Positions 1-64,000 of a stretch of DNA of 64,000 bases are shown piece after piece. A model generated the notes under the pieces. The model saw only the letters and a list, made by a program, of their open reading frames with translations, did no database searches and had not been told where the DNA came from. Source of the stretch: Defluviitaleaceae bacterium (GTDB taxonomy: Bacteria; Bacillota; Clostridia; Lachnospirales; WQUN01); the NCBI GenBank assembly GCA_009777845.1, contig WRLD01000001.1, positions 1 through 64,000 of the forward strand, in the 5' to 3' direction. Within the stretch, counting starts at the first letter, position 1. Every line of letters begins with the position of its first letter. The position numbers and the translations under genes were made by a program.

Positions 1-126
1 CAAAACCGCACAAAATACGTCATATAAATCTATTTTACGCGGCTTTGTTCTTTTCTTCGCAGCTTCCAAATCCTTGCGAATTATTTCAAATTCTTCGCGA
101 CTTATGTTGCTTGGGTAATTGGTCAT
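1..126 (-). mobile_element. IS5-family transposase, 5' part only (cut by window edge)
   Basis: The minus strand from an ATG at 126 reads an open frame beginning MTNYPSNISREEFEIIRKDL and continuing through a basic stretch to DLYDVFCAVL at the window edge. This matches the N-terminal helical region of IS5-family (IS427-like) DDE transposases as I know them. Only 42 codons are visible, so the catalytic region lies outside. A ribosome binding site (AAGGG) precedes the ATG and a TATAAT box lies further upstream. The element lies just beyond a broken small gene (150-257). I could not place its terminal inverted repeat or a target duplication. Confidence 0.75.
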
Positions 127-149
127 TTGCTTAACCCTTTTTTATTCCA

Positions 150-257
150 TTATACCATATATTCACAGGAGTTGAAAGATTCTAAACAGTTTCTAAGATT
201 ATGTATCTCGTCCCGCAACTCATATATCAGTTTTTTGTACTGTTCTCCGGTTGGCAT
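150..257 (-). pseudogene. Truncated small gene after mcrC, probably cut by the adjacent IS
   Basis: An ATG at 257, 22 bases after the mcrC stop and preceded by AAGGTG, opens a 35-codon frame beginning MPTGEQYKKLIYELRDEIHN. The helical, charged start looks like a genuine N-terminus co-transcribed with mcrBC. The frame runs into sequence resembling the promoter and leader of the IS5-family transposase at 1-126 and stops there. The simplest reading is a third gene of the mcrBC operon interrupted by the IS, the remainder lying beyond the element outside the window. Its family is not recognisable from 35 residues. It could also be a complete short peptide. Confidence 0.45.
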
Positions 258-278
258 GATTAGCACCTTAATCAAATA

Positions 279-1313
279 TTATTTTATGACAGCATTACAA
301 ATGCCCATCAATTCTTTGCGTATATATTCAAAGTCTTGATTTAGGTTCAAGGTTTTAACATATATATTCTTACCGCTTATTTCAACGCACTCGTCAATAG
401 TATAATCAACCGTGGGATACAGTAGCATACCGCTTACATCACTGGAGAATCTGCTGTTTTGAACATACGAAAATATTTGATACATATGCCCCGAAATAAA
501 TGTCCTATGGTCAAAATTTGCCTGCAAGGCATTGGGATAAAATTTTGTATCGACAATGAGTAGCTTACTCTCTTTTTTACTGTACAGCGAAATATCGGTT
601 TTCATTTTCGGGAGCAGACTAAGCGATTCGCCGCTTGTGATGTACCAATCGATAAATTCAGATTTTGCATCAACCTCCGCTGCACATTCTGTCTTGAAAA
701 AGTTCAGCACAAATTTTTCATATAGGAGCGACATCTGCCTGTCCTCAATAAATGTCGCAAATTTCAAAAAACCTTCGCTTTCATTTACGAGCAATCCCTT
801 GAAAACAAGATAACAAACATCAATAATAATTTTATAGCTATTATTGCTTCGGTTGAATTTTATGCTGTCCCAAGCAACACTCCACAATTCAACGGTATCA
901 ATTTCCGTAAAAAACAGCATAAGACTTTTAATATTCTTTTTGACATTCGGGTCTAGCATTTCGCACTTCGTCAAATGAATAAACGTCGTCTTGATTATTT
1001 GGTTCATCAAAACATTATGGTCAAGCTCGTCAAACGAGCAAATCAATTTGCCTTTGATAAAGGCTTGCGCCTTTATGCTTTCGTTTATCTGTATCCTGCC
1101 CTTGATGCCCGAAAGAGTAGCCTGTTCCTCGATATATTCACGATGCAAACCCATCTTGACTTGACTGCCGACCGCACGAACAAGGACAGAAGCGAGCAAA
1201 TCGTAGATATTTTCAAAATCCTCGCCCTGTAGCTTTTCATAGTCCCTGTGATTGAGCGCGTTAAAGGCGTACGCAAGCATATAATAAATGTTTTTAATCG
1301 GGATTTTTCTCAT
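279..1313 (-). CDS. mcrC: McrC-like nuclease subunit of a McrBC restriction system
   Basis: The 344-residue protein is the endonuclease partner of McrB in type IV restriction, which cuts modified (for example methylated) DNA. The visible nuclease signature is a PD-(D/E)xK arrangement: D240 in PKMKTD, then D255-T-K257 in LLIVDTKFY, followed by a conserved QIFSYV helix. The N-terminus (MRKIPIKNIYYMLAYAF) is typical of the McrC/LlaJI family. Its start overlaps the 3' end of mcrB by about 20 bases, so the two are translated together. No damage is visible in this gene, although the gene after it is broken. Confidence 0.9.
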   Translation of the reverse strand: MRKIPIKNIYYMLAYAFNALNHRDYEKLQGEDFENIYDLLASVLVRAVGSQVKMGLHREYIEEQATLSGIKGRIQINESIKAQAFIKGKLICSFDELDHNVLMNQIIKTTFIHLTKCEMLDPNVKKNIKSLMLFFTEIDTVELWSVAWDSIKFNRSNNSYKIIIDVCYLVFKGLLVNESEGFLKFATFIEDRQMSLLYEKFVLNFFKTECAAEVDAKSEFIDWYITSGESLSLLPKMKTDISLYSKKESKLLIVDTKFYPNALQANFDHRTFISGHMYQIFSYVQNSRFSSDVSGMLLYPTVDYTIDECVEISGKNIYVKTLNLNQDFEYIRKELMGICNAVIK

Positions 1314-2607
1314 CAGATAATAACCCCTTTATCCATTTTGAATGCTGTTTTTCATTATCAAACCAGTATTCCTCAAGTAATGGCAAAATCTCGTATTTCA
1401 ACACGCTTTCATACCATTGCTCGTTTATATCGTCGCAGTTGCAAAAATAGCTGTGTCCGATTTGAAACCCTGCTCCTAGGTCTTTCTTAATATCTACGTT
1501 AAGAGCGGTCATTTCCGCGATTATTCTTTCGCCAAGCGCCTCACCGTCTTTCTTTATATACTTAATAAAATCTGAATTTGCAAACGCTGGCTCAATCGGG
1601 ACGAAGCTAAATCGTCGGCGAAGGGCATAGTCAAGCATAGCAAGACTGCGGTCGGCAGTATTCATCATGCCGATAATAAAAACATTTTCAGGCACATAAA
1701 ACGGCTCGTCCGAATATGTAAGCGGCACAGCAAATTCCTCGCTACGTTTATCGCACTCGATGAGAAGCATTAACTCGCCCATGATTTTCGAGAGGTTGCC
1801 ACGGTTGATTTCGTCTATAATGAAATAATAATTACCATCATTGTTCCTTGCTTCCTCACAGAACTCGTAAAATATTCCGCACTTCAACGTGAATCCGCCG
1901 TTTTCATTAGGACGATAGCCCTCGATAAAATCCTCATAGGAATAGCTTTGATGAAGCTGCACCGTAGTTACTTTACCTTTGTCCTTAAACCCAATGAGTG
2001 AGTAGGCAAGCAGTTTTGCAAGGTAGCTTTTTCCAACACCGGGCGCACCTTGTAAGATTATGTTCTTCTTGCGGTTAAGCAGGGCGGCGATGTCGTCGTA
2101 TTTTTCGGCGGTCATGTAGACTTCGGTAAGGAAATTAGACTTTGTGTAGGGTGTGTAGTTGAACGGTTCTAACGGAGTAATCGCCCTCTCGTATAATGCT
2201 TCCTGAAGCTCGGGGCGAGTAGTTTCATCATCGCTACGCACAAAACTTACACTTGAATTTCGATCTTTTAAAAAATCACTATAATACCTCATAGCGCTTC
2301 TTAAATACTTTTTGTTTTGTGGTTTTGTCTTTTCTTTAAAAAACGAAGAACTCAAAATTTTCGTCCGTGTTTCTGAAAACGCTTGCTCCTGTGTAATATA
2401 AAACAGATTCGTCACATCTAACTTGATGTCTTTACATTGCAAAAAATTTTTTTTTAGCCATTTAATAAAATTTGCGATTGTCTTTTGTGCATGAGTCTCC
2501 TCGCCAGGTTTTCTTGGTAATTTCATCCATTCGCGAAATTCATTTTCCAAATTCCCTGTCTCTAAGTTTTCCTTTTTTGCTTTATCAAAATCATTGGTCG
2601 CGTTCAT
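1294..2607 (-). CDS. mcrB: McrB-like AAA+ GTPase of a McrBC restriction system
   Basis: This is the 437-residue AAA+ motor and recognition subunit that drives McrC. The Walker A motif GAPGVGKS lies near residues 187-194. The Walker B region reads YYFIIDEINRGNLSKIMGEL, and the McrB signature appears as GMMNTADRSL followed by an arginine-rich sensor (LRRRFSF). The N-terminal ~140 residues should hold the DNA-recognition domain but match nothing I know. I chose the ATG at 2607 because GGGGGA lies just upstream; an upstream in-frame extension has no such site. Together with mcrC it forms a two-gene defence operon. Confidence 0.9.
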   Translation of the reverse strand: MNATNDFDKAKKENLETGNLENEFREWMKLPRKPGEETHAQKTIANFIKWLKKNFLQCKDIKLDVTNLFYITQEQAFSETRTKILSSSFFKEKTKPQNKKYLRSAMRYYSDFLKDRNSSVSFVRSDDETTRPELQEALYERAITPLEPFNYTPYTKSNFLTEVYMTAEKYDDIAALLNRKKNIILQGAPGVGKSYLAKLLAYSLIGFKDKGKVTTVQLHQSYSYEDFIEGYRPNENGGFTLKCGIFYEFCEEARNNDGNYYFIIDEINRGNLSKIMGELMLLIECDKRSEEFAVPLTYSDEPFYVPENVFIIGMMNTADRSLAMLDYALRRRFSFVPIEPAFANSDFIKYIKKDGEALGERIIAEMTALNVDIKKDLGAGFQIGHSYFCNCDDINEQWYESVLKYEILPLLEEYWFDNEKQHSKWIKGLLSDEKNPD

Positions 2608-2903
2608 TTCAATCCCCCGTCTGGTTTTTATATCACACTTTATATCCCGAAGATGTACAATCTTTATGTATTGCTTGATATTTAATATCTGACAATGTAA
2701 TAACACAAACAAGCGGCGTTTGCAAGAGGAATAGACCTATCCTAAAACCGCAATTCAAAATTGTGTATGCCTAAAATAAGCGACAAACGCAACAAGTGTT
2801 TTTTATGTTTGTTTCCATAGCGATATTGGGGTATTTTAAAACATTTTATGCGGAGATTTATATTTTCGATATAAATTCTATAGCTACCTATTTGGGAATT
2901 AAA
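2608..2903. other. Upstream region of mcrBC, no gene
   Basis: No coding potential was found. A short perfect palindrome (GATATT-a-AATATC) lies near 2676-2692 within the likely promoter region of mcrB. No convincing -35/-10 pair could be fixed. The left end reaches the mcrB ribosome binding site and the right end meets a decayed transposase. Confidence 0.4.
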
Positions 2904-3671
2904 TCATTTTTGGTATTCGGTTAGTTTGCCGTTTTTAAGTTTTTTGTACGGTGTTAATGTATTTGAATGATACACTTTAACCCTTGAAAATCCTTATCAC
3001 CTACCAGCGAAATATCTTCCCGGAAATGGTACTTGCTTCTCTTGAATATTTCAAAATCATGTACCGCCCCTTTTTTCCTCGTGAACCCCAATAATTTAAT
3101 CCGTTTCACCGTTTATTACAAGCTGGTCTTTCATCGTATGCCGTTTTTTTTACCAAAATAAGACTCCTTTTGCTTGTGCTTTGGACGCTCGGTTTCTCAT
3201 TCGGGTACGTCAATTATTGCGATTGAAACAGTGATGTTTTCGTCTATTAGCTCTCGTTTTGAGGGCAGTGCAAAAGAGCCGTCTTTTATCAAAAACCTGC
3301 TCAACTCAAACAATCGCTTCGCAAACCAGAAGTATTGATTAAATAATTATTTGCAAAATTATCCTTAAAAGCAAGATTGTGCATTTTCCGATGATATAAT
3401 TATTTAATCAACACTCCCCGCAAACCCGCTGTTTATGCACCCCATAATCGAAGGCAATGTTTTCCATTGTGCGGTAGTCGTGATAATATAACAACATTAT
3501 CACGAGCATATCAAGGACACTCAGTTTCCGTACTTTACCACCTTTTTTCCGCATCTCCTTAGATGCAGTTTCAAGTATGGCAAGCACTGCATCGAGTGTT
3601 GGCTTCATTATTCCGAATATTATTTGATATTTTTCTTCTAAAAGTGATGACTGCCTTTTTTCATTAGTCAT
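2904..3671 (-). pseudogene. Decayed IS5-family (ISL2-like) transposase
   Basis: Reading from an ATG at 3671, an intact 87-codon start (MTNEKRQSSLLEEKYQIIFG) carries the helix-turn-helix region with YYHDYRTMENIAFDYGVHK. Further on, the same strand still encodes RFLIKDGSFALPSKREL, the first DDE aspartate in IIDVPE, then a stop, then ETERPKHKQKESYFGKKNGI. After a frameshift it encodes HDFEIFKRSK, and then GDKDFQG (second aspartate) and TPYKKLKNGKLTEYQK. At least two stops or frameshifts and an inverted-repeat insertion (3334-3410) inactivate it. The family is a different branch from the element at 1-126. Confidence 0.8.
3334..3409. repeat. Short inverted-repeat insertion (MITE-like) inside the decayed transposase
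   Basis: TTGATTAAATAATTAT at the left and its exact reverse complement at the right flank about 42 bases of unrelated sequence. The element falls between two stretches that still read as consecutive parts of the transposase, which suggests an insertion. Target duplications are not clear. The inner 40 bases encode nothing. Confidence 0.5.
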
Positions 3672-3760
3672 TCTCTTACTTATAACATGTTTTTTGGTTT
3701 TAGGATAAATCTAATGTTTCTCGTAGCTTGACAGCGTACCAATGCGATTAAGCACGATTC

Positions 3761-3803
3761 CAAACAAGCCGCCAACGAATATATAGGTTGGCGGTGTTTG
3801 GAT
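3761..3803 (-). terminator. Hairpin downstream of tmRNA
   Basis: CCAAACA and GCCGCCAAC pair with GTTGGCGG and TGTTTGG around a loop of about 9 bases, 15 bases beyond the mature 3' end of tmRNA. The run of T that an intrinsic terminator needs is weak on this strand, so it may mainly be a 3' end-protecting hairpin. Confidence 0.5.
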
Positions 3804-3817
3804 ATTAAAGTCTGAAG

Positions 3818-4183
3818 TGGAGATGAGGGGAATCGAACCCCTGTCCGAAGATTCATAGATAAAGACTTCTCCCATTACAGTTGGTTTATTTGTTGCCCGC
3901 CATTAACGGGCACGTTCCCTTCGCCAACGCGAGCCAACACGCGAAAGGGTCAGGTAGCTTTTTAATCTTTTACCGCTTCAAAGCTACGGGCGGAAAAGTT
4001 CCCCGCATATCGACGCCGGGTCTTGGGTATGCAGGACTTCCCAAGCCGACGACGGCCTAAGCGGCCGCTAAAGTATAATTATTATTGTCGTTTCTTTTTA
4101 AAAGGGTTGGTTTGTTTACGCAGTAAACCTCTGCGAATGGCTATCTCTATTTTCAAAATCCCCGTCGAAACCAGTACATCCCC
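3818..4183 (-). ncRNA. ssrA: Transfer-messenger RNA (tmRNA)
   Basis: tmRNA rescues ribosomes stalled on broken mRNA by acting as tRNA and then as mRNA for a degradation tag. The 5' end GGGGATG pairs with CATCTCC at the 3' end to form the acceptor stem. The T arm is AGGGG-TTCGATT-CCCCT and the 5' side carries the diagnostic CTGGTTTCGACGGGG. CCA is not encoded. The tag frame ends with the codons for NDNNNYTLAAA and a TAG at 4057-4059. The resume codon is uncertain because the preceding codons are AAA AGA rather than the common GCA. The length of 366 bases is normal. Confidence 0.97.
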
Positions 4184-4225
4184 TTTCTAAATATTAGGCG
4201 TGTTTAACTTTTACCACGCCAGTAA

Positions 4226-4254
4226 AGTATACTCGATATTTGCAGGGATTGCAA
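4226..4254 (-). promoter_or_regulatory. Likely tmRNA promoter
   Basis: On the minus strand TTGCAA (4249-4254) and TATACT (4226-4231) are separated by exactly 17 bases, a good sigma-A match. Transcription would begin about 35 bases before the mature 5' end, leaving a leader that contains a GGCGTG/CACGCC hairpin to be removed by RNase P. Confidence 0.65.
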
Positions 4255-4400
4255 GGGGTATTGCGCACGGCATAATCAAAAGTTATTGACAGGGGGGCAA
4301 AACTAATTCCACGGCGACTTGATTTAGAGGCAACAATTACCAATTTTCAAAATTTACAGGTTTTTTTGTGGTTTAATATGCCTTGTGTATATATAAATAG

Positions 4401-5288
4401 CTATAAATTCCCCCGCCGCAAAACAACATTATACTTACAAACCAAAACAAACCCAGCCAGCCGCCGTTTAAACGACCGCAGACCCTCTATGCCCATATCC
4501 TCCGAAAAATTAACCCTCGCTGCCTCCCTATGCGCTTCACATGCAAAGGAAGCCAGCAAATACATTTGCAGGCCGCGTATGCCGCGCGCCGCTTTGAGGA
4601 AGCTATACGCAATTACCTCGGGGCTTAGGTGCGTGGCTATGCAAAATGCTATCGGCTCGTTTTTGGCGTATACCAACGCGCCGCACAGCCCCAGCGGCGT
4701 AAAATACGCGAGCGCGTTTTGCAGAGCCTTACGCTCACAGCCGAAGTGACAGCCGCCGCAGTCACGCCCTGCGCACCAGTATTTGTCCATGACCTCTACG
4801 CAGTCCGCTTTGTTAAGCTCGTTAATCAAGCGGAAATCGGGCGCGTGGTTGCGTACGAAATGGTTATAATCATAGCGGTTGTCCGCATTGTCGAGAAAAT
4901 TCAAAAACGAAGCATTTTCGTACAAATAATCGCTGTATGCCGCATCATATGAATATTCGACACGGTAATTTTTCAGTCCTCGCAGTACAGCCAAAAGCTG
5001 CTCGGACACCATAATCAGCTCGATTTCTTCCTGCGGATACATTTTTTCCAAAAAGCTCTCGTATGCCTCAAGCGAGCCAAGCGGCGCATATTGGTACCAT
5101 TTTCCCGCAAATTCTACCGAAATACAACAGAAATCGCCAACAAATACGCAGCGCGTTCTCAGACTCTCGCTCCACGCAAGCACACTGGAAAAGCATAAAT
5201 CCGAAATGTAATTTCCCAGTCTTTTGCAAAGCTCGTTTCGGCACTGTTCAAAGCGTTGCTTATCGTCAATGGTAACAGGTCTTGTCAT
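4401..5288 (-). CDS. DUF2156 (GNAT-fold, LPG-synthase-C-like) protein
   Basis: The 295-residue soluble protein resembles the DUF2156 family, whose fold matches the aminoacyl-transferase domain of lysyl-phosphatidylglycerol synthases. Recognisable family pieces are the YDYNHFVRNHAPDFRLI segment, the ALVYAKNEPIAFCIA strand and a C-terminal NFSEDMGIEGLRSFKR. These proteins are presumed to transfer an aminoacyl or acyl group, but the substrate is unknown. A CAGRDCGGCHFGC cluster near residues 173-185 adds four close cysteines. Its start overlaps the preceding gene by an ATGA, so the three genes from 7166 down form one operon. Confidence 0.75.
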   Translation of the reverse strand: MTRPVTIDDKQRFEQCRNELCKRLGNYISDLCFSSVLAWSESLRTRCVFVGDFCCISVEFAGKWYQYAPLGSLEAYESFLEKMYPQEEIELIMVSEQLLAVLRGLKNYRVEYSYDAAYSDYLYENASFLNFLDNADNRYDYNHFVRNHAPDFRLINELNKADCVEVMDKYWCAGRDCGGCHFGCERKALQNALAYFTPLGLCGALVYAKNEPIAFCIATHLSPEVIAYSFLKAARGIRGLQMYLLASFACEAHREAARVNFSEDMGIEGLRSFKRRLAGFVLVCKYNVVLRRGNL

Positions 5289-6187
5289 ACGGCGGCAGTA
5301 TCGCGAGGCGTACTAATCACGACCGCCGAAATGCTGTCTGGCAGTACGTTTTTTACGGCTTTGTCGAATTTTGCGAGCAAGCCGCATATTTCCCCGTACG
5401 GAACGTCACTGTCAAATGATACCAACAAATCTATATAAATTAAATGCCCCGACCGCCGCGTGCGTATGCCCCCAAAGCCCGCAATTCCGCCAGATATTTC
5501 CGTCACGCATTTCAAAATCTGCATTTGCTGCTTTTCGCCCAGCGTTCGGTCAAGCAGCTCTGGAATTATCGCCCTCAGATTTTTTATTCCCACGACCGCA
5601 AACCAACAAACGCAGGCTATGCAAATAATCGGCTCGACATATTCTACATAGGGGATTTCTCTGAAAAAATACGAAACGCTAATAGTGGCGAGTGCCACGG
5701 TATCAAAGACAAGAACCTTGCCCGAGCTTGTGAGATTCGCCTGCATAAAGCTGCTGTCGATTGATTTTGCCGCCTTGTGCTGCTTTATGTGAAGCCAAAC
5801 GGCAAGCCCAACGCAAAACACCTTTAAAAATACCGCCCAAAGCAGTATATCGCCCGCAGGGCTTGGCGCGAGCAGCTCGCCGATAGAAAACACAAGCACG
5901 ATTATAAGCCCCATAAAAAGCAGTATAGCGGAAATAAACCCGCCGAACGCCTCGATTTTTCCCATGCCGAAATCATACTGAAACGCGCCGCTTCCGCGTA
6001 GCTTCCGCGAAAGCCCAAACGCCATGCCCGACTGCGCGATAACTCCCGCCGTTTCAAACACATCGAGTATAAGGATTAAAGAACCGCTAAAAATAGCCAT
6101 AAACACAACGGCGATAAAATACGGCAGCTCGATAAGCACCTCAATCAACGATAGCTTTTCCTGCTCCTTAAACGCTTCATTTCTCAT
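5285..6187 (-). CDS. Cation-diffusion-facilitator-like membrane protein lacking the usual metal ligands
   Basis: The 300-residue protein has about six hydrophobic segments followed by a C-terminal domain (GIAGFGGIRTRRSGHLIYID) like the CDF cytoplasmic domain. CDF proteins exchange Zn, Fe or Mn for protons. In this copy the aspartate pair expected in segment 2 reads LDVFET, and the His-x3-Asp of segment 5 is not visible in ANLTSSGKVL, so metal transport is doubtful. I chose the ATG at 6187 because GGGAGG precedes it; an upstream frame runs into the glycosylase gene. It overlaps that gene by 11 bases and the DUF2156 gene by 4. Confidence 0.75.
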   Translation of the reverse strand: MRNEAFKEQEKLSLIEVLIELPYFIAVVFMAIFSGSLILILDVFETAGVIAQSGMAFGLSRKLRGSGAFQYDFGMGKIEAFGGFISAILLFMGLIIVLVFSIGELLAPSPAGDILLWAVFLKVFCVGLAVWLHIKQHKAAKSIDSSFMQANLTSSGKVLVFDTVALATISVSYFFREIPYVEYVEPIICIACVCWFAVVGIKNLRAIIPELLDRTLGEKQQMQILKCVTEISGGIAGFGGIRTRRSGHLIYIDLLVSFDSDVPYGEICGLLAKFDKAVKNVLPDSISAVVISTPRDTAAV

Positions 6188-7166
6188 TTTTTGCCTCCCT
6201 AGCAAAATAAAATAAAAATTGCTGTGCGATACCGCTAATGTCCCAAAATTCCTGCGGAAAGCCGCTTGGATAATGCTCGTCCATCACGCGCTTAATCCAG
6301 ACATCTGCGGGAAAACGCTCCACACGCCCAAAGCCGTACAATAGCACACATTCCGCCACCTTTTCGCCCACGCCCTTGACAGCAAGCAGTGTGCGGAAAA
6401 TCTTGTCAGAGGAAAGATTTTCCATGGCGGAAAGGTCGATTTCACCGCCTGCAACGCGGCACGCGGCATCTAGTATGTACGGCGCGCGGTAGCCGCTTTT
6501 TATTGGCGCGAGCTGTGAAGCACTAAGCGCGGCAAGGGCTTGCGGCGTAGGAAACGCAAATCCGCCGCAGGGCAGCCCTTCGCCGAAATTTTCGCATAGG
6601 GCTTGCACCATTTTTTTTATTCGCGGAATGTTCGAGTTTTGGCTTAAAATGAATGATATTAGGGTTTCCCATGGGTCTTGCTTTAGAAGGCGTAGCCCGT
6701 GGGCGAAGGTTACGGCGTTGGTGAGGAAGTCGGGGGAAGGGGGCAATGCCTCTTTTTTTTCTGCTGGGGAGCTGTCAAGGCTTCGAGGCGACATTCCCAC
6801 CAAGTTGATGTTTTGCGTTGAACGCAAAACATCAACGGAACAGTCGGAGAAAAGGGGCAATGCCCCCCCTAAACGCAAGCGGATTTCTTCATAGTCACGG
6901 TTGAAATCAAAGTATTCTTTCCATATAGTATCAAATTCCTGCGGCGAACAATTTTTTATCACCAAGTCGCTACCGTTACCGCCGTCACCGTCGTCAAGCC
7001 GTAAATCCAACCGCCGCCCATGAGCAATTCCGCTGTAGCTAGACTCGCCAGTTTTCACCCAACGGAACGCCTGTCCATTGTCCAAGGTTTGGCGTAAATC
7101 AAAAAAGCGCGTGTTGGTAAGCACAGTATCGTTGTTTTTGTGTTCGACACTTGAAAAATCTGGCAT
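6177..7166 (-). CDS. ogg: 8-oxoguanine DNA glycosylase (OGG1 type) with an in-frame repeat insert
   Basis: A 329-residue base-excision repair enzyme of the OGG1 class, which removes 8-oxoguanine and nicks the strand. The N-terminal domain begins with DLRQTLDNGQAFRW. The HhH-GPD motif is GVGEKVAECVLLYGFG with catalytic lysine K269, and the activating aspartate D288 sits in FPADVW. Residues ~100-147 are an extra segment encoded by a family C repeat (GGALPLFSDC, LVGMSPRSLDS), placed between the N-terminal and helical domains. Removing it leaves IRLRL joined to DFLTNAVTFAHG. The start at 7166 is the only good one. It is the first gene of the three-gene operon. Confidence 0.9.
   Translation of the reverse strand: MPDFSSVEHKNNDTVLTNTRFFDLRQTLDNGQAFRWVKTGESSYSGIAHGRRLDLRLDDGDGGNGSDLVIKNCSPQEFDTIWKEYFDFNRDYEEIRLRLGGALPLFSDCSVDVLRSTQNINLVGMSPRSLDSSPAEKKEALPPSPDFLTNAVTFAHGLRLLKQDPWETLISFILSQNSNIPRIKKMVQALCENFGEGLPCGGFAFPTPQALAALSASQLAPIKSGYRAPYILDAACRVAGGEIDLSAMENLSSDKIFRTLLAVKGVGEKVAECVLLYGFGRVERFPADVWIKRVMDEHYPSGFPQEFWDISGIAQQFLFYFAREAKNEK
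6729..6869. repeat. Family C repeat inside the glycosylase gene
   Basis: The stretch holds the family C signature: a purine-rich GGGGCAATGCCCC block, TCTCCGACTGT on the minus strand, and GGTGGGAATGTCGCCTCGAAGCC. This copy contains an internal hairpin, GATGTTTTGCGTT facing AACGCAAAACATC. Its length keeps the glycosylase frame open. It matches the copies at 24920, 31247 and 42050. Confidence 0.85.
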
Positions 7167-7218
7167 AAGCAGCTCCTAACGCGGCAAGCCTTGAAATAAT
7201 CCTGCCGTCCCTGTGTAT

Positions 7219-7830
7219 TCATACCCTCAACCATAACGCGGGACGAACACCGCGAGCTAAATCAATATCGTTTCCGATTACATAGATTACACCATTTTCA
7301 ATGACATATATGGCGTTGTTTCCGCGACTGCCCGGTGAGCGAAGCCACCAGCCGCAGTATTGATTGTTATATTTTGCCATGCGCTTGCCGTTATTTTCAT
7401 CATCGAGCCAGTGTTCGCCCTCTACCCAGTGTTCCTGCCACCCTCTGTACAACAAATTATCGGCACTTTCTCCAAAATATTTGCATACCTCATTGATACC
7501 AAGCAAAAATATGCTGTCCTCGGTGTCCCTACCGCCAACCCCTAAAATCTCGCCGTAAAACCAAACGGCATCATCAACACCAAGCCATGGATTGTTTGGA
7601 TTTTCGTTTGTTACGCTTATGATTTTTGACCTCTCGCATGGCTCAAAGGCTTCCAAAAATTCGCCGTTCAAGTATGCTCGCAAATCACAGTCAGCCCATG
7701 TTATGGGGGCTTCACAATTGTGATATTTGCGAAGCTCGATAATATCCTCAGTAATTACAAGCGCGTTCTCGCCTTGTACATCAAGTACACGCCAGTCATA
7801 TTTTCCCAGTTTGATACTCTGTCCAATCAT
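7219..7830 (-). CDS. DUF6273-type protein
   Basis: The 203-residue protein carries the DUF6273 hallmarks: an N-terminal strand DWRVLDVQGENALVITE, then WADCDLRAYLNGEF, and a C-terminal WWLRSPGSRGNNAIYV with GVRPALWL at the end. The family is common in gut Clostridia and often forms the C-terminal module of secreted proteins, but its function is unknown. Here it stands alone without a signal peptide. Its neighbours, the glycosylase downstream and a repeat-filled spacer upstream, do not suggest a partner. Confidence 0.8.
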   Translation of the reverse strand: MIGQSIKLGKYDWRVLDVQGENALVITEDIIELRKYHNCEAPITWADCDLRAYLNGEFLEAFEPCERSKIISVTNENPNNPWLGVDDAVWFYGEILGVGGRDTEDSIFLLGINEVCKYFGESADNLLYRGWQEHWVEGEHWLDDENNGKRMAKYNNQYCGWWLRSPGSRGNNAIYVIENGVIYVIGNDIDLARGVRPALWLRV

Positions 7831-7860
7831 TGTTTTTTTATCCCCATTCCGTAAGGCTTC

Positions 7861-7990
7861 TGTAGGGGACGGGCTTGCCCGTCCCGAGGGGTTACGTGCA
7901 TATGTTAATTCGCAAGGTTTTTTGTATGGCAGTGCTTGCCTTGCTTGAGGTTGCGTGCATACCTCGGGCGAGGCAAGCCTCGCCCCTACA
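7861..7990. repeat. Family B palindromic repeat, variant copy
   Basis: The element starts TGTAGGGGACGGGCTTGCCC and ends with GCAAGCCTCGCCCCTACA, each end itself a small hairpin, with an ACGTGCATA core. It is a variant of the copies at 17727, 17991, 44949 and 45234. It is non-coding and lies just upstream of the DUF6273 gene. Confidence 0.8.
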
Positions 7991-8050
7991 AAAACACGGT
8001 AAAGGCACGAGCGGCAAAGGCGTGTAGCTTCTTCGGTTTCAAAAGGCGAT

Positions 8051-8283
8051 TAAACGCGGATTTAACGGATTTACGCAGATTTACGCGGATTTTGTCCGCG
8101 TAAATTACTAAACGGCGATATATTTTCCCACGAGCCAATCCGCGTAAATCCGCGTAAATTCGCCAAATCCGTGTTTAATACCTTTTAAAAACCTACGCAA
8201 TCTATGTTTCGTTAGTTTTTAATGAACGCAAGAACGAATCCGTGTAAATCCGCCAAATCCGCGAAAATCCGCGTTCCATCGTT
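8051..8283. repeat. Family A repeat (CGGATTTA units), full plus half copy
   Basis: Arrays of ~11-12 base units of the CGGATTTA type run toward a centre and return as TAAATCCG units, making a long imperfect inverted repeat. The full copy ends near 8179 and a half copy follows to 8283. No gene is present from 7831 to 8288 apart from these repeats. Eight further loci carry the family. Confidence 0.85.
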
Positions 8284-8288
8284 TTTTT

Positions 8289-9383
8289 TCAATACTTCCC
8301 AAAATCCCGAGAATCATATATATGTGCCGACGATGGCGCGGACACCTTTATGCTTTTAATCACAGGGGCAGTGCCGTCAGTTTTTTTCGCACTGTCAATT
8401 TTTTTCGCACCGTCATCTTTTTTCACACTATCAGCCTTTTTCACGCCACTGGCTACCGCCCTAAGCGTAGGCCTTTCGCTTTGGCTTACTTGGCTTACTT
8501 GACTTACAACCGCCTTAGGCTTAAAAAACGAAGTCCGAGGGCTTACATCTGCAACAATCCGCCCGCGCGCCGCCCTCTCGGCCTCGCGCCGCGCTGTGGC
8601 GGCTTCGTTTCTTGCCGTAGTGGCTTCATGCCGCGCGTTGTTTGCTTCCTCGCGCGCTTTTTCGGCTTCTTCCCTCGCAGTCCTTAGCTGTGTCCGCGCT
8701 TCCTCGGCTTCCGCGCTCGCTTTTTCCGCCACGCTTGCCGCGTCGCGTAGCTCGCGCCCCATTGCCTCTAGCTTCTTGCGTAGCTCCTGTACCGCCGTCC
8801 CCGCCTCCGCAAATTTGTAAGAATATGGCAGGGAAAAATCGTCCTTGGCTAACGCGCGCAGGGCTTCAGTTATTGTCGCCGCCGCCGCCGTGCAGTCCGT
8901 GACTAGGCTGTTTACGCCCTTTACCATGTCGCGGTAATTGCCCGAATACTGCCGTTCGTCTACTAGCTCGCCATTGTCAAGCCCGCGCCGCGAAAGGGCT
9001 TCCATGTCCTTTGTCAAAGCCCTCTGCACCGTCATAAGCTGCGCCAACGCCTCGCCGATTTGCCCTAGCTCCGAGGACGAATCAGTAAGCATTGCGGAAA
9101 AATTGCCCTCGGCAATCGCCGACACAGCTGTGGTAAGCTGCGCGGCTTCGTTTTTTATTTCCGCCGTCCACGCCGTTGCCGTTGAGTTAATTGTAATGTA
9201 ACCGACTAGAACGACCGCGGAAGCGACCGCAAGCCCGATAACTAGCCCCAGAGCTAGCCCCATTTCCATTTCCGCCAAAATAAAAGCCGCAAAAATCGAC
9301 ACAATAGAAGCAATAAACGCAAAAATAGCCCCATGTGCCGCAAGGCGTTTGATTTTTTGCTCAATTGAGGAATGATTTTCCAT
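8289..9383 (-). CDS. Membrane HAMP/coiled-coil protein related to methyl-accepting proteins
   Basis: The 364-residue protein has two membrane segments (about residues 15-38 and 42-65) with almost no outer loop, a HAMP-like region (AIAEGNFSAMLTDSSSELGQIGEAL), and a second HAMP-like stretch with ALAKDDFSLPYSYKF. A long Ala/Glu/Arg coiled coil spans about 195-275. The C-terminus has KKxDS repeats and ends YDSRDFGKY, a tail I associate with some clostridial chemoreceptors. The receptor signalling hairpin is absent, so it is probably not a working chemoreceptor. It lies 10 bases after the GH18 gene and probably shares its transcript. Confidence 0.65.
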   Translation of the reverse strand: MENHSSIEQKIKRLAAHGAIFAFIASIVSIFAAFILAEMEMGLALGLVIGLAVASAVVLVGYITINSTATAWTAEIKNEAAQLTTAVSAIAEGNFSAMLTDSSSELGQIGEALAQLMTVQRALTKDMEALSRRGLDNGELVDERQYSGNYRDMVKGVNSLVTDCTAAAATITEALRALAKDDFSLPYSYKFAEAGTAVQELRKKLEAMGRELRDAASVAEKASAEAEEARTQLRTAREEAEKAREEANNARHEATTARNEAATARREAERAARGRIVADVSPRTSFFKPKAVVSQVSQVSQSERPTLRAVASGVKKADSVKKDDGAKKIDSAKKTDGTAPVIKSIKVSAPSSAHIYDSRDFGKY

Positions 9384-9392
9384 TATACCCCC

Positions 9393-11195
9393 CTAAAAAT
9401 ATTTCGCCAAAATTTCCCAGAACTCGTCTATAGCAAACATACGATTCCAACTTGCTACGCCAGCCAAATTGTAGCCGCTAAAAATGTTAATTTTTTCCTG
9501 CATGGAGCGCGCATCCTCTAGCCACACCTGGAAAACCACGCTTTCCCCCTCGTGGTACGCCGAAGCCTCGCCAAAATACACGCCGTTGATTTCGTCCCAT
9601 TGCCATGTGCCGCCATGCTCCTCAAAGAACGCCCGCGTGGTATTTGTGCCAATCGCGCGGAAATGCGTAACCTCGCCTGTGGCGGGAACGGTACGCCAAA
9701 CGCGGTTATAAAACGGCACGCCCAGAATAAGCCTGTCCTGCGGAACTTCCAACAACATATTTTCCACGCCGCGCAAAACAAAGGGCAGGGAGGCGTTCGG
9801 GCCTGCATCGGGGGAGGTCGCCCAGTGTTCATCATATGCCATAACCATAACAAAATCCACTGTTTTGGCAATTAAATCGCGCCTGTAGAAATCTGTCGCG
9901 GCAATGGGAACCTTTACCGCCGCGGAAAGCACTATGCCGCGTTGCCGCATAGGAATCGCAAGCTCTCGCAGGAATTGTATTTTGTACAAGCCCTCCGCGG
10001 CGGAAAGATGCTCAAAGTCTATGTTTATTCCGTCCAATTCGTACGCCTCGGCAAACGCAACGAGCTGTTCAATAACAGCGCGGCGGGCTTCCCTGCTTGT
10101 TAGCATTAGGCGGCTCTGCGTGTACCACACGTCAAAAACCATGGGCCACACCAACACGCCCTGCGAATGCGCCCAGTCTACATACGCCTTGCTTGCCACA
10201 GAATCTAAGCCAGTGCCGTCCTCGTTTATGCGAAACCACATAGGCGCGACAGCCGTAAGGCTAGAGTGCAAGGGCGTTTGCATAAGCGAAGCATTAGCAT
10301 CTACGTGATACACCGCTTCCCAAGTGACATTGATAGGCATGTCGCCCTGCCAAATTTTGGCGTGATGTACGCCATTGTTAATATAATCGCCCAAAAGCCA
10401 CTCGCGCTCTATGCCTTGCAGGGGCGGCGCGGTGTCTAGGTCGCGTATATTTGTGTAGTGCATGTAGCCCAACAGCCCGTCCATTGTACGCACGCGTACA
10501 TAGTCGCGGTTGTCCTCGTTTTCGCTATTGTCAAATTCGCCTGGGAAAACGACAATTTCGTCGCCCTCGTTTAGCCTCGCCGTTATTTGTCTGCTTGCCG
10601 CGCCATAGTGTACGGCGGCGTTTTGCGAAGAAATGCGCGCCATTGTTTGCGGCTCGTCCGCAGAGGTAACGATTACGATATTGTTCGCCTGCTCTAGCCG
10701 CACAATGAGCGGATACAGCGTTTGCAACAAGGAAGCCGCCATATAAAGCTCGCCGTTTCTCTCAAAAACAGGCGTAGCGAGCGGCTTATACACGCCGTTA
10801 TGCAAATAAAATTCGCTGTCCAGCGAAAATTCCAGCATATCGCTAAGCGTAGAAATAAACAGCGCCTCGGCGTATTCGTCCCAAAAAATAAACGGGTCGA
10901 TATTGTTTTTCACAAAGCTGACCGCCAAATAAACCTGCGGCTCTGTGCCGCCAAGCTCGACAATAGGCACAGCCTCACGCCGCAGCCACTGGCTATCAAA
11001 AATCAACTGCGGCACAGACGCGTCTAAGGAATAATGCTCGTGAAATTCCACGATTACATTTCCGCGCCCTAGTCCGCCAAAGGCCTCTCGCACATAGGGC
11101 ATAACAACACGCAAAAATAACACCGCTACCCCAAACAAGAGGAGCAGTGTTATTATGGTGTTTATTAGTAGTTTTTTTAGATGTGTGGGTTTCAT
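9393..11195 (-). CDS. Membrane-anchored GH18-type hydrolase
   Basis: The 600-residue protein has one N-terminal membrane anchor (residues ~8-30), a middle region with an SH3b-like part (ITARLNEGDEIVVFPGEF), and a C-terminal GH18 barrel. The catalytic motif is LDGINIDFEHL around residues 385-395, with the acid glutamate at its end; the barrel continues with DFVMVMAYDEHW and DRLILGVPFYNRVW. Relatives of this layout cut peptidoglycan or spore cortex sugars (YdhD/SleL type) rather than chitin. I chose the ATG at 11195; a GTG at 11207 overlaps the ribosome site AAAGGTG. Confidence 0.8.
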   Translation of the reverse strand: MKPTHLKKLLINTIITLLLLFGVAVLFLRVVMPYVREAFGGLGRGNVIVEFHEHYSLDASVPQLIFDSQWLRREAVPIVELGGTEPQVYLAVSFVKNNIDPFIFWDEYAEALFISTLSDMLEFSLDSEFYLHNGVYKPLATPVFERNGELYMAASLLQTLYPLIVRLEQANNIVIVTSADEPQTMARISSQNAAVHYGAASRQITARLNEGDEIVVFPGEFDNSENEDNRDYVRVRTMDGLLGYMHYTNIRDLDTAPPLQGIEREWLLGDYINNGVHHAKIWQGDMPINVTWEAVYHVDANASLMQTPLHSSLTAVAPMWFRINEDGTGLDSVASKAYVDWAHSQGVLVWPMVFDVWYTQSRLMLTSREARRAVIEQLVAFAEAYELDGINIDFEHLSAAEGLYKIQFLRELAIPMRQRGIVLSAAVKVPIAATDFYRRDLIAKTVDFVMVMAYDEHWATSPDAGPNASLPFVLRGVENMLLEVPQDRLILGVPFYNRVWRTVPATGEVTHFRAIGTNTTRAFFEEHGGTWQWDEINGVYFGEASAYHEGESVVFQVWLEDARSMQEKINIFSGYNLAGVASWNRMFAIDEFWEILAKYF

Positions 11196-11210
11196 GGGAA
11201 TTAACACCTT

Positions 11211-11260
11211 TCACGGCTCGGGAGTTATTGCTTTTGTCAGCATTGTAATACCTCGCATAT
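11211..11260. repeat. Vestige of a third copy of a tandem duplication
   Basis: TCACGGCTCGGGAGTTATTGC, the 3' end of the small membrane gene, recurs here 50 bases from the copy at 11260. It is followed by a segment matching 11958-11986, the start of the partial C-terminal gene. The arrangement is what remains if most of a third ~726-base unit was deleted. Confidence 0.6.
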
Positions 11261-11721
11261 CACGGCTCGGGAGTTATTGCGAATGTTCTCGCGAATAGGT
11301 AAAACTTGTCAATAATTACCCCAATGTCGGCTTCTGCCCAAAATTCGGGGGGTATGTCGTAAAACATTCGGATATAATCCATATCGTAGAGCATGGCATC
11401 ATGTTGGGCTTGGTCTATTATATACCAGTCGAGCATTATTTCGAGTATTAGCGTGGAAGATGGCTCGTCACGTAACCAATCCATACGGTCTATTATATAT
11501 TGTGTGCGTTCGTCCCTTCCCGTTGAGGGTTGAGGGGCAACCAAGGTATAGATTGACAATATAATAAACCACGCTACAAATATTATCAGTGCCAGTATAC
11601 GCCACGGTATTTTGTCTGTAATGGTTGCTCTACCAATCCACAAATCCCTATGTTTATTTATCCAAGCTGCATATAGTGTTACTCCAGTCGCAAGCAACGC
11701 TCCCCAGATTATCCGCTCCAT
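11260..11721 (-). CDS. Small two-TM protein, duplicate copy
   Basis: A 153-residue protein of unknown function with two N-terminal hydrophobic segments and a cytoplasmic or surface helix region (SSTLILEIMLDW, IDQAQHDAML, PPEFWAEA). It is a clear paralogue of the protein at 11986-12453, sharing the last ten residues LFARTFAITP-EP and most of the middle. Its ATG overlaps the stop of the preceding partial gene (TAATG). It arose by a tandem duplication with a 726-base offset. Confidence 0.7.
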   Translation of the reverse strand: MERIIWGALLATGVTLYAAWINKHRDLWIGRATITDKIPWRILALIIFVAWFIILSIYTLVAPQPSTGRDERTQYIIDRMDWLRDEPSSTLILEIMLDWYIIDQAQHDAMLYDMDYIRMFYDIPPEFWAEADIGVIIDKFYLFARTFAITPEP

Positions 11722-11969
11722 TATTGTACCATACTTTCCGCATAACTAGCCCATTTTGCTATTATGTCGGGTGGTTCGTAGGTTTCCGCTCCTTGTGACA
11801 TAGCAACCATAAATGGGGGCGACCACCTTGAGGACAGTGGACTGCTAGACATATCCATAGAAGCCATAAGCCTAAGAGCGTGACGACCGTCAAATGTGTA
11901 TCGCAGAACTAGCCACCTAACGTACTGATACGTATTTGAGTAAAAATTGAACGCAAATTTTGTCAGCAT
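11721..11969 (-). CDS. Duplicated C-terminal fragment of the dockerin protein
   Basis: This 82-residue frame repeats the last ~80 residues of the protein at 12453-14312, from MLTKFAFNFYSNTYQ to KWASYAESMVQ, with only a handful of substitutions. It has its own ATG at 11969 with GAGGT upstream, so it may be translated. It has lost the signal peptide and dockerin and is best seen as a relic of the tandem duplication, though the reading frame has been kept. Confidence 0.65.
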   Translation of the reverse strand: MLTKFAFNFYSNTYQYVRWLVLRYTFDGRHALRLMASMDMSSSPLSSRWSPPFMVAMSQGAETYEPPDIIAKWASYAESMVQ

Positions 11970-11985
11970 TGTAATACCTCGCATA

Positions 11986-12453
11986 TCACGGCTCGGGAGT
12001 TATTGCGAATGTTCTCGCGAATAGATTAAATTTGTCCATAAGCTCCCCAACATGGGCTTCCGCCCAAAATTCGGGGGGTACAGCTCTAACCATGCTAACA
12101 AATTCCAAATCGTAGAGCATGGCATCATGTTGGGCTTGGTCTATTACGAGCCAATCGAGCATTACCTCTAGTATTAGAGTTGACGAGGGATTGTCGCGTA
12201 ATCTGTCTATGCGTTCTAGTACATATTGTGTGCGTTCGGACATCTCTGGTGGTGAGGGGGGATTTATCCTTGTATGGACTGATAATGCAATAAACAACCC
12301 CACAAATATCATAGGTGACAGTATATACCATGGTATTCTGTCCGTAAAAAATTCCATTCCTCGCTGATGGGCTTTAAGTTTAGCTATCCAAGCACTGAAG
12401 TGTATTATGGGTGTCAGCATTAAAGAACCCAAGAATATTTCCCTAATCCCCAT
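11986..12453 (-). CDS. Small two-TM protein, parental copy
   Basis: A 155-residue protein of unknown function: two N-terminal hydrophobic segments (residues ~5-22 and ~42-62), then a charged helical tail with SSTLILEVMLDWLVIDQAQHD. It begins in a TAATG overlap with the dockerin-protein gene, so the two are translationally coupled and may work together, for example as a membrane partner for the exported protein. I do not recognise the family. Confidence 0.7.
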   Translation of the reverse strand: MGIREIFLGSLMLTPIIHFSAWIAKLKAHQRGMEFFTDRIPWYILSPMIFVGLFIALSVHTRINPPSPPEMSERTQYVLERIDRLRDNPSSTLILEVMLDWLVIDQAQHDAMLYDLEFVSMVRAVPPEFWAEAHVGELMDKFNLFARTFAITPEP

Positions 12454-14312
12454 TATTGCACCATACTTTCCGCATAACTAGCCCATTTTGCTATTATATC
12501 GGGCGGCTCGTAGGTTTTCGCTCCTTGTGACATAGCAACCATAAATGGGGGCGACCACCTTGAGGACAGCGGAACGCTAGACATATCCATAGAAGCCATA
12601 AGCCTAAGCGCATGACGGCTAGAAAATGTGTATCGCAGAACTAGCCACCTAACGTGCTGATACGTATTTGAGTAAAAATTGAACGCAAATTTTGTCAGCA
12701 TTGCGCCAATAGCAAGGGGAGTAACCCCAATAGTACCCGTTAAAAGATAGGAGGCGAGAATTGTGGTTAGACTAGAAGCTACCGACTCCAGTGTTGGACG
12801 GCTCGGGAACAGCTCCGCAAAGTTTGGGTCTATTACTATTCTGTCGAATAAATCGGAAAGTCTTTCCGCCGCATTGTCAGAGGGATTGCCGAATACGTCA
12901 GCAAGTATTCCTGTTGCTATCGTTAGAGCTTGCCCTGCGTTTGTTCCCGCTTCTTCTAAAAGCCTTAATACCCCCATTTGATAGCCAAGTGTGGCGATTT
13001 CCGTGTCAAATTGCCCTAACCCTAGGCTTTTATTACCTTTAAAAAGGTCATTTGTCGTTTCCCACGCCGAAACAGCATAATCTGCCATATCGCCGATACT
13101 GCCTATGGTTTCCGCTATCCCTGTATGGTCAATATACAGCCTATAATTTTGCCTGTCTGTATTTGTCATCCAGTTTGTTAATAAAACATTTACCATAGAG
13201 GGGCCATTAAGCAACGCGCCTATATTGCCTGTTTCCCAATAAGGACTACTTACATCAATATAATGTGCCACAAACATATACTCCGCTTCCTCGGCTAGAT
13301 TAAGATGTGGTTGGCGGTTTACGGAGTTTGTAGCCATGTGTATGGAATGTTCAAGCACTGCTGACTTGGCGTAATCGTAGTCATTAGGGCCGCCCAAGAA
13401 CATGGCGTATACCTTTTCGTCGTCATTTTCGCCCTCGCCAAATGCCTTTATAACGGCATTTTCGCTAAACGCTTCTATTTCTCCGCTTTCGTTAAACGCA
13501 CTCAAAATCTGGTCGATTATATGCCACCTAGCCTCGTTTACTAGGCTTTCCGACACTTGCCAATCGGAAAGCATGTCAAATTTTGGCTGTAGGTTTAAGC
13601 CTAGGTTGTCTTGTACATAGCCGTCAACATCATTGAAATAAAACTGCCATGTAGCGTATTCGCGCAGGGTTGCTTCGGAAATAGCAAGCTCGTCTAACGT
13701 CACCATTAGCACCATTGCACCGCCGTCATGCTCAAAGGTAAACAGCGGCGAGTTGTAAAACATGTTTTCCCAGCGGACGGTAAACCTTACCGCGCTTCCG
13801 TCTGGTATGTCTAAGGTGAGTACGCCTGTTTGTATATGGCGGACGGTTTTTACTCCGTCTATAAAAATTTCGACCATTGCTTTATAGACTGGCTCGCCTT
13901 GTAGGTCAACTGGCAGGATTGTTAAGGCGTTATATCTTATACCTAGCGGAACAAGCGAAATATCGTTCAGCAAGGCTTTAAGCAAGAGGCGCACGTCATC
14001 TTCTGACAAATTACCGCTTCCAGTTACATTTGCCGCGCGTAGGTCTACGTTCTCGTTCTGTTGCTCGCCTAATGCGGCGCGAGCTATCACTACCATGTCG
14101 CGAGATGCAAGCCAGCCGTCCTGGTCGGCATCGCCAAATAAGATAGGGAAGCCGTCAAATGCAGTGGCTACAAGCTGTCCGTCTTGGTCGGTATAGCCAA
14201 ACAAAACAGGCAGGTCTGCGAATACTGGTTGCGTTGCCACGAACGCAAGGGCGGTGAAAATTAGTATTGTGCTTGCTAATAAGTTCTTTAGTTTTTGCTT
14301 TACTGTAGGCAT
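12453..14312 (-). CDS. Exported protein with an N-terminal dockerin-like module
   Basis: The 619-residue protein begins with a signal peptide ending near VFADLP. Residues ~45-110 form a dockerin-like pair: FGDADQDGWLASRDMVVIAR and ANVTGSGNLSEDDVRLLLKA, the second with poorer calcium ligands. The rest is unrecognised, with no catalytic motif found; a glycine/alanine-rich hydrophobic stretch lies near residues 525-555. The ATG at 14312 follows AAAAGGGGA. An upstream open extension is family A repeat sequence and is rejected. A cohesin-binding role is inferred from the dockerin alone. Confidence 0.7.
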   Translation of the reverse strand: MPTVKQKLKNLLASTILIFTALAFVATQPVFADLPVLFGYTDQDGQLVATAFDGFPILFGDADQDGWLASRDMVVIARAALGEQQNENVDLRAANVTGSGNLSEDDVRLLLKALLNDISLVPLGIRYNALTILPVDLQGEPVYKAMVEIFIDGVKTVRHIQTGVLTLDIPDGSAVRFTVRWENMFYNSPLFTFEHDGGAMVLMVTLDELAISEATLREYATWQFYFNDVDGYVQDNLGLNLQPKFDMLSDWQVSESLVNEARWHIIDQILSAFNESGEIEAFSENAVIKAFGEGENDDEKVYAMFLGGPNDYDYAKSAVLEHSIHMATNSVNRQPHLNLAEEAEYMFVAHYIDVSSPYWETGNIGALLNGPSMVNVLLTNWMTNTDRQNYRLYIDHTGIAETIGSIGDMADYAVSAWETTNDLFKGNKSLGLGQFDTEIATLGYQMGVLRLLEEAGTNAGQALTIATGILADVFGNPSDNAAERLSDLFDRIVIDPNFAELFPSRPTLESVASSLTTILASYLLTGTIGVTPLAIGAMLTKFAFNFYSNTYQHVRWLVLRYTFSSRHALRLMASMDMSSVPLSSRWSPPFMVAMSQGAKTYEPPDIIAKWASYAESMVQ

Positions 14313-14363
14313 AGCTATATCCCCTTTTACTACATATATTATGGAACGGCAATGACATTTGGT

Positions 14364-14527
14364 AAAACACGGATTTAACGGATTTTCGCAGATTTGGCGG
14401 ATTCGTTCGTGGAAAGAATCCGTGTAATCCGTAAAATCCGTGTTAAATATGAATAGAATCGTTGCTGCTCTATTTGTGAAACACGGATTTAACGGATTTT
14501 CGCGGATTTGGCGGATTCGTTCGCGGG
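14364..14527. repeat. Family A repeats, two copies
   Basis: One near-complete inverted copy (14364-14448) and one half copy (14478-14527) of CGGATTTA units separate the dockerin-protein gene from glycogen phosphorylase. On the minus strand both are open and would read RIRQIRENPLNPC, the same peptide that is actually translated inside the ECF fusion protein. Confidence 0.8.
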
Positions 14528-14571
14528 AAATTCTCAATGTCGGCAGGTGCAGGGGAAAGCAGCCGACCCTA

Positions 14572-17031
14572 TTACTTCACCTTTATAGCCTTCAATTTCC
14601 ATATCTCGTCCGCGTATTCCTTGATTGTGCGGTCGCTGGAAAACTTACCCGAGCAAGCGGTATTCATTATTGCCATTTTTGCCCAGCGGGCAGGGTCTTT
14701 GTAGGCGAGGTCTACTTGCTCCTGCGCCTTTTTGTATGCGGCGAAGTCTTGCAAGACGTAGTATTCGTCCGCTCTTGCGCCGCCGTAGCCGTTAAGCATA
14801 GCATCGTAGATTTCGCGGAATAGATTATGGTCGGGGTCTAGCGTTCCGTTAATCAGGGTCGTGAGTACGTTACGGATATTGAAGTCCATATTGTACAAGT
14901 CCCACGGCGCATAATTGCCAGATACTGACAGCGCGTGTACCTGCTCGGCGGTCATTCCGAAGATAAAGATATTGTCCGAGCCGACTTCCTCCTGCATTTC
15001 TACGTTCGCGCCGTCTAGCGTGCCTATTGTCACTGCGCCGTTAATCATAAATTTCATGTTGCCCGTACCGCTTGCTTCCTTGCCAGCGGTAGAAATTTGT
15101 TCGCTGACATCGGCGGCGGGTACTAGCTTTTCGGCGAGCGAAACGCGGTAGTTGGGAAGGAACAGCACCTTCAAACGCCCGTCGATAGCAGGGTCGTTGT
15201 TCACAAGCTCCGCCACGGAGTTGATTAGCTTGATAATGAGCTTGGCGCGGTGGTAGCTTGCCGCCGCTTTGGCGGAGAACATGTACGTACGCGGCCAAAA
15301 ATCTACGCCAGGGTTCATTTTTAGCATATTGTACATGTCTATGATGTGGAAAACGCAGAGCAGCTGGCGTTTGTACTCGTGCAGGCGTTTTACTTGAATA
15401 TCAAAAATCGAGTCGGGGTCTACGCCTATACCGTATTCACTGCGGAAATAATTGGAAAGCGCGACCTTGTTATTGTGCTTCACGCCCATAAATTCCGCTT
15501 GGAAAGCCGAATCGGAGGCGAGCGGCTTTAGCTTGGAAAGCTGTGAAAGGTCGGAAATCCATTTTTCGTTTCCTGTGCTTTTTGTAATTAGACTGGAAAG
15601 CCCGGGGTTACATTTCGCGAGCCAACGGCGCGGCGTAACGCCGTTTGTTTTGGCGTTAAATTTTTCGGGATAAATTTCGTAGAAGTCTTTAAGCTCTATT
15701 TTTTTCAAAATGTCCGTGTGAATTTCTGCCACGCCGTTTACGGAATGGCTTCCCACTATGGCGAGGTGTGCCATGCGAACTAGGCCGTCCGCACAAATTG
15801 CCATTTTGCGTATTTTTTCGGGGTCGTTGCCGTACCATTCGACAAGGTTTGCACAGAAACGCCTGTTTACTTCTTCCACTATCATGTAAATACGCGGCAG
15901 CAAGCGGCTAAATATTTCCACAGGCCATTTTTCCAACGCCTCGCTTAAAATGGTATGGTTCGTGTACGCGCATGTTTTGCGTGTAATTTCCCATGCCTCG
16001 TCCCACGGAATGTAATAAACGTCAAGCAAAACGCGCATTAGCTCCGCCACGGAAAGCGTGGGGTGCGTGTCGTTTAGCTGAAACTGCACGTAATCGGACA
16101 GCTTGGAAAAATCGTTGCCGTGGCGTTGTTCAAACTGCTCCAGTACGCGCTGAATGGTAGCCGAAACAAAGAAATACTGCTGGCGTAGGCGCAGCTCCTT
16201 GCCCGAAACATGGTCGTCCGCAGGGTACAAAACAGATGAAAGGCTTTTCGCCAAATTTTGTTCGCCCACGGCGCGTTCGTACTGTCCTTGGTTAAACGAT
16301 TGCAGGTCGAAGCGGTTCAAAGGCTCTGCGTCCCACAGGCGTAAGGTGTTTACCATTTTTGTGTTATAGCCAATTACTGGATAATCGTAGGGTACTGCCA
16401 TTACGCTTTGATAGTCCTCTAGGTCAAAGTGATAGTCGCCGCTGTCGTTTTTTATGGCTACCACGCGCCCGCCGAATTTTATTTCGCGTGCGTATTCGTC
16501 GCGCCTAATTCCCCAAGGGTCGCCGTGCTTTAGCCAATCGTCAGGCTTTTCCACTTGTCTGCCGTTTTCGATATGCTGTTCAAAAATCCCAAAATGGTAT
16601 CTTATTCCACAACCATAGGCAGGATAACCAAGCGTAGACAGCGAGTCCAAGAAACACGCCGCCAATCTGCCTAAGCCGCCGTTGCCAAGCCCTGGGTCTG
16701 GCTCAGATTCCTCCGCTAGGTTAATATCAACGCCTAGCTCGTCCAGTGCTTCCTTTACCGTTTCGGTAAGCGAAAGGTTCAAAATAGCGTTGCCCATAAA
16801 CCTACCCATGAGAAACTCCATAGATAAGTAGTAGACGGTTTTCGCGCCGTCCTGTTCTAGCTGCGCGTGCGTGTTAATCCAGTTGTCGGAAATAGAATCT
16901 CTAATCGTCATAGCCACCGCGTTGTAAATCTGCGAATTGCTCGCCGTCGCAATTGTCTTGCGATACGTGGTGCGTAGATGTTCTATCACGCCTTCTTTTA
17001 TGTGTTTCTTTGTTAATGTTGCCTTTGGCAT
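14572..17031 (-). CDS. glgP: Glycogen/starch phosphorylase
   Basis: The 819-residue enzyme releases glucose-1-phosphate from alpha-1,4-glucan chains. The family is clear from the N-terminal VYYLSMEFLMGR, LGNGGLGRLAACFLDS, and the PLP-lysine site GTGNMKFMINGAVTIGTLDG. The length matches bacterial phosphorylases and it looks intact. I chose the ATG at 17031 (MPKATLTKK) with AAGGGGG upstream; a further in-frame ATG at 17091 lies in the AT-rich promoter. No other glycogen gene is beside it, so regulation seems independent. Confidence 0.95.
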   Translation of the reverse strand: MPKATLTKKHIKEGVIEHLRTTYRKTIATASNSQIYNAVAMTIRDSISDNWINTHAQLEQDGAKTVYYLSMEFLMGRFMGNAILNLSLTETVKEALDELGVDINLAEESEPDPGLGNGGLGRLAACFLDSLSTLGYPAYGCGIRYHFGIFEQHIENGRQVEKPDDWLKHGDPWGIRRDEYAREIKFGGRVVAIKNDSGDYHFDLEDYQSVMAVPYDYPVIGYNTKMVNTLRLWDAEPLNRFDLQSFNQGQYERAVGEQNLAKSLSSVLYPADDHVSGKELRLRQQYFFVSATIQRVLEQFEQRHGNDFSKLSDYVQFQLNDTHPTLSVAELMRVLLDVYYIPWDEAWEITRKTCAYTNHTILSEALEKWPVEIFSRLLPRIYMIVEEVNRRFCANLVEWYGNDPEKIRKMAICADGLVRMAHLAIVGSHSVNGVAEIHTDILKKIELKDFYEIYPEKFNAKTNGVTPRRWLAKCNPGLSSLITKSTGNEKWISDLSQLSKLKPLASDSAFQAEFMGVKHNNKVALSNYFRSEYGIGVDPDSIFDIQVKRLHEYKRQLLCVFHIIDMYNMLKMNPGVDFWPRTYMFSAKAAASYHRAKLIIKLINSVAELVNNDPAIDGRLKVLFLPNYRVSLAEKLVPAADVSEQISTAGKEASGTGNMKFMINGAVTIGTLDGANVEMQEEVGSDNIFIFGMTAEQVHALSVSGNYAPWDLYNMDFNIRNVLTTLINGTLDPDHNLFREIYDAMLNGYGGARADEYYVLQDFAAYKKAQEQVDLAYKDPARWAKMAIMNTACSGKFSSDRTIKEYADEIWKLKAIKVK

Positions 17032-17071
17032 GGTTGATGCCCCCTTATTATATTTTTTTGCATACTTTTTT

Positions 17072-17077
17072 ATTATA
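17072..17077 (-). promoter_or_regulatory. Possible -10 box of glgP
   Basis: TATAAT occurs on the minus strand 41 bases before the glgP start, in an extended context TGTTATAAT. The -35 region is AT-rich without a clear match. Confidence 0.45.
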
Positions 17078-17091
17078 ACATAATAACACAA

Positions 17092-17540
17092 AAAAAGAAA
17101 AACATGTTGGGCTTTGTTTTTCTTTTCATGGCGATTTAATTGTAAATCCCCTTAGCCTGTTGATATTGTATAGCTATAGTAGGGACAGTCATTGTTATTG
17201 TGTGAATAAGTAGCTTGCGTAAACGTGTTAAGCTCTCGCAATGTGCATTTCCCCTCGTGCTGGTAAATACATTTGTGTGTGCAGTTAATATCCACCGAAG
17301 CCCACCTCTCCCTTTTTGCCTTGCGTGAGGTTAAACCTTGTGTGAAGTTAAAACTTACGTGAGGTTAAACCTTATGTGGAGTTAAAATTTACGTGAGGTT
17401 AGTATACTCTTTTTTAGAAAAAATATAGCTTGGGTGTAAGGCTATTGTTGGGTTTTGTGGGTTTTGTGGGTTTTGTGGGGTTTGTGGGGTTTGAGGGTTT
17501 ATACGGGTTTTTTGGGTTTGGTGGGTTTGGCTTGTGGGAA
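17092..17540. other. Gene-free spacer with small direct repeats
   Basis: No gene was found. From about 17322 to 17402 five degenerate copies of GTGAGGTTAAACCTT occur at ~20-base spacing. From 17450 to 17530 a GGGTTTTGTG low-complexity run appears. Neither encodes a plausible product. They could bind protein or be slippage products. Confidence 0.5.
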
Positions 17541-17632
17541 AATTCGAGTAAATCCGTGTTTCGTTGATTTGTAATGAACGCAGGAAAAAATCCGCGTAAA
17601 TCTGCGTAAATCCGCTAAATCCGTGTTTAATC
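17541..17632. repeat. Family A repeat, partial
   Basis: TAAATCCG-type units run from 17541 to 17632, mainly the right half of the family A inverted repeat, in the spacer between glgP and the STAND gene. Confidence 0.75.
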
Positions 17633-17726
17633 GCTTTTTGAAACCGTGGGAGTTATACGCTTTTGCCGTTCGTGCGTTTGTCGTGGGTTTAGGCTTAGCT
17701 TGGGCGTGGGCTTGATGACGGTTAAT

Positions 17727-17884
17727 TGTAGGGGGCGGATTTATCCGCCCCGAGGTTGCTACGTTGACCGCCTTACCTACGTACCACATTGTACCGCAAT
17801 TACCACGTACCAAATTGATTGGACGTAACCTGCCCTAAATTGACGAACGTGCGGGGGTCGGGACGGATAAATCCGTCCCCTGCA
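17727..17884. repeat. Family B palindromic repeat
   Basis: It begins TGTAGGGGGCGGATTTATCC and closes with GGATAAATCCGTCCCCTGCA. The core holds GTTGACCGCCTTACCTACG and GACGAACGTGCGGG. This variant has a longer core (158 bases) and is almost identical to the next copy at 17991. Confidence 0.85.
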
Positions 17885-17990
17885 AAAGCCATGATTCTGT
17901 TTTGACGGTGTTGTTTGTTGCGAATGGACGGACACTGTTGTATCGGGACGGACGGTAACGCAAAACCAAAACATGCGGCAATGCGGCGGA

Positions 17991-18148
17991 CGTAGGGGGC
18001 GGATTTATCCGCCCCGAGGTTAGCACGTTGACCGCCTTACCTACGTACCACCTCGCACCACAATTACCACGTACCAAATTGGTGGGACGTAACCTGCCAC
18101 AAATTGACGAACGTGCGGGGGTCGGGACGGATAAATCCGTCCCCTACA
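17991..18148. repeat. Family B palindromic repeat
   Basis: A second 158-base copy, about 264 bases from the first and sharing its core (CGCCTTACCTACGTACCAC). Both ends are the GGCGGATTTATCCGCCCC hairpin and its partner. It is non-coding. Confidence 0.85.
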
Positions 18149-18159
18149 AAACCATGTTG

Positions 18160-18417
18160 TTACAAACTGGCTGTAGGTGTAACGTGTAAATATCGAGAGG
18201 TTGACAGTGGGCAACAAACTGGCTGTGGCTGTGGGTGTACGTGTGAATATCGAGAAGTTGACGGTGGATAGTAAACTGGGTGGGGCTGTAGTGGCTGTGG
18301 GTGTATGTGTACATATCGAGAAGTTGGCGGTGGGTAGTAAACTGGGTGGGGCTGTGGTGGCTGTGGGTGTACGTGTACATAGCGAGAAGTTGGCGGTGGG
18401 GAACAGACTGGGTGGGG
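18160..18417. repeat. 66-base tandem minisatellite
   Basis: About four copies of a 66-base unit (GTAAACTGGGTGGGGCTG, then GTACATATCGAGAAGTTGG) abut the stop codon of the STAND gene. Because 66 is divisible by three, the minus strand stays open and would read a 22-residue repeat (SPTQF, HRQLLD, MYTYTHSHH). No start or ribosome site supports translation. Confidence 0.75.
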
Positions 18418-20688
18418 CTATAACTGGGTGGATAGCCAGTGGTCGAAGTCGGGGGAGTTGCCGTGGAGGGCGGTGTAGAGTTTACGCATGTTTTCCTTGG
18501 TGTTTTTTGTATGTGGGTGATTTTCGCCTAGTTTTTCAAGGCGGATACGGTAGGCTTGGACAAACAGCGTTAGGGCTTCGGCATAGTTGCCTTGGCAGTA
18601 ATGTGTTACGGCGATGTTGTTGTAGGTTTGAGCGGTGGAGGGGTGGTCTGTGCCTAGGGCTTTTTCGTGGATTTTTCGGGCTTTTTCAAGCCAGTGTAAG
18701 GCTTTGTCATATTTGCCTTGATATACATGTATTCCTCCGATGTTGCTGTAGACGGAGGCGGTGTCGGGGTGGTCTGTGCCTAGGGCGTTCTCGTGGATTT
18801 TTCGCGCTTTTTTAAGCCAGTGTAAGGCTTCGTCATATTTGTCTTGGGAGTCATATATTGCTGCGATATTGTTGTAGATGGCGGCGGTATCGGGGTGGTT
18901 TGTGCCGAGGGCTTTTTCAAGCCAGTGTAAGGCTTCGGCATACTTGCCTTGGTTGTCATATACTCCTGCGATATTGTTGTAGGTGGTGGCGGTGATGGGG
19001 TGGTCTGTGCCGTGGATTTTTTCGCTGATTTTTCGGTCTTTTTCGTACCAGTGTAACGCCTTATCATACTCTCCGTAGTCTTTGTATTTTAACGCAATCT
19101 CATTAAGCAGTGTACTAACTTCTTCTCTTTCCACATTACAAAACTGCTCCATTACGGCTTCTGCTAGACTAAGCCTAAAGTGCGATTCTGCATAAGGGGC
19201 GGTGAGTTTTATATATTCCTCGCCCTGCATGTAGTCTATTATTTCCGCACAATCGTCATATGACGGCTTGCCGTACTGTAGCGTGATAGATTCTTTTATT
19301 ATTGGGTGCATATAGTATCCGTCCTCGGAGGCGGTAAGCCAGCCTATAGCGACAAGCCTTTGCAGGTCGTTTACATTGCAATTAAGCCATTTTTTTATTT
19401 CGCTTGGCAGGGGTACGCTTGGCAAAATGGCTAGGTTTTTTAGTATGCGTAGTTGTTCGGGTAGTCCCTCGGGTTTACGGGATTTCTTCCCGAATAGTGC
19501 AAATAGCTTTGCCAAAGGTTTGGCTATGGTTGTGGGTAGTCTTTTGGTTTTGGGGGCTTTTTCTGCGGATAGTGTAAATAGCGTTGCCAAATGCTTGGCT
19601 ATGGTTGTTGATTGTTTGTTGTTTCGGTCTTTGTTTTGGTTGTGGTCGGTTTCGATTTCTAGCTCGAAATACGAGAAGCCCCTTTTTTCCAAATCCTCTG
19701 CAAACTGTTCTAATTTATAACCGCCCTCATTAGCCACACCTGCGAGTAGCTCTACAGACAGCGTGTGACATTTTACATAGTTTACCAGTGTTTTTACTAT
19801 GTTTTCGTGCTTGCGGTTTTTGTCGTGGTCGTAGTATTTGTAAAAAATGTCGATACATTGTGGCTCGTCCAAAAAGCCTATGGGGAATGGCTCGAAGTTT
19901 CCGATTTTTTTTCGCCGTGACGTGAGAATTACGGTAGCATCTAGCGTTTCTAAAAAGCCTAGGTCGTTGGCATTTTCGGAAACATTATCAATAAATATAA
20001 TGATGTTTTTTCCTGCAAGGGTTATGAAGTTTAGTATTTCGGCGTAGCGTGTGTCGGGGTCGTTTATTTCGGTAAAGAGCGTAAAGGCTTTTAGTAGGCT
20101 TTCCTTTAGGCTTGTTTGGTATTCTATCCATGCTATGTGTGTATATTTGGCTTCCTCTTTTAGTTGGTGAAATAGTGCTTTGGCTATGGTTGTTTTGCCT
20201 ACACCGCCCAAGCCATTGATAAGTGCGAGCTTTTGGGTTTGGGTTATTTTTTCGCGGAGTTGACGGAGTTCTTCGTCACGGTGCGCGAATTTGTTGTTTG
20301 GTTTTGGTGGTGGGGTGGTTATGGCGGTGGAGGTAGCGTTGGTTATGTGGTGTATGTCGTTGCTAGGGGTGTTGTCAGTGTCGTGTGGTGGATTAAAAGT
20401 CGGTGTGGAGTTTTGGGAATCAAGCTCTTTTTTATATTTAATAAATTCTCGAATTAACCAAATGGCAGTAACGACAATAATAATAAGAACAACAAGGACA
20501 ACAACAATAATGACAACAGCAATAACTAATCCATATTTATTTTCACTTTCTATAAGACACTTAATACCTGCCCAAATTAACCTAAAAACTGTCCAACCTG
20601 CCCCAAGAACAGCCAAAATGGCAGTAACACCAATACCACCAAAAAGCCATTCCTTATGCTTGCAAATAAATTTCAATAAAGCTAGCAT
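18418..20688 (-). CDS. Membrane-anchored NB-ARC/TPR STAND protein
   Basis: The 756-residue protein starts with two membrane segments (residues ~12-35 and ~45-75), followed by an NTPase with P-loop NGLGGVGKTTIAKALF near residue 160 and a Walker B at NIIIFIDNVS. A winged-helix region follows, then five or more TPR units of the kinesin-light-chain type (NNIAGVYDNQGKYAEALHW). Between NTPase and helical region a ~27-residue segment is duplicated (TTIAKHLATLF and TTIAKPLAKLF). STAND proteins switch on ligand binding; defence or signalling are both possible. I chose the ATG at 20688, preceded by GGTGG-AG. Confidence 0.8.
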   Translation of the reverse strand: MLALLKFICKHKEWLFGGIGVTAILAVLGAGWTVFRLIWAGIKCLIESENKYGLVIAVVIIVVVLVVLIIIVVTAIWLIREFIKYKKELDSQNSTPTFNPPHDTDNTPSNDIHHITNATSTAITTPPPKPNNKFAHRDEELRQLREKITQTQKLALINGLGGVGKTTIAKALFHQLKEEAKYTHIAWIEYQTSLKESLLKAFTLFTEINDPDTRYAEILNFITLAGKNIIIFIDNVSENANDLGFLETLDATVILTSRRKKIGNFEPFPIGFLDEPQCIDIFYKYYDHDKNRKHENIVKTLVNYVKCHTLSVELLAGVANEGGYKLEQFAEDLEKRGFSYFELEIETDHNQNKDRNNKQSTTIAKHLATLFTLSAEKAPKTKRLPTTIAKPLAKLFALFGKKSRKPEGLPEQLRILKNLAILPSVPLPSEIKKWLNCNVNDLQRLVAIGWLTASEDGYYMHPIIKESITLQYGKPSYDDCAEIIDYMQGEEYIKLTAPYAESHFRLSLAEAVMEQFCNVEREEVSTLLNEIALKYKDYGEYDKALHWYEKDRKISEKIHGTDHPITATTYNNIAGVYDNQGKYAEALHWLEKALGTNHPDTAAIYNNIAAIYDSQDKYDEALHWLKKARKIHENALGTDHPDTASVYSNIGGIHVYQGKYDKALHWLEKARKIHEKALGTDHPSTAQTYNNIAVTHYCQGNYAEALTLFVQAYRIRLEKLGENHPHTKNTKENMRKLYTALHGNSPDFDHWLSTQL

Positions 20689-20770
20689 ACTCCACCACCC
20701 CAATACCAATATTCCACAATATTTGCAAATTATATCATACCCATTATCACATTTGCAAATTATTATAACC

Positions 20771-21520
20771 CTACCGATACACCCCCACCTTAATAAAAGT
20801 CCGCCCTTTTTTCGACATTCCACCTATTTCCAACAGCCTCGCGCGACCCAAACCGCGCACGGACAAAACCGCGCCTTCGCCTACTTCCTTTGACGGCTTG
20901 GTGCATGGCTCAAAATTCAAATTTACACGCCCTGCGGCGATAATTTCCGCCGCCTTGCCGCGCGACATGCCAAACGCCGTGCTTACTATGGTGTCGAGCC
21001 GTGGCGAGGCTACAGTGTCGGTTTTTGTAGAATAGCTTTCTGCCTTGGCGGACAGCTCCGATTCCATTTCCGTCAGGCTAATGCTGGCGTTTCCTGCCTT
21101 GGTGAGGTTTTCGGCGATATATACGCCTAGCTCGGGCAAGCAAATAAGCGCGGCGGGCGTTTCGATAATGTCGCCAATCGCGGCGCGTTCGACACCAAGC
21201 GACATGACCGCGCCGAGTATGTCGCGGTGTCCCACGCTGTCCTGCGGCGCGGCGTGAATTTGCATAACGCAAAAAAGGGCTTTCCGCTCGTATTCGCCCC
21301 AGTCGGGGTTCAAAAAAACGGCGCGTACACGCTCCGCGCCCTCGTAGCCGCCGTCAAAAACGACGTTTACATCTTGTCTGCGTTTGAAATAATTCATGGT
21401 TGCTTGCGCTTCGGCAGGCGTAAGAAAACGCGAAGCGGCACAGCCGATTTTTACGGCTTTTTTGGCTAAATCGTCCATTCTGGCGATTAGTATTCCGCCG
21501 AATAATTTATTTTGTTCCAA
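20771..21520 (-). CDS. ylmH: YlmH-family S4 RNA-binding protein
   Basis: A 249-residue protein of the YlmH family, which sits after sepF in many Firmicutes and binds ribosomal or stalled-complex RNA. Residues ~170-240 form the S4 domain (RLDTIVSTAFGMSRGKAAEI, GRVNLNF). The N-terminal half contains FLTPAEAQ and FDGGYEGAERVRAVFLN, typical of the family. Translation most likely begins at a TTG at 21520, because LIARMDDLAKKA belongs to the family N-terminus; the ATG at 21478 would trim 14 residues. No division genes are visible around it. Confidence 0.88.
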   Translation of the reverse strand: MEQNKLFGGILIARMDDLAKKAVKIGCAASRFLTPAEAQATMNYFKRRQDVNVVFDGGYEGAERVRAVFLNPDWGEYERKALFCVMQIHAAPQDSVGHRDILGAVMSLGVERAAIGDIIETPAALICLPELGVYIAENLTKAGNASISLTEMESELSAKAESYSTKTDTVASPRLDTIVSTAFGMSRGKAAEIIAAGRVNLNFEPCTKPSKEVGEGAVLSVRGLGRARLLEIGGMSKKGRTFIKVGVYR

Positions 21521-21575
21521 TTTGTAGGTTCAACTCCCTAGATTAGTACATGGGGACATGGATTTTAAAGATTAT

Positions 21576-21802
21576 GGCACGCGGATTTTCGCGGATTTAA
21601 CGGATTTTCGCGGATTTTTTCTTGCGTTTATTCAAAACTAAAGGAACGCGGATAACGTAGGTTTTTAAAGGGAATCAAACACGGATTTAACGGATTTACA
21701 CGGATTACGCGGATAAAAAAACGCGCCAGACAAAATCCGCGCAAATCCGCCAAATCCGCGGAAATCCGCGTTCCATTGCCTTTAAAAAATCCGCGTTCCA
21801 TG
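21576..21802. repeat. Family A repeats, about two copies
   Basis: CGGATTT and AAATCCG unit arrays fill nearly the whole 292-base gap between the ylmH and SLC13 genes. One inverted copy is followed by a second. Nothing else is visible in the gap. Confidence 0.85.
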
Positions 21803-21812
21803 CCTTCAAAAA

Positions 21813-23633
21813 TCAAAACGGAAAAAACACAGGCAACACCAACAAAACCACAGTACCCACCAAAAATTGCAACGGAATACCGACCTTCATATAGTCAACA
21901 AATTTGTACTTGCCTGCGACCATAACCATGGCGTTGGGCGGTGTGGAAACAGGCGTAGCAAACGACATGCTGGAAGCGTACGTCACCGCCATTACAAGCG
22001 GCAGAGGGCTAACGCCCATCTGCTGTGCCGTAATCAGCGCGACAGGCAAAAACAGCACGGCCGTGGCGGTATTGCTTATAAATACGCCAAAAAGCGAGGT
22101 AAGCACGTATAACGCAAGCATTATGGCGCGCGGGCCTGCGTCGCCGAGCGTGTTGATTATGCTGTCTGCGATAAATGTGACACCGCCAGTATTTTCCAGT
22201 GCGGTCGCCATAGGCAGCATACAGGCTATGAGTACCACGACATTCCAGTTTACGGCGCGGTAGGCGCGGTCTGTGCTTGTCACACAGCGCGTAAGCACCA
22301 TAAGCAGGCCTGCCACCAAAATTGTCATTACCGCAGGAATAATGTCGAGCACGAGCATAACCACCATAGCGAGCAAAACCGCGCCTGCCAAAATGGCGCG
22401 CAACGGCTTAAATACCTCTGCTTCGGTCGTTTTGTGGCAAATTACGACAAGCTCGCCGCGCTCCTTTGCCAGCAGGTCGATGTCCTTCCACTGACCGTAC
22501 GCAAGCATGGAATCGCCGTATTTTAGCGGCTCTTGCGCCAACGGCATTTTCGCGTCCATGTTGCGCGGCTTTACCGACAAAATAGTAATACCGTATTTGT
22601 CACGAAACGCGACATCTCTAAGCGACTGGTTTATAAGGCTAGATTGCGGTGTGAGAATAATTTCCGCGATATTTTCGTCCTGTATATGCAGGTTTTCCAC
22701 CGAATCACGCGGAAGCAATTCAAGTCCTGTTTCCGCCAAAAATTTATCCATATCCGCGCGAGTGGCATAAATTAACAGCGTATCGTCCGCCTCGGGAACA
22801 GAGGACGGCAACGCCAAAACCTGCTGATTCGCCGCCAAAAACCGCTTTTCCGCCTTGCGTATTTTCAAAACAGTTACATTGTAAAGCCTTGCCCATTGCA
22901 GTGATTTTAACGCTCTGCCTATGACCTCGCTATCCGCTGGCACATTGACACAGTGCAGTAATCTGTCGGCCTTATAATGGTTGAGAAGCTCGGAAACGCT
23001 TATTGTGTCGGCGTTTTTAGACTTTTGCTCAAAGGGCTTGTCAAGCATTTTCCGCCCGACAAGCCACATGTAAATAATTCCAGTAAACAGCACAATAAGC
23101 CCAATCGGCGTAAAATCAAAAAACGACAGCGTTCCGTAGCCGCCGCTTAATAACGCGTCACGCGCAAGCAAATTAGGTGCGGTGCCAATCAGCGTAAGCG
23201 CGCCGCTCATGCTTGCGCCAAAGGCAAGCGGCATAAGCAGCTTGCTAGGGTGTACGCCTACCCTCGCGCATAGGCTAACCACCACGGGAATAAGAATAGC
23301 CACCGTGCCTGTATTGCTTATAAAGCTGCCCATGATTGCCACAAGCAGCTGCATAAAAACCAAAGTCTTAAATTCGCTATTGCCGGTAATTTTCACAAGC
23401 AGACTGCCTGCCTTGCCTGCCAAGCCCGTCTGCGAAATGCCCTCGCCCACCACAAAAAGCACCGCCAGCATAATAACAACGGTACTGGAAAACCCTGCCA
23501 ACGCCTCCGACACAGAAATAACGCCAGTCAAAAACAACGCAAGCAACGAGCATAACGCCACGAGGTCGGAACGGAAACGCGGTATGGCAAAGCAGATGGT
23601 GGTGATGGCTAGGATTAGGAATACAAGGGACAT
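21813..23633 (-). CDS. SLC13-family permease with two RCK-C domains
   Basis: The 606-residue membrane protein has two blocks of transmembrane segments around a soluble middle (residues ~200-380) with two TrkA-C/RCK-C-like repeats (RALKSLQWARLYNVTVLKI and QSLRDVAFRDKYGITILSV). Family signatures are the paired SNTGTVAILIPV and ISNTATAVLFLPVA motifs and ATPVSTPPNAMV. Such proteins carry dicarboxylates, sulfate or related anions with Na+ or protons; the substrate cannot be told here. The next gene begins only 6 bases away in the same direction, so they may be read together. Confidence 0.85.
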   Translation of the reverse strand: MSLVFLILAITTICFAIPRFRSDLVALCSLLALFLTGVISVSEALAGFSSTVVIMLAVLFVVGEGISQTGLAGKAGSLLVKITGNSEFKTLVFMQLLVAIMGSFISNTGTVAILIPVVVSLCARVGVHPSKLLMPLAFGASMSGALTLIGTAPNLLARDALLSGGYGTLSFFDFTPIGLIVLFTGIIYMWLVGRKMLDKPFEQKSKNADTISVSELLNHYKADRLLHCVNVPADSEVIGRALKSLQWARLYNVTVLKIRKAEKRFLAANQQVLALPSSVPEADDTLLIYATRADMDKFLAETGLELLPRDSVENLHIQDENIAEIILTPQSSLINQSLRDVAFRDKYGITILSVKPRNMDAKMPLAQEPLKYGDSMLAYGQWKDIDLLAKERGELVVICHKTTEAEVFKPLRAILAGAVLLAMVVMLVLDIIPAVMTILVAGLLMVLTRCVTSTDRAYRAVNWNVVVLIACMLPMATALENTGGVTFIADSIINTLGDAGPRAIMLALYVLTSLFGVFISNTATAVLFLPVALITAQQMGVSPLPLVMAVTYASSMSFATPVSTPPNAMVMVAGKYKFVDYMKVGIPLQFLVGTVVLLVLPVFFPF

Positions 23634-23639
23634 TTATTT

Positions 23640-24599
23640 TTACCTCACATAGTTGACCGAAAGCCTCTCGCCGTTACTTATCGCATAAACGCTAGTAGTC
23701 ATAGTAAAAAATATCTCCGCGCCTTCTTCTTCCAGCGTTTCGATTATGCGATTATTCGCAGGGCGTTCTGGGCGGTATTTTTTCTCGTCGTCTGGGTGGA
23801 AGCCAGTGATAACCGCAAAGCGCGGTTGCAACTCGCGTATAAACCGCAACGAGCGATTGTAACGCCGTCCGTGGCGCGGCACCTTGTAAAAATTGTAATC
23901 TATGTCTGCTATATCCTCGTTTTCCATAATTTCCCGCAAGCGGTAACGCGACATATCGCCAGTAAACAGGAAATTGTTCCTGCCATGCGTTACGCTTACG
24001 ACTATGGAATATTCGTCGTCGTTATAACGCCTGACGGCGGTATCGTCGTCGTCGTCGCTGTCGTCGTCGTCGTCCTCAAAGTCCTCGTATTCCTCAGGCC
24101 TAAACGACGCAGGATTGACCCAAAACTCCGCATTATCGAGCGAAAAGCGCATTGTTTCCGTCAAAACAGTGGGGACAATGCTCTTGCGTTGCAAGGCGGA
24201 ATTAAAAAGCGAAACATTGGTAGACTCTCTCGCATAGTTTGGCACAATGACGTTGGCTACATTCATAGCGGATATTACGTCCGCCGCGCCGCCCACATGG
24301 TCGTTATCAAAATGCGTAATAATCAAATAGTCTATTCTTCTTATTTCCTTTTCGCGCATATGCCGAACAATCTCGCTACCGTTTTGCCGTTCGCCAGTGT
24401 CAATTAACGCGGTATAATTTTCCGTAGTAATAAGAATGGCATCAGACCTGCCTATGCCGAAAATAAATATTTCCATTTCGTTGGTTACTGGTTCTTTAAT
24501 CTCTGGTTCGTGCCATTCGTCCTCAATGGTCGGGCTTTCACAGCCCGAAAAAATGAACATGCAGGTAAGTATGCTTGCTAGTAAAAATAGTTTTTTCAT
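23640..24599 (-). CDS. Metallo-beta-lactamase-fold lipoprotein (ComEC-C-like)
   Basis: The 319-residue protein starts with a lipoprotein signal ending FSGC. The MBL-fold metal motif THFDNDHVGG lies at about residues 95-105, with later LFTGDMS and VPRHGRR matching the ComEC C-terminal-like branch of extracellular hydrolases. Between them sits an acid run (EDDDDDSDDDDD) near 175-190, encoded by GTC-GTC repeats on the plus strand, probably a triplet expansion. The ATG at 24599 follows GGAGATTGATACC. The enzyme is expected on the outer face; substrates could be nucleic acid or phosphodiesters. Confidence 0.82.
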   Translation of the reverse strand: MKKLFLLASILTCMFIFSGCESPTIEDEWHEPEIKEPVTNEMEIFIFGIGRSDAILITTENYTALIDTGERQNGSEIVRHMREKEIRRIDYLIITHFDNDHVGGAADVISAMNVANVIVPNYARESTNVSLFNSALQRKSIVPTVLTETMRFSLDNAEFWVNPASFRPEEYEDFEDDDDDSDDDDDTAVRRYNDDEYSIVVSVTHGRNNFLFTGDMSRYRLREIMENEDIADIDYNFYKVPRHGRRYNRSLRFIRELQPRFAVITGFHPDDEKKYRPERPANNRIIETLEEEGAEIFFTMTTSVYAISNGERLSVNYVR

Positions 24600-24639
24600 G
24601 GTATCAATCTCCATTCAATGGTGGCTTTTTTTATTTGCC

Positions 24640-24713
24640 AAGAAGCTACTGCTCGTGATGTTGTGCGGCTTGTCACTAGCGGTTGCCGAAAATTCAAGCG
24701 GCTAAGCCGCTTA
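24640..24713. repeat. Family D repeat, intergenic copy
   Basis: AGAAGCTACTGCTCGTGATG, CTTGTCACTAGCGG and CAAGCGGCTAAGCCGC match, with a few changes, the segment at 27922-27992 inside the ECF T gene. The right end is a CGGCTNAGCCG-type hairpin. This copy follows the MBL lipoprotein gene start on the far side and is not translated. Confidence 0.65.
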
Positions 24714-24863
24714 TTTCCATTTTCTGTCATTATGGGAAATGGTTTCGCCTTGGGCATACTCCCTTTCCGCTAATTGAATTAAGCTAATATCGTCGGGAAA
24801 GACTTCGTCTTGTATTTTTTCGCTTGTGTATTTAAGCCTCTGTTCCGTATTTTTGTCCAGAAT
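24711..24863 (-). pseudogene. Fragment of a small gene, possibly antitoxin-like
   Basis: The minus strand has an open frame of about 50 codons ending QLAEREYAQGETISHNDRKWK before a TAA at 24711. The amino-acid pattern looks natural and resembles the C-terminus of small antitoxins, but no start codon with a ribosome site is present. An in-frame stop lies just upstream at its 5' end. I read it as a decayed 3' remnant. The tail runs into the family D repeat. Confidence 0.3.
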
Positions 24864-24912
24864 TTACGCCCCCTTTGAAATAAGGAATCCGCCCTTTGGC
24901 TTCATACGCCTC

Positions 24913-27600
24913 TCACACGCTGTCAAGGCTTCGAGATGACATTCCCACCACCGTCATTCGGTGAAAAGGGGCTATGCCCCTCGGCGAAAAAGGGGCTATG
25001 CCCCCCCCATATTTTACATGCACTCGCTCTACTTTGTCTAGTAGTGGGCGTGATGTAATTATTAGGAATATTACCGTAGCGGCGGAATGTACTATGTCAA
25101 AGGGCAAGCCCACGGCATACGAGGCGATAAACATCTCGGCTGTGGGGCTTGGCTGATACATAATTACGTTCGCGAAATTCATTATACCACCATAAATAAA
25201 AAATGTGACAATACCGCCGAATATCGCAAGCGGTACGCTTCGCCTAAAAGCTCGCCAACGCCCGACAAGCCCCGCCGACAAGCCGATTACGCCAAAGGCG
25301 AGCATTTGCCACGGTGTCCACGGCCCCTGCCCAAAAAACATGTTGCTGACAAACGCCGTCATCGCGCCGACAAGCAAGCCCGCCTCGCCGCCTAGTGCGA
25401 CCCCCGCGATAATAACAATCGCAATGGCTGGCTTAAACTGCGGATACATAAAAAACGCCGACCGCGCCGCCACCGCTATGGCACAGAATACCGCGACAAT
25501 AACCAGCTCGCGCGCCTTGGGCTTACGCCCCTCGAACGCAAGCGCGAAGGGCAAGAGTGCTTGGAAAATAATTAGCGTGGAAATTAGATTAAAATGCAGG
25601 GCGAGGTGTATGCCTAGGGAGATTGTTATGGGAATGGTGAGCATGAAAATCAAACACGGATTTAACGGATTTTCGCGGATTCTGCGGATTGGCTCGTTGT
25701 GAGAGCCACGAAAATCCGATTTAAGGGATTCAAGGGCTTCACGCGGATTTAACGGATTTTCACGGATTTTGCGGATTGGCTCGTTGCGAGAGCCACGAAA
25801 ATCCGATTCAAGGGATTCAAGGGCTTCACACGGATTTAACGGATTTTCACGGATTTTGCGGATTGGCTCGTTGCGAGAGTCACGAAAATCCGATAAGCCC
25901 GATAAAATCCGCGTAATCCGTGAAAATCCGTGTTTAATCTCTTTTGAAACGGAAGAATCTACAGGATTCTGCGGTTCATGCGGTTGTAATGGGCTTGTCG
26001 GTGGGCTTGTCGTTCCCACGTCCCCACCCAATCCCCACACCACATCACCCACCGTAACCGCATTACCCAAAACATGCCTAGCCATACGATTAGCACTAGT
26101 CGTATAAAAATTATTACCGCAAAAAAACCTCTGCGCAGTATTTTCTGTAACAATGCCGCCGTCAAAAAACAACGCGCACCTATCCGCATATTCCGCACAA
26201 AACTCTATATCGTGGCTCACCAAAATAATGGCAGTGGAAGCCCCCGAAAGCTCAGCCGTAAGCCCACGCAAAATTTTACCCAAAGTCCGCTTGTATTCTG
26301 CGTCCAAGCCCTTTGTCGGCTCGTCCAATAACAAAATTCTAGGGCGTAGCAATAACAGCTTAGCTAACGCCGTTTGTTGCTGTTCGCCACCCGATAGGTC
26401 ATATGGGTGGCGGTCTAGCAGGCTCTCCAAGCCGCATATATTGACTACATTCGCCAAATGCCGCCGCTTTTCCTCACCAGTAATTTCCATAAACGACAAG
26501 GTAGCGTGCAATTCCTCGCCAACGCTCTTTTCCGTAAAAATCGCCTTGGGGTTTTGCGGCAGGGCGTATATTTGCGTGTCCGCCTTGATTTTTCCGCGGT
26601 AGGGCTTGTTGCTCCCTGCGATTAGCGACAGCGCGGTTGTTTTTCCCGTTGCGTTGCCGCCGACTATGGCTAAAATTTCGCCGTAATAGCCTTTCAGCGA
26701 CAGCCCCTTGATTACATCGGGCGCGTTTTTCTCGTACCTAAACCACAAATCCGTGACACTCAACGCACATTCGCCCTGCGTATGCTGTCTAATGGGAATT
26801 TCTTCCATTTTAACGGTCTGCGTGCTAAGCCACGCCGCACCCTCTCGCACGGTGAGCGGGCAAGCCCCGCGCCGTCCGCTCCGCGCCCAAATTTGCACAG
26901 GCGGCGGCATAAACGATTGCCCCACAAGCACGCTTTCCTGCGGCGTTCCGTCTGCTATAATACGCCCTTTTTCCATTATTATTACTTGGGAAGCAAGCGG
27001 CAGAGCTTCCTCTAGGCGATGCTCGGAAATAATTACCGTCACGCCAAGCTCCCTGTTTATTCTCGCCAAAATGGAAAAAAACTCCGCGGCGGCAATAGGC
27101 TCTAGCTGGCTTGCCGGCTCGTCCAAAATAAGCGCGGCAGGCTGCATTACCATAACCGACGCGAGCGCGAGAATTTGCTTTTGTCCGCCCGACAGCTCCG
27201 ACACAGGCTTGTGAAACCACGTCTGTATGCCAAAATAATTAGCCATTTCTGCCACGCGAAGGCGTATCGCGGCAGTGTCAAGCCCAAGATTTTCCAAGCC
27301 AAAGGCAAGCTCGTGCCATACCTTGTCTGTCACAATTTGGCTTTCCGCCGACTGCATAACAAAGCCGATTTTTTCGCAGTGGTCGGCAAGCGGCTCGCCG
27401 CCGAAATAAATCGCGCCGCGCTTTTCGCCATGCGGCACGAGCGCAGGCTTTAGGTGGCGTAATAGCGTGGTTTTTCCGCAACCTGTACGTCCGCACACTA
27501 GCACAAAAGCCCCGCGCTCGATTTTTAGGCTAATGTCCGCGAGTGTGGGGGTTTGGTTTGGATATGAAAATGTCAGATTTTCGATTGTGAAAATTTCCAT
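24913..27600 (-). CDS. ECF transporter: two fused ATPases joined to an S component through repeats
   Basis: The 895-residue frame holds two ABC ATPases, an insert, and a membrane S component. ATPase 1: GRTGCGKTT, LSGGQKQ, LILDEPASQ. ATPase 2: GGNATGKTT, LSGGEQQQ, LLLDEPTKG. Residues ~555-650 come from a family A repeat with 87-base tandem units, giving NEPIRKIRENPLNPC three times. Residues ~653-865 are the S component (ELVIVAVFCAIAVAARSAFF). The last ~30 residues (GIAPF, VVGMSSRSLDS) come from family C. The S part has its own ATG at 25644 but no ribosome site. The substrate is unproven; DUF4430 neighbours point to a corrinoid. Start at 27600, overlapping ecfT. Confidence 0.85.
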   Translation of the reverse strand: MEIFTIENLTFSYPNQTPTLADISLKIERGAFVLVCGRTGCGKTTLLRHLKPALVPHGEKRGAIYFGGEPLADHCEKIGFVMQSAESQIVTDKVWHELAFGLENLGLDTAAIRLRVAEMANYFGIQTWFHKPVSELSGGQKQILALASVMVMQPAALILDEPASQLEPIAAAEFFSILARINRELGVTVIISEHRLEEALPLASQVIIMEKGRIIADGTPQESVLVGQSFMPPPVQIWARSGRRGACPLTVREGAAWLSTQTVKMEEIPIRQHTQGECALSVTDLWFRYEKNAPDVIKGLSLKGYYGEILAIVGGNATGKTTALSLIAGSNKPYRGKIKADTQIYALPQNPKAIFTEKSVGEELHATLSFMEITGEEKRRHLANVVNICGLESLLDRHPYDLSGGEQQQTALAKLLLLRPRILLLDEPTKGLDAEYKRTLGKILRGLTAELSGASTAIILVSHDIEFCAEYADRCALFFDGGIVTENTAQRFFCGNNFYTTSANRMARHVLGNAVTVGDVVWGLGGDVGTTSPPTSPLQPHEPQNPVDSSVSKEIKHGFSRITRILSGLSDFRDSRNEPIRKIRENPLNPCEALESLESDFRGSRNEPIRKIRENPLNPREALESLKSDFRGSHNEPIRRIRENPLNPCLIFMLTIPITISLGIHLALHFNLISTLIIFQALLPFALAFEGRKPKARELVIVAVFCAIAVAARSAFFMYPQFKPAIAIVIIAGVALGGEAGLLVGAMTAFVSNMFFGQGPWTPWQMLAFGVIGLSAGLVGRWRAFRRSVPLAIFGGIVTFFIYGGIMNFANVIMYQPSPTAEMFIASYAVGLPFDIVHSAATVIFLIITSRPLLDKVERVHVKYGGGIAPFSPRGIAPFHRMTVVGMSSRSLDSV
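24920..25009. repeat. Family C repeat at the 3' end of the ECF fusion gene
   Basis: It contains GTCAAGGCTTCGAGATGAC, ATTCCCACCA and two copies of AAAGGGGCTATGCCCC. It encodes the last ~30 residues and supplies the end of the reading frame. Orientation relative to the gene is the same as in the glycosylase gene. Confidence 0.8.
25651..25938. repeat. Family A repeat with 87-base tandem units inside a gene
   Basis: An inverted family A repeat whose left arm plus spacer (CGGATTGGCTCGTTGCGAGA, GATTCAAGGGCTTCAC) has been repeated in tandem. The period of 87 bases is 29 codons, so the surrounding ECF frame stays open. Confidence 0.9.
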
Positions 27601-28463
27601 GTGAGCTGTTCCCTTATAATAGAAAGAATCGGTAGCAGGCATAACGCCGCAAACGCCAAAAACGCCCTGCCGCCGCCTAAATTAAACGATGGGAAATCCC
27701 CAAAATCCCCCACGAGAATAATAACCGCACAAAGGGCGATATACCCTAGCGCGAACACATCACGGCGCGTAAACGTAAAAATAGAAAAGCTCGTTCGGGG
27801 GCGCAAGCCGTAGCCGCGGCTTTTCATGCTATCGGCTGTTTCTATGCAGTCCTCTAATGTCCATGATATTAGAATGGATAGGATTTTTATTGCTTTTTTT
27901 ACGCTATTTTTCTTACGTGCTAAGAAACTACGCTTCGTGACGTTGCGTGAATTGTCACGATATTCCGCCGAGGTTACAAGCGGCGAAGCCGCCGCCTGTG
28001 CCGCCGTGATTTCCTTGAGCCGCGCCCTAAAACGCGGCAGCATACGAAGCGTAATCGACAGCACCAACGCCAAAGCAGGGCTAAAGCCTAATACATAAAT
28101 AAATTTATCGCTAGTCATAACCTTATTAAAGCACAAAAACCAAGTAACGACCGCCGCGAGCATAATCGCCGCCGCTATGCCGTAAAGCACGGCTTCCAGC
28201 GTAACAGGGTTTCCGTTAGGCAAATACGCCAAAATTGTCACGCCCCTATGGTTAAATAGCGGATTCATAACGGCAGTAATTGCAACAAGCGGCAGTACAA
28301 GCGACAAGTATTTGGCAATTTTTCCCAACGGCGTAAGCAAGCAAGCGTACAAAACAGCGCATATTAGCGAAATAAGCAAGAATATAGGGTTCATAATAAA
28401 CACAGTAAAGCCAACCACCGCCGCAAAAAACGCCAGTGATACATAGGGATTATAGCCGTTCAC
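27573..28463 (-). CDS. ecfT: ECF transporter T component with an in-frame repeat insert
   Basis: The 296-residue membrane scaffold links the ECF ATPases to substrate-binding S components. It has about six membrane segments and the coupling-helix signature SMKSRGYG near residues 213-220, with an earlier LRMLPRFRARLKEI. Residues ~157-181, between AAQAAA and SVKKAIKIL, are encoded by a family D repeat and are absent from ordinary T proteins as I know them. They fall in the cytoplasmic arm that contacts the ATPases. The gene overlaps both neighbours by 14 and 28 bases. Confidence 0.9.
   Translation of the reverse strand: MNGYNPYVSLAFFAAVVGFTVFIMNPIFLLISLICAVLYACLLTPLGKIAKYLSLVLPLVAITAVMNPLFNHRGVTILAYLPNGNPVTLEAVLYGIAAAIMLAAVVTWFLCFNKVMTSDKFIYVLGFSPALALVLSITLRMLPRFRARLKEITAAQAAASPLVTSAEYRDNSRNVTKRSFLARKKNSVKKAIKILSILISWTLEDCIETADSMKSRGYGLRPRTSFSIFTFTRRDVFALGYIALCAVIILVGDFGDFPSFNLGGGRAFLAFAALCLLPILSIIREQLTWKFSQSKI
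27922..27992. repeat. Family D repeat inside ecfT
   Basis: AAGAAACTACGCTTCGTGACG, TTGTCACGATATTCC and CAAGCGGCGAAGCCGC correspond to 24640-24713. The copy keeps the ecfT frame open. Confidence 0.65.
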
Positions 28464-28848
28464 GAGTGTACACCCATTCTACCGCATCGCCGTCAGTTAA
28501 GCTATACGACGACGCGCTTATGCTCGGCGAATCGCCATTGACGAGATAAGTCCAGCCCGACAACGCCCCTTGTTCAAACTCGTAAACATTCGCGATTGCT
28601 TCCACGTACGCCGTGTTAGTAATAGGAACAAACCGCGCCGACATGTGGATTCCTGCCGTTCGCATTTCCCGCTGAAGCACATCAAAAACAGACTCGCCCT
28701 CGCGGAAATTTACCTCCGTAGCAGGAAAAATCACGCCGTCATGGGTTGTCACGCTAAGGGTTGCGGTAAGTCCGCCCTCAGGGGCTTGTCCTTGCGAACA
28801 GCCGACAAGTAGCAGCATGAAAATGATACTGTACGCTAATGCCCTCAT
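28450..28848 (-). CDS. DUF4430-domain lipoprotein
   Basis: The 132-residue protein has a lipoprotein signal (MLLLVGCSQ) and one DUF4430 domain, related to the C-terminal beta domain of transcobalamin (VNFREGESVFDVLQREM, GWTYLVNGDSPS, DAVEWVY at the end). The ATG at 28848 overlaps the previous stop as ATGA, and its end overlaps ecfT, so all four genes form one transport operon. It could capture substrate at the outer face and pass it to the S component. Cobalamin or a derivative is an inference from the fold family. Confidence 0.85.
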   Translation of the reverse strand: MRALAYSIIFMLLLVGCSQGQAPEGGLTATLSVTTHDGVIFPATEVNFREGESVFDVLQREMRTAGIHMSARFVPITNTAYVEAIANVYEFEQGALSGWTYLVNGDSPSISASSYSLTDGDAVEWVYTRERL

Positions 28849-30914
28849 TGCTCTACCAATTCCCAATAACAAACAAGCGCGTAAGCCGCCTGCTGTGTAG
28901 CCATTCCGTTAATCGAACTAGTCCTGTGCGGGCTTTTAAATGCGCCGCTTTCCAAATCGTACCAACGTAGCAAGACCTCCACATGGCTTGCCGCGTTGGT
29001 TTCTATGGCCGTAAACGCGAGAATAAGCTGTGCCGCGGTTTCGGGCGTTTCTGCTTCCTGTCCGCGTAGCCAAATAAGCGACATGGTGACCGCCGCCCAG
29101 ACATCTTCACGCCCATAATACGGCGCGAGCGCCTGTATCGCCATGCAAGTAATATCAATATCTCCCTCGGCCTGTGCCGTCAAGCCCCACGAGCCGTCCG
29201 CGTGCTGAGTATCGAGCAGGCTTTGGATATATTGCTCGCGTTGCCCCTCGTACTCGCCCGAGTCGAGCGCCATAAGCGCGAATATGTCTACATTTGTAGT
29301 CTGGTTGATATACTCGCGTTCGTTTATGGGAATAAATTCCTTATATGGCAAGGTATAGTCGTGTTCGTTATACGCCGCCGCGTCCATTCCTAGGGCGGTA
29401 AGCACGAGAGTAACGCGCTGATAATCCGTCCAGCCTCGCAAGGCGTGGCTTTCCATGCTTTCGAGCCATTGCCCCGCCTGCTCCTGCGAAGCGCGGTTTG
29501 CCCTCGCCAGTGTAAACGCCGCCCAGTCCCAATCGCCGACAAAATTCTCATCAAGCCAGTCTAGCGAGGTGTTCATTGCCGTTTGCCAGTCGATTTCTAG
29601 GTCGTAAATATAGAGCCATTCTACGTCGTCGCCGTCCTGTAGCCTTATGCTATCCGCCGCCGCTTGCGGCGAGTGGCTATTTACGCGATATTCCCAGCCA
29701 GAGGTCGGGCCCTTGTCAAACTCCGCAAGCCCGTCTATGGAATAAACATAACCGCCGCGCGCGCCTATATCTAGCCCTGTTTCCAGTAGCGCATCATAAA
29801 TGGAAGCACCGGACGTGACCTCTACCGCGCCCGAAAAGAACGTAATCCCGTTAAGCTCGCTTATTGTCACGGAAGCGGTGGCACGCGCCTGCTCGGAGGG
29901 CGGAGGCGGCGGCTTGGGAATGCCCTCGGGAATGGGATTTAGCCCAAAAAAGCCGTCACTCATATCATACAGCGCGTTTCTGTGGTGGTGGTAGCGGTCG
30001 TACGCCACTAGCGCGTAGGCGGCTTGCTCCGTGGTAAGCCTGTTTGCCGCGCGGCCGCTTACGTGCCATTCGCCGTTTTCGTCCATGTCCCACACATCGG
30101 CGGTAAAAGCGCCCACGCCGCTATCGTAGTATTCAAGCATACTGTACACATACTCGCGCGGGCTTTTTCCTATAGCGGCGAATGCGACAATCAGCTGCGC
30201 GTACGTTTCCGCACTGGAAATATCTTGCTCGTCAATCCATTCAAGCGCGGCGGTAATCGCCTGTGTAACGTCCTCGCGTTCGGCGTAGTACGGTGCAAGT
30301 GCTTGAATAGCCATAGCCGTGGTGTCTACGTCCTGCCATTCGCCTATTGCCCATGCGCCTGAGGGGTGTTGTGCGGTTAGGATAGCGGTGATGAAGTGGC
30401 TAGGTTGGGTTTGTGGTTCTATTTGTGATTCGGATTGTGATTCTGTTTGTGCGTGTTCTTCTGCTTCCATTTTGCCATTGGCATTAAGCGCGAGAAGCAT
30501 GATAATATTGTCGCTTACATTCTCTGACGGTATAAATTGCCATTCGGGGGCTTCCTGCCCCAAAGCAGTCAACACAAGAGTTAAACGAGCGTTGTCCGCT
30601 TGGCTTAAATTTTCGGTGTCTATTTGTTCCATGTTAGACATGTACAAGGAGTACCATTCCGCATGATTGACATCTGCCCTCGCCACAGCAAGCACCGCCC
30701 ACTCATCGCCAAGTGTCGGGCTTGGTATTTCCTGCAATAGCCAGCCCAAGGAGCTTGTCATAGGCAAAGAATAGTAGCGCGTGCTTCTTATAATTACCGA
30801 CACCGCTATAGGCACAACAGCAAAAATAAGCACCGCCACAAGGGCAAAGCTAAGCATGGTGGGGATTTTGAATTTTGTGGTTTTGAATGGTTTGGGTGCT
30901 TGGGGTGTTTTCAT
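28845..30914 (-). CDS. Membrane-anchored prenyltransferase/squalene-oxidase-repeat and DUF4430 protein
   Basis: The 689-residue protein has an N-terminal membrane anchor (residues ~20-45) and two alpha-toroid-type repeat blocks with repeated DGSWGL, TAMAIQALAPYYAERE and AYALVAYDRY motifs. A DUF4430 domain sits between them (ISELNGITFFSGAVEVTSGA to DDVEWLYIYDLE). The toroid plus DUF4430 order is that of intrinsic-factor/transcobalamin-like proteins, which bind corrinoids between the two domains. It starts the ECF operon, preceded by GAGG. No cobalamin riboswitch was seen in the leader, which weakens the cobalamin assignment. Confidence 0.85.
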   Translation of the reverse strand: MKTPQAPKPFKTTKFKIPTMLSFALVAVLIFAVVPIAVSVIIRSTRYYSLPMTSSLGWLLQEIPSPTLGDEWAVLAVARADVNHAEWYSLYMSNMEQIDTENLSQADNARLTLVLTALGQEAPEWQFIPSENVSDNIIMLLALNANGKMEAEEHAQTESQSESQIEPQTQPSHFITAILTAQHPSGAWAIGEWQDVDTTAMAIQALAPYYAEREDVTQAITAALEWIDEQDISSAETYAQLIVAFAAIGKSPREYVYSMLEYYDSGVGAFTADVWDMDENGEWHVSGRAANRLTTEQAAYALVAYDRYHHHRNALYDMSDGFFGLNPIPEGIPKPPPPPSEQARATASVTISELNGITFFSGAVEVTSGASIYDALLETGLDIGARGGYVYSIDGLAEFDKGPTSGWEYRVNSHSPQAAADSIRLQDGDDVEWLYIYDLEIDWQTAMNTSLDWLDENFVGDWDWAAFTLARANRASQEQAGQWLESMESHALRGWTDYQRVTLVLTALGMDAAAYNEHDYTLPYKEFIPINEREYINQTTNVDIFALMALDSGEYEGQREQYIQSLLDTQHADGSWGLTAQAEGDIDITCMAIQALAPYYGREDVWAAVTMSLIWLRGQEAETPETAAQLILAFTAIETNAASHVEVLLRWYDLESGAFKSPHRTSSINGMATQQAAYALVCYWELVEQ

Positions 30915-31109
30915 TTTTATACCTCGTTGCTTTTTTAGCTCGTTTTTTTAACTCGATTTTTTAGCTCGTTTTTTGGCGATTTTTCATGTGCGGTTTTTAG
31001 TTTAAACAACTTATACATTAAACCTGTTGTTACGCCCTCATTATATCTCGCATAACATCAATTTTCAACACATCTACACGACAAACGCACGAAGCCGAAA
31101 TGCGTAAAT

Positions 31110-31222
31110 CAAACACGGATTTAGCGGATTTCCACGGATTTACGCGGATTGGCTCGTGGGAAAATCCGCTAAGTCCGAAAGAATCCGCGAAAATCTGCGT
31201 AAATCCGCTAAATCCGTGTACT
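31110..31222. repeat. Family A repeat
   Basis: One compact inverted copy of CGGATTTA-type units with a GGCTCGTGGGAAAATCC centre, in the gene-free 30915-31383 spacer between the xylanase and ECF operons. The rest of that spacer holds AT-rich TTTTTTAGCTCG direct repeats (30925-30970) and family C copies. Confidence 0.85.
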
Positions 31223-31246
31223 ATGCTTTCTAAACTATAGTAAACC

Positions 31247-31391
31247 GTTAAGGCTTGCCACGATATTCCCACCAACAAAAAGTCGGTGAAAAGGGGCTAT
31301 GCCCCCTCGTGACGACATTCCCAATACCTACACACTAAAGGCTCGTGACGACATTCCCACCACACTACAGCGGTGAAAAGGGGCTACGCCC
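31247..31391. repeat. Family C repeats, two to three copies
   Basis: AAGGCTTGCCACGATATTCCC, GGTGAAAAGGGGCTATGCCCC, CGTGACGACATTCCC and GGTGAAAAGGGGCTACGCCCC lie in tandem. The last copy reaches into the xylanase gene and supplies its stop codon. Confidence 0.8.
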
Positions 31392-34300
31392 CCCACACCA
31401 ACCACCTCATAAAAGCACTAACATCAGCCGCATTAACAACCCCATCACCATTCAAATCCGCCACAGCAAACATCGGGCTTGACGGCACAGGCAACGTAAA
31501 GCCTGCATGACCTGCAATCGCGCGCGCGAGCCATACCACATCGGCGGACGATACCGCACCCAAGCCATTTGTGGAAACCGCGCCTAGTCTAAGCCATTGT
31601 GCGGTAACGGTGGTGTTGCTGGTTATATTAGTAAAGGAAGTGTCCCATGAAAGCACGTAGCCGCTGCGTTCCGCTATAGGCGCGGTAGCCGCTGCGTTTT
31701 GGGATATAGTCTGCGTAAGATTTCCGCCGCCTGTGTGCGTACCGCCGTTTAGGTTGAAGGTCACTTCGTAGGTGGTAGGCTCGGTAAAGCTAATGTCTAG
31801 CCAAGCCTGCGAAATAACGTCACGCTCCGCCCAAGGAGCGGCCGCGCCCATACTGCCGCGCGCGGTGTTAAGCCTGTTGTTGCTTGCACGAGTGGCGCGG
31901 TCTGTTCCCTCGGCGGTGTTAGAGCCTGGAATAGTTCCTCCGCCTATGTCTACGGTCAAGATTACATAGATATAATTCGCCGTGACACCGCCCGACACAA
32001 GCAACGCCCGAGGTATAGCAAGCTCCGTTTCCGTTGTGCCGTTGCCGAACGAATTTGTCATGCGTACCTGCCCTGTGGCGGCATAGTCGCCCATGGCGAT
32101 ATTGGACGAGGTCGCAAACGTGATATTTTCACGCGATACAGCCTCGGGCGTAAACGCGGTAGTACCGCCTGCGCTAGTCATGGTCTGCGTCGGGTACGAG
32201 GATAAATCCGTCCACGCCAAAATCCGCCGTGACGTGTCCCACGCAGGGCTAAAGGAAAAACGCAAAACGCCGTCACCTGTACTATTGGCGATTCTCGCGC
32301 GGTTTATGTCAGAAATTTCCAGCCTAAGCAGGTGATTACCGTTACCCATTTGCGTGACAAGGGGGTCTGCGGGGGTAATGCGCCTATCGGGCTTCCAGAA
32401 TATTACTGGGTCTGTAGGGTCGGGCGGATTTTCGGGTATTGCCCTGTGAATAAGAATATCGTGTATAAACCATGTTGTGCTTACTTGGTTGCCGCGTATG
32501 CGTAGGTGGTTGTGGCGTGAGGAGGTCATGTCGGAGCTTATTAAATTGAGAATGTCCTGCGTTACCGTGAACGTAATCGTATGATTGCCGCCTGCGGCTA
32601 CGCTTGCGGAGGCCACAGTGTTTGCGGTAGCGGCGGAAGAACCAGCCTGTATGGAAATCGTGTTCGCGGCAGTGCCTTGATTTGTCACTAGCACGCTAAT
32701 TACATCGCCTGGCAGGATTTCGACCGTTTGCGAAGCAGGGTATAGAGGGGCTTGGGAAGTGCCTGGCGGGTCGGTATTGTTTCTCGCATAGCCAGTAGGC
32801 AGAATATCCACGCCGCGCCAATGTCCGCCCGAGCCAGCAGGCACGGAAACACGCACAATGCCGCTTCCCATGGTGTGTACGTCTATCGCGCCGCCTGCCG
32901 AGGTCTGCAAGCCAGCCGTATTCGCCAAGGTGTCGCCAGTAGGCAAGCCCAACGCCCTAAGCTGTAGCACAGCCTCACGCCCCTCGGGAACGATAAGCCT
33001 CGCGCGTTGTGTGGGCGGCGGCGTGATGCCCCTGCTGACTAAATCCAGCACTGAAATACCTGCCACGGTAACGTCCGTTATAGTAAAATTGACGTTACGC
33101 AGGGCTTCGGCAGTGCCTAGGAATGGGTAGCTTGTCGCGCCCGACCATGGCTCGGTTATTTCGGCGGAGCTTGGCACGGTTATTGTAAAGTTTCTATTAG
33201 AAGTAGAAACTGTCGCGCTTACGCCTGTGCCTTGCAGGTCTAAACGCCCTGCGGTTGTACCTGCTACAGTGCCGCGGATTACAATGGGCGGCGGGTTGCT
33301 TGCCCCAAACAAGGCGCGCAGCGCAGGTATGTCTATAAATATGCCGTTGTTGTGGTCGTGCTCGCCAGTGCCGCGGCCGCTTACGGTTAAGCCACTGTCC
33401 GTGGGCGTTACGGTCGCGCCCCTTGGCTCAAAAAACGCCGAAGCAAGCGCAGGTGTCCACAGCGTATCTGGAATGGGGTCGCCGCCGCCGCCGCAATGCG
33501 TACAGCCGTTATTTGTACAAGCAATGTCCGTACCGTTTACGATACATAGGTATTCCACCGCGCCAGTACCCGTACTGCGGCTATCGCCGCCGAAGCCTTC
33601 TACTGTGAACGAAACCTCGTACAGCCTAGCCGTGGGGCTAAAGCTGGCGGTCGTGCCAGTGCCAGAGTGAGTTTGCGTGGGAATTTTCGACCAAGCGTCA
33701 AAATGCGCGGACACGTCTATTGTGCCGGAAATCGGCGTTGGCCTGTTCGAGCTGTTTCTGCGAACGCTGAAAATTTGTAGGAATGTCGCGTTGCCTGATA
33801 GCGAGGGCTGGTTTACGCGCCAGTTTGTCAAAATATCGTAGGTCGCGCCGTTTGCGGTTATTGTGCCGTGGCTTGTGTAGCCCGCGGCGGACGAGCTAGG
33901 CACATAGTTACGCCAGCCGTCAATAATGTACCATTCTATCATTGGGCTTTCCGTCCAGCCGTAAAGCGTGAGGTATGTAGCCCCACGGTTGCTTGTGAAC
34001 GCGGTGGCATTGTACGCTACGGAAATTGTGTCCAGTGAATCTAGCCTAGGACGTGAATTAGTAGGGCCGGGAAATCTTCTGCCTACGCGGAACAATGAAT
34101 TGTACGTAGATGTCCATGTGCCAGTGAACGAGCCATTGCTAAATATTTCCATCTGCATACCCTCTGCGCCGCGGTCGTCTGTCCACGCCTCGTAGTCAAA
34201 GCCGTTTACTCTGCCGCTTGTTGAGTTGTTTGCGTGGCGGTTTGGCGGAGCGGTGAGGTTGTGTACCCGCGTGAGGTTGAAGGCTTGTATTGTGGGGTCT

Positions 34301-34482
34301 GTGGGGTCGTTGGCGGTGGGGTCTGCGGTTTCTTCGGTAGCGGTAGGTTCTGCGGTAGGTTCTGCGGCGGCGTGGTCTGTAGGCTCTGCGGCGGCGTGGT
34401 CTGTAGGCTCTGCAAAAGCGGCGTTTAGGCTTAGTGCAGAAAGAACAATTAAGAATAGGGTGAAGCGAGCTAGTTTTTTCAT
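31384..34482 (-). CDS. GH11 xylanase with C-terminal dockerin
   Basis: The 1032-residue exported enzyme has a signal peptide (ending AAFAEP), a Thr/Pro/Ala linker, a GH11 xylanase domain (~80-310), middle beta-rich modules, an InlB-type repeat (VTFNLNGG to VTAQWLRLG) and a dockerin pair (SSADVVWLARAIAGH and DLNGDGVVNAADVSAFMRW). The GH11 nucleophile is E183 in MIEWYI and the acid is E295 in SFTVEGFGG. It would cut xylan while docked on a cohesin scaffold. The ATG at 34482 follows GGGAGG. The TAG stop and last residues come from a family C repeat. Confidence 0.87.
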   Translation of the reverse strand: MKKLARFTLFLIVLSALSLNAAFAEPTDHAAAEPTDHAAAEPTAEPTATEETADPTANDPTDPTIQAFNLTRVHNLTAPPNRHANNSTSGRVNGFDYEAWTDDRGAEGMQMEIFSNGSFTGTWTSTYNSLFRVGRRFPGPTNSRPRLDSLDTISVAYNATAFTSNRGATYLTLYGWTESPMIEWYIIDGWRNYVPSSSAAGYTSHGTITANGATYDILTNWRVNQPSLSGNATFLQIFSVRRNSSNRPTPISGTIDVSAHFDAWSKIPTQTHSGTGTTASFSPTARLYEVSFTVEGFGGDSRSTGTGAVEYLCIVNGTDIACTNNGCTHCGGGGDPIPDTLWTPALASAFFEPRGATVTPTDSGLTVSGRGTGEHDHNNGIFIDIPALRALFGASNPPPIVIRGTVAGTTAGRLDLQGTGVSATVSTSNRNFTITVPSSAEITEPWSGATSYPFLGTAEALRNVNFTITDVTVAGISVLDLVSRGITPPPTQRARLIVPEGREAVLQLRALGLPTGDTLANTAGLQTSAGGAIDVHTMGSGIVRVSVPAGSGGHWRGVDILPTGYARNNTDPPGTSQAPLYPASQTVEILPGDVISVLVTNQGTAANTISIQAGSSAATANTVASASVAAGGNHTITFTVTQDILNLISSDMTSSRHNHLRIRGNQVSTTWFIHDILIHRAIPENPPDPTDPVIFWKPDRRITPADPLVTQMGNGNHLLRLEISDINRARIANSTGDGVLRFSFSPAWDTSRRILAWTDLSSYPTQTMTSAGGTTAFTPEAVSRENITFATSSNIAMGDYAATGQVRMTNSFGNGTTETELAIPRALLVSGGVTANYIYVILTVDIGGGTIPGSNTAEGTDRATRASNNRLNTARGSMGAAAPWAERDVISQAWLDISFTEPTTYEVTFNLNGGTHTGGGNLTQTISQNAAATAPIAERSGYVLSWDTSFTNITSNTTVTAQWLRLGAVSTNGLGAVSSADVVWLARAIAGHAGFTLPVPSSPMFAVADLNGDGVVNAADVSAFMRWLVWGA

Positions 34483-34606
34483 ACTGACCTCCCATGGGTT
34501 TTTTATTTTGGCTTTGGCGGTTTGATTTGGGGCAATGATTGCTATTGCTTCATTCTACAACAACCGCACTCTTAACACAACAATATTACAAAAATATTAC
34601 AACTAT

Positions 34607-34774
34607 ATTACAAAAATAAAAAAACAAAATCAATATTTGACAAGCATAAAATTCTATGTTAATATTCACATCGTTGAATTTCGTAGCCATATTACAAAAA
34701 TAAAAAAACAAAATCAATATTTGACAAGCGTAAAATTCTGTGCTAATATTCATATCGTTGAATCCGTGAGCGGT
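34607..34774 (+). promoter_or_regulatory. Tandemly duplicated promoter of the blaI/blaR-like operon
   Basis: An 84-base unit occurs twice in a row with few changes. Each copy has TTGACA (34637 and 34721), a 17-base spacer and TAATAT (34660 and 34744), preceded by an A-rich UP-like tract. The two promoters point to the BlaI-like gene at 34812. The TTGACA and TGTTAA arms of copy 1 form a loose dyad that could be a repressor site. Confidence 0.75.
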
Positions 34775-34811
34775 TCAAATATCTTGTTTTATAATGGGGC
34801 GTGGGGAAATA

Positions 34812-35153
34812 ATGAGGTTGACAAACAAGGAAATGGAAATAATGGTTGTGCTGTGGGGTAGCGAGGACGCGCTTACAGCTGCCGAAATTATCGAGCTTTC
34901 GGAAAATCGGACGTGGAAAGATGCTTCCATATACATTATTATGACTACGTTACTTAAAAAGGGCGCGGTAATAATGCCGCACCATAAGCCTACCGCGACC
35001 AACACCGCGAGAGCCTACAAGCCTCTAGTTACCTCCGAGGAGTACATCAGTAGAACTGTAGCCGCCTTAATGAAAAAGGGCGTAAAGGTCAGTATTCCTA
35101 TACTTGTAGAGAAGTTGTCAGACAAGAAGGCAATGCGCAAGAGGAGCAAATGA
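34812..35153 (+). CDS. blaI: BlaI/MecI-family repressor
   Basis: The 113-residue winged-helix repressor has the family pattern LTNKEMEIMVVLWGSEDALTA, KDASIYIIMTTLLKKG and a C-terminal dimer helix. BlaI proteins repress their own operon until the partner membrane peptidase cuts them. I chose the ATG at 34812 over one at 34794 because MRLTNKE is the family N-terminus. It is followed 5 bases later by a BlaR-like gene. No beta-lactamase lies nearby, so the target may be elsewhere or may be the small secreted protein downstream. Confidence 0.88.
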   Translation: MRLTNKEMEIMVVLWGSEDALTAAEIIELSENRTWKDASIYIIMTTLLKKGAVIMPHHKPTATNTARAYKPLVTSEEYISRTVAALMKKGVKVSIPILVEKLSDKKAMRKRSK

Positions 35154-35158
35154 CCTAA

Positions 35159-36352
35159 ATGGGAGTTTACGTCCACAATTATGTATCGTTTTATTCTTTC
35201 GCTATGGGTGTGTTGTGGTTCAGCTCCTTTGTAGTTCTAAGTCTGTTGCTAAGAAAGCTAAAGTTTTCTATAAGGTTTTCGATTTTTCCGCTATTGTTGC
35301 TTGTTGTGCTTAGCGTTTTGCGAATGTTTATCGTTATCGAATATCCTTCCAGACTAATTATTTTGTCCGAAACGCTCTATCCCGCCGTGTACAATTTTTT
35401 GCGGCACGAGCTTTTACCATATAATGTTTTCGGCGTATCTATCAACATTGTTAATGTGCTTTTTTTCACATGGGTCACTGTAGCAGTCGTTTTGGTCGTT
35501 CGCTACCTACGCGCCTATATAGGCAGGCACGGCTCGATTATAAACTGGTTCGAGCATTGCGAGCGGGACGAGTACGCAGAGTCGCTGTTGGGTGAAATGA
35601 TTGGCTCGGATAAGCGTTTTCGTGTCTATCGCAACGCAGGCATTAGCGTGGCGGTGGCTACGGCAGTCAAGCCGTACATTATCCTACCCAAGATTGATTT
35701 TCCGCATGACGAGCTATGTACCGTGCTTTTACACGAATGGAAGCACATTCAAGACAAGGATTACTTGACTGGCTTTATTGCAAATATAATTTGTTACGTA
35801 TTTTGGTGGAATCCGCTCGCCTACGTGCTACGAAAGAATTTCTGCTTTGTAAACGAGCTAAAAAGTGACCGCTTTGCAGTAACTAAGGGCAAGGGCGTGG
35901 ACACATTCTTCAACGCAATCCTCTTGTTGGATAAATCAAGGAAAGAAAAAGAGGACGATTTCAACTACAGCGGGCTTGACACCGTGATTAGTGACGACGA
36001 CGAGCTAGTGGATAGGCTTACGGCGTTAGCTACAATGGATACGTCGCCTACCAAGCGGATAATAACGAATGTGGTTTATGGGATATTGTTTATCGGGTTG
36101 TTTGTGTTTTCTTATTCGTTTATTATTCTTCCTGCTACGTGGAGAGCCCCCGAGGTTTCGGACGTAAAAGAAACCTTTGACGAAATATTTGATGACTATG
36201 GACATGTTTTTATACCTGTAGAAAATTATATTCTTGATAATGGCGACGGTACTTATTCGCTGTATATTGAGGGGCAGTTTGTTAAAGAGTATTTAGACGA
36301 TACAAACGAGGTTTTCACTTTTTTGCCTGTTCGCAAAAAAGAAGTAGATTGA
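35159..36352 (+). CDS. BlaR1/MecR1-like M56 membrane metallopeptidase
   Basis: The 397-residue protein has four to five membrane segments and the M56 zinc site LHEWKHIQDKD with a later NELKSDRFA as third ligand region. This is the protease half of BlaR-type sensors, which cleaves the BlaI repressor. It lacks the extracellular penicillin-binding domain; after the last membrane segment only ~80 residues remain (ILDNGDGTYSLYIEGQF). A different inducer than a beta-lactam is therefore likely. It is co-transcribed with the BlaI-like gene. Confidence 0.87.
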   Translation: MGVYVHNYVSFYSFAMGVLWFSSFVVLSLLLRKLKFSIRFSIFPLLLLVVLSVLRMFIVIEYPSRLIILSETLYPAVYNFLRHELLPYNVFGVSINIVNVLFFTWVTVAVVLVVRYLRAYIGRHGSIINWFEHCERDEYAESLLGEMIGSDKRFRVYRNAGISVAVATAVKPYIILPKIDFPHDELCTVLLHEWKHIQDKDYLTGFIANIICYVFWWNPLAYVLRKNFCFVNELKSDRFAVTKGKGVDTFFNAILLLDKSRKEKEDDFNYSGLDTVISDDDELVDRLTALATMDTSPTKRIITNVVYGILFIGLFVFSYSFIILPATWRAPEVSDVKETFDEIFDDYGHVFIPVENYILDNGDGTYSLYIEGQFVKEYLDDTNEVFTFLPVRKKEVD

Positions 36353-36400
36353 GTTTTTTACTGTAGATAAAGAGGTAATTGAGAGGGGTGAATGTAACGT

Positions 36401-36637
36401 ATGAAAAAGAAGCTCCTAATGTTGCTTATTGCTATTTTGTTTTCGTTTTCTTTCGCTGTGCCAGCTATGGCGGATATGCCTAACGAAGTAGAGGGCATAA
36501 TAATAGAGGACGGAGATTCTACAGATTCGCATATGACCCAAATATATTGGAGAGCGTGTCCCCATTGCGGCGAGTTGCAGTTCCGAGTTTGGAGTATTAC
36601 TGCCGCATATTGGCTTACTGATTGGATTTATGCCTAA
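36401..36637 (+). CDS. Small secreted CxxC protein
   Basis: A 78-residue protein with a clear signal peptide ending VPAMAD, an acidic stretch, and a single CPHCGEL knuckle followed by hydrophobic aromatic residues. The ATG is preceded by GAGGGGTG. The family is unknown. It lies 48 bases after the M56 peptidase and before a terminator, so it belongs to the blaI-like operon and may be its output or its signal. A vestigial second copy of its 3' end lies downstream. Confidence 0.65.
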   Translation: MKKKLLMLLIAILFSFSFAVPAMADMPNEVEGIIIEDGDSTDSHMTQIYWRACPHCGELQFRVWSITAAYWLTDWIYA

Positions 36638-36683
36638 GTAAGGCTACAGGAGCAATCTAGTCAAAATCAAAACAAAAATTGCA

Positions 36684-36727
36684 GAAGCCCCACACAGTGG
36701 TTGGGTTGTTGTGTGGGGCTTTTTTTG
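36684..36727 (+). terminator. Intrinsic terminator 1 of the blaI-like operon
   Basis: AGCCCCACAC (36686-36695) pairs perfectly with GTGTGGGGCT (36711-36720), followed by seven T. Confidence 0.92.
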
Positions 36728-36755
36728 TTGCGGCTTATCTTACTGACTTGTTTTA

Positions 36756-36848
36756 TGTTTAAGTAAAGCTACAGGGAACAATATAGCCAAAACAAAAATT
36801 GCAGAAACCCCGCACAGTGGTTGGGTTGCTGTGCGGGGCTTTTTTATT
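36756..36848 (+). repeat. Vestigial duplicate of the small-gene 3' end and terminator
   Basis: A copy of 36616-36728 displaced by about 120 bases. It still shows CTTACTGA, TTTATG, TAAGTAA and CTACAGG from the end of the secreted-peptide gene. It ends in a second terminator: CCCCGCAC with GTGCGGGG (36831-36838) and five T. The body of the second gene copy is gone. Confidence 0.75.
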
Positions 36849-36869
36849 GCTGTTGATTATACTAATTTT

Positions 36870-36942
36870 AAAACCACAAATAGGCAAAACGGCGAAAAAT
36901 CGTGTTTTCCGCCGTTTTGCTGTGCCGTATAAGTGGTTTTTT
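36870..36942. terminator. Bidirectional terminator between convergent genes
   Basis: Nested stems: AAAACCAC with GTGGTTTT, and GCAAAACGGCG (36884-36894) with CGCCGTTTTGC (36910-36920). Six T follow on the plus strand. It separates the blaI-like operon from the convergent EP-rich gene. Confidence 0.8.
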
Positions 36943-37026
36943 AATCGAGATTGAGGTGTTGTGTCGGAAAGTGTGCCGATACAAACACCTCTTTGTGCGG
37001 CGTTCTGTTTGTACATTTTTTATTCT

Positions 37027-38406
37027 TTATTCGGTAGAACAACATGGGAGTGCTTGGTCGGTGTGCGGTGTTGTCGTATGCAACGGCTTATTGCCTGCTT
37101 GTGCGATAGGTGGCTTTGGCTTGCGGGTTGATGTGGGCTTTTGTGTGGGGGGTAGCTGTGCCGAGGGGGTTTTTGGTTTTTTGGCGGTTTTGGGTTTTTG
37201 TGTGGGGGGCGGTTCTGATTCGAGTGTAGGCTTTGGCTCGGACATATGCTTGGGTTGTGGCTTTGTTGCTGTTTCTGCTTCTAGCGGAATCTCTGTTTGT
37301 GGCTCGGGTTGTGGTTCTACTTCGGGCATAGGCTTTGCTTGTGGTTCGGGCGTTGCTTGGGCTTGCGGTTCTATCTCGGGCGTAGGCTCTGCTTGTGGCT
37401 CGGGTTGTGATTCTGATTTTGGCGTAGGCTCTGTTTGTGGCTCGGGTTCTGGTTCTACTTCGGGCATAGGCTTTGCTTGTGGTTCGGTTTGTGGTTCTAC
37501 TTCGGGCGTAGGTTCTGCTTGCGGTTTGGGTTGTGTTTCTACCTCTGGTACAGGCTTTGCTTGTGGTTCGGGTTGGGTTTCTGCTTCTGGCGTAGGCTCT
37601 GCTTGTGGTTCGGGTTGTGGTTCTACCTCTGGTACAGGCTTTGCTTGTGGCTCGGGTTGTGGTTCTGCCTCTGACATAGGTTCTGCTTGGGGTTGTGTTT
37701 CTACCTTTGGTACAGGCTCTGCTTGTGGCTCGGGTTGTGGTTCTGCTTTTGGCATAGGTTCTGCTTGTGGTTCGGGTTGTGGTTCTGGTTTTGGCATAGG
37801 TTTTGCTTGCGGTTCGGGTTGTGGTTCTACTTTTGGCATAGGCTCTGATTCTGCTTCGGGTTGTGTTTCTGCTTCTGCCACAGGCTCTGCTTGCGGTTCG
37901 GCTTGAGTTTCTGTTTCTGCTACAGGCTCTGCTTGCGGTTCGGTTTGTAGTTCCACCTCTACCTTCTCACCCTCACCCACCAAATAAAACCGTCCACGCC
38001 AAGAAAACGCCCTTTCGCGATAGCCACAAAGAGGCGTAATAATCTCGCTCCCTGCTCCGCCACTCGCCCCACTACCCACGCCCCCCAATTCCCCAACAAC
38101 CACAACCACAGCCGCCACCTCACCCACCCCAAATCCAGCCAAGCCCTCCACAGCCTTACGCATTTCCGCCTTGCCCTTGGTGTCGGCGTTTAGGCTTCCG
38201 ATATGTACTGCTGCATATTTTTCGCGGCGCGGAAAAAGTAAATATACGCTGTAGCGTATTTGGGGCTTCAGGGCTTGTGCCAGTAGCGTAATCCTTTCCG
38301 CGCCGTCACGGGCTTCCAGAATACAGCGACCCATGGGCGATTGCCCGTTATAATCGTAGCCTGCGGCTTCGTTTTCTAGCGGCATAATAATTCGCTCGTA
38401 TGCCAT
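37027..38406 (-). CDS. Protein with N-terminal conserved domain and long Glu-Pro-Gln repeat tail
   Basis: The 459-residue protein has a folded N-terminal part (~1-165) with MGRCILEARDG, YSVYLLFPRREKYAAVHIGSL and VDTKGKAEMRK-like features seen in small clostridial proteins of unknown role. A low-complexity tail of about 290 residues follows, of 12-14 residue units such as QPEPQAEPMPKAE. No signal peptide is present, so the tail would be a cytoplasmic spacer. It ends in SerThr/Lys-Pro sequence. The start follows GAGGTG. Copy number of the repeat is likely to vary between strains. Confidence 0.75.
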   Translation of the reverse strand: MAYERIIMPLENEAAGYDYNGQSPMGRCILEARDGAERITLLAQALKPQIRYSVYLLFPRREKYAAVHIGSLNADTKGKAEMRKAVEGLAGFGVGEVAAVVVVVGELGGVGSGASGGAGSEIITPLCGYRERAFSWRGRFYLVGEGEKVEVELQTEPQAEPVAETETQAEPQAEPVAEAETQPEAESEPMPKVEPQPEPQAKPMPKPEPQPEPQAEPMPKAEPQPEPQAEPVPKVETQPQAEPMSEAEPQPEPQAKPVPEVEPQPEPQAEPTPEAETQPEPQAKPVPEVETQPKPQAEPTPEVEPQTEPQAKPMPEVEPEPEPQTEPTPKSESQPEPQAEPTPEIEPQAQATPEPQAKPMPEVEPQPEPQTEIPLEAETATKPQPKHMSEPKPTLESEPPPTQKPKTAKKPKTPSAQLPPTQKPTSTRKPKPPIAQAGNKPLHTTTPHTDQALPCCSTE

Positions 38407-38450
38407 ATATAAACACCTCGCTTTTTCTTATAATATATGCTCCACTTTTA

Positions 38451-38479
38451 TTGTTCATTCGCATATACTGTGGTATATT
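38451..38479 (+). promoter_or_regulatory. Possible glmM promoter
   Basis: TTGTTC (38451-38456) and TATATT (38474-38479) with a 17-base spacer precede glmM. The predicted start is nearly at the ribosome binding site GGAGG, so the leader would be very short; the call is tentative. Confidence 0.4.
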
Positions 38480-38497
38480 CGCAATGGAGGGATTGCT

Positions 38498-39841
38498 ATG
38501 GCTAAATTATTTGGTACAGACGGTGTACGCGGTGTGGCTAACAAGGAGCTGACACCCGAGGTCGCCTATCAGCTAGGGCGCGCGGGCGGTTATGTGCTTG
38601 CGAAGGGAAACAGCCCAAAAATTCTGCTTGCCAAGGACGGGCGGCTAAGCGGCGATATGCTGGAAGCGGCGTTGGCGGCAGGCTTATGCTCGATTGGGGC
38701 GCAGGTGCATTGTGCAGGAATAATGCCCACGCCTGCGGTGGCTTACATTGTACGCGAATACGGCTTCGACGCAGGCGTAATGATTTCCGCCTCGCACAAC
38801 GAAATGGCAGATAATGGAATAAAATTTTTCAACCGCCAAGGGCTTAAGCTGCCTGACGAGCTAGAAGCCGAAATAGAAAAGCTAATCAACGAGAATCTGG
38901 ACGAATTGCCGCGCCCAATAGGCGAAAATGTCGGCAAAATAGCCCAGTACCCCAAGGCGATAAAGGATTACGCGGAATTTTTGTTATCTATAGTAGATTT
39001 AGACTTGAGGGGAATAAAAATCGCCGTGGATTGCGCGAACGGAGCGACCTACAAAATCGCGCCGTATTTGCTTACGAAGCTCGGGGCGATTGTGTATCCA
39101 TTGCATTGCCTACCCAATGGCATAAATATAAATAAGGATTGCGGCTCCACGCATATGCAGAGCTTGCAGGCGCATGTGAAAAAGCACGGCGCGGACGTGG
39201 GCTTGGCGTTTGACGGCGACGGCGATAGAATGTTGGCGGTTTGTGACAAGGGAAATATAATTGACGGCGATATGCTTATGGCAATTTGCGGACTGGACAT
39301 GTACGAGAACGGCGAGTTGGCAAACAATACCATAGTAGCCACGGTTATGAGCAACCAAGGCTTTGAATGTTTTTGCAACGAAAACGGCATAACCATGCAC
39401 CGCACGGACGTGGGCGACAGATATGTACTAGAAAAAATGCTCGCGGAAAAGCACTCGCTCGGCGGCGAGCAGTCGGGGCATATAATCTTTTTGCGGCATA
39501 CAACCACCGGCGACGGCTTATTGACGGCGTTGAAGCTACTATCCGTAATGGCGCGGAAAAACAAGCCCCTATCCGAGCTTGCTTCGGTTATGGAAATCTT
39601 TCCGCAGGTACTGGAAAACGCAACAGTGCCAAACGCGCGCAAGGCGGAAATGGCAACCTGCAAGGAAATAATCGACTGTCAAGCCCAAATAGAAGCAGAA
39701 ATGAACGGCGAGGGTCGGATTTTGGTACGTCCGTCTGGTACGGAGCCTGTCGTGCGTGTAATGCTCGAAGGGCGCGATAAGGGGCAGATTGGGGAGTGGG
39801 CTAGGCGGTTGGTTGGGGTTATTGAGGGGTGTTTGGGGTGA
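38498..39841 (+). CDS. glmM: Phosphoglucosamine mutase
   Basis: The 447-residue enzyme interconverts glucosamine-6-phosphate and glucosamine-1-phosphate for UDP-GlcNAc and cell-wall synthesis. Diagnostic parts are LFGTDGVRGVAN at the N-terminus, the phosphoserine loop ISASHNEMADNGIKFF, the Mg loop AFDGDGDRMLAV, the sugar loop GGEQSGHI and the phosphate loop RPSGTEPVVRV. The length is normal. The ATG follows GGAGG by 7 bases. A HicB-like gene begins 17 bases later and may be co-transcribed. Confidence 0.97.
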   Translation: MAKLFGTDGVRGVANKELTPEVAYQLGRAGGYVLAKGNSPKILLAKDGRLSGDMLEAALAAGLCSIGAQVHCAGIMPTPAVAYIVREYGFDAGVMISASHNEMADNGIKFFNRQGLKLPDELEAEIEKLINENLDELPRPIGENVGKIAQYPKAIKDYAEFLLSIVDLDLRGIKIAVDCANGATYKIAPYLLTKLGAIVYPLHCLPNGININKDCGSTHMQSLQAHVKKHGADVGLAFDGDGDRMLAVCDKGNIIDGDMLMAICGLDMYENGELANNTIVATVMSNQGFECFCNENGITMHRTDVGDRYVLEKMLAEKHSLGGEQSGHIIFLRHTTTGDGLLTALKLLSVMARKNKPLSELASVMEIFPQVLENATVPNARKAEMATCKEIIDCQAQIEAEMNGEGRILVRPSGTEPVVRVMLEGRDKGQIGEWARRLVGVIEGCLG

Positions 39842-39857
39842 TGAGGGAGCTGCTACC

Positions 39858-40145
39858 ATGAAATATATATATCCCGCTTGTTTTTATCACGAAGAAAATG
39901 GGCAATATTCCGTTATATTTGAAGATTTGGGCGGCATAGCGACATATGGAAACGATTTACAGGACGCTTTTAGTATGGCGGAGGATTTATTATGTACATG
40001 GATTTTAGAGTGCAAAAAAGACAAGGAAGCACTCCCCGCGCCGTCAAGCATAAAGGAATTAACCCCCAGCGACAAAAACGCCTTTTATAATTTGATTTCG
40101 GCTGATATTGATTCGTATATGATAAAAACTAAAAAAATAGGTTAG
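39858..40145 (+). CDS. HicB-like antitoxin without a HicA partner
   Basis: The 95-residue protein has the HicB fold pattern: YPACFYHEENGQYSVIFEDL, a central GGIATYGNDLQDAFSMAEDLL, then a short helical tail. HicB normally neutralises the HicA mRNA interferase and carries a DNA-binding C-terminus. Here the C-terminal domain is minimal and no hicA-like gene (about 60 residues with a GSH motif) occurs on either side. It may be a relic, a stand-alone regulator or a partner of a distant toxin. The ATG follows GAGGGAG. Confidence 0.75.
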   Translation: MKYIYPACFYHEENGQYSVIFEDLGGIATYGNDLQDAFSMAEDLLCTWILECKKDKEALPAPSSIKELTPSDKNAFYNLISADIDSYMIKTKKIG

Positions 40146-40160
40146 AGAGGTGTTCCCGCT

Positions 40161-41333
40161 ATGCTACCTAGCCTTGCGTTAATGCTTACATGCGCCCTTA
40201 TTTTAAGCGGCATAATGCGAGCATTAAGGCTACCTGCGCTTTTGGGAATGTTACTTACTGGCATTGCCCTAGGCCCGTACGCGCTTGACCTAATCGCGCC
40301 GGAATTGTTGAATATTTCAGCCGATTTGCGGCAAATAGCCCTGATTATAATCCTGCTTAGGGCGGGGCTTGCCCTTAATTCTGAAGCCCTGAAAAAGGTG
40401 GGCAGACCCGCCGTGCTTATGTGCTTTGTTCCCGCTACGTTCGAGCTAATAGCAACAACACTCATAGCTCCGCGGCTTTTTAATATAACATATTTAGAAG
40501 CCGCGATTATGGGGGCGGTTCTCGGCGCGGCTTCTCCTGCTATAATCGTTCCCAAAATGATAAAGCTGACGGAAAACGGCTACGGCAAGGAAAAAAGCAT
40601 ACCGCAGCTTATTATGGCGGGCGCTTCGGTTGACGATATTTACGTTATTGTCTTGTTTACCTCGTTTATGGGCATGTCTGAAAGCGGCAGGCTTAATTTT
40701 ATTAGCCTTGTTAAAGCTCCCGTCACCGTTGCGGTTGGCTTGCTCGCAGGTATTTTGTGCGGACTAGCTTTAGCTTGGCTTTTTAGAAAAATCAAAATAC
40801 GCGATACGGTAAAGGCTCTGGTTATTTTAAGCGCAGCGTTTTTGCTTGTCGCTCTTGAAGCGGCAATTCCCATGTCGGGCTTGCTTGCGGTAATGGCTTT
40901 GGGCGGTACGCTCCTTAAAAAAAGCGAGGGGTTAGCCAATAAAATGGCGGTTAAATTTTCAAAGGCTTGGGTATTTGCCGAAATTATGCTATTTATTTTT
41001 GTGGGAGCGACAATAAACATGGAGTACGCCGCCAAAGAGGGCTTTGCCGCCGCCGCACTGATAGCCGCAGTTTTAATAATCCGTTTTTTAGGCGTTTTGG
41101 TCTGTCTTGCAAAAACAAGATTAACTATGAAAGAGCGGTTATTCTGCGGTGTGGCTTATTTACCCAAGGCAACCGTACAGGCGGGTATCGGTGGGCTTCC
41201 TCTTGCGGCGGGTATCTCGGCAGGAAATACAATTTTGACAGTCGCAGTTTTGGCGATTTTAATTACCGCACCCCTCGGCGCGGTCGGGATTGATTTATTG
41301 CATAGGGGGTTGCTTGTGAAAGAGGGGGGATAG
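40161..41333 (+). CDS. Cation:proton antiporter (CPA2-like)
   Basis: A 390-residue membrane protein of about 12 segments. The N-terminus LRLPALLGMLLTGIALGP and the AGASVDDIYVIVLFTSF segment match the CPA2 family of Na+ or K+/H+ antiporters, the DD pair being the ion-binding site. No NAD-binding RCK domain follows, so it is the short form. It begins 15 bases after the HicB-like gene with GAGAGGTG upstream. The ion cannot be told from sequence. Confidence 0.87.
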   Translation: MLPSLALMLTCALILSGIMRALRLPALLGMLLTGIALGPYALDLIAPELLNISADLRQIALIIILLRAGLALNSEALKKVGRPAVLMCFVPATFELIATTLIAPRLFNITYLEAAIMGAVLGAASPAIIVPKMIKLTENGYGKEKSIPQLIMAGASVDDIYVIVLFTSFMGMSESGRLNFISLVKAPVTVAVGLLAGILCGLALAWLFRKIKIRDTVKALVILSAAFLLVALEAAIPMSGLLAVMALGGTLLKKSEGLANKMAVKFSKAWVFAEIMLFIFVGATINMEYAAKEGFAAAALIAAVLIIRFLGVLVCLAKTRLTMKERLFCGVAYLPKATVQAGIGGLPLAAGISAGNTILTVAVLAILITAPLGAVGIDLLHRGLLVKEGG

Positions 41334-41338
41334 ATTTC

Positions 41339-42463
41339 CTACATAAAAAAGTAGTATACCGCCACAAATAAAGCAATCCCCAAGCCAAGCCAAAACGGAG
41401 CGGTAAAAACTCGCTCGTTTTGTGTTTCTTCGGATTCTTCCGCTTGCGTTTCTTCCGATTGCGTTTCTTCGCTTTGGGCTTCTTTGGCTTCTTTGGCTTC
41501 TTCCGCTCTCTTATTATACACCACAAACTCACGAAACAAAACCAAGCCAACCACCGCGCACACCAACGCAATCACAAACAAATCGACCAACTCGCCGCCC
41601 GAAACGACTTCCGCCGCTTCGGGGCTTTCCAAGGGCAAATACGCCAAGCCGACATTCGCGCCGTTAAAGGTAATATGTGTAAAAAAGCCCATCAAAACAG
41701 AGCCAGTCAAGTAAACCATGTAAGCGACCGCCGTGCCGAAAAAGAACGCATATATGCCTTGGTGCAGGTTAAAATGAGCCGCACTGAACGCCAAGCCGTT
41801 TATCAGGCAGGCCTTTATCGGGCTTGTGTTGCGGAAGCCGTGCAAATACACGCCGCGAAAAAGCAGCTCCTCACAAACAGACGGCAAAACGGCAAACAAC
41901 ACAAACATAAAGGCAAAATCCAGCGTTTCCGCACCGTCTGCCAGCACCTCGCCTATATCGTTGGGGAAAATATACGCCGATAGCTCGGAAATGAACGCCG
42001 CTATGGGCAACGCCAAAACCGCAAACAACACGGCAAATACAATATTCGGCAAGGGGACATTGTCCCTTTTCTCCGACTGTCCTTTGGTGGGAATATCGCC
42101 TCGCAGCCTTAACAGCTTCCTAGTATATAAAAAGGGGGCGTTGCCCCTTTTCTCCGACTGTCCCTTGGTGGGAATATCGCCTCGAAGCCTTAACAGCTTC
42201 CTAGTATATAAAAAGGGGGCTTTGCCCCTTTTCCCCGACTGTCCTTTGGTGGGAATATCGCCTCGAAGCCTTAACATATCGTGCTTTAACATCACATACA
42301 ACGCAGGAAATAAAAAAACAACCTGCGGAAGCATAACCCACGCAAAATACGGTATATCCAACAATACAAAAATAGGGACTACCACAAAATGCACAAGAAC
42401 CAACAGGCATATAATCACAAGAAAAAATTGGTTGGCGTGTTTAGCCGTCCAAGCTGTTTTCAT
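41339..42463 (-). CDS. CPBP-family intramembrane protease with three in-frame repeats
   Basis: The 374-residue membrane protein belongs to the CAAX-processing/bacteriocin-processing (CPBP) family. Its sites are CEELLFRG (EExxxR), SAAHFN and THITFN. The C-terminus adds a Glu/Lys/Thr-rich charged linker (EETQSEETQ) and one more membrane segment. Residues 63-139 are three tandem 27-residue units (LLRLRGDIPTKGQSEKRGNA) from family C repeats, lying in a loop after the second membrane segment. Family members process or scavenge peptides or prenyl proteins. The gene is convergent with the antiporter. Confidence 0.87.
   Translation of the reverse strand: MKTAWTAKHANQFFLVIICLLVLVHFVVVPIFVLLDIPYFAWVMLPQVVFLFPALYVMLKHDMLRLRGDIPTKGQSGKRGKAPFLYTRKLLRLRGDIPTKGQSEKRGNAPFLYTRKLLRLRGDIPTKGQSEKRDNVPLPNIVFAVLFAVLALPIAAFISELSAYIFPNDIGEVLADGAETLDFAFMFVLFAVLPSVCEELLFRGVYLHGFRNTSPIKACLINGLAFSAAHFNLHQGIYAFFFGTAVAYMVYLTGSVLMGFFTHITFNGANVGLAYLPLESPEAAEVVSGGELVDLFVIALVCAVVGLVLFREFVVYNKRAEEAKEAKEAQSEETQSEETQAEESEETQNERVFTAPFWLGLGIALFVAVYYFFM
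42050..42275. repeat. Family C repeats, three tandem 81-base units
   Basis: Each unit has CTCCGACTGTCC, TTGGTGGGAATATCGCCTCG, AGCCTTAACAGCTTCC and a GGGGGCNTTGCCCC hairpin. Relative to the host gene the orientation is opposite to that in the glycosylase gene. The 81-base period equals 27 codons. Confidence 0.9.
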
Positions 42464-42477
42464 GGAGAAATTCCTTA

Positions 42478-43608
42478 CTACCCCTCCCGATAACCCTCCC
42501 GAAACCCCCTCAAAACCTCATTCAGCACCCCTTGATACTCCCTCGTACGCCCAAGTGCCTTTTTGATACGCGCGTTTTCTAATCGAACCATGTTATCGTC
42601 GGGCGAAAGCGCGAGTGCCTTTTGTATGGCTATTTCGGCGCGGTTTGCGGCGTAGTCTTGGCGAAGCAACGCCGCGAGCCTTGTGTACAATTCGGCGGTA
42701 GGCTCGGGCGCAGTGTGTACAGCAAAATTCAGCGAGGTGATAGCACGCGAGGTATCGCCCCACGCGGCGTAAATTTCCGCTTCCTTGGTATAGTATTCCG
42801 CAGTACGTTCCATTTTATTTAACACTAAAAGCGCCTTTTCATATTGACGCATATTGATATGAACGTCGGCGGCCTTGCAGATATAATACGCCTCGGGGCT
42901 TGCTTCGATGGCTCGCTCGAAGTACCGCAACGCCGTGGGGTAGTCCTTTTGGTAAAAGGAAATTAGCCCTGTAAAAAAGGCGATGTCGGGGTGGCTCGGG
43001 TCGCGCGCGTTGGCTTTTTTTATGCCCTTGGCGGCCTTATTGTACTCGCCGCACAAAATAGCGGCTTCGATATAATTCAGCAGAATGGTAAAATTAGCCG
43101 ATTCCAATAAAAGCGCGCGAGTAAGACACGAAAGGGCTTCCCGAGCGGAATACAAGCGCATGTATTGTATCGCCAAATTGTTCAGCAAAGCGGCGTTTTC
43201 GTTGTATTCCAAGGCACGCTTATATAGGGGGATTGCCTTTTTGCACTCCCCCTTGTTCGCGAAAAAGTCGGCGCGTTCCTTTAGCTGTTCCCATTCGCGG
43301 CGGCGTTCCCATTTGTCCAGCTCCGCGTTAAGCGCGGACAGCTCATCTTGGTCGAAGTAGCTTATAAGGCTAACAAGCCCCATTATTTTCAGCGGCTTTT
43401 GCAGCCCTTTCATTTTTGCCGCAAGGTACGAAAGCCCGATTTCCGCCGTCCACGCAATCATTCCGTCGCAGAGTATGTCGTCCAGACATTCGCGCCAGTT
43501 GTGATAAACGTAATAAAGCAGCTCCTCGAACGTGTAAACGCGCGTTCCCGTGGTTCTAAACGTGTACGGCGGGTTTTCCTGCTGTGAAACGCAAAGCTGG
43601 AGGTTCAC
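42478..43608 (-). CDS. TPR-repeat protein
   Basis: The 376-residue soluble protein has an N-terminal helical domain (YTFEELLYYVYHNWRECLDD) resembling a clostridial surface- or division-associated scaffold I cannot name. At least five TPR-like units follow from ~110 (KKAIPLYKRALEYNENAALL, PTALRYFERAIEASPEAYY). It starts with GTG at 43608, overlapping the proA stop as GTGA, so it is coupled to proA. A protein-binding role is expected; the partner is unknown. Confidence 0.75.
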   Translation of the reverse strand: MNLQLCVSQQENPPYTFRTTGTRVYTFEELLYYVYHNWRECLDDILCDGMIAWTAEIGLSYLAAKMKGLQKPLKIMGLVSLISYFDQDELSALNAELDKWERRREWEQLKERADFFANKGECKKAIPLYKRALEYNENAALLNNLAIQYMRLYSAREALSCLTRALLLESANFTILLNYIEAAILCGEYNKAAKGIKKANARDPSHPDIAFFTGLISFYQKDYPTALRYFERAIEASPEAYYICKAADVHINMRQYEKALLVLNKMERTAEYYTKEAEIYAAWGDTSRAITSLNFAVHTAPEPTAELYTRLAALLRQDYAANRAEIAIQKALALSPDDNMVRLENARIKKALGRTREYQGVLNEVLRGFREGYREG

Positions 43609-44834
43609 CGTATTTGACCTGTTCCCATGCCAAAGAATTTAGTGGTCGTGAGTGCTTTTAAGCCCATAGGCCCGCGGGCGTGCAGCTTTTGCGTGCTTAT
43701 GCCGATTTCCGCGCCTAGCCCAAATTCCTCGCCGTCCGTAAAGCGTGAGGATGCGTTCACGAAAACGGCGGCAGAGTCGATTAGCTCTATAAATTCGTGG
43801 GCGGCGGCGTAGCTTTCTGTCAAAATAACGTCCGTGTGTCCCGACGAATACGCGCTGATATGCTCTACGGCGGCATCAAAGCCGTCCACCATTTTCACGC
43901 CAATCACCATGTCCAAAAATTCGGTGTGCCAGTCGTCCTCCGCGGCAGGCTTTGCGTTAGCGAAAATGTCGCAAACGGCTTCATCGCCGCGAATTTCCAC
44001 GCCTGCGTCGTGCAGGGCTTGGCATATTTCCTTCGCAAAGCCCTCATGCTTGCGGTGAATTAGTAGCTTTTCGCAAGCGTTGCATACGCTTGGACGTTGG
44101 GTTTTCGCGTTAAGAATAAGCGGTACGGCCTTTTGTAAATCCGCGCTTTCGTCTACATATATATGGCAATTGCCCGTCCCTGTTTCGATTATGGGAACGG
44201 TGCTGTTTTCTACCGCGGTTTTAATCAGCCCTGCGTTGCCGCGAGGAATTAGCATGTCGATATATTTGTTTAGCCGCATGAAGTCGCGCGCCGTTTCGCG
44301 TGATGTGTCGGTTATAAGCTGTACCATTTCGGGCGGGTGTCCTAGCTCGCTTATGGCTTCCTGTAAAATTTTTACCAGCGCGGTGTTGGAGTTAATCGCC
44401 TCGGAGGAACCACGCAAAACACAGGCGTTGCCAGCCTTAAAGCATAGCCCGAACGAGTCGGTCGTTACGTTCGGCCGCGCTTCGTAAATCATGCCGATTA
44501 CGCCTATAGCGACGCGCTTTTCGCCGATTTTTAAGCCGTTTGGCAGTGTTTTTACATAAAGCGTTTCGCCCGTGGGGTCGTCCAGCCGCGCCACCTTACG
44601 CAAGCCCTCCGCCATGCCCCTTATCCGCGCCTCGTTAAGCAACAGGCGGTCGTTAAACGCCGCGCGCGCAGGGTCTGCCGCCGCCATGTCCCTTGCGTTG
44701 GCGGTTAGTATTTCTTGGGTTGAGGCTTCTAGCTTTGTTGCACATGCGGCTAGGACTTCGTTTTTTTGGTTATTGGAAAGCCTGCGGACATAGGTCGAGG
44801 CTTTTTTGGCTTGTATGCCTATGGTCTGTAGCAT
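43605..44834 (-). CDS. proA: Gamma-glutamyl phosphate reductase
   Basis: The 409-residue enzyme makes glutamate-5-semialdehyde in proline synthesis, using NADPH. Family parts: RVAIGVIGMIYEARPNVT, IPRGNAGLIKTAVENSTVP and the catalytic cysteine in QRPSVCNACEKLL, plus the C-terminal SSRFTDGEEFGLGAEIGIST. The length is normal and the ATG is preceded by AGGAGG. ProB, its usual partner, is not in the neighbourhood; a TPR gene follows instead. Confidence 0.96.
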   Translation of the reverse strand: MLQTIGIQAKKASTYVRRLSNNQKNEVLAACATKLEASTQEILTANARDMAAADPARAAFNDRLLLNEARIRGMAEGLRKVARLDDPTGETLYVKTLPNGLKIGEKRVAIGVIGMIYEARPNVTTDSFGLCFKAGNACVLRGSSEAINSNTALVKILQEAISELGHPPEMVQLITDTSRETARDFMRLNKYIDMLIPRGNAGLIKTAVENSTVPIIETGTGNCHIYVDESADLQKAVPLILNAKTQRPSVCNACEKLLIHRKHEGFAKEICQALHDAGVEIRGDEAVCDIFANAKPAAEDDWHTEFLDMVIGVKMVDGFDAAVEHISAYSSGHTDVILTESYAAAHEFIELIDSAAVFVNASSRFTDGEEFGLGAEIGISTQKLHARGPMGLKALTTTKFFGMGTGQIR

Positions 44835-44948
44835 TTTTGTACCTCCTAGTGGGTTTATAAACGTACGAATGGCAAAATTTGTTGGGTTTTTAAAACCGAA
44901 TCCGTGGGGTCTTTAAAACCGAATTTGCGGGCTCTTTAAAACCGTCTT

Positions 44949-45061
44949 TGTAGGGGACGGATTTATCCGTCCCGAGGCTACTTCGTTTTTCGTTAATGGA
45001 CGTTGCCTGCCCCGAATTGACGAACGTGCGTACCTCGGGACGGATAAATCCGTCCCCTACA
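44949..45061. repeat. Family B palindromic repeat
   Basis: A compact 113-base copy: TGTAGGGGACGGATTTATCC at the left, GGATAAATCCGTCCCCTACA at the right and a core GTTAATGGACGTTGCCTGCC. Flanking AAAACCGAATCCG segments are also duplicated around it. Confidence 0.88.
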
Positions 45062-45070
45062 GAAAGACTA

Positions 45071-45203
45071 TTAAACACGGATTTAACGGATTTACACGGA
45101 TTATGCGGATTACACGGATTACGCGGATTGGCTCGTGGAAAAATCCACGAAAATCCGATAAGCCCGATAAAATCCGCGTAAATCCGTTAAATCCGCGTTT
45201 AAT
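45071..45203. repeat. Family A repeat
   Basis: A complete inverted copy (AACACGGATTTAACGG to AATCCGTTAAATCCGCG) with GGCTCGTGGAAAAATCC in the middle, sandwiched between two family B copies. Confidence 0.88.
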
Positions 45204-45233
45204 CGCCTTTTAAAACCGAATCCGCAGGGTCTT

Positions 45234-45346
45234 TGTAGGGGACGGATTTATCCGTCCCGAGGTTGCCTCGCTCTGCGTTAATGGACGTTGCTCGCCCCGA
45301 ATTGACGAACGTGCATACCTCGGGACGGATAAATCCGTCCCCTACA
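45234..45346. repeat. Family B palindromic repeat
   Basis: A second 113-base copy, 285 bases from 44949, nearly identical including the core TTAATGGACGTTGCTCGCC. The A-B-A-B order in 44949-45512 suggests that a composite unit was duplicated. Confidence 0.88.
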
Positions 45347-45355
45347 AAAAGACTA

Positions 45356-45512
45356 TTCGGATTTAACGGATTTACGCGGATTTTATCGGACGTATCGGAA
45401 TTATCGGATTTTCGTGAATTTTACAACGAGCCAATCCGCACAATCCGTGAAAATCCGTTAAATCCGTGTGAAGCCCTTGAATCCCTTAAATCCGCATAAA
45501 TCCGTGTTTAAT
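45356..45512. repeat. Family A repeat
   Basis: An inverted copy with a TATCGGACGTATCGGAATT centre. It carries the TGAAGCCCTTGAATCCCTTA segment also found in the in-gene copy at 25651-25938. Confidence 0.85.
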
Positions 45513-45563
45513 TTACATATTCCAACCTCGTGCGTTTTTCATGTAATCTAAGTATATTCCTCA

Positions 45564-45592
45564 TTGAAAAAATGTCAAATTAGTGGTATTGT
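45564..45592 (+). promoter_or_regulatory. Likely promoter of the double-glycine peptide operon
   Basis: TTGAAA (45564-45569), a 17-base spacer and TATTGT (45587-45592) precede the AAGGAGA ribosome site of the peptide gene. Confidence 0.5.
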
Positions 45593-45630
45593 TTTTAGTG
45601 CGTAATCTTTTCTATAAGGAGAACACAAAC

Positions 45631-45918
45631 ATGGAACACCCAAAACACCAACTCACCGAACAAGAGCTAGACGCTATATCAGGCGGCGCAACCAAGGACA
45701 GATATGACAGAAACGAATGTTATTCAAAGGGCTTCCGCACAAATGCTTGTATGCGAAATGTAATCGTCTTTGCTAATTGGTGCGACCATTTTAGGCAGGA
45801 AATGCTAGAGAAAGGCGCGCAGGGGACTAGGCTTGTTCGCCGCAGCTGCTATTTTAACTGCTTTGAACCCTTCACCACATGGACAGAGTATCAAAACTCG
45901 ATGGAAAAACTTAATTAG
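45631..45918 (+). CDS. Peptide precursor with double-glycine leader
   Basis: The 95-residue product starts MEHPKHQLTEQELDAISGG, a typical double-glycine leader as recognised by peptidase-containing ABC exporters. The ~76-residue core has five cysteines (NECYSK, TNACMR, NWCDHF, RSCYFNCF) and many charged residues, so it is not a standard small bacteriocin. The ATG has AAGGAGA 8-9 bases upstream. No exporter, modification enzyme or immunity gene is visible; the next gene, 17 bases on, encodes a membrane protein with a zinc-finger region. Role as bacteriocin, signal or disulfide-rich effector is open. Confidence 0.7.
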   Translation: MEHPKHQLTEQELDAISGGATKDRYDRNECYSKGFRTNACMRNVIVFANWCDHFRQEMLEKGAQGTRLVRRSCYFNCFEPFTTWTEYQNSMEKLN

Positions 45919-45935
45919 AAAGGTAGGCAAGCCCT

Positions 45936-46589
45936 ATGGACGAGGATAATAACAACACGCCCACACAAGGCAACGAAACAGTACCCCTAAGCATTGCATA
46001 CACAATTTTCGGCATACTTGCTGTATTGATTGTATGCTCGTTTGTTTTTGCAGGTTATAGTATTGTTAAGTTTGCGAACCGTCATTCTGGCGCGGTTTTG
46101 GACATGGGAAAGGTTATGGTCTATGCGGAAGCAGATGCGCCCTTTGACGAAACCGAAGCGGAGCTTGGCGAGCTAGAAGAATCCGAGCTTTTACAAGAGG
46201 GGAGCCAAGGGGAAAACCAAGGAGAGCAATCTCAAACAGGGGAATTTTCGGGCGAGCTTTCACAGGAATTGGAAAACATTCTGCTTTCGGAAGAACCTAC
46301 GGAAGCACCCGAGGAAGAACCCGAACCAACTCCGCGCCGCGTTCCTCGTCCTACCCCCGCGCCAGAACCCGAGCTTGTTCCGTGCCGTACATGTAACGCA
46401 ACAGGGCTTGTTGTTTGCGTTTCCTGCAACGGAGTGGGCGGCGGTCGCGGCGTGCCGCAAAACGCGAGCTTCCCATATGAGGTCGCGCCAGTGAGCGACG
46501 TGTGGTGGTGTACAATTTGTAACGCTACTGCGAGGACAGCTTGTCGCGCTTGCGGCGGTAGCGGCTCGGTCTTGGAGCGTGTAGAATAG
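45936..46589 (+). CDS. Membrane protein with DnaJ-type CxxC zinc-finger region
   Basis: The 217-residue protein has one membrane segment (~20-45), an acidic Glu/Gln-rich middle, a Pro/Arg linker and a C-terminal region with four CxxC pairs: CRTCNATG, CVSCNGVG, CTICNATA, CRACGGSG. These match the zinc-binding repeats of DnaJ, which hold unfolded cysteine-rich clients. The orientation (short N-terminal tail inside) would place the zinc region outside. Following directly after a cysteine-rich double-glycine peptide, it may assist that peptide; this is inference. Its stop overlaps the trmB GTG by one base. Confidence 0.7.
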   Translation: MDEDNNNTPTQGNETVPLSIAYTIFGILAVLIVCSFVFAGYSIVKFANRHSGAVLDMGKVMVYAEADAPFDETEAELGELEESELLQEGSQGENQGEQSQTGEFSGELSQELENILLSEEPTEAPEEEPEPTPRRVPRPTPAPEPELVPCRTCNATGLVVCVSCNGVGGGRGVPQNASFPYEVAPVSDVWWCTICNATARTACRACGGSGSVLERVE

Positions 46590-47221
46590 TGCGTACACGA
46601 AAAAAGAAATGGGCGGCGGGCGAGCTGGAAAACAATCCGCGTATTTTGCGTAACGAGAGCGAATACGCAGGGAGATTGACGGAAATAGTCGGCGAAGGTA
46701 AGCCCTTGCACCTAGAAATAGGCTGCGGCAAGGGGCGTTTTATTATCGAAACATCGCGGCGTAACCCCGATATTAACTATGTGGCGGTCGAGCGTGACGA
46801 AACGATTTTGGCGACGGCGGCGCGGCGCGCGGAGGAAAATGGCGCGGGCGCGGTTGTTTTTATTGCGGCGGACATTAACGACGGCTTGCAGTTTATCAAC
46901 AGCGGCGAGGTGTCGCGCCTGTATATAAATTTCTGCGACCCGTGGTCGCGTAAAAAAAAGTGGGCAAAGCGAAGGCTTACCCACGATACTTTTTTACAAA
47001 TTTACGAAAAGCTACAAATCCCCGAGATTTTCTTTAAAACAGACAACCGCATACTCTTTGAGGCTTCCTTGGAGAGCCTTAGCCGCAGGGGCTGGCTGTT
47101 GGAAAATATATCCTTAGACCTGCACGCTTCCAACATGCCCGACAATATTATGACCGAATACGAAGAAAAATTTTCGGCGCATGGGCCTATTTATCGGTTG
47201 GAAGCGCGTATGCCGCGTTAA
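46589..47221 (+). CDS. trmB: tRNA (guanine-N7-)-methyltransferase
   Basis: A 210-residue SAM-dependent enzyme that makes m7G46 in tRNA. Signatures are LEIGCGKGRFI for SAM, YVAVERDETIL, and INFCDPWSRKKKWAKRRLTH, the family's PDPWP-K-RH-KRR segment. It starts with GTG at 46589 overlapping the stop of the zinc-finger gene, so it is the last gene of that transcript. The length is normal. Confidence 0.95.
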   Translation: MRTRKKKWAAGELENNPRILRNESEYAGRLTEIVGEGKPLHLEIGCGKGRFIIETSRRNPDINYVAVERDETILATAARRAEENGAGAVVFIAADINDGLQFINSGEVSRLYINFCDPWSRKKKWAKRRLTHDTFLQIYEKLQIPEIFFKTDNRILFEASLESLSRRGWLLENISLDLHASNMPDNIMTEYEEKFSAHGPIYRLEARMPR

Positions 47222-47230
47222 AGTCAACAG

Positions 47231-47325
47231 ATTAACACGGATTTGGCGGATTCACGCAGATTTACACGGATTTTTGCACGAACGAATCCGCGTAAGTCCG
47301 TGTAAATCCGCTAAATCCGCGTTTG
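47231..47325. repeat. Family A repeat, short copy
   Basis: AACACGGATTTGGCGG to AAATCCGCTAAATCCGCG in an inverted arrangement with a TTTGCACGAACG centre, after the trmB stop. Confidence 0.82.
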
Positions 47326-47454
47326 CTTTAACCGTTCGTGCGTTTGCCGCGTGTGGCGGTTTAGCTTAAACGGCTAAAAGCACGTATGCCGCATTAAATG
47401 AATAGGATATAGCATGACTACCTAAAGCTATTTAAGCTAAAAAGGAGAAAAGCC

Positions 47455-47628
47455 ATGTCGTATATTCGCCTACGCAACAGACTGTTGCAAGCCTTTTATC
47501 GCCCATTTTCGGCACAGCGTAAGGGGCTTTTTTCGTTGCCCTCAGAAACGCTGTCCATTTTTGACGAGCTAGACAAAAGGATTGAGGAAAATATTTCCCC
47601 GCTGTTTTCGGAGCTTTTTGGGGGCTAG
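47455..47628 (+). CDS. 57-residue unrecognised peptide with strong ribosome site
   Basis: ATG at 47455 follows AAAAAGGAGAAAAGCC, one of the best ribosome sites in the window, and opens a 57-codon frame beginning MSYIRLRNRLLQAFYRPFSA and ending FSELFGG. The N-terminal half is basic and amphipathic, the C-terminal half acidic and helical. I recognise no family. Its stop overlaps the end of the convergent FMN-binding-like gene by four bases. The amino-acid composition and clean start favour a real gene. Confidence 0.65.
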   Translation: MSYIRLRNRLLQAFYRPFSAQRKGLFSLPSETLSIFDELDKRIEENISPLFSELFGG

Positions 47629-48065
47629 TGTTCCCCTGCATACATTTCCGTATGCGCAAGCTCCAACGCAGAGCGTACCGCTTCCTGCAAAATCGCAGTG
47701 GTTACTGGGTAATCTGTGCTAGGGTTGATGTGCGCGGACTGGTGCTGTAGTATTTCCTGTGCCAAATCCTGCATTTGCGGCTCGAAAAGCGGATAAAACA
47801 CGCGCTGTGTTTCTGCCATGTCGCTCATGTAAATGGACAGGATTTCATTCTCGCTTACGGTTACGCGAATGTGCAACGGCTCGCCGTTAAGAATAATCGA
47901 CGATGAGTATGTACCCGGGTTGTACCGCGCCGCGCTGCTGCCGCCCGACCCTCCGCTAAGCATAAGCACTAGCCCTGCCACTAGCAGGGTAAGCCCAGCC
48001 AGCACTATTACCCCGAACTTAATCATGTCTTTCTTGTGTAAAACAAAAATTCTTGCGCCGCCCAT
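47625..48065 (-). CDS. FMN-binding-like membrane-anchored protein
   Basis: The 146-residue protein has a membrane anchor (~14-36), then YNPGTYSSSIILNGEPLHIR and a tail NPSTDYPVTTAILQEAVRSALE. This layout fits the FMN_bind family, in which a Thr near the end carries covalent FMN in RnfG/NqrC relatives. The usual SGAT(S/T) site is replaced by YPVTT, so FMN attachment is uncertain. Two ATGs lie 6 bases apart; GAGAGG is better spaced for the second, at 48065. It probably faces outward. Confidence 0.6.
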   Translation of the reverse strand: MGGARIFVLHKKDMIKFGVIVLAGLTLLVAGLVLMLSGGSGGSSAARYNPGTYSSSIILNGEPLHIRVTVSENEILSIYMSDMAETQRVFYPLFEPQMQDLAQEILQHQSAHINPSTDYPVTTAILQEAVRSALELAHTEMYAGEH

Positions 48066-48223
48066 ATTCATATCCTCTCAAACATTCTCAAGAAAGTGTA
48101 TGATAAAGGGCTTCAAGATATTACACATATGATGTGTTATTGATTCGACGATTATTGTTGTATTTACAATGTACCTATGATACACTACTATGTATATACA
48201 ATAAAGTGAAATGGGGCTTTAGC

Positions 48224-48529
48224 ATGTCAACAGTAGTAAACGTGCGAGTAGATGAGAACGTAAAGCGTGATGTTGAAAATCTTTTCGACAATTTGGGAAT
48301 GAACGTAAGCACCGCCGTTAATATGTTTTTTAAGCAATGCCTAGCAGAGGACGGCATACCCTTTCAGCCAAGAATAAAAAAACCCGACCCACACATGCAG
48401 GCGAGAAAGCAGCTTAAAGCAGTATTCGAGGAAATGCAGGCACAATCAGCAATAAACGGTACGGACGATATGTCGCTAGACGAGATAAATGCCATAATTA
48501 AAGAGTGTCGGCAAGAAGCCTATCGGTAA
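48224..48529 (+). CDS. RelB/DinJ-family antitoxin, no toxin beside it
   Basis: The 101-residue protein has the ribbon-helix-helix N-terminus STVVNVRVDENVKRDVENLF, then MNVSTAVNMFFKQCLAEDGIPF and a C-terminal acidic arm that would wrap a toxin (MSLDEINAIIKECRQEA). The start at 48224 matches the family. A RelE/YafQ toxin would be expected directly downstream, but the opposite-strand DUF5721 gene overlaps its end instead. The toxin has been lost or lies elsewhere. The gene overlaps its convergent neighbour by 32 bases. Confidence 0.85.
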   Translation: MSTVVNVRVDENVKRDVENLFDNLGMNVSTAVNMFFKQCLAEDGIPFQPRIKKPDPHMQARKQLKAVFEEMQAQSAINGTDDMSLDEINAIIKECRQEAYR

Positions 48530-48929
48530 CAGCTATCCCTGCCGTTTGGAAAAACTGGCGTATGAAGCTATCCCATAGCGGATTCATGGCTTTGTCGAGA
48601 ATAAACTCCTTTTGTGCGGTGGCGGTGGTTAGTGTAACGCCGTCATTTTCGTATACTAGATTCAAAAAAAGCGCGGCGGCGTTGGGGTGTATTTCCTCTG
48701 CGTTGGGGTGCGAAAATATTATTTTTATTTGCGTGGGCTTTGGGCATAGCTTTATTATTTCGTATACTAGGGGGCGTGTTTTTGCCCATTCGGCGTTTGC
48801 GTCGAGCGTTATCCGCGGCGCGGTGGCTATTTCCACCGTGCGTACATCAAGGCTGTCAAACAAATTTTCTTTCAATAGCCGCGACATAAAGCCCTTTGTT
48901 TGCGTTTTTTCAATTTCCAGTGCCAACAT
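48498..48929 (-). CDS. DUF5721-family protein
   Basis: The 143-residue soluble protein has the pattern MLALEIEKTQTKGFMSRLL, then FDSLDVRTVEIATAPRITLDA and a C-terminal WDSFIRQFFQTAGI. This fits the DUF5721 family of Lachnospiraceae and relatives; function unknown. The ATG at 48929 follows AAGGGTG. It is convergent with and overlaps the RelB-like gene. It is included as a taxonomic hint toward Clostridia. Confidence 0.7.
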   Translation of the reverse strand: MLALEIEKTQTKGFMSRLLKENLFDSLDVRTVEIATAPRITLDANAEWAKTRPLVYEIIKLCPKPTQIKIIFSHPNAEEIHPNAAALFLNLVYENDGVTLTTATAQKEFILDKAMNPLWDSFIRQFFQTAGIAVTDRLLADTL

Positions 48930-49046
48930 ATTTTTATCACCCTTGCACATTTTTTTACAAGCCTCATATTATGCAATTAGAAGTGTACAAGGGTGTGACA
49001 ACACACCATGCAAATCTTCTGATTTATATATAAGGAGGTATAACAA

Positions 49047-49307
49047 ATGGGAGAATCAAAACAATGTCTTGTGGATAGTATGATAAGACATATCGGTCAA
49101 ACTGTCACTATTTTTACAACAAGCGGAGGCCTTTCCGGCAACGGCTTTAGCGGCGTTTTGCTTACGGCTGACTGTGGCTGTATCCGTCTGCTTGCAGACA
49201 TTGGCGCACCGCCTGCTTGTGTGGGCGGTAACAAACTCCTATGTCGGCTGCCCCGCCACCCTTGCCCTTTTTCAAGCGAACAAATCTCGCCTGCCCGAAT
49301 GTTTTAA
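49047..49307 (+). pseudogene. Host gene interrupted by the serine-recombinase element
   Basis: ATG at 49047 has a perfect AAGGAGG upstream. The first ~57 residues, from MGESKQCLVDSMIRHIGQTV through SGNGFSGVLLTADCGCIRLL to GAPPACVGGN, resemble a small clostridial protein family whose members continue with a further cysteine/glycine region and a conserved C-terminus. After about 49220 the frame only reads antisense to the recombinase end and then stops. I infer that the element integrated near 49220 and that the 3' half of the gene is at the other element end, not found in the window. Confidence 0.55.
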
Positions 49308-50853
49308 GCATAACCTTAATGTCAAGCGTGTCTGCTTCCCCTGTTTTGTGGATTTCAATACGCTCGATAAGCGCGTCCACAATGGAATTGCTAAATCCTC
49401 CGCTAAAATCCATTTCCGAAAACAGCATTTTGCGAATGTCGTTCATGGTTTTGGCTAGATTTTTGTTTTTGTCCTCAGCTTCGTGGATTTTGGAAATTTT
49501 CTGATTTATTGCGGTTATTTCTTCGTTAAAAACCTCGTTACGTTCTTCAAATTCTGCGTTGGATATTCTGCCGTCTATACTCAAATCCAAAAGCCTGTCC
49601 TTTTTCTTTTTTATGGCGGTTATTTGTGACGAGAGCTTGTTTAGCTGTTCGTCGCTTTTTGATGTGTTTGCGACCTTGGCGTAAACATTCACGAGGTTCT
49701 CGATTATGCTGTCTTTGTCCTGTACGAATTGAGCATAAATCCCTTTTACGATTTCGTCAAGTTCTGTTGTGTAAATAACGGGGCTTTTACATTCGTTTTT
49801 GCTTCGGCATTTCCAAACCTCTTTATTGCCCGAGGGATATTTGTAGATGTCGTGGTAATAGGGCTTGCCATGCTCGGCACAATAGATTTTTCCGCTGTAA
49901 GTATATTTGTTTTGGTAGCTTGTTTTGTCGGCGGAGGATTGTTTTCTACTGCGTTCTTCCAAGATGGCGTTGGCTTTTTCCCACAATTCTTCGGTCACAA
50001 TCGGCGGTACGGCTTCCTCGTTTTTGTACATAATCCACTCGGATTTATCGCGTAAAACCTTTGTATCTAAGCGATAGTCAAATTTATGGCTTTTATTGCC
50101 GCAATAATAGCCCTTGTACTTAGGATTGGTGATTATTCGCCTAACGGTTGACATTGTAAGCGGATTGCCGTTTTTGTTGTTAATCCCCTCTTGACTTAAA
50201 CGCAGGATTATACCTCGTATGCCGATGTTTTCTGTTGCGTACATGGTGAAAATCTTTCGCACCAGTTCGGCTTCTTCTTCTACTATAATAAGCCGTCCGT
50301 TCTGTTTTTCATAGCCCCAAATATTATTGTTGCCGTGAACAACGCCCTTTGCGATTGAGCGCTGCATACCGAAGTTTACACGCTCGGACAGCTTACGAAC
50401 CTCGTCTTGCGCTATGCTAGACATGATTGCGAGCCTCAATTCCGAATCGGGCATAAGCGTGTTTATGTTGTCCGACTGGAAAAATACGCCAACGCCCGCG
50501 CCGAGCAGTTCCTGCGTGTATTTTATGCTGTCTAGGGTACTACGTGAAAAGCGTGATATTTCCTTTGTAACAATAAAATCAAACTTCCCCGCCCGAGCGT
50601 CCTCAATCATTTGTAGGAATGATTCGCGCTTAGTTACTGACTTTCCGCTTAACGCTTCGTCAATATAGCCGTCAACAAACGTCCATTCCCTGCATTTCCT
50701 TATAAAATCGGAATAATAACCGACTTGATTTTGCAGGGAGTTTGCCTGCTCGTCCGAACCGGTGGACACCCGCGCGTAAAACGTAACTTTAAGCGGTAAA
50801 TCAAAAATTGTTTTCCCCGAATTAAGCGCGGCTCGCATTTCGTGGATTTTCAT
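49162..50853 (-). CDS. Large serine recombinase (site-specific integrase)
   Basis: A 563-residue recombinase. The catalytic domain holds FYARVSTGSDEQANSLQNQ with the nucleophile serine, then EISRFSRSTLDSI. The recombinase domain (GYEKQNGRLIIVEEEAELVR, INNKNGNPLTMSTVRRI), a zinc ribbon (YCAEHG and CRSKNECKS) and a coiled coil follow. Such enzymes integrate and excise phages and ICEs at specific attB sites. The last ~25 residues run antisense through the host gene, so the attachment site is inside or just beyond the 3' end. A small gene lies 55 bases upstream. Confidence 0.93.
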   Translation of the reverse strand: MKIHEMRAALNSGKTIFDLPLKVTFYARVSTGSDEQANSLQNQVGYYSDFIRKCREWTFVDGYIDEALSGKSVTKRESFLQMIEDARAGKFDFIVTKEISRFSRSTLDSIKYTQELLGAGVGVFFQSDNINTLMPDSELRLAIMSSIAQDEVRKLSERVNFGMQRSIAKGVVHGNNNIWGYEKQNGRLIIVEEEAELVRKIFTMYATENIGIRGIILRLSQEGINNKNGNPLTMSTVRRIITNPKYKGYYCGNKSHKFDYRLDTKVLRDKSEWIMYKNEEAVPPIVTEELWEKANAILEERSRKQSSADKTSYQNKYTYSGKIYCAEHGKPYYHDIYKYPSGNKEVWKCRSKNECKSPVIYTTELDEIVKGIYAQFVQDKDSIIENLVNVYAKVANTSKSDEQLNKLSSQITAIKKKKDRLLDLSIDGRISNAEFEERNEVFNEEITAINQKISKIHEAEDKNKNLAKTMNDIRKMLFSEMDFSGGFSNSIVDALIERIEIHKTGEADTLDIKVMLKTFGQARFVRLKKGKGGGAADIGVCYRPHKQAVRQCLQADGYSHSQP

Positions 50854-50908
50854 TTGTGACCTCCTTTAGCTAGAATATTTACCGCCTAATTATACTATGT
50901 TCAAATTA

Positions 50909-51100
50909 TTATTGCAGCGCGGCAATCGCTTTTTTGTCGGGATTTTTTGAAATTTCTTTTTTCGCTTCCCTTAATATGATTTCGGTGGCACTAGCGCACA
51001 TTTCAGCAGTTAGAAAGCCCTTGCGGTGTAGTTGCTGTGTCATAAATAGCTTTATTTCCGTTTCAACGGCGTTAGAAACGTCAGAGTGCGTTGCGTTCAT
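50909..51100 (-). CDS. Small SHOCT-like protein upstream of the recombinase
   Basis: The 63-residue protein (MNATHSDVSNAVETEIKLFM, then LHRKGFLTAEMCASATEIIL) resembles the small SHOCT-like proteins that precede serine recombinases in clostridial mobile elements. It could be a directionality or accessory factor; this is inferred from position. The ATG at 51100 has GGAGGGGA upstream, better than the alternative five codons earlier. It is read in the same direction as the recombinase. Confidence 0.7.
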   Translation of the reverse strand: MNATHSDVSNAVETEIKLFMTQQLHRKGFLTAEMCASATEIILREAKKEISKNPDKKAIAALQ

Positions 51101-51115
51101 TTTATCCCCTCCCAT

Positions 51116-51570
51116 ACGGCAATTTCACTATTGCTTACATTTGATTTCAATGTATTCCCGTGTATTTGTCCGTGTTACGGCGCAGGGAATAAAAATACAT
51201 ACAATCACTGTACATGTTTTAGTTTTAAAAAAGGCTAGGGAAAACCCTAAAAGGTAATATCTCATGCCGCCATTAGTAATGGCTTATATGGAGTTTCACC
51301 CCGCCAAGGTCGCTCATCGTGTATCATTGGCGGCCGCCTGTTGTTTTCCAAACAAACGGTTTCAAACTCTGTCTGCGGGTCATCGCACAAGCCGTACTAA
51401 TAGGCTTGCTTGAAAAAACGCTTATCGCTCTCGTTTTCACGGTCATGGCGGCATTTTTTCAATCGCTTTTCCTTTCGGCACACAGACAGGTCTTAGCATT
51501 GAAATATTTTTTATGACCGAAAAACTTCGGTATTTGTAAAAATCGTAACCATAAATGCTACGTTTCCCTT
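51116..51570. other. Gene-free region between the two recombinase genes
   Basis: No convincing gene. Open frames exist in the + strand around 51260-51516 but lack ribosome sites, and their products are unnatural. A small hairpin, ACCGAAAAACTTCGGT, lies at 51514-51529. Promoters for the SHOCT-like gene must lie at the left of this region. Confidence 0.4.
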
Positions 51571-51572
51571 TT

Positions 51573-51598
51573 TGCACGATAAAAACAGTTATCCGTCA
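51573..51598. repeat. Left core-type site flanking the tyrosine recombinase
   Basis: TGCACGATAA, a 6-base spacer AAACAG, then TTATCCGTCA: two inverted 10-base arms (imperfect) around a 6-base overlap, the form of a tyrosine-recombinase crossover site. The first 21 bases occur in inverted orientation at 53126-53146. Confidence 0.7.
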
Positions 51599-51655
51599 AA
51601 AATAATATTTTTCTGTTTGCAAATATTATGTAAACAAGAATGAGGAAAAAGGAGC

Positions 51656-52885
51656 ATGGGTAGAATGGAAAATGAAAGAACAGAAGTAAAAAGCCTTGCA
51701 TTGCAGGGAAGCGTTGCCGTTTTTATGTTTAATTTTTGCGATTCGCTTATTAGCAATACAGAGATTTCGCTAAATGAAGGGAACGGAGGGGACAATATTG
51801 GCGTATCATGGTTTAAAAATATGCTAAAATCCTTGGCTTTGAATAACGCAACGGCACATGAATATGGGGAAGAAATAGGTATTCCTATTTGTTTGCCAAA
51901 ATCCGAAAAAGCTACGAATCGTATAAAATGTGTCGCAAGTGAACAAATATCCACATTTGCTGAGTATCTGCGGGCGAACGATAAAGCCCCCAAAACCGTA
52001 CAAGGCTATACGTCCGATGTAAAAACCATTTTGAAAATCATTGCAAGGGAACATTTCAATGGTATGGCGTTGGAATTATTAGATTTATCGAAAATAACGC
52101 AAATTCAAGTAAAATCAGCGGAGCAAGCCCTCTACAATGCCGATAACTTCAAAATCAGAACATTCTTTCGATATAAGCAGGGGTGGGGTAGCTTTTGTGC
52201 CTTTATCGGCATGAAAGAATGGCAGTTTACCCAAAAAATCAACGCAACACAGGAATACAAAAACGAAGTAATTTCTAACGGTGAGGTTACTAAAACCATT
52301 GATTATTGCACGGAAAAACGCCTTTTCGCTAAAACTGATACCGAACGCATAAGGTGGTTCAGAAAGGAAATAGCAATACGTCTTGGCTATGAAATAGGCT
52401 TTCGTTCTTGCGAATACGGCAACGCCAAGTTTGACGAGATTGGGCGTGATGGGCGAATTACAATTACACAGAGCAAGCATAACGGCGTTCGGGCTGTAGC
52501 AGTCACAAAGGAAATTTCAAATATCATAGCGGAGTTCAAAAACTTTTTAGAAGCATGTAAGTTGTTCCCCGCGAATGGCGGAATCTTTGAAAAATCGGAC
52601 GGCAAAAGCTACAGCACGTCCACTTTCCGCAGATGGCTTAAACAGACCGCCGAGGCCTGTTGTGTAGCAGTCGGTCAGGCGAAAACACACGGATTACGCC
52701 ACCGATTCGCTAGAAATTTTTACAGTAGCACTCTTGACGAATCCATGCTTGCCAACATCATGGGGCATAAATCCATGAAAACAACAAGGCAGTACACCAT
52801 TCCGACCTTTGAAAATCAAAGGGATTTAATGCAGAAATCCGTTGATATTGCGAGGGGATTTTACGAACCGCAAGCGGCGGCATAG
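51656..52885 (+). CDS. Tyrosine recombinase
   Basis: The 409-residue recombinase has a SAM-like core-binding domain (FAEYLRANDKAPKTVQGYTSD) and a catalytic domain with Arg in GFRSCEYG, a lysine hairpin (TQSKHNGVRAV), HGLRHRFAR, GHKSMKTTRQ and the nucleophile tyrosine in RQYTIP. The N-terminal ~95 residues, with no arm-binding zinc or AP2-like signature, are unrecognised. Start at 51656 follows AAAGGAG closely; an ATG 9 bases later is better spaced. It is the only gene between two inverted core sites. Confidence 0.92.
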   Translation: MGRMENERTEVKSLALQGSVAVFMFNFCDSLISNTEISLNEGNGGDNIGVSWFKNMLKSLALNNATAHEYGEEIGIPICLPKSEKATNRIKCVASEQISTFAEYLRANDKAPKTVQGYTSDVKTILKIIAREHFNGMALELLDLSKITQIQVKSAEQALYNADNFKIRTFFRYKQGWGSFCAFIGMKEWQFTQKINATQEYKNEVISNGEVTKTIDYCTEKRLFAKTDTERIRWFRKEIAIRLGYEIGFRSCEYGNAKFDEIGRDGRITITQSKHNGVRAVAVTKEISNIIAEFKNFLEACKLFPANGGIFEKSDGKSYSTSTFRRWLKQTAEACCVAVGQAKTHGLRHRFARNFYSSTLDESMLANIMGHKSMKTTRQYTIPTFENQRDLMQKSVDIARGFYEPQAAA

Positions 52886-53120
52886 CTTCAAACACATGGC
52901 TTTATTGCTTCCTTGTTAAATTGCTTTTTACTAAAAATAGAGCGGTGTAATTTTCGTGCCTTTTTTACTGCCTAATTGTCATTTTATGCCATATGCCGTA
53001 CATAGCCGTTTGCTCAGTGCTAAAAAATGTAAACGCATGTAAGAATTTGATGGACGAATCTCCTTGATATGGTAATTTTTACCTGTTATAGTTTTGTTGT
53101 AACCGATTTACTAATTATTT
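52886..53120. other. AT-rich region after the tyrosine recombinase, no gene
   Basis: No coding frame with a start site was found. It lies between the recombinase stop and the right core site and would be moved with the gene if the sites recombine. No excisionase-like frame is visible. Confidence 0.4.
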
Positions 53121-53146
53121 TGCATGATAACTGTTTTTATCGTGCA
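53121..53146. repeat. Right core-type site flanking the tyrosine recombinase
   Basis: TGCATGATAA, spacer CTGTTT, TTATCGTGCA: arms match at 9 of 10 positions. The spacer is the reverse complement of that at the left site, so the two sites are in inverted orientation 1.55 kb apart. Confidence 0.7.
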
Positions 53147-53262
53147 TTTAATTTAATCATAGTTTGGAACAATATAAAACACTCGCAATATAGACGTAAA
53201 AAATTGTAAGCGATAACAAGACATACAACTACAAGCACAGAAAACTTGAACACTAAAATGCA

Positions 53263-53305
53263 ACAGCCCCAACAAATCTAGTATTTGCTGGGGCTGTTTT
53301 TGTTT
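53263..53305 (+). terminator. Intrinsic terminator
   Basis: AACAGCCCCA (53262-53271) pairs with TGGGGCTGTT (53289-53298), with CAAA and TTTG continuing the stem past one mismatch. TTTTTGTTT follows on the plus strand. It may also stop the convergent subtilase transcript. Confidence 0.82.
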
Positions 53306-53333
53306 AATTAGGGGATAGTTAATCCGCTTCTGT

Positions 53334-56300
53334 CTAAATCCTTAAATCGTCTAAATCATACCCTACCAACCACCGCAACAACGCTGTAATATCGCCTGCG
53401 TCCACAATGCCGTCACCGTTCATGTCTGCGACACGCTCATCGGGGGAATCAAAGCCCGCGTGACCAGCGATATGACGTGCGAGCCAAACCACATCTGCGG
53501 AGCTTACGTTACCTTTGCCGCCAGTAGAAACAGCCCCAAGCCGTAGCCATTTAGCCCTCACGGTAATATTGTTGGTTACGTTACTAAAGTCAATATCCCA
53601 ATCATCAAATACCCAACCCTTGCGAGTGGGATTTTCGGGCGGAGTTGCGCCTGTGCCGTGCAAAATGTTTCCTACAAAAACACTATTAGGATTGCCGTTA
53701 ATGTTGCCACCAACAAGATTAAATATCACGGAGTACGAGGGAATAGGCTCAAATGTTACGCGAACAGACACATCATCGTTGATAATCGCCGTGCGAGTAT
53801 TCCCAGAAATGTCCCCTGTGAAAGCGCCGCCTGTGATTATCCAGTTTGCTACTTGGTAGCCCTCATTCGGCGTAGCCGTAAACACTACGGTTGCGCCTGT
53901 GTCTACAACTGCGGGCGCGGTTATTGATGTGCCGTTTTCTGTAGCTGTTAGGCTACCGTTTTGCCCTGCGGTAGTGGTTACAACTACTGGAGCGGGTGCG
54001 GAAATATGCCTAAACATAGCAGTTATATTAACATCTTCGTTAGGCATGATAAAGTGTAGCGTTTGGTTTACGGTAGTTGCACTTGATTGTGAAGCCCCAA
54101 AAACGTCATTATCGGATAGCGGTATAAGTTCGTTATCATAATCTAACGGCTCAAAAATCTCATTCGTTTCACCATTAAAAATTATATCATTGGAAGCGAA
54201 CGGAACACTGCCGCCACTCGAACCGTCATAAATTGTGTCATATTCTACTGAATCGGTTTGTTGCGTTGCTGTGATGTATTCCTCCGCAAGACTATAACCA
54301 CTTAATGCGGTTTCGGACAAGGTTACATTACTGACCCAACGCTCAAATACATAGTCATTATCGGGCGTAGCTGTGACGGTGACTGTAACCGCTGTACCCG
54401 GTACAGCAGTTGATTTGTTGGCACTTGCTTCGCCGCCGACCGTTGAATTTGCGTTAATCCATCTGAAATCATAGGTCATGGCTCGTTGGTTTTGTTGTCC
54501 TGTGCTGGCTACCGCTACGACCCGCCCTTTTCCGTCACTTACTATTCCGTTCCAAAGGTGGAAAGGCTCGGGAACGGGCAAAAAGATACGTTCGTTTCTC
54601 TGTGGTGCAATGGCTACCGACATTGCGTTTCCAACCATCGCAAAAAGCCCGTCTTTTATATGCTCTAGGGCTATAACGCCTGCCGTCCCCTGTGTAGTTG
54701 TCCACGACTGCATATCCGCAGAAGTGGCAATGCTGCTTCTGTTTACAGTTGATGCAAATAAGCCGTTTCCGAATGATAAGCCCTCCCCCCATAAGGCACT
54801 ACCCAAAGTCCAGTTGATTCCGTCAGTAGAAGTAACAAGAGTACGAGTAGGACTCGGTATTGAGTTATCTACCAATCCTCTCCAAATTCGTGAGGTAGCG
54901 GCAAATACACCATTACCAAATGTTATATGCCTCCATTGTACAGACCCTGTCGCTTCTTCGTTTCGTATCTCGACAGGGATATAAGCTGTTTGCCAGTTGG
55001 TTAAGTCTTGTGACACCAAAACAACTGGTGGACGGTTATATTCTAACGTGTGCGTATAGCCCATTACCACTACCCTATCATTGTTTGCTGCGATTGAACT
55101 ATGAGAAACATTAGAAATAGTTATTTCGTTACCCGCATTATTCCAGTCTGTTCCATTTTGGGAATAGATAAGCCGTGTTCTTCCAAGTGCGGAAGCCCCT
55201 CCGACAAATACTCCGCGGGCTTTGTCATATGTCACAAAAACATTTATATAATCAACAGCCGGTAAGCCCGACAACGATTCAGTCCAACGCTCAATAATCG
55301 GCGTAAATGACAATACCACAGGCGGCAATAACTCCCACTCGTCCCCATCGGTAGAGGTCATTATATACAAGCGTTGTTGTCCACTCATTGCACCGAAAGC
55401 GACATACATATCATTGCCATATGCTATTGAACGCCACAATATATTTTGGTCGGGAGTTTCGCGTAGCTTCCACCCGCCCGATTCTATGACGATTGAAAAA
55501 GTTTTTTCGTCATAACCATGTGAATTTTCAGCTCTTATAGTCAAATCGTCAAAGACACCTATTTGCGTTGGCGTTCCTGTTATTATTCCTGTGTGGGAAT
55601 TAAAGGTTAAGCCTTGCGGAAGTGTACCAATAATCGACCAAACGGCGTGTTCATCACTTGAAATGAACCTAAACCCTACACCGCCCTTGCCATAAGCTAT
55701 ATTTACTATTCCGCTAGACGCGTCATACTCTGTGATAGTAGGCGCAAGCGGATTTTTAACTTCATTTATATATACCGCTCGTACTATTACATCTTCTCTA
55801 GGCATAATAAACGAGGCATCTCCATGTGGCCTATTATACTCCAACACTATGTTGCCCTTGACTACTTCCCAATGGCTAAAGTCATTAGATTTAGCCGCCA
55901 TTAGGTCTACCACACTATTTTCCGCAAAATATGCGGAGTATTCCCACGTTGCTCCGTCATAAACAAAAGCAGCCTCATTACCGCCGTTAGTTTCTACAGT
56001 TACCTTATATCTTCCCGAAAAATGTGCGGTAATTTCTACATCGTGGTTAGGCATAACAAACGAAGTGTGCCAATAATCGGGGCTAACGCTTACCCATTGC
56101 CAGTTTACCGCGCCTAAGTCCATGTTGCTTGTGTGTCCGTCGATTTCAGCACCATGTAATAAGGTGTTAGTCCATATGTCTACGAGTTGACCCTGTTGGG
56201 CGATAGGCTGTGACGAACGGATAGCACCAATTTCAGGGTTATTGACATTTAATGTTATTGTTTTGTAGTTTTCTAGAGGAATGAATACCGCCTGAATGTG

Positions 56301-58796
56301 TGTAGGCTCTGTAATATCATTTGGCGAAAAAGTCTGCCTTGTCGAATAAATATTGCGTATTTGTATGCTCCCAGACAGCACTTCCCAACGCTCGAAAGCA
56401 TAGCCATTTTCTGGTTTTGCTTCAATTGCAACGGAATTATTGCTAGGCGACCATTCACCTTGGGCAAAGGCATTGCCGTGGCTCGGATTATTTGCGGTAA
56501 CGGTTAAATTAGACGGTGGGGCAGAGCGTTGCGGCCAAAAATTAAATTTATCATTTTCTTGAATAAATCCTATTTCTTGCAATCCGATTATATCATCAAA
56601 TGATGTCATTCGGTTGCCCTGTACTCGTAACTCATCAAGATTAAGATTATTCGATAAATCAAGCGAAGTCAGTTGATTACCCCAAGCTATAAGTTTTTTT
56701 AGTGCTGTGAAATGTTCAAGTCCGTTTAAATCAGCAATTTCTCTGTCACCAATCCATAAATCGGTTACACTCATTACATCTTGTCTATATATAGGTTGCG
56801 GATAAGGTCTAGCGGTAATTTCCCTAACCGCTTCAAGAAAGTGTGGGTCGGTAAAGCTATCGGTAATATCGTCAGCCCCAAAGTCCATTATATTAACAGC
56901 AAAGGGCATTGTTATTTTTCTGCCATTGCTGCTATTTGTAAAGATTAAATTGCCGTCATATAAGCCAAAGTCCGCCCATGACGGAATCATTATAAATGCG
57001 GAAAATTTATTTTCCCCCGCAGGGCTAACATCAAGGTACACATTGTTAGGCTCTCCGTTGTAAAACACTTGCGGAATCCATGTTCCTTGACTAGAGTTAT
57101 GAATAGTTATAGTCATTGGCGGGCTTTCGCTGCCTCTGCTAGTAGCCGTGCCAAAACTTAATGAAGCCATGTTTTGCGGCTCAAAAATATTTGGCCTCAT
57201 AGGTACACCATGCTGTACCGTGGCGAATGCTTGTGAGGTTATAGCTTCTAGTGGTTGTACAAAACCTGCGCCAACGGTAAAAACACTCTCGTTAGGCATA
57301 TCTGCAAGCGGTCGGGCATTGTTCATCATTCGGGCTTTTATTTCCCACGGCTCGGCGTTAGGGAAGGCCTGTACTAATAAAGCGGCAATCCCTGCTGTTA
57401 TTGGCCCTGCCATAGATGTACCCCCATAAAGCGCGTACCCGCCACACGCAGATGTAGAAATAGCATCATGCCCAGGTGCTATAATGTCGGGCTTTATGTG
57501 AAACGTACCCGCAACGGGTCCACGTCCCGAAGTGTCGCCTATCTCGTCTAGCCTGTTGGGCGGCATATCTTCACCTTGGTTCTCATGTTCCCATAGGTGC
57601 AATTCCCAAATAGCGGTATCGTGTCCTGCCAAGCCCGAGCCAACGGTAATAGCTAATGAGCTATTACCGCCGTCATATATTGTAAAAGGGTCTGGCCCAA
57701 AGTTATGTGCTGTTACCACCACTACCGTATCTAGTGCTATTGCTGTAATTGCGTAAGAAAATGCTGAATAGGGGTGATTTATACCCTCACGACCCCAAGT
57801 ATAAATAACGTCCATACCCAAGTCATGCGCCAAGTGAAGTGCGTCCATAACCTCTATCCCGCCTGTAGGGTCTTTCCTAAAAAACGACCATAACTCCACT
57901 TCGGGAGCCATAGCGATAACCGAGCCTGCGGTAAGCGTACCGTGGTGATTGGGAGGCACATTGCTATCGTCATAATATTGCCAACCTGGTACACGCCCTG
58001 TCCCATCTAATTGTCGTACAAATTCGGGGTGGTTGTGATTTATATTGCCGTCAATGATAGCCACACGTACGCCATTCCCTGTATAGCCAAGGTCATTATG
58101 AATATAGTCTAAGCTAAATAAATTCCTTGCGGAACGCATTAAGTTTGGATTGTGGAAAAACGGCGAGGTGGAAAATCCAGAAATATTAGGCGTTGTGGGT
58201 ATATCGCTCATATCGGGCAATGGGTGTAATACATACGGCGTAACTGCAAACACGCCCGAAAACGAGGATATTTCACTCACCATGTCGGCAGGAACACGCA
58301 TATATACACCATTGAAAAGTTTATGATATTCGCCGAAAATTTCCACCTCGGGTGTGCTAAAAGCTGAAATTTCCGAAGTGTCGGGGGTCGTTACAAGCTG
58401 TTGTAAATTTTGATAAAAGGTTGTATGTGCTACAAGTGCTTGTTCCTCTAGTGTTTCATTGGTGGAATTTAATGACATGCCATGTATCATGTCACTTTGT
58501 AACAAATTCCGCTCTTGCAAATGTTGTAACACAACGCTTGGCGGTGTAGAAAACTGTACAACAATTTCTACAATCTCGCTAGAATTATCAAGTGCAAACT
58601 CGCCCTCAAAGCCCTGCATACCTACAGGCTCGGCAAGTGTGCTTGTTAAAAAGTTGATTGCTTCTGATTCGTACTCTAATTTCTCAAAATTGATTTCTTC
58701 TTGTGCCGCCATTCTTAGCGAAGTTACATTCAAAGATGTAAAAACCATAACAAAAACTAGCAAATGTGCAAAAAGTCTAAATATTGTATTTTTCAT
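53334..58796 (-). CDS. Very large subtilase (S8) with dockerin
   Basis: The 1820-residue exported protease has a signal peptide (1-32), a propeptide-like region (~75-195), and an S8 domain with triad D249 (VAIIDGN), H285 (NHHGT) and S461 (GGTSMAG); the oxyanion Asn is N365. After it come a leucine-rich stretch (LTSLDLSNNLNLDEL), three or more bacterial-repeat domains (AFERWEV, VFERWVS), a putative Ig module (GLTFNSHTGIITGTP), an InlB-type repeat and a C-terminal dockerin (SSADVVWLARHIAGH, DMNGDGIVDAGDITALLRW). ATG at 58796 follows GGAGG. It is the last gene of a three-gene operon. Confidence 0.92.
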   Translation of the reverse strand: MKNTIFRLFAHLLVFVMVFTSLNVTSLRMAAQEEINFEKLEYESEAINFLTSTLAEPVGMQGFEGEFALDNSSEIVEIVVQFSTPPSVVLQHLQERNLLQSDMIHGMSLNSTNETLEEQALVAHTTFYQNLQQLVTTPDTSEISAFSTPEVEIFGEYHKLFNGVYMRVPADMVSEISSFSGVFAVTPYVLHPLPDMSDIPTTPNISGFSTSPFFHNPNLMRSARNLFSLDYIHNDLGYTGNGVRVAIIDGNINHNHPEFVRQLDGTGRVPGWQYYDDSNVPPNHHGTLTAGSVIAMAPEVELWSFFRKDPTGGIEVMDALHLAHDLGMDVIYTWGREGINHPYSAFSYAITAIALDTVVVVTAHNFGPDPFTIYDGGNSSLAITVGSGLAGHDTAIWELHLWEHENQGEDMPPNRLDEIGDTSGRGPVAGTFHIKPDIIAPGHDAISTSACGGYALYGGTSMAGPITAGIAALLVQAFPNAEPWEIKARMMNNARPLADMPNESVFTVGAGFVQPLEAITSQAFATVQHGVPMRPNIFEPQNMASLSFGTATSRGSESPPMTITIHNSSQGTWIPQVFYNGEPNNVYLDVSPAGENKFSAFIMIPSWADFGLYDGNLIFTNSSNGRKITMPFAVNIMDFGADDITDSFTDPHFLEAVREITARPYPQPIYRQDVMSVTDLWIGDREIADLNGLEHFTALKKLIAWGNQLTSLDLSNNLNLDELRVQGNRMTSFDDIIGLQEIGFIQENDKFNFWPQRSAPPSNLTVTANNPSHGNAFAQGEWSPSNNSVAIEAKPENGYAFERWEVLSGSIQIRNIYSTRQTFSPNDITEPTHIQAVFIPLENYKTITLNVNNPEIGAIRSSQPIAQQGQLVDIWTNTLLHGAEIDGHTSNMDLGAVNWQWVSVSPDYWHTSFVMPNHDVEITAHFSGRYKVTVETNGGNEAAFVYDGATWEYSAYFAENSVVDLMAAKSNDFSHWEVVKGNIVLEYNRPHGDASFIMPREDVIVRAVYINEVKNPLAPTITEYDASSGIVNIAYGKGGVGFRFISSDEHAVWSIIGTLPQGLTFNSHTGIITGTPTQIGVFDDLTIRAENSHGYDEKTFSIVIESGGWKLRETPDQNILWRSIAYGNDMYVAFGAMSGQQRLYIMTSTDGDEWELLPPVVLSFTPIIERWTESLSGLPAVDYINVFVTYDKARGVFVGGASALGRTRLIYSQNGTDWNNAGNEITISNVSHSSIAANNDRVVVMGYTHTLEYNRPPVVLVSQDLTNWQTAYIPVEIRNEEATGSVQWRHITFGNGVFAATSRIWRGLVDNSIPSPTRTLVTSTDGINWTLGSALWGEGLSFGNGLFASTVNRSSIATSADMQSWTTTQGTAGVIALEHIKDGLFAMVGNAMSVAIAPQRNERIFLPVPEPFHLWNGIVSDGKGRVVAVASTGQQNQRAMTYDFRWINANSTVGGEASANKSTAVPGTAVTVTVTATPDNDYVFERWVSNVTLSETALSGYSLAEEYITATQQTDSVEYDTIYDGSSGGSVPFASNDIIFNGETNEIFEPLDYDNELIPLSDNDVFGASQSSATTVNQTLHFIMPNEDVNITAMFRHISAPAPVVVTTTAGQNGSLTATENGTSITAPAVVDTGATVVFTATPNEGYQVANWIITGGAFTGDISGNTRTAIINDDVSVRVTFEPIPSYSVIFNLVGGNINGNPNSVFVGNILHGTGATPPENPTRKGWVFDDWDIDFSNVTNNITVRAKWLRLGAVSTGGKGNVSSADVVWLARHIAGHAGFDSPDERVADMNGDGIVDAGDITALLRWLVGYDLDDLRI

Positions 58797-58874
58797 AATC
58801 AAAAACCTCCATAGATTGAATTGTTTTTATAGTTTTTAAATTTGCCGTATTTTTGTTTATATTTTAAGTTTAGG

Positions 58875-59819
58875 TTAGTAGCAAGGAATGGGCGGTGGTG
58901 GCGGTACGTGAAAAATATGTGGCATTCTAGCCTCCCATTCAACACGCTCTATACCTTTTGTAAAAATCGTAAATTTAAGAGGCATAAATTCCTTAGGCAC
59001 TTCAATCATAAAGTCCCACCGTGTAGAATCGGGAGGGGGTTGAAGATGTGTCCAAGGCTCAGACCGAAATATGCGATTTATACAAATCATGCCGTCACAG
59101 CGTACAGATTCTACTACCATACTATCTACACTTCCAGATACATCATAACTCACAATTATCAAATAATTCTGGGAGAAGAATCTTTCCTTGTACCAATACT
59201 GCCACTGCCACCAAGGACTAGCTTCAAGTTCTTCGCTTGATGTAATTACTAAAGGGAAATCTAGTGTTGTTGGTAGGTCTACTGCCGTTTCTGCCCTTCT
59301 GATATTAAACGGAAGTAAACAGCCCTCACCGCAAAGGGCTGACTGCTCAACCGCTATACCCACCCTTACAGTGCGGGTATTTTCATCCCACTCCAAGTTA
59401 TACCCCACGCTCTCCATCACTGCTCGTATAGGCAGCATGGTACGCCCGCCTATTATCTGTGCGGGTACGTCTAGGGCGTGGCGTTCGCCATTTGTGGTAA
59501 ACGTATCGCTACCTAGCGTTATTAAAATGGTATCTTCGCTACGAGTTAGCGTTACTTGCTGTGTACCGCTATCCCATTCCACCACAAAGCCTAGCACCTC
59601 AAACACCCCACGCACAGGCACTAAAGTACGCCCATTTACAGATAGAGGGGCTTGGTCGGGAAAGTTTACCCTTATGCCGTTTGCTATTACGCTTATTGCT
59701 TCGCTTGCAAAAGGCGTTTCTTCCTGTGCCGCAACCTTTAGCGGCGTTACATTCAAAGATGTAATAACCATAACAAAAACTAGCAAATGTGCAAAAAGTC
59801 TAAATATTGTATTTTTCAT
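58875..59819 (-). CDS. Exported copper-amine-oxidase-N-domain protein 1
   Basis: The 314-residue protein has a signal peptide almost identical to that of the subtilase (MKNTIFRLFAHLLVFVMV). A copper-amine-oxidase N-terminal-like stalk domain follows (~42-155: ISVIANGIRVNFPDQAPL, GRTLVPVRGVFEVLGF, GGRTMLPIRAVMESVGY). The remaining ~155 residues form a beta-rich domain with CGEGC and a CDGMICINR motif. It does not carry the oxidase catalytic domain; in Firmicutes this stalk domain binds or presents at the wall. The shared signal implies duplication with the subtilase gene. Confidence 0.82.
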   Translation of the reverse strand: MKNTIFRLFAHLLVFVMVITSLNVTPLKVAAQEETPFASEAISVIANGIRVNFPDQAPLSVNGRTLVPVRGVFEVLGFVVEWDSGTQQVTLTRSEDTILITLGSDTFTTNGERHALDVPAQIIGGRTMLPIRAVMESVGYNLEWDENTRTVRVGIAVEQSALCGEGCLLPFNIRRAETAVDLPTTLDFPLVITSSEELEASPWWQWQYWYKERFFSQNYLIIVSYDVSGSVDSMVVESVRCDGMICINRIFRSEPWTHLQPPPDSTRWDFMIEVPKEFMPLKFTIFTKGIERVEWEARMPHIFHVPPPPPIPCY

Positions 59820-59842
59820 AAATATATCCTCCCATTATTAAA

Positions 59843-61081
59843 CTAATTTTGTGTATCTGCGGAAACATTTTGTACTACATCAGTAATAACAAATGGCAAT
59901 ACTGAAACCGTACCCGCTTCTTCAAGTGATTTAATGGCATCAATCATTCCAAAAGAAACAGTAACACGAACAATATTAGATGCCGCATAACTTTCTTGTA
60001 CAATTTTAGGCTCTATCATGCCTAAAGGTACTGTCAATGCAGCCAACTGTTCTCGAAATCTTAACGCTGCCGCCAAGACTGTATCTTCAAACGATTCCCC
60101 GAGTATTTCAATATCGAAAGGGATACCGCTTTCTTGCATATTCCTCAGTTGGGTGACAGACGGCGTTTTTAGTTCTATCTGAAGTGTCACAGTTTCACGA
60201 GGTCTAGTATCTCTAGGTGGCGGTGGTCGGTTTTCCCAATCTTCTCGCGACATTTGTCTTACGCGCATTCTAAATTCAGAAGGGATAAATCTATTATCAA
60301 CTGTAATGTATAAAACCCAATTCCCAACATCGGGAGTACGATACTCAATGGGAACTACGGTTCGTGTTATTGAAATGTCCCCGTTACATCTCACATCTTC
60401 AAATTCAATACGGTTAGAGCCACTTGGCTCACGGAAAGCCGCGATTATTAAAAACTTGTCAGCAAAAAATTCTTCTGTGTATCGGTTATACGTGCCACTT
60501 CCAAAAAAGTTGTCTATATCGCTTCGTGAGGTGAACACAACAAATTCTTCATGCCCTATCATATCGTAACGAGAGCTTCGAGTTTCACTAGATTCAAGAA
60601 CGCAACCCGAACAACAATAATTCGACTGCACACCCGATGTCCCGACAACCACCGTGCGAGTGTCCTCCTCCCACTCCAAGTTATACCCCACACTTTCCAA
60701 CACCGCGCGTATAGGCAGCATAGTACGCCCGCCTATTATCTGTGCGGGTACGTCTAGCGTGTGGCTTTCGCCATTTGTGGTAAACGTATCGCTACCTAGC
60801 GTTATTAAAATGGTATCTTCGCTACGAGTTAGCGTTACTCGCTGTGTGCCGCTGTCCCATTCCACCACAAAGCCTAGCACCTCAAACACCCCACGCACAG
60901 GCACTAAAGTACGCCCGCTCACAGCTAAGGGGGCTTGGTCGGGGAAGTTTACCCTTTCGCCGTTTGCGATTACGCTTATTGCCTCGCTTGCAAAAACCAC
61001 CTTGTCATGTACAGTGAAAACTGCCACCCCGATAATCAACAGGACAGCTAACTTAAAATAATTTTTTGCTTTGTTGTACAT
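59843..61081 (-). CDS. Exported copper-amine-oxidase-N-domain protein 2 with I9-like tail
   Basis: The 412-residue protein has a different signal peptide (YFKLAVLLIIGVAVFTV), the same stalk domain (~35-150, about 90 percent identical by eye to protein 1), a middle domain related to that of protein 1 (CCSGCVLES), and a C-terminal ~110 residues (LAAALRFREQLAAL, SYAASNIVRVTVSFG, IKSLEEAGTVSVLPFVIT). The tail resembles an I9/propeptide-type inhibitor fold as found before subtilase domains. It may chaperone or inhibit the subtilase downstream; this is inferred. It starts the operon. Confidence 0.78.
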   Translation of the reverse strand: MYNKAKNYFKLAVLLIIGVAVFTVHDKVVFASEAISVIANGERVNFPDQAPLAVSGRTLVPVRGVFEVLGFVVEWDSGTQRVTLTRSEDTILITLGSDTFTTNGESHTLDVPAQIIGGRTMLPIRAVLESVGYNLEWEEDTRTVVVGTSGVQSNYCCSGCVLESSETRSSRYDMIGHEEFVVFTSRSDIDNFFGSGTYNRYTEEFFADKFLIIAAFREPSGSNRIEFEDVRCNGDISITRTVVPIEYRTPDVGNWVLYITVDNRFIPSEFRMRVRQMSREDWENRPPPPRDTRPRETVTLQIELKTPSVTQLRNMQESGIPFDIEILGESFEDTVLAAALRFREQLAALTVPLGMIEPKIVQESYAASNIVRVTVSFGMIDAIKSLEEAGTVSVLPFVITDVVQNVSADTQN

Positions 61082-61158
61082 ACCCTCACACCTCTCATTA
61101 TTTAACGCACCGCATATGGATTTTAGCGGGCATTGTGCTAATGTTTTCCAATAAAAAG

Positions 61159-61164
61159 ATTATA
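61159..61164 (-). promoter_or_regulatory. Probable -10 box of the subtilase operon
   Basis: On the minus strand TATAAT lies in an extended context (TGTTATAAT), about 78 bases before the first gene of the operon. The -35 is weak (TTTATA at 17 bases), as is usual for extended -10 promoters. The rest of the gap 61082-61370 holds nothing recognised apart from signals for the divergent XRE gene. Confidence 0.5.
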
Positions 61165-61370
61165 ACATAGGCAATTAGCTATATAAAGAAATTTGTTAAA
61201 AAAACTGACTATATGCACCTCCTGCGCCATATCATTTTGTAATATTCCTCCATGATTATTTGCTTCCCCAAAAAATGAAAGTGGACTAATACAAGCCCCA
61301 TTGTAATCCATATCTTTCCTAAAATCAACCAAAAGGACTGTTTTCGGTTCTTACGGAAAGGTAAATTACT

Positions 61371-61619
61371 TTGGCAGAGCAAAAAATAAAACATGACGGC
61401 AAAATCCAAATAGGGGCAAATATCCGTTCTGTGCGAAAATCCCAACGTATCGGGCAGACTGAACTTGTCGGCCGTTTAGACCTATTGGGCATAAGCATGA
61501 CGAGAGAAACCCTCGTAAAGATAGAACGAGGTATTCAGCACATTAAAGCATCACAATTAAAGGGAATTAGAGATGTTTTGCAAACCACCTATGACGAATT
61601 ATTAAGCGAAAATCATTAG
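61371..61619 (+). CDS. XRE-family helix-turn-helix regulator
   Basis: An 82-residue regulator made almost wholly of a Cro/C1 HTH: IGANIRSVRKSQRIGQTELV, then MTRETLVKIERGIQHIKASQ and LQTTYDELLSE. It begins with TTG at 61371, with GGAAAGG upstream, and no ATG alternative would keep the first helix. It stands between the divergent subtilase operon and the convergent agr operon, so it is a candidate regulator of either. Confidence 0.82.
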   Translation: MAEQKIKHDGKIQIGANIRSVRKSQRIGQTELVGRLDLLGISMTRETLVKIERGIQHIKASQLKGIRDVLQTTYDELLSENH

Positions 61620-61637
61620 GCTATTGGGCGATACATC

Positions 61638-61733
61638 AAACGCACCTTGAAATCGTGAATGCGTTCGGGGAGAGGGTGCCTGAGAATGGACAGGCATGTG
61701 TTCCCTAAGCAGTCACGGCTTCAAGGTGCGTTT
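61638..61733 (+). ncRNA. Rod-like structured RNA candidate between XRE and agr genes
   Basis: Four nested helices are visible: AAACGCACCTTGAA (61638-61651) with TTCAAGGTGCGTTT (61720-61733), CGTGA with TCACG, GGGA with TCCC, and TGCCTG (61677-61682) with CAGGCA (61691-61696). The outer stem is 14 perfect pairs. The right side leads into TTTGTTTG on the plus strand, terminator-like. It could be the shared 3' end of the XRE and agr mRNAs, or an independent small RNA. I could match it to no known class (not SRP, 6S, RNase P or a riboswitch I recognise). Strand is uncertain. Confidence 0.5.
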
Positions 61734-61758
61734 GTTTGTAGCGTAATTACTCGCGCGC

Positions 61759-61890
61759 TTAGTCGGAATCGTCTTGCTTATTCATTAAGCAAGCAGGCTT
61801 TTTTGGCTCAAACGCCCAAATATTGCCGAACGATAAGCTGCTTATATCCACGGCTAGGCTACATACAGCCGAACATAAGAGTGTAAACAT
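61759..61890 (-). CDS. agrD: AgrD-like autoinducer precursor
   Basis: A 43-residue peptide starts two bases after the agrB stop, with AAAGGAGG inside the end of agrB. It reads MFTLLCSAVCSLAVDISSLS, then FGNIWAFEPKKPACLMNKQD and DSD. The hydrophobic start, aromatic middle and EPKKP followed by a charged tail match the AgrD plan (leader, cyclic signal, recognition tail). The cysteine that usually closes the thiolactone is missing before the aromatic part; a serine (S18 or S20) may form a lactone ring instead. The gene is too short for routine gene calling. Confidence 0.8.
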   Translation of the reverse strand: MFTLLCSAVCSLAVDISSLSFGNIWAFEPKKPACLMNKQDDSD

Positions 61891-61892
61891 CG

Positions 61893-62525
61893 CTACTCCC
61901 TCCTTTCCCCAAAGATTTTATATGTTAATGGTAAAACATAAACGGTATGGGTTGTTGTTGCAATTAGTATGATATTTCTGTAAATGCTTGCTTCTGAATT
62001 TACCCCTAAATTTACCCCTAAATTTGCCCCTGCACGTTCTCCTACGAAAAGCATTATTACAAACAAGACCGCCATTACCACAAGCGTCTTTATTTTCAAC
62101 GGAAGCCTGTCACTTTCCTTAATCGGCGAATTTTCCGTAGGTGACGGAGCATATACGCAGTTAATCACAAAGCACAAAATATAAATTATAATTGTCGGCA
62201 AAAGCCCTATTTTAAGGTAAATCGCTAAAAATATGCCGATAATATAATTAGCGAATCCGACCGCCGTGCATACTGCGTTGCTCTTAAAATGCAACCCCTT
62301 ACCAAACCTACGCAAGCCGCCGAATACCGCCATAAACGCCAAAGCATACGACAGTATTCCAAGAAAGAACGAAACAACAATAAGTAGCAGCGTTTTTACA
62401 ACAAAATAGTAAAGAACCGCTACGCCGTATCTTAATATTTCATAATCGTCAGTGCCTTTTTTGTAGGCTTTTTCGCTTCGGCTTGCCATGAAATCGGTGA
62501 TTGCCGATATTGCCTGCTCGTTCAT
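61893..62525 (-). CDS. agrB: AgrB-family peptide-processing membrane protease
   Basis: The 210-residue membrane protein has five to six segments and the AgrB cysteine-protease pair in GKGLHFKSNAVCTAVG (His, six residues, Cys). AgrB cuts the C-terminal tail of AgrD and forms the thiolactone or lactone intermediate. It overlaps agrC by ATGA and is followed by agrD. Near the C-terminus a GANLGVNLGVN repeat sits in the last loop, encoded by TTTACCCCTAAA direct repeats. Confidence 0.92.
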   Translation of the reverse strand: MNEQAISAITDFMASRSEKAYKKGTDDYEILRYGVAVLYYFVVKTLLLIVVSFFLGILSYALAFMAVFGGLRRFGKGLHFKSNAVCTAVGFANYIIGIFLAIYLKIGLLPTIIIYILCFVINCVYAPSPTENSPIKESDRLPLKIKTLVVMAVLFVIMLFVGERAGANLGVNLGVNSEASIYRNIILIATTTHTVYVLPLTYKIFGERRE

Positions 62526-63808
62526 TTCTTTTCACGCAAAATCAAGAATTGAACAACTTTACCAAGTTCGATATACGTCATGCACTCTGCGTTTTCATAA
62601 GAGCGGATAATGTTCCTTGCGGTATGAAGCTCGCTTCCGCTATGTTCCTTTTTTGCCCTATACCCCAAATCACGCACGGCGTTAGTGTCTACGTCCTCGC
62701 AAATAGAATTTATGACTTTAACCGTCAAGGCTTCGTCTTTAGCATTGCGGGCTAATAAAATACGGATATAGCCGTCTTTGTTTTCAATTGCACAAAAAGC
62801 ATTATTCAGCCACTCATTAAGGATTATGAATAAATCCATTTCTTGCATAAAGCCATTGTCTATACAGCCCTCTATTTCAATAAAAATCTCGATTTTGTAT
62901 ACATATTTTGCCTTAACCGCCGCATCGAAAAGTAAATTTTTTATTAACGGCAGCTCGATTAAATCCAAATTTTGCGGCGTGAAATCGTTTTTTGTATGTT
63001 GCTCATGCACGGTCGATATATAGCTTTCAAAATGTCCCTTTAAGCCATGCCAATCTTGTGAGGAAATGAATCCGTTAAACATCTCGTACAGCTTGCTGTA
63101 ATAATGCTTTAGGCCGATTATGTTGTTGTATTTTTCCTCAATTATCATGCCGTTAATTTCTGCGAATTTTTGACGTTGTTCTTCATATATAATTTTCGTT
63201 TCGGCAGTCATAAGCTGATACGCCAAGTACGCCGTGAAGAAAAACGAGATTGAAAATAGAGAATAAAATATTGAGTAAACATAGTTGCTGTTGTTTGCGG
63301 CTAACACTAAGGGCAAGACAATGGACGTTAGGATAAGCAATATTGATTCCATAAAAACGCATTTAGCAACAATACCTAAGTGCATATAAAACCTTTGGAA
63401 TACTTTAAGAACGCCCTTCTTTGTTAAAGCGATATAAACAATCATTCCAAAAGCAATAGAAAGCCAAGACATGAAAAGGTTAAATTCTGGGGCAGTCATA
63501 ACGTCGGGCAAAAAAGCAAAAAACAAACTGCCTACCGCGGTAATAAAAAATGTAAAAACCATCATTGCGGATAAGGCTTTAAACAACGTAACCAAGTAAT
63601 TTTCGCCTTCGTCTTTAAAAACAAGAGTAGAAATCAACACCATAGGTAAATTTATAAAGCCCTCAAGATTAAGGTGTAAAAAACTTAGGTAGACTATAAG
63701 GCAGACAGCAAAGAGCCTTAAACATCTTGTCAGTTTCCTGTTTTCGGATAGCCCTACGAGAATGAGGGAGTAGGTATAGCTGACACAAATAGGAGTTATT
63801 AAGTTCAT
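62522..63808 (-). CDS. agrC: AgrC-like sensor histidine kinase (GHKL)
   Basis: The 428-residue protein has six to seven N-terminal membrane segments (~1-215), a dimerisation helix with a likely phospho-acceptor His in NIIGLKHYYSKLY, and a GHKL ATPase domain (NEWLNNAFCAIE as N box, HSGSELHTARNII as G box). It would sense the AgrD-derived peptide outside. Its ATG overlaps the stop of a 27-codon response-regulator remnant, showing that agrA formerly or normally preceded it. A full AgrA is not in the window. Confidence 0.88.
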   Translation of the reverse strand: MNLITPICVSYTYSLILVGLSENRKLTRCLRLFAVCLIVYLSFLHLNLEGFINLPMVLISTLVFKDEGENYLVTLFKALSAMMVFTFFITAVGSLFFAFLPDVMTAPEFNLFMSWLSIAFGMIVYIALTKKGVLKVFQRFYMHLGIVAKCVFMESILLILTSIVLPLVLAANNSNYVYSIFYSLFSISFFFTAYLAYQLMTAETKIIYEEQRQKFAEINGMIIEEKYNNIIGLKHYYSKLYEMFNGFISSQDWHGLKGHFESYISTVHEQHTKNDFTPQNLDLIELPLIKNLLFDAAVKAKYVYKIEIFIEIEGCIDNGFMQEMDLFIILNEWLNNAFCAIENKDGYIRILLARNAKDEALTVKVINSICEDVDTNAVRDLGYRAKKEHSGSELHTARNIIRSYENAECMTYIELGKVVQFLILREKK

Positions 63809-63888
63809 TCGCTTGCTCCCGCTGATTTAATGAGTTCATTATAACCACGTTCTGTTTTTAGATTATCTTCAAAAATGACAATATCCAT
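63805..63888 (-). pseudogene. 27-codon remnant of an AgrA/LytTR-type response regulator
   Basis: ATG at 63888 with GAGGTATAAAA upstream opens MDIVIFEDNLKTERGYNELI-KSAGASE and ends in an ATGA overlap with agrC. MDIVIFEDN is a normal response-regulator start (the acidic pocket ED). The receiver aspartate and the LytTR domain are missing. A large in-frame deletion is the simplest explanation, though a translated leader peptide for coupling agrC is possible. Confidence 0.6.
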
Positions 63889-63919
63889 TTTTATACCTCT
63901 TTTCGGAGTTAGATTTTTC

Positions 63920-63957
63920 AAACGGTTATTAAGTGCAAATGTTTAACTTAACCGTTT
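63920..63957. promoter_or_regulatory. Inverted-repeat operator upstream of the agr operon
   Basis: AAACGGTTA (63920-63928) and TAACCGTTT (63949-63957) form a perfect 9-base inverted repeat 20 bases apart, about 32 bases before the agr remnant start. LytTR regulators bind pairs of roughly 9-base ACNGTTA-type sites, so this is a candidate site for AgrA or a relative. No clear -10 box was fixed. Confidence 0.6.
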
Positions 63958-64000
63958 ACATACATATGTATTTGCCTTGTATTATTCCTGTATTATATCA

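Follow-up and report, generated by a model that had tools for sequence, protein, structure and literature searches.

The window, the whole 64,000-nucleotide stretch of Defluviitaleaceae DNA analysed here, contains an intact open reading frame for a protein of 409 amino acids (51656-52885, plus strand), the only gene enclosed by two crossover-like sites. On the plus strand, the left site (51573-51598) reads TGCACGATAA-AAACAG-TTATCCGTCA, that is outer arm, 6-bp spacer and inner arm. The right site (53121-53146) reads TGCATGATAA-CTGTTT-TTATCGTGCA, or TGCACGATAA-AAACAG-TTATCATGCA when taken on the minus strand. Beside the ORF, 57 nt of non-coding DNA on its 5' side and 235 nt on its 3' side complete the segment between the sites. 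The unit is thus 1574 bp long with a single recombinase ORF.

The product of this ORF matches the Phage_integrase family PF00589 (65.9 bits against a cut-off of 27.1, E 5e-18) and carries its R-K-H-x-x-R-H-Y set; by these family features it is a tyrosine recombinase. The inferred catalytic set comprises R250, K274, H345, R348, H371 and the nucleophile Y380: K274 was assigned by position, all others through alignment to XerA/XerC-like structures. We rejected an equivalence to XerC/XerD, as the similarity is weak (78 bits against the NCBIfam XerC cut-off of 335). AlphaFold run on the single recombinase sequence returned a pLDDT of 33, and the model was left out of the analysis. PADLOC gave no defence link.

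Each site is 26 bp long, and the outer 21 bases of the two form an exact inverted repeat within a wider repeat of 29 nt at 90% identity. It is the longest inverted repeat of the window at 1-2.5 kb spacing: in 20 block-shuffled windows the maximum at that spacing was 15 nt, compared with the 21 observed. In flank-limited shuffles allowing 2 mismatches, the null maximum was 17 nt versus 23 nt observed. Coordinates and shuffles therefore confirm the sequence-only reading, which had described two 26-base sites, inverted exactly over 21 bases, around the recombinase gene alone. It had also given each site inverted 10-base arms around a 6-bp spacer; the spacer is there, but the arms of a single site are imperfect palindromes, with 7/10 positions paired at the left and 9/10 at the right. 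The window's other long inverted repeat (29170-31492, 18 bp) falls within two coding genes and was discounted.

The non-coding DNA of the unit holds several further motifs. The 5' stretch (51599-51655, plus strand) includes a dyad, GTTTGCA-N7-TGTAAAC, and is a possible operator or accessory binding site. A second TGTAAAC motif, kept in the second copy described below, lies near the right end (53027-53035, plus strand); its enrichment within the window is only modest, making it a weak candidate for an accessory site. A promoter-like sequence (TTGATA-N17-(TG)-TATAGT, 53064-53092, plus strand) faces outward from a position some 30 bp inward of the right site, and its hexamers are likewise kept in the second copy. 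When the 3' non-coding stretch is shuffled, a 10/12 match with the TG element arises in 1% of cases, which is suggestive of a promoter; such a consensus match is not proof of one.

Searching the same genome, we found a second copy with an intact gene on contig 2 (90266-91888). The coding sequences of the two are 93% identical and the proteins 94%, with dN of 0.032, dS of 0.273 and dN/dS of 0.117. By this ratio both recombinase copies have diverged under purifying selection, which rules out for the second both a duplication in the assembly and a relic in decay. Similarity between the copies is bounded by the sites, whose equivalents in copy 2 lie at 9967-9992 and 11564-11589 of locus L007; the immediate flanks are unalignable, except for a 53-bp hairpin outside the unit. 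Bar one indel, the 5' non-coding stretch is the same in both copies: 61/61 aligned bases, including the end of the inner arm, an identity with a chance of 6e-5 given 85% identity at 4-fold degenerate sites. The non-coding ends of the unit are more conserved than 4-fold sites.

Comparison of the eight half-sites of both copies shows that all end in GATAA at the spacer, most with a preceding T-run and TG, for a consensus of about TTTTTGCAYGATAA. Inner arms are kept between copies. Outer arms vary beyond GATAA, being TGCAC/TGCAC in copy 1 and TGAAT/TAGGC in copy 2, so that only GATAA-N6-TTATC is constant across copies. This difference suggests that the outer arms are probably target-derived, and that the target need not be a perfect palindrome. 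In the genome, TGNNNGATAA-N6-TTATCNNNCA sites mark the four ends of the two copies and are found nowhere else, save for a single looser match in the background. We rejected the notion that inverted sites generally frame related recombinases: two apparent cases in the related genome G006 fell because their repeat, TATAATCAAGCTCCAAA, belongs to a type of palindrome that is interspersed abundantly in the intergenic DNA of that 7.7-Mb genome (loci L145 and L146).

The recombinase gene was found in 0/9 congeners, and close relatives of it in none of the GTDB genome contigs, IMG/VR, plasmids or phages. The best protein matches from plasmids and phages are partial and at most 37% identical, and plasmids and phages gave no DNA-level match to the unit. 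We also searched the 9 congeners with the joined flanks for an empty site; orthologous flanks across either insertion junction were found in none. The same ends are nevertheless found at two unrelated loci, as for a transposable element, with the caveat that a hairpin is shared outside the left end. Taken together, the second copy, the site-bounded homology, the unrelated flanks, the absence from the 9 congeners and the restriction of sites to the ends argue against a chance repeat: the unit is very probably a mobile one-gene tyrosine-recombinase cassette. One proposal of the sequence-only reading, an element inserted into a palindromic target, is upheld as to mobility by this second copy with the same ends. 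Its argument for the target is weakened, as identical outer arms are peculiar to copy 1.

Its other proposal, a self-inverting switch, bears on the spacers. These are AAACAG (left) and CTGTTT (right) in copy 1, AAACTG and CAGTTT in copy 2. In inverted reading left and right match at 6/6 positions in both copies, compared with 0/6 and 2/6 in direct reading. Both copies thus have the arrangement of an invertible segment, inverted crossover sites with matching spacers around it. Between copies the spacers differ by a single base: copy 1 has A and copy 2 has T, in each case at left and right alike, and at the other five positions all four sites agree. With only one informative base, the matching within copies is weak evidence. 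Relative to the hairpin outside the unit, the gene points the same way in both copies, and an inverted one was not seen among these two.

Most studied tyrosine recombinases require matching spacers. As the spacers here match only in opposite orientation, a spacer-matching recombinase would invert the unit, not excise it. We infer that the sites are substrates of the enclosed enzyme, which would bind the arms on either side of the 6-bp spacer and exchange strands between the left and right sites, flipping the segment. Even mismatched inverted sites would end up with matching spacers if they recombined once and were then replicated: a single inversion between unlike spacers would leave a heteroduplex in each product spacer, and replication would give one daughter with the first spacer at both ends and another with the second at both. 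Matching within each copy is therefore the expected trace of a past inversion.

The reading that fits best, in a finely balanced judgement, is a mobile Hin-like self-inverting cassette driven by a tyrosine recombinase; that the unit is probably able to invert itself is predicted from its geometry, with moderate confidence. What counts against this is that an inversion-only enzyme does not account for the presence of the unit at a second locus. Since the unit has moved, the enzyme would have to tolerate mismatches occasionally, or cassettes would be exchanged between inverted site pairs. Movement could accordingly take the form of rare mismatch-tolerant excision and integration, or of an exchange with another inverted pair.

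With its inside recombinase, inverted end sites and outward promoter-like sequence near one end, the layout resembles the Hin segment of Salmonella. There, an outward promoter and the gene for the recombinase lie between the 26-bp inverted sites hixL and hixR, which are about 1 kb apart. Hin itself belongs to the serine recombinases and needs Fis and an enhancer, and the Hin segment does not occur as a dispersed mobile unit; in our case, by contrast, the enzyme is a tyrosine recombinase, the unit appears mobile and inversion is predicted. A recombinase within the invertible segment is cited as an occasional case (PMC5903667). The same source describes, in Providencia stuartii, a segment of about 0.85 kb with inverted repeats around a recombinase ORF and read signatures of inversion; the repeats are 14 bp long and imperfect, and the segment adjoins a fimbrial locus (PMC5903667). 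In this putative invertible segment the recombinase is enclosed as here, and the text describes no second mobile copy (PMC5903667). The pneumococcal creX/psrA gene of the cod/spnIII locus encodes a tyrosine-type invertase, and its own orientation switches via inverted repeats (PMC6620402). Unlike in our unit, however, the repeats lie in hsdS genes, so that restriction specificity is shuffled, and the locus is not a one-gene unit (PMC6620402).

The main rival to a self-inverting cassette, tentative in our view, is a minimal transposon of the Tn916/Tn554/SE kind, tolerant of spacer mismatch, which would integrate into GATAA-N6-TTATC and undergo no programmed inversion. Its circle would join the inner arms as TGCATGATAA-N6-TTATCCGTCA, and the inverted symmetry would reflect symmetric half-sites only. 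Two copies with target-like outer arms, variable beyond GATAA, speak for it. Tn916 is a conjugative element of about 18 kb with Xis and an arm-binding domain. Membership of that family was rejected: Xis and conjugation genes are absent from the 1574 bp, which hold the single recombinase ORF. Tn916-type elements are like our unit in their palindromic target arms, 6-bp spacer and tyrosine integrase, and unlike it in that their spacers come from donor and target. Tn916 targets consist of T/A-rich palindromic arms with 6 bp between them, and a 17-bp inverted repeat flanks the main B. subtilis hotspot of the element (PMC11838328). This preference for palindromic arms keeps the transposon alternative alive.

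Tn554, SE, GInt and RIT are transposable units driven by tyrosine recombinases and bearing inverted repeats, which in SEs and Tn554 are imperfect and surround a 6-bp spacer (PMC10214605, PMC3414803; for the repeats of SEs and Tn554, PMC10214605). All of them encode two or three recombinases plus helpers, whereas here one recombinase stands alone. A RIT element was dismissed, as the ritA, ritB and ritC trio is absent and one recombinase ORF lies between the sites. Against a transposon of this kind, known relatives require two to four genes. Moreover, end spacers derived from donor and target need not be exact reverse complements, yet they are in both copies. The footprint rule of SE and Tn554, by which the left spacer of the donor becomes the new right spacer, fails between our copies in both directions, with two copies only to compare. 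In the open-access literature we found no precedent for a one-gene unit with full inverted core sites and dispersal.

A hairpin lies outside the unit, 234 bp from its left site (51286-51338, plus strand), with loop motif GGTCGCNCANCGTGTATCA; copy 2 has a counterpart (L007 9784-9836), likewise outside the unit, at 130 bp from the left site. The segment measures 53 bp and shows three compensatory base pairs across three sequences. In its own genome the hairpin occurs only beside the two cassette copies, and among 392 genomes of the order a covariance model retrieved one further example, in G032 (L076 8477-8527), which adjoins a large serine recombinase without a tyrosine recombinase. No Rfam family matches it. 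Other candidates were discarded: exact loop motifs elsewhere were attributed to chance, falling in coding genes of unrelated taxa wherever the context was examined; 67 viral loci with a looser loop motif fail the covariance model; and a weak match to the model in G023 lies inside a coding gene. The flanks of the hairpin can be aligned between copy 2 and G032, which suggests a larger structured RNA or DNA element.

Each of the three hairpins has a large serine recombinase no more than 1.5 kb away on the opposite strand. In the window, this recombinase forms a two-gene unit with a 68-aa ORF (49162-51115, minus strand). At copy 2, a gene for a MazF-like toxin (L007 9256-9615) separates the serine recombinase from the hairpin. 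The cassette could be part of a larger composite of large serine recombinase, small gene, hairpin and tyrosine recombinase, with the sites as internal crossover sites. We consider this distinctly unlikely, although in both copies a rare hairpin stands 130-234 bp outside the left site and, beyond it, the minus strand encodes a large serine recombinase, and the hairpin of G032 is likewise next to one. Only about 53 bp align outside the left site, against about 93% identity inside, so the history of the cassette is separate and more recent. In addition, the serine recombinases of the two cassette loci are only 25% identical, and three congeners (G020, G024 and G025) carry the serine recombinase and 68-aa ORF, at 74-76% DNA identity over about 1.5 kb, with neither the cassette nor a match to the hairpin model. 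Whether the hairpin belongs to the unit is uncertain. As it lies beside both copies and, in G032, occurs without the cassette, the cassette may prefer targets next to this hairpin, or two old loci that carry the hairpin may have exchanged the cassette.

Finally, fixed palindromic operators or terminators, no longer recombined and with the recombinase kept for another role, are very improbable: the right site itself scores terminator-like and neither inversion nor excision product was seen among the two assembled copies, but an operator does not explain why, at two unrelated loci, homology stops precisely at these sites, and a 6-bp spacer between GATAA/TTATC arms is the typical core architecture of tyrosine recombinases.

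At both loci the genes to the left of the unit run on the minus strand, so a flipped self-inverting cassette would aim its outward promoter at them. To the right, the neighbour is a convergent S8 protease gene in the window and, for copy 2, a minus-strand small ORF followed by a response regulator; neither stands to gain clearly from the promoter. Regulation of neighbours by the cassette is thus possible, if doubtful. Somewhat more speculative still is a one-gene mobile switch that would insert beside a structured hairpin, flip, and swing its promoter between both sides, amounting to transposable phase variation. The S8 protease (1822 aa) has a C-terminal dockerin-like region (window 53334-53620) that recurs in more than 20 places in the genome with 64-81% DNA identity. 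An agr-like operon of AgrB, histidine kinase and LytTR regulator is present on both contigs (window 61772-63797; L007 12106-14849), 8.6 kb from the cassette in the window and 0.5 kb from copy 2. Many intergenic and ORF-like stretches of the genome are also occupied by a dispersed family of short repeats, 30-140 bp long and 80-94% identical (window 44948-45494; L007 4183-4562 and 6428-6700).

The unit is best seen as a variation on known kinds of element, not as a category of its own. If it does invert, it would be about the smallest possible autonomous DNA switch, a single tyrosine-recombinase gene with two sites, and a movable one, uniting invertible switches and transposons, categories that are normally separate. 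It would also provide a compact setting in which to study why a tyrosine recombinase inverts DNA instead of excising it: two copies with unlike spacers (AAACAG and AAACTG) and unlike outer arms constitute a natural test of spacer matching.
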